A program made the position numbers and the translations under genes. Of a stretch of DNA of 21,452 bases, positions 1-21,452 are shown one piece after another (the stretch's first letter is position 1; the number at the start of each line of letters is the position of its first letter). The notes beneath the pieces are model-generated. The model did not search any database. It was given only the letters and a program-made list of their open reading frames with translations, and was not told the DNA's origin. Location: positions 1 to 21,452 of IMG/VR virus record IMGVR_UViG_3300017773_000180; one strand, 5' to 3'. The DNA comes from a virus.

Positions 1-693
1 ATCGCCATTTTTGTTTTCTATGTAACCGCCTTCTGCATCGGTATACATGCCCAAGCGGTAGCCAGTTGTACTGCCAATTTGAATTGCGGGATTTGCTTGT
101 GACCCTTGTGTTTCTGCGATGCCGCCGACATGCAAAAGTGCGTTTGGGCTGTTGGTGCTAACACCAATCCGATTTAGGGAAGCATCCACGAAGAGCATAT
201 GATCTTGTGTGTCACTTTCGACCCTGAAATCCATTGTCGAGCTACCGCTCTGATTGAGAACAATAGTCCCGTCAAAGGCAGCGTGTTCTACGTTCCCCGC
301 AACAATCCGAATATCATTAGCGCCAGCAAACTTGAAGTGAGTATCTGTGTCGCCTGTGTGGGTTAATTTCTCCGCAATAAAAACTTCGCCGCTTGCCGTG
401 ACCGTACCCGTGACATCAATCCCACTGCTATTAACTGTCAATTTAGTTGAGCCAGCCTTCTGAATCAGCAAATCACCAGTGCCAGCCTGATTGATAATTG
501 ACTGCGTAGGGGTATGGACTAAAGTTAGATCCTGCGAATTACCTAACTGAATCTGCTCATTATCGCCCAAACGGATCTGATCAACATTTACAGTATCTGC
601 CTTAACGCGCACGTTTCCGCCTGATCGAACGACGATAAGATCATCTGTGGGTAACAGGCTTCCGCCGTCACTTAACTCACTGATTTTTGACAT
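1..693 (-). CDS. Tail fibre protein, N-terminal part (cut by window edge)
   Basis: An open frame of 231 codons begins at the ATG at 693 and runs off the left edge without a stop, so the C-terminus is missing. The start is supported by AGGAG a few bases upstream (AATAGGAGTTTACC before ATG). The protein opens with MSKISELSDGG, then a short acidic/hydrophobic segment (LLPTDDLIVVRSGG), an opening I associate with phage tail fibres. It continues with beta-rich repeats, and near residues 175-190 carries RIGVSTNSPNALLHVGG. That resembles the 'GIGT..P...LHV' repeats that often precede an S74 chaperone domain, so the missing part may end in one. It follows the adhesin gene by 22 bases and is probably co-transcribed with it. 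The inferred role is a receptor-binding side fibre. The fibre call is fairly secure; the receptor is unknown. Confidence 0.7.
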   Translation of the reverse strand, partial: MSKISELSDGGSLLPTDDLIVVRSGGNVRVKADTVNVDQIRLGDNEQIQLGNSQDLTLVHTPTQSIINQAGTGDLLIQKAGSTKLTVNSSGIDVTGTVTASGEVFIAEKLTHTGDTDTHFKFAGANDIRIVAGNVEHAAFDGTIVLNQSGSSTMDFRVESDTQDHMLFVDASLNRIGVSTNSPNALLHVGGIAETQGSQANPAIQIGSTTGYRLGMYTDAEGGYIENKNGD

Positions 694-715
694 GGTAAAC
701 TCCTATTGTTCTATT

Positions 716-3700
716 TTACGGCAATTTCTTTAACTGTTCTATCTCAGCCTTCAAATCTTTGACTGCCTCAATCAAATAGCCAACGATGTCACCGTAAGCG
801 ACTGATAACATTCCGTCTTCGTTTTCTTTGACTAATTCGGGTGCGACTTCCTGCAACTCTTGAGCTATAACACCCGCGCCCTTTTCTCCTGCCTTAGTAA
901 AACTAACGCCGCGCATGTCAAATACTTTGCTTCCATCTATCGTTTCAACATCAGACTTCAGTCGGATGTCAGACCCTTGGGTGACGGTTCCCGAAATAGT
1001 GATATTTCCGTCTGCGAAGTAGTTTCCATTGGTGTCAATCGTCGCGCCAGTGCTGCCATAGCCGCCATTAAACTTAATGCCATTTCCAGCCGCTTCTATA
1101 TCTAAACTGTCACCGGATTTTGGTACAGTTATTCCGTGATTAGGGCTTCCAACATCCCCAGCGCCAGAACCTAGATCGTCCACCCCGTTGTAGAAATATA
1201 TCCCGCCTAAAGGCTGTATTGAGTTTGGATCAGTTGTCTCGCCTCGACCGGCTATGAAGATACCGCCGTATCTGTTGCCAGTAGGATTTTCTTCGTTGAC
1301 CGCTATCGTCAGACTGCCGCCGTCAATCAGTGTGTTGTTATACAATTTAGTGAAATAAGTCTGTGGATTACCTTTTGCAACCGATGACAGACCGTGGTCT
1401 GAATCGGTATACGTCAATGCGTTATTAATTGATAATCTTCTAGGATTAGTCAGTGCAGGACTGCCCGTTGCGGGATATGGGCTATAAGTTCCGTCCGTGA
1501 CTGCTACAACTACCCTAACGAAATACTCACCTTTAGGGAATCCATAGACCGTGACCTGTTCAGTCATGTAGTAGTCTTCGTCAGTTATCCCATAGGCATA
1601 ATCAGAATGACCTAAGCCAGTAAAGTCTGTTGCTGCTTGCGAGGCTGTCGCCAAGTCTGCGCGATAGTTACCGCTTCCTAAGTCAGTCACTTTGACGTAG
1701 TAATTGCTATTTAACTGCCCGGCAGTGAATTTCTTGCTGGATAAAGCTGCTGAACCAAAGTTGACCCAAGTCCCTGGAGACCCTCCACTATTAGGTGCAT
1801 ACTGAATCTGCAACGACAATTGCGACATGATCGCGTTCTGTGCATTTGTCTCGCCCGATATAGTCCCAGAAGTCAAAGGTCCAGCATAGAACGAAGCGTA
1901 CAACGTAAGATTCTGATCAAAGTCATTCGCAAAGAAAACATAATCAGTATTGCTTGTCAGATCTAACACAGAACTCCTGACAGCAACCGGAACCTTAGAA
2001 TTTGAATCGTAACTTGGTTCGCCGCCAGTAGTAAAACTAACCGCATTTGCTGCTACATTTAATGTGTCGCCATCCCATGTCAAAGACTTACCCGTAGACG
2101 CATCACCTATGCTTAACTTATAAGCGTCAGTGTCATAGCCTAAGAAAAACCCTTTGCCAGTATTAAATGCTGTCGATGTGCCTCCGTAAAAATTACCAGT
2201 AGTCCCAACACTGACCGCGCCAGTAAATGACCCGCTAGTAGCGGTTATGGCACCACTTATAGTTGCGCTAGTAGCTGTCAAAGCCCCTGCTGGCGTTACT
2301 CTGAACGGCGCATTGGCAAAGGTATTATTCCCCAATGAAATACCGTCAGCAGTTGACAGTGAAACCCTAGAAGTCCCATCCCCCGCAATCAGACTTGTTG
2401 CACCTAGTGTAAATCCACCAATGGTTCCTGATGTAGAAGTTATGTTGCCTCTAAACGTCCCATCTCCAGCTTCGAACGTGCCATCTGTCGTCAGTTTCCA
2501 ACCGGCAGATCCTGCTGAATAATCAGTCGATTGCAGCGTGTCTGCTATCTTGTCCAGAGTTACAGCATTGTCTGCGACCTGGGTAGTATCGACACCGCCA
2601 TCTGCGATTACCAGATTAACGTCACTGCCTACGGTTTCGGTCGTAAACATGGTTCCGTTTAACGACAAGCGATCAGCTTTGATTTCACCGCTTACTATAA
2701 GACTGCCACTTATCTCAACATCTGTTCCCATCACAATTTTCTGAGCCGTAACTGTGAACGGAGCTAGAGCCGTTAATGACGTATCCGCAGGATCTACAAC
2801 CTTAAACTTGTCAGCGGTAACTACAAATTCCGACTCTGTAGCACCCGAAGAAGTTGTTGAAGACAACCCGTAACCGGCTATCGAACCATTAGCGTCAATC
2901 TTTATATACTTCTGAGCTATTACATCCCCGACATCATCAGAGATAACCGATGTAGCATTCTCAATAGTGGCGTAAGTCCCGTCAGGCTTAATAACTGTCA
3001 AAGCCTTGACAGCTTCCGCTAATGCCGCGTCACCGTTCCAAGTATTTCCTGCCGCAACGCATAAAGTAGCGTTTTTATGGTCCGTTAAGTTCCCACTTCC
3101 ATCTACGCAATAACCAATCCTTGAAACATTGTTATCAGTAATCAAAGAGGCCGTGGTGTTTGCTGGGGTCCAGTTGCTTAAGTTATTAAGCGGAGTTTCT
3201 CCAGTGTTGGCAACCGCCGCAACGTAGGGAATCCCAAGATATACAACGCCCGATCCAGCCGCGTAGGTTTCTGTTACATCCCAATTATCCGTAGCCACTA
3301 ATCCAGTGACTGCGTAAAGAGTCTGAGCATCACTTACAAGTACAGCGCCGTCTCCAACATTCGCCGTCAGTGTATTAACGACTCCCCCGACAGCCGCTAA
3401 GCCCGTTGAGGGGTCTTCTACGGTCGCTTTCAATGCAGTTAAGGCTGACGCATTAGCTGATGTAGAAGTGCCGTCCAGTGTGTTTATTTGGGTTACATCA
3501 GTCTGTAATGCCGTAACGGCGTTAGCACTACCGCTCAAAACGCCGTCTTTTTCTAATATAGAGTTTAAGAGGGTGATTTCTGTTGACTGAACTGTAATAG
3601 AGTCTTCAGTTAAAGTGGTTCTCGTCTGTAGATCTTTTTGCGCTAGTCCTGCCGCCGCCGCTACATCAGATAATTCTTCGTGATTAAGATCGCCCGGTGT

Positions 3701-6700
3701 CGAGGTCTCGCCCTCAATAGCACTTCCGCTCTCGTCAGACGCTATTGTCCTAAATACTAGGTCAGCCGTTAATGTAGTGTTGGAAGTGCTTAGAGAAGTT
3801 ACAGTTCCGTTTAGACTTGTAACCGTTCCGTCTAAAGTGCTGATTGCTCCCGCATTAGCATCAATTCCTGCGTCTCTTACCGCAACAAAGGTAATGCCGT
3901 TATGACGATATAATTTATTGCTGTCGTTAGAATCAATCCACAGGTCGCCGACCGACCCGCTAGGCATGTCATCTTGCACAAAGGTAAGTATCTTTGAGTC
4001 AGCGGTGCTTTGAGCCGATGCTGCATTTAAGATAGCCTGATTAATATCCGTGTCTCTGGCTGCAACCCAAGTAGAGCCGCTCCAACGATACATCTTATTT
4101 TTATCGTTAGTATCAACCCATAAATCTCCAGTAGCTACTGCTGTTGGAGTATCGTCTTGAAAGAAGGTTGTAATTTTGCCTTGGGCTAAAGCGGTATTGG
4201 CCGCTACATTTGTGTTTGTAGTCGATAAGTTAGCCGTAAGGTTAGTTATTGAGTTGGCATTAGCGCCAATCCGAGGATCTTCTAAGCTAACCCATGCTGA
4301 TCCAGTCCAATAATAAGGATGGTTGTCATCGTCTGAGTCGTACCAACGTGAAAAATCAGGTATAGGGTTTGGGATGCCGCCTTGACCGGGAACTGGTGCA
4401 GTTGTCTGGATAAAGATGTCACTTACACCAGAAGTCAGATCAACAATAGTCGCTTCCAGGTTACTAAGACCTAAAGATACGGTATTAATATTTCCTTGCA
4501 AGATAGCATCTTGATCAGAAACGTAAATCGCAACATCACCAAGGTTCTGTATATCGACATCAGCGCCACTCTCTAGGTCTAACACCTGACCGGCCTCAAC
4601 CTCAACTGTCAGTATTTCTTGTCTAACTGCTGCGTTGTTAATTAAATTTGCAGTGTCTGTGACAGTAGCAGTGTTTTGTATATTTAAAGACGTAGCTGTC
4701 AAAGCGCCAGTCAAGGTAGCCGTGGTAGCAGTTAAAACCCCCGCTGGCGTAACTCTAAAGGGAGCAGATCCAAAGATAGCGTTGCCAAGATAAACCCCAT
4801 TCGAATCAGCCTTGAAAATATTATTACCCGAGCCAATTGAGATTGTTCCACCGCTTAACTCGCCAGAGAACGTACCAGTTGCCGCACTTAAAGCGCCTGA
4901 GAACGTGCCGCCTCCATCAACCGTTAAAGTTGACCCGTCCCAAGATAGTTTATCTTTAAGGCTAAATTGACCCTGATCGTCTGCATAGAAAGCTGTGTTG
5001 GCGTTGTTGAAAGTACCCGTACCAACGTGAATGCTGTCGGCATCTACAGTAATTCCACCAATACTTCCGGTCGAGGCGCTAATATTTCCTCGTACCACCG
5101 TGTTGTTAAACGTGGTATCGCCGTTCTTACTAATCTGCCAACCAGTTTGATTAGGTACGCTAAAGTTATCAGATTGAAGCGTGGTAGCAATCTGATCGGA
5201 CCCTACGGCATCACTGATAATCTGAGCAGTATTAATTGAGTCATCTGCCATAACCGCATTGGCAATCTTCAACGCCGTTACAGCGGTAGGAGATCCAAAC
5301 GGAACCAAAGCAGACTTAGATGTATTGGTAGAACCAGACGCAGGGGTCGAGCCTAAAGGATACTTGACTGCCTGAATCCAATAATACTTAGCTGTACCGC
5401 CAGCAACCTGATGAGTAAACGCTGTGCCTCTGAACTTCTCAATCGGAGTTGCGGGAGGGGTAGTGGTATCACTAGCGTAAATCCAGATCTGCTCCCATGC
5501 CCCAATATTGGTTGGGTTAGTCCATGCGAGATTAACTGAGTTATATCCAGCGGTTGCTGTAAAGTTAGTCGGGAGTGGAACGTCAGCCAGGGAGCTAGTG
5601 ATAACACCAGTGTTAGAGATTTGATTGTACTCACCCTCGGCTGGGTCGGCGTATCGTGCGGAATCATCCTCGATAAGACTAAGATCAATAGCTCCATTCC
5701 CACTTTCAGAGAACGACCAGCCAATGACTTTAAACTCTTTGCTTGGATTCCAGTCAGCGTCAATCGTGGCGAAGTCGTTTAACGCAAGCGTAATACGGTC
5801 TCCAACTGCGACCTTCATACCTTTTAGGTTGACCGGAAGGCTTAAAGTAGTTTGCAGAAAAGATTGATTGACCTTCTTGATCGCAATCCTTTGTGCAACG
5901 TACCTGTCTGACGTAAAGGTTAGCTTAACTTCTTCCTCTAAGACTTCCCCATTGTCTCTAGCTACAGCTCCTGAAACTGTTCTAGGAGCGAACTCGGTCA
6001 TCTTGTAGTTCGAGTCAGGGTCTATAAACATACCCTTGATCGTGTTAAATCTGTCTGCTCTAGGTATTGAAGTCTTGACTGTGAAGTCACCAGCGAGATC
6101 GTCCTCAGTGAATGCCAGACTAGATGCTTCGTGTATGCCAGCCTTAATGATGTATTTGCCCTGAGAATAAATCAGGTCGCCATTCATGCCGCTTAGTATT
6201 TTAGATATAGACTTTCGGTGATTGTCTGACCCGAAAATAACGCCAGAACCAAAGAAGCGTTTTTGAGTCTGGCTTGTAGGAATAGGAACTAAGAAGTCAC
6301 AAGCATCTGCGGCTGTTACTACCGCAGCCCAATCTATCTTGCTGGCTGGAATACCTAGACCAAAGGAAGAATCCATCAGGTAATCAGCAAGCATCAAAGC
6401 AGGGTTCTGACCCTGCAAGTCCCTCTGATGTGTTGCAGTAGTGGCCCCGTCAGAGTATTTGATATACGCAGCGGTGGTAGGGTTGTCGCCAGCATTATTT
6501 CCAGCGGCTACATCTAACCGTGGGTCATAAACAGCCTTACCCTTTACAACCGCCTTAATGTTTTGAATGCCGCCAACTTCGTCCCAGGTTTCTCTGGTGC
6601 CTTCGTGTATGGTCCAACGAGTATAAATACTGGCTACACCATCGCCTCGATGGGTGCTCTCGTATCCTTTCCCTGCATTAAGTCCAGTGCCAGCAAAAGC

Positions 6701-7198
6701 AGTAACTAAATCGGAGTAAGCAGTTTGCGATGCAGATCCATCTCGAGTTTCGATATGCACCATTGTCTCAAGCGTGCCGTCCTCGTTCGTTTTCTTTGCG
6801 AACTTTCCAGAAGTAACGTCACCACTTCCATCAACTTGCGTCGATAGGTCAATAGAGTAGTCGTCGAGAAATATTTTATCTATAGACGTTAATTTGTGGC
6901 CAGCAATAGCAATAACTTGATGCAGATTCTTATTGTTAGCCCCATCGACTTGTGCGAAAGAAACCACACCACTAATCATTGTCTCGCCGTAAACTAACTT
7001 TCTAGGCTCAATAGTGCTTCGTACTGTGGTCTGTCTTGCTCTATCGGTATCAACAACGCCCATGTCGATTTTGGGCATTAAGGCTTTGGCAATGACTACT
7101 GTCCCGACAATAGCGGCAGCTCCAGCAATAGCCGCCGCTGTTCCTGCAAGGCCAAAGATAGATCCTACTGTCGTTAAAAAAGCAACTACTGGCGGCAT
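716..7198 (-). CDS. J-like tail tip adhesin with FN3, sugar-binding-like modules and C-terminal S74 chaperone
   Basis: A giant central tail-tip protein of about 2160 residues. I start it at the ATG at 7198, which has GGAG 8 bases upstream; an in-frame GTG at 7207 lies too close to that site. It overlaps the DUF6950 gene by 13 bases. In order: an Ala/Gly-rich hydrophobic segment (about residues 5-45); a lambda J/GTA tip-protein-like region (about 50-535); an FN3-type domain (about 540-618); fibre repeats with RGNISASTGSIGG (650-840); three modules of the type 'GDLWVDTND...MYRWSGSTWV' (about 925-1120); a segment spaced like carbohydrate-binding module 5/12 (about 1302-1345); a C-x15-C element (1360-1390); J/DUF1983-like sequence; a second copy of the fibre repeats (1530-1665); beta-rich sequence; and an S74 domain from QGSDIRLKSDV (about 2076) to the end. 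S74 domains trimerise fibres and then cleave themselves off at the Ser-Asp bond. The likely role is host recognition; the sugar-binding assignments are inference. Confidence 0.88.
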   Translation of the reverse strand: MPPVVAFLTTVGSIFGLAGTAAAIAGAAAIVGTVVIAKALMPKIDMGVVDTDRARQTTVRSTIEPRKLVYGETMISGVVSFAQVDGANNKNLHQVIAIAGHKLTSIDKIFLDDYSIDLSTQVDGSGDVTSGKFAKKTNEDGTLETMVHIETRDGSASQTAYSDLVTAFAGTGLNAGKGYESTHRGDGVASIYTRWTIHEGTRETWDEVGGIQNIKAVVKGKAVYDPRLDVAAGNNAGDNPTTAAYIKYSDGATTATHQRDLQGQNPALMLADYLMDSSFGLGIPASKIDWAAVVTAADACDFLVPIPTSQTQKRFFGSGVIFGSDNHRKSISKILSGMNGDLIYSQGKYIIKAGIHEASSLAFTEDDLAGDFTVKTSIPRADRFNTIKGMFIDPDSNYKMTEFAPRTVSGAVARDNGEVLEEEVKLTFTSDRYVAQRIAIKKVNQSFLQTTLSLPVNLKGMKVAVGDRITLALNDFATIDADWNPSKEFKVIGWSFSESGNGAIDLSLIEDDSARYADPAEGEYNQISNTGVITSSLADVPLPTNFTATAGYNSVNLAWTNPTNIGAWEQIWIYASDTTTPPATPIEKFRGTAFTHQVAGGTAKYYWIQAVKYPLGSTPASGSTNTSKSALVPFGSPTAVTALKIANAVMADDSINTAQIISDAVGSDQIATTLQSDNFSVPNQTGWQISKNGDTTFNNTVVRGNISASTGSIGGITVDADSIHVGTGTFNNANTAFYADDQGQFSLKDKLSWDGSTLTVDGGGTFSGALSAATGTFSGELSGGTISIGSGNNIFKADSNGVYLGNAIFGSAPFRVTPAGVLTATTATLTGALTATSLNIQNTATVTDTANLINNAAVRQEILTVEVEAGQVLDLESGADVDIQNLGDVAIYVSDQDAILQGNINTVSLGLSNLEATIVDLTSGVSDIFIQTTAPVPGQGGIPNPIPDFSRWYDSDDDNHPYYWTGSAWVSLEDPRIGANANSITNLTANLSTTNTNVAANTALAQGKITTFFQDDTPTAVATGDLWVDTNDKNKMYRWSGSTWVAARDTDINQAILNAASAQSTADSKILTFVQDDMPSGSVGDLWIDSNDSNKLYRHNGITFVAVRDAGIDANAGAISTLDGTVTSLNGTVTSLSTSNTTLTADLVFRTIASDESGSAIEGETSTPGDLNHEELSDVAAAAGLAQKDLQTRTTLTEDSITVQSTEITLLNSILEKDGVLSGSANAVTALQTDVTQINTLDGTSTSANASALTALKATVEDPSTGLAAVGGVVNTLTANVGDGAVLVSDAQTLYAVTGLVATDNWDVTETYAAGSGVVYLGIPYVAAVANTGETPLNNLSNWTPANTTASLITDNNVSRIGYCVDGSGNLTDHKNATLCVAAGNTWNGDAALAEAVKALTVIKPDGTYATIENATSVISDDVGDVIAQKYIKIDANGSIAGYGLSSTTSSGATESEFVVTADKFKVVDPADTSLTALAPFTVTAQKIVMGTDVEISGSLIVSGEIKADRLSLNGTMFTTETVGSDVNLVIADGGVDTTQVADNAVTLDKIADTLQSTDYSAGSAGWKLTTDGTFEAGDGTFRGNITSTSGTIGGFTLGATSLIAGDGTSRVSLSTADGISLGNNTFANAPFRVTPAGALTATSATISGAITATSGSFTGAVSVGTTGNFYGGTSTAFNTGKGFFLGYDTDAYKLSIGDASTGKSLTWDGDTLNVAANAVSFTTGGEPSYDSNSKVPVAVRSSVLDLTSNTDYVFFANDFDQNLTLYASFYAGPLTSGTISGETNAQNAIMSQLSLQIQYAPNSGGSPGTWVNFGSAALSSKKFTAGQLNSNYYVKVTDLGSGNYRADLATASQAATDFTGLGHSDYAYGITDEDYYMTEQVTVYGFPKGEYFVRVVVAVTDGTYSPYPATGSPALTNPRRLSINNALTYTDSDHGLSSVAKGNPQTYFTKLYNNTLIDGGSLTIAVNEENPTGNRYGGIFIAGRGETTDPNSIQPLGGIYFYNGVDDLGSGAGDVGSPNHGITVPKSGDSLDIEAAGNGIKFNGGYGSTGATIDTNGNYFADGNITISGTVTQGSDIRLKSDVETIDGSKVFDMRGVSFTKAGEKGAGVIAQELQEVAPELVKENEDGMLSVAYGDIVGYLIEAVKDLKAEIEQLKKLP

Positions 7199-7578
7199 AT
7201 CGCCCACTCCGCTATTACATATTTATATTCAACTGCCTTTAACCCTTTTTCGGTTATACAGACAACATTGCCTTTATACCTAACGCCTAAAAGCTCGCCA
7301 ATGGAAGGTATAAACAAAACACAAACGTCTCCGTCCTTTTCTGCCTTACTAGGCTCACCAAGCAGACTTGAAATCAAACCTACTAGGCCGTTATGTTCTT
7401 CAATGATCCTTTGTGCTTCTTCTTCTGAACCGTATTGGAATTTAGCGGCGTGATCTTCGCCGGTAATCTCTTTGACCACATGGGATGCAAACTGACAGCA
7501 ATCTGTTGAGCCATACTGGAAATCGTTCTTCTCCCAAGTGTTAAGTGAGGAAAGAAACTTGTTGGCAATGATGTTCAT
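7186..7578 (-). CDS. DUF6950 / NlpC-P60-like tail tip protein (lambda K position)
   Basis: A protein of 130 residues placed immediately before the J-like adhesin, where lambda K and the GTA peptidase are found. The N-terminal motif YGSTDCCQFASHV (residues 22-34) matches the 'W/YG..DC..FA' block carrying the catalytic Cys of NlpC/P60 enzymes; Cys27 is the candidate nucleophile, and the neighbouring Cys28 is an extra. The C-terminal LLGVRYKGNV...EKGLKAV...AEW matches the tail of DUF6950 proteins as I remember them. The usual NlpC histidine motif is not visible, which is also my recollection for DUF6950. It may cleave peptidoglycan during DNA entry or act only structurally. It starts 2 bases after the preceding stop with a weak GCGAGC site, so coupled translation is likely. 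The family call is fairly firm; enzymatic activity is uncertain. Confidence 0.75.
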   Translation of the reverse strand: MNIIANKFLSSLNTWEKNDFQYGSTDCCQFASHVVKEITGEDHAAKFQYGSEEEAQRIIEEHNGLVGLISSLLGEPSKAEKDGDVCVLFIPSIGELLGVRYKGNVVCITEKGLKAVEYKYVIAEWAICRQ

Positions 7579-7580
7579 TT

Positions 7581-8255
7581 TTAGCTCGCGTTAAAGTCTA
7601 TGCTTTCCAAATCAATATCATCAAACGGCGCACTATCAAAGCCCGGACCACCGGCAATCCTAGATCCTTTATTGCCCCAAGCTAAAGTCAAGTCTTCCAT
7701 ATCTTGCAACTGATTAAAGAAGGTATCTCCAGTGCTAATGGTTTGCTGAGATGAGTTTGTGAACAACAAATTACGAGACCGCTCGAACATTGCAAGCTCG
7801 CTCTCACAGTTCAACACTAGAGAATCACCGCCTTCGGCTCCAACGCTTGCAGTCATAAGGTCCATGAAACCTGTCCACATAACGTCCGGCGTGGCCACTA
7901 GCTGATCGCTGTCATTTAAGGCCCCGACATACAAAGTCACGGGACGCTGATAGTAACTTTCCTTAATCGCCTCACCAACAAGGTCAGGATCTAAGCCTGA
8001 AAGAGTAAGCTGGATACCGTATGGGCTAACTTCCTCGCCTTCTTGTATCTTGCTTATCTGTCCAAGATCACCTGTTCCTAGCCAGTTCTGATTACCAGAT
8101 CCATCGTTCCAAGTGTAGGTGCCAAGGCCATTGTGAAGCCTTATAGTTCCTACACCGGCAGTCGGAGGCAAGAATTCCAGCTTCACAAATGTAATAGGAA
8201 ATACGTTGGATGCCGAATACGATATTGCTGTGTTGCTGGCTAGGTCTCTGCTCAT
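7581..8255 (-). CDS. Tail tip / baseplate hub protein (DUF2163- or lambda L-like position)
   Basis: A protein of 224 residues between the distal-tail-type protein and the DUF6950 protein, the position held by lambda L and GTA DUF2163 hub proteins. It is soluble, beta-rich and has no signal peptide. Recognisable stretches are FVKLEFLPP near residues 22-30, the glycine-rich TYTWNDGSG region, ISKIQEGEEVSPYGIQLTLSG (about 67-88), and a later PVTLYVGALN...MWTGFMD stretch. The last pattern is the 'vtly.G.ld....l....lf.G.id' type seen in small siphovirus tip proteins. Its ATG overlaps the upstream stop by 4 bases (ATGA). The inferred role is linking the distal tail ring to the central adhesin. The position supports the tail-tip call more strongly than the sequence does; the exact Pfam family is uncertain. 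Confidence 0.65.
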   Translation of the reverse strand: MSRDLASNTAISYSASNVFPITFVKLEFLPPTAGVGTIRLHNGLGTYTWNDGSGNQNWLGTGDLGQISKIQEGEEVSPYGIQLTLSGLDPDLVGEAIKESYYQRPVTLYVGALNDSDQLVATPDVMWTGFMDLMTASVGAEGGDSLVLNCESELAMFERSRNLLFTNSSQQTISTGDTFFNQLQDMEDLTLAWGNKGSRIAGGPGFDSAPFDDIDLESIDFNAS

Positions 8256-8857
8256 GTTGCTAAGACATCCTCAATTGCGTCAATACTGAAGCTAGAAAAT
8301 AACCCCGGCTTGGTGTCCCAGCTTGCGCTAGAAGTCAGCATGAAAACCCCTGAAGGGGTATCCAAATCCACTGCATCTCCAACTGATGAATTTCTAACGG
8401 CTGGAGAAACGCCCACACTAAGTCCGGTGGTCGCCGTAGTTGCAGCCATTGCGGTTGTACACATAAATAACTGCCCGTTGGCGCTTATATAGTCACCTTT
8501 ATCGATGCTGATAGAGCTGCTTAAACTGCGAGTAAAGTTAAGCGTGTTACCAGAACTAGCAGCCGTTACTAGCCCGGTATCGACACCAGATCCCCTGCGA
8601 ACAAAAGAATGATCAACAATACTGAATCTATGCTCTTGACCTTCTAGCTTGGCAAGAAAAGCCTGCAAGTTTGCTCGATCTTCGCCTGATAAGTTATTGA
8701 AAGCTAAAGATATTTTCCAGTAAGATCCTTTCCTTGCTGCCGTCTGTACAGCATTGGTCAACGGGCTACGGAACATCCTGGAATTACTCACTAGCTCCCA
8801 AGCTGATGTGCTGGGTAGTACATTGGGTACATCTGTTGCAAATACGAAAGTGGTCAT
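8252..8857 (-). CDS. Minor tail protein, distal-tail type (lambda M / GTA DUF2460 position)
   Basis: A protein of 201 residues directly after the tape measure gene, with which it shares a 4-base ATGA overlap; it shares another with the next gene. The N-terminal part carries WELVSNSRMFRSPLT (about residues 20-34), then a region of the type 'QTAARKGSYWKISLAFNNLSG', an 'ANLQAFLAKLEGQEHRF' helix and DHSFVRRG. This arrangement, substrate-like loop, framework strands and a helix followed by F..VDHS, is one I recognise from small siphovirus minor tail proteins. The rest (residues 95-201) is Ser/Thr/Ala-rich and beta-like and could form the outer face of a ring. The inferred role is the distal tail ring that closes the tube and holds the tip. 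I cannot assign a named domain. Confidence 0.65.
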   Translation of the reverse strand: MTTFVFATDVPNVLPSTSAWELVSNSRMFRSPLTNAVQTAARKGSYWKISLAFNNLSGEDRANLQAFLAKLEGQEHRFSIVDHSFVRRGSGVDTGLVTAASSGNTLNFTRSLSSSISIDKGDYISANGQLFMCTTAMAATTATTGLSVGVSPAVRNSSVGDAVDLDTPSGVFMLTSSASWDTKPGLFSSFSIDAIEDVLAT

Positions 8858-11205
8858 ACGAATCTACGCCTTCTTGATAGGTCGCGTATTGTTTCAATAG
8901 TGGTGGCCGCTGTCTCTTGCATTGCCTTTCGTATCTTAACATCTACGCTGGCATCTGCGCCCCTGGCATCTACGTTATTAACAATGGTGATTCCGTCACC
9001 GCCACCCATAGCCTTCTTAAGCTGGTCATTGCTTGATACTCGGCCTGAACCTCCCATTGTGAGAAGCTCTGGTCCCCGTTCTCCGACTAGGTATGACTGC
9101 CCTCCCATAACCTGTCCACCAGTTGCTCTGGCAGCAGCAGCGGCGGCGCTGTTCGCGCTAACTGCGGCGGCTAATGGAGCAGTTACGCCAATTGCCGTAG
9201 CCATCGCAGCGGGAGCGGCGGCTGGGCCATAAATAGGAATTGCGGCGGTGCTGGTATAGGCATTTATTCCCGCCATTATGCTTTGGGCGCTGGCTGTTAA
9301 TCCCATATATGTCGCTACAGATGCCGCTGAAGCCTTAGTCAGAGTTTTCTCCACAATCGCTAAAGCCATTCTTTTAGCAATCATTTGGGCAATAGCTGCT
9401 AAAAAGGAACTAATCATCCCTCGCGCAAACTCTTGGAACGCTTCTTTAGCATTCATAGTTCCAGTTAATATTCCCTCAAAAGCGTTAGCCATATTAGACT
9501 CTAAGCTCATTGCGAGAGAAACTTGCAATAAGTCAATCCTCTCGACAGCCTCTTTAGTCGTTGCAACCCAACGCTCTAAAGCAGTCATATTGTTTTCTAG
9601 GAATTGAATTTGGCGTTTACGATTCTTTTCTGCGGTTTCGTCTTGTATTTGATTAACTAATGCGCCGTACTCAGTCTCCAGCTCTGCGAGCGCGGCGTAG
9701 TATTGCGTTATGTCTATTCTCTTGGCATCAAGATCTTCTCTCAAGCGATCTCTTTGCCTCTGTTGTGAGGTTTCAAGCTGGACTAATCTCTTGTCATCCT
9801 CTTGCGCTAGTATTGAGTTTACTAATCGGTTCGCCGCGATTCTTGCGTCTAGCTGTTTTTGTTCTTCTTGCTGTTGCCTTTGGAATGCTTTAAATCCAGC
9901 CTCGCCAGCCCTTATAGCTAGAGCCGCTTTTTTCTCCGTTGTTTCTTGCAGTCTTTGGAAACTTGCTCGCTCTATGTTGGCTATAAGCTCATCTGCTCTG
10001 GCGCTGTCAATTACTCCCCGCATGACAGCTTCTCTGGTCTTAGCTATTTGCGCGTCTTGCGATGCAAAGAACTTTTCATCTGCCGTTTGCCTAAGAGCGA
10101 TTTGATCAGCAATCATTTTATCGAAAGCCGCTCTCTCTGCCTCTATGGCCTCAATCTCTCCAGCAGTCTGAAGTTGGCCGCTCTGTATATTGCTTTGAAC
10201 CGTCTGAAGGTCTTCCAAGGCTCCTGTTGCTAATCGGACGTTTCTTGCTTGCTTGACAAAAACATCGGCAAATTCGTCGTAAGCCTTTGTGTCGGAACTT
10301 TCGCCCCTCAACCTTTTTACTGTTTCCTGTAATTCATTAAATAACTCAGGTGTTCGTTGCTCTTTGAACTTTGCAAAAGCCAATCCCAGATCACTAGCTT
10401 GGCGAGCTGTTAGACCTAAACCTTCGCCAAACTTTCTAATCTTACTCATCCCTGCAAGGCTTATGTTGCTCAAGTCATTTACAGATTTAGCAACACCGTC
10501 AACCTTGTCTTGATAATTCTGAAAAATATTTGATTGTACTTCTAGCGGAAAGTTTAAAGCCTCCTCAATATCGCTTAATGACTTCTCTAAGCCTCTTTGA
10601 GTCCTGCTTATATCTAACTCAATCTCAAGCTCTGCCAATGCTTTTGATTCTTTGGCTAGTTTAGCGAATTCTTGACTTAGAGCAAAAACTCCACCCTTTG
10701 ACCTATCGGTCATTAAATTTAATCGGCCTAAAGCGTCTTTTAGGTCATCAACGCCTTCTTCAGCGTCTTCGGTGGTCGAGAGTAATACACTGCCTATAAG
10801 AGCGCCGAAAGCAACCAAGGCGCCAGTAACCGCTCCAGCGGGTCCGAATACAGATAGGAGCTGAGGGCCCTGTTGGGCGAGAATTGTTAAACCGGCGGTG
10901 CCGGACTGCGCTTGGACTGCAATATCTTGAAGCTGAAATGAAACTTGCTGAGTTGCCCCTCGCATTGCGCGAAAGCCACCCCTAGCTTTTGTGTGAACTG
11001 ACGCCGCCGTATTAACGGCTTCATTGCTCTTGGTTTGAGCTGTGGTGTACTGCTTCTGAGCGGCTGTGCTTTTCTTAGTCTCTGTTGTGTATTGTTTGAC
11101 GGCTTCCTCAGCCGCGTCAGCATTGACGCCCAGCTTTCGCAGTGCTTCCTGAGCCTCTTTTATTCCTTTGGAAGTTACCCGTATGTCTAGGTTTGCATCA
11201 GCCAT
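8854..11205 (-). CDS. Tail tape measure protein
   Basis: The tape measure protein sets tail length and travels with the DNA at injection. The 783 residues have the expected layout. An N-terminal helical region leads into a hydrophobic, Gly/Ala-rich segment (about 75-143) with FQLQDIAVQAQSG, TILAQQGPQ and VTGALVAFGALIG. A long charged helical, coiled-coil-rich middle follows (about 150-600, with repeated Glu/Lys/Arg/Gln runs). A second hydrophobic Ala-rich region (about 600-690) leads into the C-terminal SYLVGERGPELLTM motif (about 697-710) typical of lambda-type tape measures. The final residues are very basic (RRRRFV). I see no peptidase or lysozyme domain. At about 0.15 nm per residue the tail would be near 117 nm. 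The ATG overlaps the -1-frame chaperone ORF by 8 bases, as in lambda where GT precedes H. Confidence 0.93.
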   Translation of the reverse strand: MADANLDIRVTSKGIKEAQEALRKLGVNADAAEEAVKQYTTETKKSTAAQKQYTTAQTKSNEAVNTAASVHTKARGGFRAMRGATQQVSFQLQDIAVQAQSGTAGLTILAQQGPQLLSVFGPAGAVTGALVAFGALIGSVLLSTTEDAEEGVDDLKDALGRLNLMTDRSKGGVFALSQEFAKLAKESKALAELEIELDISRTQRGLEKSLSDIEEALNFPLEVQSNIFQNYQDKVDGVAKSVNDLSNISLAGMSKIRKFGEGLGLTARQASDLGLAFAKFKEQRTPELFNELQETVKRLRGESSDTKAYDEFADVFVKQARNVRLATGALEDLQTVQSNIQSGQLQTAGEIEAIEAERAAFDKMIADQIALRQTADEKFFASQDAQIAKTREAVMRGVIDSARADELIANIERASFQRLQETTEKKAALAIRAGEAGFKAFQRQQQEEQKQLDARIAANRLVNSILAQEDDKRLVQLETSQQRQRDRLREDLDAKRIDITQYYAALAELETEYGALVNQIQDETAEKNRKRQIQFLENNMTALERWVATTKEAVERIDLLQVSLAMSLESNMANAFEGILTGTMNAKEAFQEFARGMISSFLAAIAQMIAKRMALAIVEKTLTKASAASVATYMGLTASAQSIMAGINAYTSTAAIPIYGPAAAPAAMATAIGVTAPLAAAVSANSAAAAAARATGGQVMGGQSYLVGERGPELLTMGGSGRVSSNDQLKKAMGGGDGITIVNNVDARGADASVDVKIRKAMQETAATTIETIRDLSRRRRFV

Positions 11206-11539
11206 TCTTGTTCGCCTCTAGCCTCTGGGCTTGATCTAGCTCGATAATCATATCAATCTCAAAAAGCGTCAACTCCCCGAATATATCCATATAAGCCTTT
11301 ATTTGTGGGTAGCTTATCGGACCATCTGACGCATTTTTCAATCTAACAAAGATCGACCAAATGTAAACGAGATTGCCCCTAAGCTCTGGAGCACGCTCTA
11401 GCTCTCTCGGCTTTCGCCCAAGAGTCTTTTCAACTTGCCTTAAACTCTCAAGGCGGCTAACTTTGGATTCTTTATCGTACCCTGCGGCCCAGAATTGCCA
11501 GGTCGCAAAGGATAAAATCTCGTCAGTTAGCCTTTGGTA
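11198..11539 (-). CDS. Tail assembly chaperone T-part, made by -1 frameshift (GT fusion)
   Basis: An open frame of 113 codons begins at the slippery site of the chaperone gene and stops at TGA 11198-11200, just inside the tape measure start. It has no ATG or GTG near its beginning; the only ATGs are in its last third and lack a site. After the slip it reads YQRLTDEILSF, then ATWQFWAAGYDKES, a charged helical middle (LESLRQVEKTLGRKPRELE), IWSIFVRLKN, YPQIKAYMDIFGEL and an acidic amphipathic end. The length and the YPQIKAYMDIF-type sequence fit the T domain of lambda-like GT chaperones, which bind the tape measure and recruit tube subunits. Expression is inferred as a fusion of 119 residues from the zero frame with these 113, about 232 in total. 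It would otherwise be an unexplained 330-base gap. Confidence 0.8.
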   Translation of the reverse strand, partial: YQRLTDEILSFATWQFWAAGYDKESKVSRLESLRQVEKTLGRKPRELERAPELRGNLVYIWSIFVRLKNASDGPISYPQIKAYMDIFGELTLFEIDMIIELDQAQRLEANKNG

Positions 11540-11895
11540 AAATTTTGGCGCTGACTTACAAACGTCATGATCTGAGTTGAAACGTCTGGAGATTGATCAT
11601 AGATCTTTCTAGCAGTTTCCTCAGAGAAAGGTACGTCTTTCGCGTCCTTTCCGTTTCCGTTCTTGAGGCCGCGCCATCCAATCGTTACCGCGACCAGCAA
11701 GTCCGTCATGTTGTCTGCGTCATCAAGCTCTACGTTCTTGCGGTTAGACGCCAAAATCGCTTTTCTAAATGTTTTTGAGTCCGGCCCCCTAACAATAAAC
11801 ACCACATCTGACGGCTCGCCAGTGCTGGGGTTATTTATCGCTACCTCTCTACCTTTCTCATGCTCATCAGCGGTATAAAAATCGTTAATATCCAT
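11527..11895 (-). CDS. Tail assembly chaperone G-part
   Basis: A protein of 122 residues between the tail tube and tape measure genes, the site of lambda G. It is small and acidic. Residues 1-40 include EKGREVAINNPSTGEP followed by the strand VVFIVRGPDS, and residues 40-50 KTFRKAILASNRK. This is the 'f.i.GpDS..f' type of chaperone N-terminus. It continues with a helical segment (LLVAVTIGWRGLKNGNG) and VPFSEETARKIYDQSP before ending near the slippery site. A purine-rich stretch, GAGGAGAAGGGGAAGG, directly precedes the ATG at 11895 and gives a strong ribosome binding site, as expected for the abundant G product. Most ribosomes should stop at 11527; a minority should shift to make GT. It probably coats the tape measure protein before tube assembly and is absent from the virion, as in lambda. 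Confidence 0.82.
   Translation of the reverse strand: MDINDFYTADEHEKGREVAINNPSTGEPSDVVFIVRGPDSKTFRKAILASNRKNVELDDADNMTDLLVAVTIGWRGLKNGNGKDAKDVPFSEETARKIYDQSPDVSTQIMTFVSQRQNFTKG
11539..11545 (-). promoter_or_regulatory. Programmed -1 ribosomal frameshift slippery heptamer A AAT TTT
   Basis: The minus strand reads CAA AAT TTT ACC in the chaperone frame, so the heptamer A-AAT-TTT follows the X XXY YYZ rule. Slipping back one base keeps Phe-tRNA fully paired in the A site (TTT to TTT), while the P-site Asn-tRNA re-pairs from AAT to AAA. It lies 9 bases before the zero-frame stop (TAA at 11527-11529) and at the point where the -1 frame is open for another 113 codons. I see no strong downstream hairpin or pseudoknot by eye. 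Confidence 0.75.
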
Positions 11896-11918
11896 CCTTC
11901 CCCTTCTCCTCTTATTTA

Positions 11919-12842
11919 CTAGTTGACGACATCTCTTGAAATTTCTAATTGACTTAAAATGCCTGAGTTATAAAGCGCAATAAAATCAAGCGTTACGGTT
12001 ACAGCTCCCGGTCCACCGACCTCTGGATTTCCGGAGTTGAACTTCACGTTTGGCATATTAAACGAATAATTGCTAGTCCCGTCATTAAGCGTGAAGACTA
12101 AAGCCGCCGCCGTCTCATCGACAAACTTTGAAATTAAGGTTTGGTCTTCAAAGTACGCCGTAATAGACCCTGAAATGTTCGACTGAGCCAAAGGCGGCTT
12201 GAGAGTTGTGGCATCTCCAACGACATACTGAGCCTCTAGGCCATTATCTACGTTGAGTTCCAAAGCCGTAACAACAGCGATACTTGAGCCGCCGACAGAA
12301 ATCGTGCCAGTAAAGCTATCAAAAGGCTTTTTTGTTGACTCAGCGGCATAAGATGCACCAGTAATTTCTGTGGTGGCAAGAGCGAAATCCTTGCCAATAA
12401 CACCGAAAGAACCAGTGACCATTGAGTTAGGCGCAATCGACAGGCTCATTGAATTGAAGCAACAGCCAGTAGATCTTAAATACTGCCCAATGTCCTCATG
12501 ATGCCTTTCTATAGTGAATGATTTGGCTAGATTTCCAGCTTTTAATGTTGCGTCTCCGGAAGCGGAAGACCAATCAGCGCACATTACCGCCTCAAGCAAA
12601 TCGTCAAAAGTGCTAAAAGAGAATTCAAAGTTAATATCACCCGAGACGCTTTTGTTTCCATGCCGAAAATGAGCAATCTGACGATCTTCTCGGAGTTCTT
12701 CGGACTGGATAGCGTCCTTCGAAAGCCCTAGAGTTGTCCCAGTGTGTCGAATGGGTTTGAATGGTGGCGTAGACGGTGTAGTGCCGTAAGTTGTTTCGAC
12801 AGTATACGCCATGTCATGCCGCGATCCTGTTGCAATAGTCAT
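11919..12842 (-). CDS. Major tail protein (tail tube)
   Basis: A protein of 307 residues that should form the stacked hexameric rings of the tail tube. It is beta-rich throughout, with the N-terminal pattern MAYTVETTYGTTPSTPPFKPIRHTG typical of siphovirus tube proteins of the Phage_tube_2 type. The same is true of the segment SVSGDINFEFSFSTFDDLLE, and of the repeated layout of a second half with Gly/Ser-rich strands, ISVGGSSIAVVTALELNVDNG and SGSITAYFED. The C-terminal strands (about 270-295) contain a VTLDFIALY stretch. The ATG has GAGG 8 bases upstream, and this site sits on the stop codon of the tail terminator gene 5 bases before, so translation is likely coupled yet efficient. The gene order terminator, tube, chaperone, tape measure supports the call strongly. 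Confidence 0.87.
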   Translation of the reverse strand: MTIATGSRHDMAYTVETTYGTTPSTPPFKPIRHTGTTLGLSKDAIQSEELREDRQIAHFRHGNKSVSGDINFEFSFSTFDDLLEAVMCADWSSASGDATLKAGNLAKSFTIERHHEDIGQYLRSTGCCFNSMSLSIAPNSMVTGSFGVIGKDFALATTEITGASYAAESTKKPFDSFTGTISVGGSSIAVVTALELNVDNGLEAQYVVGDATTLKPPLAQSNISGSITAYFEDQTLISKFVDETAAALVFTLNDGTSNYSFNMPNVKFNSGNPEVGGPGAVTVTLDFIALYNSGILSQLEISRDVVN

Positions 12843-12847
12843 AATAT

Positions 12848-13264
12848 TTACCTCGGGGCTACATGAGCCGTATAGTTGATTGAAACGGAAATGACAAACC
12901 TGTCATCTACGATTATTCCCGTATTTCGGGAAGTGTCACCCAAGCGAACAGTGATACCATTATAGGTTAAATCAGTGCCGCGCTTAAAGTGATCTGCCAC
13001 CGCATCTGCTTTTACCTCTGCCGCATTCCTTCCTTTTCCAGCAATAGCGTAAACGTCCACCTGGTAAATTCCAGTGTGTTGGTCTATACCGCTGGCCCCT
13101 AGCCCTGTTTGGCTTGCAGATACCGGCAAATTCGTTGGCTTTAGATACAAAGCTGTTTTCGTGGGCTTAAATACCGTGTTCTGCCAAGCGATTGCAGATC
13201 CACCGCTTAAAGTGTTCATTCGACCATCTAAAGCCGCGCCAATATCCGCGAACACCGTACTCAC
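12848..13264 (-). CDS. Tail terminator protein (DUF4128 / lambda U-like)
   Basis: A protein of 138 residues with the features of the DUF4128 tail terminator-like family. An N-terminal helix (FADIGAALDGRMNTL) precedes WQNTVFKPT and the segment YLKPTNLPVSAS. Then come HTGIYQVDVYAIAGKGRNAAEVKADAVADHF, where the helix after the YQVD strand is characteristic, and final strands RFVISVSINYTAHV. In known phages this protein caps the finished tail tube and binds the head completion proteins. It starts with GTG in a GTGA overlap with the upstream stop (13261-13264), so it depends on coupled translation. Lying between the gp10-like and tube genes is the usual position. Confidence 0.83.
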   Translation of the reverse strand: MSTVFADIGAALDGRMNTLSGGSAIAWQNTVFKPTKTALYLKPTNLPVSASQTGLGASGIDQHTGIYQVDVYAIAGKGRNAAEVKADAVADHFKRGTDLTYNGITVRLGDTSRNTGIIVDDRFVISVSINYTAHVAPR

Positions 13265-13722
13265 AACTGCCGTCCCGCAAGAATAAAGGCCGCAGCCGAC
13301 CTTTTCATCTCAAGCGCCATTTTCTCGACATAAATCCGAGCCATCCCTTGAGGCGCTTGCGTCGAATAACCGTTAATCGTCTTTCCTGTCGGGTTTTTTG
13401 GTGGGTTGGGGTACAAGCCATATTCAATCACCGCCGCATAAGGCAAGTTATTTGAAAACACAATGGTCTCGTCCCCTACAACTGTTTTGATCTTGGTCGT
13501 AGCTTCTTTCTTGGATCGAGCACCGCTAGGGTCTTCACCCGCTAATGATCGGCCGTTTCGGCTGTCAATACCTGTTCGCCAGTTATTTCTAAGCCTGCCC
13601 GTATCCACTGGCGTCTGCTCCGAAACCAAGCGGAACAAAGTCAAAGCGGCGGCTTTCTTTGCCCTGACAACATCTTTTCCAGTTGCCTCTGCAAAGTTCT
13701 TAACGTCTAACTTGAAGCTCAT
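13261..13722 (-). CDS. HK97 gp10-like head-tail connector / tail completion protein
   Basis: A protein of 153 residues of the HK97 gp10-like family. The diagnostic motif is ALTLFRLVSEQTPVDTGRLRNNW (about residues 28-50), whose 'TPVDTG.LR..W' is the family signature. It is followed by basic residues and the strand-turn-strand region VVGDETIVFSNNLPYAAVIEYGL, where 'N..pYA..iEyG' is also typical. The C-terminus is a helix (YVEKMALEMKRSAAAFILAG). I start it at the ATG at 13722 (MSFKLDVKNF), with GGA 8 bases upstream; an in-frame ATG at 13731 has no visible site. It overlaps the previous gene by 23 bases. The role, from the family, is in joining the head completion complex to the tail terminator. 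Confidence 0.83.
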   Translation of the reverse strand: MSFKLDVKNFAEATGKDVVRAKKAAALTLFRLVSEQTPVDTGRLRNNWRTGIDSRNGRSLAGEDPSGARSKKEATTKIKTVVGDETIVFSNNLPYAAVIEYGLYPNPPKNPTGKTINGYSTQAPQGMARIYVEKMALEMKRSAAAFILAGRQL

Positions 13723-14059
13723 ACATAACATCCGTATCTGATGGCGCTGTGGTTATTACGTTCATGACCCTATAGTTCTCGGAGTCAAACAAGATGTTAT
13801 CGTCTATTTCAGGCGCACCGTTGCCAGCCTGAAAGTACATCCTTGCATCATCTCGCTGTACCATTTCGCCGTCTATCTCGTTCTTCGAGTAGTTCAGCCT
13901 TACCGCCTTGCCTGTTATCGTTGTCGTGCTACCGCCAGTGTATGAGCCTGTAGTTGGATCAAAAGTAGCTCCGCCGGTTCTGGTTGCGGTCGCATCCTCT
14001 CCAAAGCTGGTCAACAGGTTAGTCGCTGTTGATTGAATGGCTGTGTAGTTAAATGTCAC
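13700..14059 (-). CDS. Head closure / head-tail joining protein
   Basis: A protein of 119 residues with the layout of small siphovirus head-closure or stopper proteins: an N-terminal helix (YTAIQSTATNLLTSFG), strands ATATRTGGATFDPTTGSYTGG, then ITGKAVRLNY. A middle segment SKNEIDGEMVQRDDARMYF (about 58-76) precedes EIDDNILFDSENYRVMNV and a final VMYELQVRR strand. The string 'eIDG..vqr.D...yf' followed by a closing 'yeLqvRr' is one I recognise from this class. It sits between the connector adaptor and the gp10-like protein, where the head-closure gene normally lies. It starts with GTG overlapping the upstream stop by 4 bases (GTGA). The inferred role is to seal the packaged head and give a surface for tail docking. 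The family name is uncertain. Confidence 0.7.
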   Translation of the reverse strand: MTFNYTAIQSTATNLLTSFGEDATATRTGGATFDPTTGSYTGGSTTTITGKAVRLNYSKNEIDGEMVQRDDARMYFQAGNGAPEIDDNILFDSENYRVMNVITTAPSDTDVMYELQVRR

Positions 14060-14532
14060 GCTCTCGACACCATGCTTAACGGTTTAATAATCTTTCTCAA
14101 TGCACTTCTGACTGCGGGGGTTTCTTTTTTCATCCCGGCATTGTTCTTGTAAGTTACTGTTATATCACCAATTTTTTCTTGAGTAGTCTGACGATCTCTT
14201 GCAGATAGCGCAAAGTTTCCGTCCGATACTGTTCTCGTAACTTCATAAACTGAATTCTTTAGCTCTTTCGGTATCTCATCTGAGTTTACCGAGTAGCTGT
14301 CTATGTACACTTCTGTTCTAGGCCACTGCAAAGACTGAGCGTCAGTTGCTTTGCGCCCTACAAAATTCTGCGCCTCGATGTAGTCCATTGCCGTGAGGAT
14401 TAGCTCCTCGATCTTGCCTGTGCTGTGACTGTGAGCGATACCGCGAGCAGTTGCCCAAGTATCCCACTCTGTCGTAGTTACATAGCTGTTAGCGTTCGCT
14501 ACACCTGAACCATCTTCGATAATAAGCGCCAT
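14056..14532 (-). CDS. Head-tail adaptor, DnaT-like family
   Basis: A protein of 158 residues beginning MALIIEDGSGVANANSYV (1-18), the characteristic opening of the phage family annotated as putative DnaT-like ssDNA-binding protein, which sits at the head-tail adaptor position. The name is historical; location and length indicate a connector protein that binds below the portal ring. The N-terminal half is helical (WDTWATARGIAHS, EELILTAMDYIEAQNFVGRK, with LQWPRTEV after it); the rest includes KELKNSVYEVTRTV and a basic C-terminus. The ATG has AAGGA 6 bases upstream, and a UUCG hairpin lies just before it, after the capsid gene. This is the first gene after that possible terminator. Confidence 0.75.
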   Translation of the reverse strand: MALIIEDGSGVANANSYVTTTEWDTWATARGIAHSHSTGKIEELILTAMDYIEAQNFVGRKATDAQSLQWPRTEVYIDSYSVNSDEIPKELKNSVYEVTRTVSDGNFALSARDRQTTQEKIGDITVTYKNNAGMKKETPAVRSALRKIIKPLSMVSRA

Positions 14533-14556
14533 TATCTATCCTTAAAGTAAGAATCT

Positions 14557-14574
14557 TGGGGGCCGAAGCCCCCA
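14557..14574 (-). terminator. Possible leaky terminator hairpin after the capsid gene
   Basis: On the minus strand TGGGGGC-TTCG-GCCCCCA forms a perfect 7-bp stem closed by a C(UUCG)G tetraloop, an unusually stable loop. It lies 24 bases after the capsid stop. The downstream tract AGATTCTTACTTT has T residues but no continuous run, so termination is probably partial. It may alternatively protect the 3' end of capsid mRNA. It is the only intergenic stretch over 50 bases within the head-tail block. Confidence 0.55.
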
Positions 14575-14598
14575 GTCATCTATTTGCTTTGACTATGA

Positions 14599-15750
14599 TT
14601 AGCCGAGCAGAGTTGCAATGAAGTCAGGCTTCCAAGCCTTAACACCCCATGCCACGCCTACTTCGATCATAGACTTGCGGTAGCCGCGATAAACGCGAAC
14701 CTCAAAGACTAAACCACTTCGCTGATCCTGAACAATCAAAGAATCATCAGCCAAGTCACCGCCTTCAGGTACAGCAGGAGCGCGAATTGCAAGCTCTAAT
14801 GCTCTACGGTGCATAGCGATGTTAGCTGAGAACGAATCACCAATCGTCATCTCAGTCGTGGTAGCCAAAGCCGCTTGTAAGCCAGGAGAGCCCAGTACGG
14901 CAGTGCCAGCAGCGGCAGTAAAGCCAGTGTTGACAACATACTTGTTAGAGTCTCCTGCGAAGGCAACAACGTCACCAGCAAGCAAGCTGCCACCGTCTCC
15001 ACCGTCAAGGACGATGCTAGTCTCACCAGCAGGCTCACCACCGTTAGCGTCTAACCCAGTAGCCGTTCCTTTCGTATGGCTTTGGATTTGTGCAGACTCA
15101 CGGATACCCATGCCGAACAGATCGAGCAAGATACCTTGACGGAGCAAAGTGTCATTTCCTGACTTGTTGACTTCCTGCAATGCCGCGAGCTTTCGCAAGT
15201 TAGCACCAGCAGAAGAACTCAAGATCAAAGAGACTTGATCCTGCTCAGTTGGCATACCGTTATCAACCAAGATCTTTCGCATTTCAGCAATAGCGTGGTT
15301 GTTGGTGCCAAAAGGTGTAGTTCCAGCAGTACCGTGAGCGCGTGAAGCGTTGGTGTATGCTTCAACAGCAAGATCGGTTTCTACTTCGTTGCAGAGCGTT
15401 CGCATTGCTTGTGCAATCTGATCACCGTAAACAGTCTCGAAGCCGATACCGTTGTTCAAGTGCCGTACATCTTCCCCAGTGTAAGGGATTTGAACAGCGC
15501 GAGACTTAGTGATTGACAGCGTTTTGTTGTCAACAGTCTGATCGGTCCCTTCAGGAACAGTCATAGACTCAGACACATCGACAGCAGTCGCAGCTCGTGT
15601 GAAGGATGCCCGAACGGTATCGCCTTTAGCGACTCGCTCTGATCCGTTTGCGTTAATGGTTGAAGCAGGGATGAAGCCAACAAGCTCTCGACCCACTACG
15701 TCAGCCGCGACATAAATATCAGCGGCAAGGTTAGTTAATACGTTAGCCAT
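14599..15750 (-). CDS. Major capsid protein, P22-like (HK97 fold)
   Basis: A protein of 383 residues, somewhat shorter than P22 coat (about 430). The N-terminal part has RVAKGDTVRASFTRAATAVD (about 39-58), VPEGTDQTVDNKTLSITKS and PYTGEDVRHLN. Then comes the long helix region DQIAQAMRTLCNEVETDLA (about 108-126), the typical spine helix of P22-like coats. About residues 223-300 are Gly/Ala/Thr-rich and beta-like and occupy the position of the P22 insertion domain, with FAGDSNKYVV in the middle. The C-terminal part (RRALELAIRAP, FEVRVYRGYRKSMIEVGVAWGVKAWKP) is the last HK97-fold strand and hairpin. No prohead protease gene or delta domain is seen, consistent with P22-type assembly on a scaffold. 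The start codon has AAGGAGG 7 bases upstream, the strongest class of site in the window. Confidence 0.87.
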   Translation of the reverse strand: MANVLTNLAADIYVAADVVGRELVGFIPASTINANGSERVAKGDTVRASFTRAATAVDVSESMTVPEGTDQTVDNKTLSITKSRAVQIPYTGEDVRHLNNGIGFETVYGDQIAQAMRTLCNEVETDLAVEAYTNASRAHGTAGTTPFGTNNHAIAEMRKILVDNGMPTEQDQVSLILSSSAGANLRKLAALQEVNKSGNDTLLRQGILLDLFGMGIRESAQIQSHTKGTATGLDANGGEPAGETSIVLDGGDGGSLLAGDVVAFAGDSNKYVVNTGFTAAAGTAVLGSPGLQAALATTTEMTIGDSFSANIAMHRRALELAIRAPAVPEGGDLADDSLIVQDQRSGLVFEVRVYRGYRKSMIEVGVAWGVKAWKPDFIATLLG

Positions 15751-15761
15751 TGTTGGCCTCC

Positions 15762-16424
15762 TTAATCATCATAAAGTTTGCCGCCCGAACGCATAAAATC
15801 CGATTGATCAACCGGACGCAGTGCATCAAAGTCAGCTCGTGACATCTCTTTGGATCGCGCTTCGGCTCTGCCTTGCGCTCTGACGGCCCCGCCGCCATTT
15901 GCTTGACTGCCATCAACCAGGAACGGGAAGTTCTGTTTGATAGAGTTAGTGAGGTCATCAAGTGTAGAAACAGTCAATTGACCGGATTCATCAGCCACTC
16001 GAATCTCATTATCAACTAGGGTCAGCCTCTGGCTGATCTGTTGTTGTAAAAGTTTCGCCCGACTTGTGTCTTTTGTCAAGCCTGACGCTATTTTTACGGC
16101 TTCTTGGTCTATTTTAGACCTAGAAATATCAGAATTCATCTTCTCGATGGTTTTGCGCAGGGTATCGGACTCTTGTTTCTGAGACTCGAACAATTGCTTA
16201 TAATCATTCTCAGCCCTAGCCTTGTCTTCTGCTTCCTGCTTGGCCCTCGTTTTTGCGGCTTCGGTTGCCTCTTGCGCCTTTCGCTTTTCAGCAATCAGCT
16301 CATCGTTTTTAGACTTTAGCCCTGAGACCTCTTGATCTAGTCTAGCTTGTATCTCTAGCTCTAGCCTCTCAGCGATCTGCCCCTTTACATCGTCATCCAA
16401 CTCAATATCTTTTAACGCTTCCAT
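15762..16424 (-). CDS. Head scaffolding protein
   Basis: A protein of 220 residues that should guide coat assembly and leave before maturation. It is almost entirely helical, highly charged and rich in Lys, Glu, Ala and Gln. Residues about 25-105 form a coiled coil (the segments LELEIQARLDQEV, KSKNDELIAEKRKAQ and FESQKQESDTLRKTIEKM). A central region with KDTSRAKLLQQQISQ and LVDNEIRVADESGQL resembles the conserved core of phage scaffold proteins. The C-terminus after about 175 is Gly/Arg-rich (AQGRAEARSK) and ends DQSDFMRSGGKLYDD. I start it at the ATG at 16424, with GAGGTGA upstream; an in-frame TTG at 16445 has no site. It lies 11 bases before the P22-like coat gene, the usual place. Confidence 0.83.
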   Translation of the reverse strand: MEALKDIELDDDVKGQIAERLELEIQARLDQEVSGLKSKNDELIAEKRKAQEATEAAKTRAKQEAEDKARAENDYKQLFESQKQESDTLRKTIEKMNSDISRSKIDQEAVKIASGLTKDTSRAKLLQQQISQRLTLVDNEIRVADESGQLTVSTLDDLTNSIKQNFPFLVDGSQANGGGAVRAQGRAEARSKEMSRADFDALRPVDQSDFMRSGGKLYDD

Positions 16425-16462
16425 TTGCTCACCTCTAGTTTGCAATGTACGGCTCTGCCGTA

Positions 16463-17500
16463 TTAAATGCCTAAGTCCTCAAAGACCATCGGCTCCAGTT
16501 TCCTGAGTTGGTCAAGCGTCAACGTCCGGCCTTGCTCATCCACAAAGCGGCCTATTGATATTCTCCCCTCTCGGAACAGTTTGGCTCTGGCTACCCCTAG
16601 CACTTCCACCTGAAACGCCACAGATTGCCTTCTAAGCCATGATTCATAGCTAGTATTGCCCTTTACCTGTTTCACCCCTTCGTCGCTCACAGCCGGTCTG
16701 CGGCCCTGTATGTCCAATCCCAAATCAAACTCATCTTTTACAATCGGAGTGATTGTGCTTCGGCAATTGAAGTGCGCCGGAGGCTTTGGGCTGTCGTTGC
16801 TCTCTTTGAATACCTGTTGGTCCCTGCTCGCACAAATCAGAGAAGTGCGGCTGTCCAAAGTAGCGATCCACTTATAGCTATCGGTTATATCAGGGTTCTC
16901 TCTCATAACCACTTCTCTAGCCTGGATGCTGACATAGTTGGTGATCGTTCTTGCTAGGGTTGCGGCCTGTCTTTGCTGTAATTTAGTCAAATTTTTGACG
17001 TTTGCCGATATTTCTTGGCTGGTTTGGCCCAAAGTTACGCCATCCCGTACGGTTTGGACGATCTGTCTTGACTTCCGGTCTGAGTATTCCCTCAATGCCT
17101 CGTTGATCGTGTAGGATTTGGTGGGTTCTAGCGGCATCCTCCGAAGTAGCATTGCTGCCTGTAGTATTCCGAGCGCCGGGGCCACCGCATCGCCTTCCAC
17201 ATTGAAGTCTAAGAGGTTGACGTTAAAGTCCGACTGATACCCAATGAACTCCAACATCTCATCGACAACGCTCTTTTCGTACTCATCAGACCGCTCTTTG
17301 ATGTCACTCAGAACGTCCGCAATGATCTGATCAAGCCTAGCCGGAGACACTGAGGCAACATCCGGCCCCAGACGCTCCTCAACGGCCTCCACAAGCCGCG
17401 CAACGTACTCATCAGCCACAGCCTCGCGCCCTAGCGAGTAGCGCATGATGAAGACCTGATGGCGCGTGATCGCGTCCTCGATTTTGTCATTCGTTGACAT
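16463..17500 (-). CDS. Phage Mu F-like minor head / head morphogenesis protein
   Basis: A protein of 345 residues directly after the portal gene, separated by only 3 bases. The N-terminal 200 residues are helical and charged (portal-binding and DNA-chamber type). The signature lies at about 200-260: YVSIQAREVVMRE, KWIATLDSRTSLICASRDQQ, then PPAHFNCRSTITPIV. This is the 'DsRTs..C...dg......pP.H..CRs' pattern of the Mu F domain, with two Cys and one His that could coordinate a metal. The C-terminal block SYESWLRRQSVAFQVEVLG and RISIGRFVDEQGRTLTLDQL is also conserved in such proteins. The family is a minor capsid protein in phages such as SPP1 (gp7) and Mu, needed for infectivity or DNA release. 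Translation is probably coupled to the portal gene. Confidence 0.85.
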   Translation of the reverse strand: MSTNDKIEDAITRHQVFIMRYSLGREAVADEYVARLVEAVEERLGPDVASVSPARLDQIIADVLSDIKERSDEYEKSVVDEMLEFIGYQSDFNVNLLDFNVEGDAVAPALGILQAAMLLRRMPLEPTKSYTINEALREYSDRKSRQIVQTVRDGVTLGQTSQEISANVKNLTKLQQRQAATLARTITNYVSIQAREVVMRENPDITDSYKWIATLDSRTSLICASRDQQVFKESNDSPKPPAHFNCRSTITPIVKDEFDLGLDIQGRRPAVSDEGVKQVKGNTSYESWLRRQSVAFQVEVLGVARAKLFREGRISIGRFVDEQGRTLTLDQLRKLEPMVFEDLGI

Positions 17501-17503
17501 GGT

Positions 17504-18901
17504 TTAGCCTAGCGGGGCCAGCTCTCCGAGTTCTTCTTGTATGTCCTCAAGCTGTCGATCAGCATCGATGATTCCACCCGCCTTAAGCCGGTCGAAAATG
17601 TCCTGATTGCTGATGATCTGCCGGTCTAACAGAGTGACCATCGACATCAGAAGCTGGGGGTCTACAGACTTATCGTAAAATTCTCGATTGATCTCAAACT
17701 CAGCCAGATCACCAACGCCCATGAATTCACCGCACCATACAAGGCACTGTTCGATAGCTTGGCTCAAGTTGTGGACAATATCACCGAGCACCGAGTTTTC
17801 ACTTGCAAATCGGATTCTTGCGCCCTCTGCCGTCTCATTCCCGCCCCTGTCGGTGACAATACGCGCACCAATCGCCACCATTGCGGACTCTTTTGCTTTC
17901 ATGGCTTCCAAGACAAGGTTGTTAGGGTCAGCCTGTACCAGTGTGGCCCCTCCAGCCTCACCGAGCACATGCCCGGCCCTAGATCCTAGCTTGATCCCGT
18001 TTGGGTTGTACTCGAACCACTGCTCCATCGAGAGGCTATGAGTGATAAACAGGGTTGGTTGGCCAGTCAGAAAACATGATTCCTCGTAATCGGCAGAGTT
18101 CCGATAATGGGCAATGTTCACATCAGCAATATCTGAGAGGGGCGCATCGTCTACAGTGGCATCGTTGTTCTTTGACCCCACAAAAACGCCCGGTATGACA
18201 TCCCAAGCAGAGCCATCAGCCCGTTTGGGATAGAATTCCTCAGTAAACGGTACGCCGTCCCGGTAGAGCTGTTGTGTATAACCGTCATCTCTGAGCCGGA
18301 GAACTCGATATTGTGTATCGGTGTCATGTGCGAACTCATCGCCGCCGTTTTTGTAGTCCTCAGCGATCACGCAAAGGGTCAACAGTTTGCGCCCTCTCAC
18401 CGCCTCAGTTCGCCAGTTAATCACCTGTTCTGCCGTAAATGGGATGATCGAGGCTTTTAGGTCCAACATCGAGACTTCTTCTGCACTTAACCCGTCCTCT
18501 GATTGAGGGTAGTCAACCAGCAAGAAGGACCGGCCAGTCTCCAGAAGGTTAGACAGCTCATCTTTGGCCATTTGGACTAGACCCAAGCCGTCACCCGTTG
18601 CATCATCAAGAAGGTAGTCAAGAGCTGTAGGAATCTCCAGAACGGGCATTTTTCGGAAAGCGGCCCCGACCAACGCGTTTTTAGTGCGCCCGGTGAAGTT
18701 GGTGAATAGTGCACGCTTAAGATACTGCCGGTATCGCATCGACTGAGAACCTACGCTGTCATCATTGGATTCCGAATCGGGTACGGGCAAATAGTCCTGC
18801 CTCTTGTCTTTGACGGCTACAGAGCCTCTCACTGCGTCTCGGGTCTTCTTCCAAACAGGGAGGTAGGTTTCGTATTCTGGGTTTTTGTTTTCAACGGTCA
18901 T
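17504..18901 (-). CDS. Portal protein, DUF4055 family
   Basis: A protein of 465 residues; the dodecameric portal ring is the channel through which terminase pumps DNA. The sequence carries the DUF4055 pattern. An N-terminal YLPVWKKTRDAVRGS (about 13-27) is followed by YRQYLKRALFTNFTGRTKNALVGAAFRK (56-84), ETGRSFLLVDYP and IIPFTAEQVINWR (around 150). Then come IPGVFVGSKNN (about 245), DIADVNIAHYRNSADYEES (around 268-287) and the stretch from GSRAGHVL to ESAMVAIGARIV and GARIRFASENS. The last part matches the conserved core of this family. It follows the large terminase by 12 bases with a purine-rich upstream stretch (AAGAGAA) and is followed by the Mu-F-like gene. The gene order terminase, portal, MuF, scaffold, capsid supports the call. 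Confidence 0.87.
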   Translation of the reverse strand: MTVENKNPEYETYLPVWKKTRDAVRGSVAVKDKRQDYLPVPDSESNDDSVGSQSMRYRQYLKRALFTNFTGRTKNALVGAAFRKMPVLEIPTALDYLLDDATGDGLGLVQMAKDELSNLLETGRSFLLVDYPQSEDGLSAEEVSMLDLKASIIPFTAEQVINWRTEAVRGRKLLTLCVIAEDYKNGGDEFAHDTDTQYRVLRLRDDGYTQQLYRDGVPFTEEFYPKRADGSAWDVIPGVFVGSKNNDATVDDAPLSDIADVNIAHYRNSADYEESCFLTGQPTLFITHSLSMEQWFEYNPNGIKLGSRAGHVLGEAGGATLVQADPNNLVLEAMKAKESAMVAIGARIVTDRGGNETAEGARIRFASENSVLGDIVHNLSQAIEQCLVWCGEFMGVGDLAEFEINREFYDKSVDPQLLMSMVTLLDRQIISNQDIFDRLKAGGIIDADRQLEDIQEELGELAPLG

Positions 18902-18913
18902 CGGTCAATTCTC

Positions 18914-20158
18914 TTAAGTGGCAAAGGCAAAGCGTACATTTGCAACCGGCTTCATGACCGGCATCTCATGCGCTATGGGGTAGGTGGTTGCATCGTTTTG
19001 GTGATCAACGCCGGTTGATTTGTCCGGCTCTCCGTTCTTGTAGACTTGCTGCTCTAACGATTCGGCGGTGACTTTGCACGCCTCGGCGTTAATTTTAACC
19101 CTTCCCTGACCAAGCGCCCTATTCATGGCCGCCACCCTGTCCTTGATCGCTGGGTTCTTCTTCTTCGCCCTCACCGTGAACCCTGCTTGCTCAAGCAACG
19201 CCAGATCGCTTAGGGACGCATTGACCGTCTTCCTGGCCCCGCCTGAAGCATCTGGGTAGATATAGATCGGGTGGTGAGGATAGCGCCCCTGAATGATCCT
19301 GATCATCTCCGGCGTATCATACATGTTCACCAACTCATCAACCGCGTGCCATACCCTGCCGCCTTCCCTTTGCACATAGATGGTTGCGGCCTGTTTGGTC
19401 ACGTTGAAATCGCACCCAATGAACAGCGGCTCATTCTCTTTGATGGTCTCAGTTGACCCGCAAGCGTGCCGATCATAGCTCATGTATACCGTCCCGCTGG
19501 TAAGGTTGACAAACTGGCCCTCTAAGTAGGCGGCGAGCAAGTGTTCAGGATAGATCGCTTTTAGGCTGTCGACGTATCCCTCGGGGATGTGCGGGTTGCT
19601 TTCTGTGGGCGCTTGAATGATCTCATAACCCGGCTTTGGGTCTTTCTTCCACGCCTGATAGACAAACCGAAAACCCTCCGGCGTTGTAGTGACCCCAACC
19701 GTGTTGGGCTTTCCGTCCGGCTTCTTCTGCCGGTTTCTAGCTAGGATCTGTCGCCAAGCGTGGGCCGCGTCTTCTGGCTTCATGGTGTCCAGCTCATCAA
19801 CATCAGCATCTGCGTGCTCATATCCAATGATCCGGTGCGGTGCATCCATCGACCGGAAGAAGATCAAGCCCATGCCGTTGATGTCAATGTAGTTCAGAGG
19901 GGTCTTGTAGAGCCTGTAGGGTATCTCAAGCTCCGTCAATATTTCCTCGAAGCGTGGAAAGGCTATCATGCGAATCAGGTCGTATGTGGGTGCATAAAAG
20001 CCTCGGTTGGTCGTTGGGCTTCTCAGCTTGCCAATGATCGAGCGATGAATAGCGCCCTCAGTCTTACCCGCCCCGAATCCTGCCACCATCGCCGGATAAC
20101 TGGCCTCCGAAGTGATGTAGTCGAACTGAGGCTTGGTTGGGCTAATCGTCGAAGACAT
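18914..20158 (-). CDS. terL: Terminase large subunit (packaging ATPase-nuclease)
   Basis: A protein of 414 residues with both functional halves. The ATPase domain has the Walker A AGFGAGKT (residues 26-33, Lys32) and a Walker B in ADADVDELD (116-124) with Asp121 and Glu122 as the catalytic pair. It also has a GVTTTPEGF coupling-type motif (155-163). The RNase H-like nuclease domain has the expected acidic residues: Asp250 in FIGCDFNV, Asp303 in IYPDASGG and Asp389 in DHQNDA. This enzyme cuts the concatemer and translocates DNA into the prohead. It overlaps the small subunit gene by 17 bases, with no strong ribosome site of its own, so coupled translation is likely. The start is the first ATG of the frame. 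Packaging strategy (cos or pac) cannot be read from this alone. Confidence 0.95.
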   Translation of the reverse strand: MSSTISPTKPQFDYITSEASYPAMVAGFGAGKTEGAIHRSIIGKLRSPTTNRGFYAPTYDLIRMIAFPRFEEILTELEIPYRLYKTPLNYIDINGMGLIFFRSMDAPHRIIGYEHADADVDELDTMKPEDAAHAWRQILARNRQKKPDGKPNTVGVTTTPEGFRFVYQAWKKDPKPGYEIIQAPTESNPHIPEGYVDSLKAIYPEHLLAAYLEGQFVNLTSGTVYMSYDRHACGSTETIKENEPLFIGCDFNVTKQAATIYVQREGGRVWHAVDELVNMYDTPEMIRIIQGRYPHHPIYIYPDASGGARKTVNASLSDLALLEQAGFTVRAKKKNPAIKDRVAAMNRALGQGRVKINAEACKVTAESLEQQVYKNGEPDKSTGVDHQNDATTYPIAHEMPVMKPVANVRFAFAT

Positions 20159-20486
20159 GCGGGTTAACGATCTCGATGGAGATGGGCTTGTGCTCCTGGA
20201 TCATGTCGAAGCTATCCCGCTGGCCTAAGAGCTGTTTTCCTAGCCATATCGCCATCGTTGCGTTCCCTGATTCCATGATCTGGAATTGCTTGCGCCTCAC
20301 TGACAGCATCCCATCAGCTCGCCCGTGGTCGATGATCTCAGCGAACTCATCATCATCATTCATTCGGCGCTCGATGGTTTTCTTGTTGCAACCAAAAAAC
20401 GCCGCAACTTCTGCCATCGTGCAATTCAGCGCCATCAGCTTCCTCAGTTGGTCGAGGTCGATCTCTGTTCTGGGTCTTCCTGCCAT
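20142..20486 (-). CDS. terS: Terminase small subunit
   Basis: A protein of 114 residues that should bind the packaging site on the phage genome. After a basic MAGRPRTEID start comes an HTH region, MALNCTMAEVAAFFGCNKKTIERRM (about 18-43), with the recognition helix around NKKTIERR. A helical region follows, carrying RRKQFQIMES then NATMAIWLGKQLLGQRD (about 65-93), a pattern I recognise in small terminases. It ends in IEIVNPHVFDD, a plausible tail for large-subunit contact. The ATG has GAGG 7 bases upstream, lying over the stop of the 29-codon ORF. It overlaps terL by 17 bases. Confidence 0.9.
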   Translation of the reverse strand: MAGRPRTEIDLDQLRKLMALNCTMAEVAAFFGCNKKTIERRMNDDDEFAEIIDHGRADGMLSVRRKQFQIMESGNATMAIWLGKQLLGQRDSFDMIQEHKPISIEIVNPHVFDD

Positions 20487-20490
20487 GTCG

Positions 20491-20580
20491 TCACCTCTTA
20501 GGCTTTTTCATCGGCTTGGGCTTCTTGTCGCTTGTCTTCTTGACCTTCTGGCCCTGCTTTTTTAGGTCTTTGTATGGCAT
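20491..20580 (-). CDS. Lysine-rich 29-residue microprotein upstream of terS
   Basis: A short ORF starting at the ATG at 20580, with GGAGG exactly 7 bases upstream, and ending at TGA 20491-20493, four bases before the terS start. The product opens MPYKDLKKQGQKVKKTSD and closes PMKKPKR. It has 12 Lys and 1 Arg in 29 residues, four prolines and almost no hydrophobic residues, so it should be disordered and strongly basic. It resembles the short basic peptides at the start of some phage packaging operons. It could bind nucleic acid, or exist mainly as a leader that couples ribosomes onto terS, whose binding site lies over its stop. No function is known to me. The strong ribosome site and tight spacing make it likely that it is translated. 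Confidence 0.65.
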   Translation of the reverse strand: MPYKDLKKQGQKVKKTSDKKPKPMKKPKR

Positions 20581-20644
20581 GGGATTGCCTCCGGTTGCGC
20601 TTTAAATGAGGCCACAAGGCCCGTTTTCGTTTCTTGGGCCACAC

Positions 20645-20926
20645 CTACCACTTGACCCGGTTTGACCAATAAGAACCCGAGAGTTTGCCTTTGGCTATTC
20701 CTTTGGCGTGTCTCGCCTTGAAGCTCGCACGCCTTGCCGCATCTGCTTTGCTTTCGCCTTTCCTGGCGGGGCTTCCACTGACTCCCTGTTGGCCGAATCG
20801 GATCAGTTTAACGGTGCTGCCATCCTTCGCCAGAACAACATGAGATTTATCTGGATGCTTTGGCGTTCGCTTTGGCTTGTTGAAGCCTTCCAAGTTGTAC
20901 CGCTCCAGGCGGGGATCTTTCGCCAT
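20645..20926 (-). CDS. Small basic protein of unknown function
   Basis: A protein of 93 residues with the start taken at the ATG at 20926 (MAKDPRLERYNLEGFN). AGGA lies 9 bases upstream; an in-frame TTG at 20935 has no site. It has a KPKRTPKHPDKSHVVLAKDG stretch (about 16-35) and a strand VKLIRFGQQGVSGSP. The C-terminus, ASFKARHAKGIAKGKLSGSYWSNRVKW, is very basic and conserved-looking; I recall similar ends in marine phage hypothetical proteins, but I cannot assign a function or Pfam name. It is rich in Lys, Arg and Ser, so nucleic acid binding is possible. It precedes the 29-codon ORF and terminase in the same operon. It might be a packaging or virion-associated protein. Confidence 0.65.
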   Translation of the reverse strand: MAKDPRLERYNLEGFNKPKRTPKHPDKSHVVLAKDGSTVKLIRFGQQGVSGSPARKGESKADAARRASFKARHAKGIAKGKLSGSYWSNRVKW

Positions 20927-20962
20927 TTGGACCAATCCTTTTTAAGTTGCGACAATATACGA

Positions 20963-21367
20963 TCAAGAACGCTCAGAGATTCGGCCGGAAGCGATTTTAA
21001 TATCTAGCGATTCAATCCCATTGGTGAGCTTCTCAAACGCTGCTAGAGCCTTCCTAGAGCTTGTGACACCATCTCCACCAACTCTCAAGCCTTCGCCTAA
21101 TGCAATGCAACCAGTGACATCTTTTGAAGTGTTGCCAGCGTGAATCAAGATGTAAGACCTTTCCGGTACGTTTTGAAGTTCCCAAACATCGGGGCCGAAC
21201 TTTGGGGAATCGTGCCGTTCCATCGTATAGACGCCATCAGGAACGCAAGAGACGTTCACAGCGTTATCAAGCCAAGGCCGCTCAACTGTCCAACATTTGA
21301 ACCCCTCAAACTCTAAACGCCCAAGCGTGCAATCATTGAAGAATGCCCATCGAGTCAATATAACCAT
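20963..21367 (-). CDS. DUF5675 family protein
   Basis: A protein of 134 residues and the first gene of the visible operon. It follows the DUF5675 pattern. TLGRLEFEGFKCWTVERPW (about 14-32) and LDNAVNVSCVPDGVYTMERHDSPKFG (about 33-58) are the 'TLErPW.dN....SCIP.G.Y' block. Next comes the ILIHAGN motif (around 73-79), then TGCIALGEGLRVG, and a C-terminal helix SRKALAAFEKLTNG. The IH...GC pair is reminiscent of L,D-transpeptidase catalytic motifs and suggests a cell-wall or lysis role, but that function is inference. It has no signal peptide, and no holin or spanin is visible next to it. It starts at ATG 21367, with AAGGGG 10 bases upstream. It lies just after the terminator and candidate promoter at the window's right end. 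Confidence 0.75.
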   Translation of the reverse strand: MVILTRWAFFNDCTLGRLEFEGFKCWTVERPWLDNAVNVSCVPDGVYTMERHDSPKFGPDVWELQNVPERSYILIHAGNTSKDVTGCIALGEGLRVGGDGVTSSRKALAAFEKLTNGIESLDIKIASGRISERS

Positions 21368-21400
21368 ATCGAATAAACCCCTTGGATCTGTGACCTTTAG

Positions 21401-21429
21401 AGTATAACGCTTTGAATAGGCAAAAAAAA
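21401..21429 (-). promoter_or_regulatory. Candidate promoter of the structural operon
   Basis: On the minus strand TATACT (21406 to 21401) is a fair -10 box. A 17-base spacer before it leads to a T-run (21424-21429) that is a poor -35 hexamer and coincides with the U-tract of the upstream terminator. The first gene starts 34 bases below the -10. A late promoter with an activator or antiterminator would explain the poor -35. This is a weak call. Confidence 0.25.
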
Positions 21430-21446
21430 GCCCCAGTTAAGGGGCT
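21422..21446 (-). terminator. Intrinsic terminator of the operon to the right
   Basis: The minus strand reads AGCCCC-TTAACT-GGGGCT followed by eight T (the hairpin is 21446-21429). The 6-bp stem, 6-base loop and immediate T-run are a standard rho-independent terminator pointing left. It should stop transcription arriving from the right, which implies a separate promoter for the structural genes or a read-through mechanism. Confidence 0.8.
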
Positions 21447-21452
21447 AGGAAG

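Follow-up and report, generated by a model that had tools for sequence, protein, structure and literature searches.

The tail-tip protein gpJ of phage lambda is encoded after the tape measure, the distal tail protein, the hub and the K gene, and consists of a hub-type base, FN3, a central fibre of the PF09327 type and a distal receptor-binding end (PMC10721106). S74/ICA domains, self-cleaving chaperones, occupy the C-terminus of pb1, the L-shaped tail fibre of phage T5, and of the K1F endosialidase, where a catalytic dyad with i/i+5 spacing and a C-terminal helix follow a beta-rich distal domain (PMC4690869). The dyad is S1264/K1269 in T5 (PMC4690869), S587/K592 in MyRF and S911/K916 in endoNF (PMC8326128).

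The window analysed here (the whole stretch of 21,452 nucleotides from the IMG/VR virus record IMGVR_UViG_3300017773_000180) has the gene order tape measure, distal tail protein, hub, DUF6950 and J, which is the usual position of J (Table 1). Taken as a whole, the evidence is best explained by a J-type, presumably trimeric tail-tip/central-fibre protein of an uncultured siphophage with the stalk, putative self-cleaving end and exchanged distal part set out below, a reading to which a probability of about 0.8 is assigned; a search of the genome collection found no relative informative on the host. The likeness to gpJ extends to the hub-type base, FN3, the PF09327 central fibre and, putatively, the distal receptor-binding end, yet the protein is nearly twice as long as lambda J (1132 aa) and has in addition W/D modules, a CBM5/12-like segment, a duplicated fibre element and an S74 end. 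Its stop codon lies at 716-718 on the minus strand, and an alternative GTG start at 7207 would add three residues.

Table 1. Features of the J-like protein and of the neighbouring genes in the window
Feature	Residues	Positions	Strand	Basis or remark
J-like tail-tip/central-fibre protein	2160 aa	719..7198	minus	ORF, phrog_5616, phrog_31
DUF6950 (lambda K position), hub protein, distal tail protein		7186..8857	minus	
Next fibre gene, start only		1..693	minus	truncated by contig end; travels with J distal end
J base (tail hub part)	1-533	5600..7198	minus	phrog_5616, Phage-tail_3
FN3-like domain	534-634	5297..5599	minus	homologue-profile match, weak
Fibre element copy 1	640-851	4646..5281	minus	self-alignment; junctions L038 (~677), L034 (~718)
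W/D module 1	922-979	4262..4435	minus	module HMM, E 4e-19
W/D module 2	1005-1054	4037..4186	minus	module HMM, E 2e-25
W/D module 3	1066-1114	3857..4003	minus	module HMM, E 1e-19
CBM5/12-like segment	1302-1346	3161..3295	minus	13.3 bits in the window
C-x15-C element	1364-1380	3059..3109	minus	in L009, L019, L033, L036
PF09327 Phage_Tail_Tip (central straight fibre)	1424-1592	2423..2929	minus	E 5e-24
Fibre element copy 2	1527-1669	2192..2620	minus	self-alignment; DNA profiles
Putative distal receptor-binding part	1741-2073	980..1978	minus	swapped, beta-rich model
S74/ICA self-cleaving chaperone	2076-2160 (85 residues)	719..973	minus	Pfam, 40.7 bits

Base, stalk and W/D modules

The J-like base recognised in the preliminary description is borne out by the gene order and by profile searches, in which phrog_5616 aligns over residues 2-563 (E 2e-65). 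A further match is to phrog_31 (E 2e-60), annotated as 'central tail fiber J', and Phage-tail_3 lies right at its cutoff over residues 328-472. The FN3 domain named alongside it gives no match by Pfam alone and is recovered weakly, through a homologue profile of residues 533-634 that hits the Fn3-like protein 3mpc (E 0.0036) and the phage J central-fibre structure 9ze4 (E 0.0047). PF09327 matches a second stretch besides the one listed, and residues 1495-1601 resemble the J-like gp24 of PDB 23gd (E 1e-7). By homology, the hub of the tail tip and its FN3 collar would be built from the N-terminal ~640 residues; residues ~640-1740 may make up a long stalk, in which small W/D modules of four strands are combined with fibre elements and coil-like helices, and residues ~1741-2073 a putative receptor-binding end.

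The three tandem W/D-rich modules noticed at the outset are all detected by the module HMM and are alike among themselves (E 1e-9 to 6e-19). With 153 copies in 48 proteins of this analysis, one to eight per protein and flanked by helices, the unit is a widespread fibre module without a Pfam family. AlphaFold predicts for each module four short strands and then a long helix (pLDDT mostly 75-90 in module 1). The suggestion that these were repeated sugar-binding modules found little support, no match to any carbohydrate-binding family being obtained in Pfam or in PDB sequences, and the weak structural neighbours being mainly trimerisation beta-prisms. Module 3 superposes, over a four-strand unit of 37-49 residues and at 1.7-4.3 A, on the trimerisation domain of collagen XV/XVIII and the N-terminal prism of BPP-1 Mtd, but with a Z of only ~3 (2.5-3.1), 8-18% identity and no sequence-profile match to either, so that the structural likeness remains a lead; Foldseek of both models against the PDB returned nothing at E <= 0.001. 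The variable copy number, the position between helices and the coil-like sequence that takes the place of modules 2 and 3 in relatives are easier to reconcile with a stalk than with an array of sugar binders, and the probable role of the W/D modules is that of clasps for trimerisation or spacing.

The protein also contains an internal duplication, residues 636-851 against 1527-1669, with a self-alignment score of 238 compared with 63 +/- 10 for shuffles. Neither this duplication nor the mosaic history of the gene was noticed in the preliminary description. An allene oxide cyclase match at residues 695-770 (E 0.16) was put down to chance.

An S74 domain on a central tip protein

That the protein ends in an S74 domain beginning at QGSDIRLKSDV, as first proposed, is confirmed: the stretch starts at residue 2074, Pfam PF13884 (Peptidase_S74) reaches 40.7 bits, well over its cutoff of 22, and the Ser-Lys dyad is intact. 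The putative catalytic Ser2076 (971-973) and Lys2081 (956-958), on the minus strand, stand at i/i+5; the profile matches 6f45 and 7dc3 (E 5e-12) with the dyad aligned to both, and a C-terminal helix is predicted at residues 2135-2157. Judged from the sequence, a cut before Ser2076 would free exactly 85 residues, in keeping with the loss of about 85 that had been foreseen. By analogy with T5 pb1 and the K1F endosialidase, the domain would fold as a trimer, aid the distal beta structure, cut before Ser2076 and depart.

Whereas those two proteins are lateral fibres or tailspikes, here S74 terminates a central tip protein. A scan of viral contigs found no S74 protein with a J base (distant bases may escape the J profile, which derives from members of this group), the ~150 S74 rows listed for isolated phages include none with an annotation as tail-tip J of a siphophage, and a literature search of incomplete coverage found nothing on S74 in J. 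The S74 proteins sampled elsewhere, a sampling that is not exhaustive, thus included no J with an ICA domain.

Ahead of the domain, residues 1741-2073 have no match among 50,697 phage records. The distal model is poor overall (mean pLDDT 52), with a compact, beta-rich portion at 1739-1930 (pLDDT ~70); its matches to TNF-like and other beta sandwiches (Z 5-7) are of a common kind, and no family was drawn from them.

Mosaic relatives and shared distal ends

The idea of shuffled parts is documented by relatives that combine the same base with a different tip, or a divergent base with the same tip. L038 and L011 have the backbone in common with the window (88-92% DNA identity) up to J residue 677 and nothing beyond; in a phage whose coat and distal tail protein, K-like gene and J base are 95-100% identical, J differs after ~677. 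L002 represents the converse case, its base being only 45% identical in protein, with 95% DNA identity that starts at J residue 1456, runs past the stop and enters the next gene (per-bin identity mostly 93-100% from codon ~1520). L036 is similar to the window J as far as ~1588, and in L012 and L019 similarity begins at ~1617. The S74 type tracks the distal end, for L013 has a near-identical base with another S74 type and L036 a near-identical base without S74. The start of the next gene travels along, 60 aa being 100% identical in L002 and L158, and S74 also terminates that next gene in L007, L009 and L010.

The junctions cluster, as scored after the fact, at the two copies of the conserved fibre element, those in or adjoining copy 2 lying at ~1519 (L002, L017), ~1588 (L036) and ~1617-1630 (L012, L019). 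In the favoured reading, the distal end and its chaperone, together with the start of the next fibre gene, behave as a cartridge that phages exchange by recombination at the conserved fibre element, which is present twice. It is further proposed, tentatively and at a little below even odds, that in this phage group the receptor-binding end, the self-removing chaperone and the adjacent gene start constitute a portable central-fibre cartridge, moving as a unit between phages with ~40% identical bases; a chaperone that comes with the tip would remove the need for a folding helper of the recipient.

Alternative readings and implications

The mosaic pattern could in principle arise from metagenome assembly, by contigs in which tail genes from more than one phage were joined where fibre sequence is conserved, since the junctions lie in conserved repeated elements, which are prone to assembler misjoins, and the relatives are metagenome contigs throughout. 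This is very improbable: separate contigs confirm the base with the cassette (L036) and the cassette with the distal end (L009, L019), L009 having the same full arrangement, and nine contigs pair dissimilar bases (38-46% identical) with similar distal parts (residues 1741-2073, 76-99% identical) at graded identities, not uniformly ~100%. Somewhat less remote, albeit still unlikely, is an S74 domain that folds and trimerises J and has lost the ability to cleave. It is short, with 85 residues against 133 in T5 pb1. For K1F and T5, an oxyanion arginine that the adjacent chain supplies from upstream of the serine (14 residues ahead of it in T5) has been proposed, a feature that is not universal; no arginine occurs within residues 1986-2078 here. 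S, D, R and K of the S-D-x-R-x-K motif, on the other hand, do not vary across the ten S74 domains aligned, and MyRF cleaves with the dyad and in the absence of stalk contacts (PMC8326128).

The best placed of the rivals, though doubtful, takes the W/D modules and the CBM5/12-like segment for a glycan-binding array by which the phage would at first attach reversibly to polysaccharide of the host, in the manner of phages whose Dit or Tal proteins carry functional CBM decorations (PMC7291167). The segment reported earlier does share the W..Y..G..V.Y.G..Y spacing of family 5/12 (residues 1305-1343, E 0.09; E 4.5e-4 to 7.7e-4 in homologues), and among PDB sequences it is matched best by the CBMs of chitin-oligosaccharide deacetylases (E 0.02); neither the window (13.3 bits) nor the homologues (20.6) reach the curated Pfam cutoff of 26.2 bits. 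The segment, modelled with low confidence (pLDDT ~25), is confined to relatives with the same cassette, and a role as sugar binder is possible from its sequence; the W/D modules, as set out above, speak against an array. The C-x15-C element pointed out beforehand is the pair C1364/C1380, which is kept in four relatives.

To return to the portable cartridge, the exchange of tail tips sets the host range of phages, and a new distal end must still fold as a trimer on a base that is foreign to it. If the proposal is true, this problem would be solved by a self-removing chaperone that accompanies the distal end, and the natural junctions at codons ~677, ~718, ~1519, ~1588 and ~1617 offer checkpoints for the idea of a chaperone that travels with the tip.

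The J-like protein and its S74 end

The window, a complete virus contig of 21,452 bases, carries on its minus strand genes for terminase, portal, a Mu F-like protein, coat, tail tube, tail assembly chaperone, tape measure, distal tail protein, hub protein, a DUF6950 protein (the K-like gene) and the 2160-residue J protein, followed by the start of another fibre gene, which the contig end cuts. Lambda-like siphophage tails have this gene order, and the 2160-residue protein stands at the place of lambda J. Its start is matched by phrog_5616 (E 2e-65) and the protein also by phrog_31, central tail fiber J (E 2e-60); Pfam gives Phage-tail_3 at the cutoff and PF09327, central straight fibre, over two stretches. 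The FN3 domain has no Pfam match, and a homologue profile leads from it to an Fn3-like protein and a phage J structure. The first ~45 residues are strongly hydrophobic. No separate gpI gene lies between the K-like gene and J in the window, and a gpI-like segment is possibly fused to the start of J.

Features of the window and of its J protein
Feature	Window position	J residues
Next fibre gene	1-693	
J protein	719-7198 (-)	1-2160
Hydrophobic start, possible gpI-like segment	7064-7198	
Tape measure	8854-11205	
phrog_5616 match		2-563
Fibre element, copies 1 and 2		636-851, 1527-1669
W/D modules 1-3		922-979, 1005-1054, 1066-1114
CBM5/12-like segment		1302-1346
Cys pair		C1364/C1380
Distal part		1741-2073
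S74/ICA domain		2076-2160

The S74 domain scores 40.7 bits in Pfam (cutoff 22), and the S, D, R and K of SDxRxK are invariant in 10 of 10 aligned S74 domains; the profile aligns these residues with 6f45 (long tail fibre distal subunit) and 7dc3 (MyRF). The Ser-Lys dyad, S2076/K2081, has the spacing found in T5 pb1 (S1264/K1269, cut between Thr1263 and Ser1264; PMC4690869), MyRF (S587/K592) and endoNF (S911/K916; PMC8326128), and the released piece would therefore be the last 85 residues, 2076-2160. The self-cleaving end predicted in the preliminary description is well supported by this homology, with the caveat that T5 relies on an arginine of a neighbouring chain, 14 residues upstream, and J residues 1986-2078 contain no arginine.

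A scan of viral contigs for S74 found many fibres ending in this domain and none with this J base; among the isolated-phage matches listed, the proteins are lateral or long tail fibres, tailspikes, baseplate proteins, or unnamed. A search of 50,697 phage records gives no match for the distal part. A J protein with S74 may already be known outside the sources searched here. The observation of a J-like protein with an S74 end is confirmed.

Modules of the putative stalk

A profile seeded with the window's three W/D modules picks up 153 copies, spread over 48 proteins with 1 to 8 in each. Their consensus is TFxQxxxPTAxxxGDLWxDTxDxNKxYRxxGSxWV, and they have no relative in Pfam or among PDB sequences. 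In the AlphaFold model of residues 900-1425, where the module blocks are mostly at pLDDT 75-90, each module forms four short strands, then a helix. Module 3 matches, by VIA-align, the collagen XV/XVIII trimerisation domain, the Mtd N-terminal prism and the C-terminal end of CBA120 tailspike TSP3; these matches are weak (Z 2.5-3.1 over 37-49 residues), and most are parts of trimeric fibres. Since, in addition, coil-like sequence mostly stands for modules 2 and 3 in relatives with 38-46% identical bases, the modules may be read as stalk clasps or spacers; the sugar-binding role first proposed for them finds no support. They also occur in two very long proteins with no clear match to the window's J base (L081, 2273 aa; L084, 2908 aa).

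The CBM5/12-like segment scores 13.3 bits in the window and 20.6 in the related contig L041 (cutoff 26.2); among PDB sequences it comes nearest to the CBMs of chitin-oligosaccharide deacetylases (E 0.02). The segment is probably related, distantly, to the CBM5/12 family, and any binding is putative. Neither this segment nor the Cys segment is confidently modelled. The Cys pair is kept in all four relatives carrying the window's cassette. The region around it is shared with the tail-tip protein of Vibrio phage vB-Vv-ZX4290 (L094), whose gene is two genes ahead of an Avd gene of a diversity-generating retroelement.

Mosaic relatives and their junctions

About 20 related contigs were compared with the window gene by gene, by DNA and residue by residue. 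L038/L011 come from a phage almost identical to the window's, with 99% identity in the coat, 100% in the tail assembly chaperone, 95% in both the K-like gene and the distal tail protein and 96% in the J base, yet their J diverges at residue ~677; that of L034 does so at ~718, and that of L036 is similar up to ~1588 and then has a different end, lacking S74. L002 has only 45% identity to the window in the J base, yet beginning at codon 1456 its DNA matches the window's at 95%, past the J stop and on into the following gene; in bins from codon ~1520 onward the identity is mostly 93-100%. L017 repeats this pattern at slightly lower identity, and L012 and L019 join the window's J at ~1617. In L013 the base is 88-91% identical and the S74 is of a different type. 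The distal end, the S74 domain and the gene after J thus move jointly, independently of the base, and the shuffling of parts suspected at the outset is shown. As a separate contig, L009, keeps the window's full order, the window shows no obvious sign of being an assembly chimera.

The tape measure is also mosaic (61% over 30% of its length in L038/L011, between genes 87-100% identical).

In L007, L009 and L010 the gene after J carries an S74 domain of its own at the end; two S74 proteins in tandem are therefore likely in the window phage.

A fibre element occurs twice in J (score 238; shuffles 63 +/- 10), and all five junction groups lie ~20 residues or less from the conserved part of one of its copies; the chance of five random points doing so is ~5e-5, for a zone drawn after the junctions were seen. 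As in L003-type relatives the base runs directly into a copy-2-like element, the window's J looks like an L003-type arrangement with a cassette of ~870 residues inserted between the two element copies.
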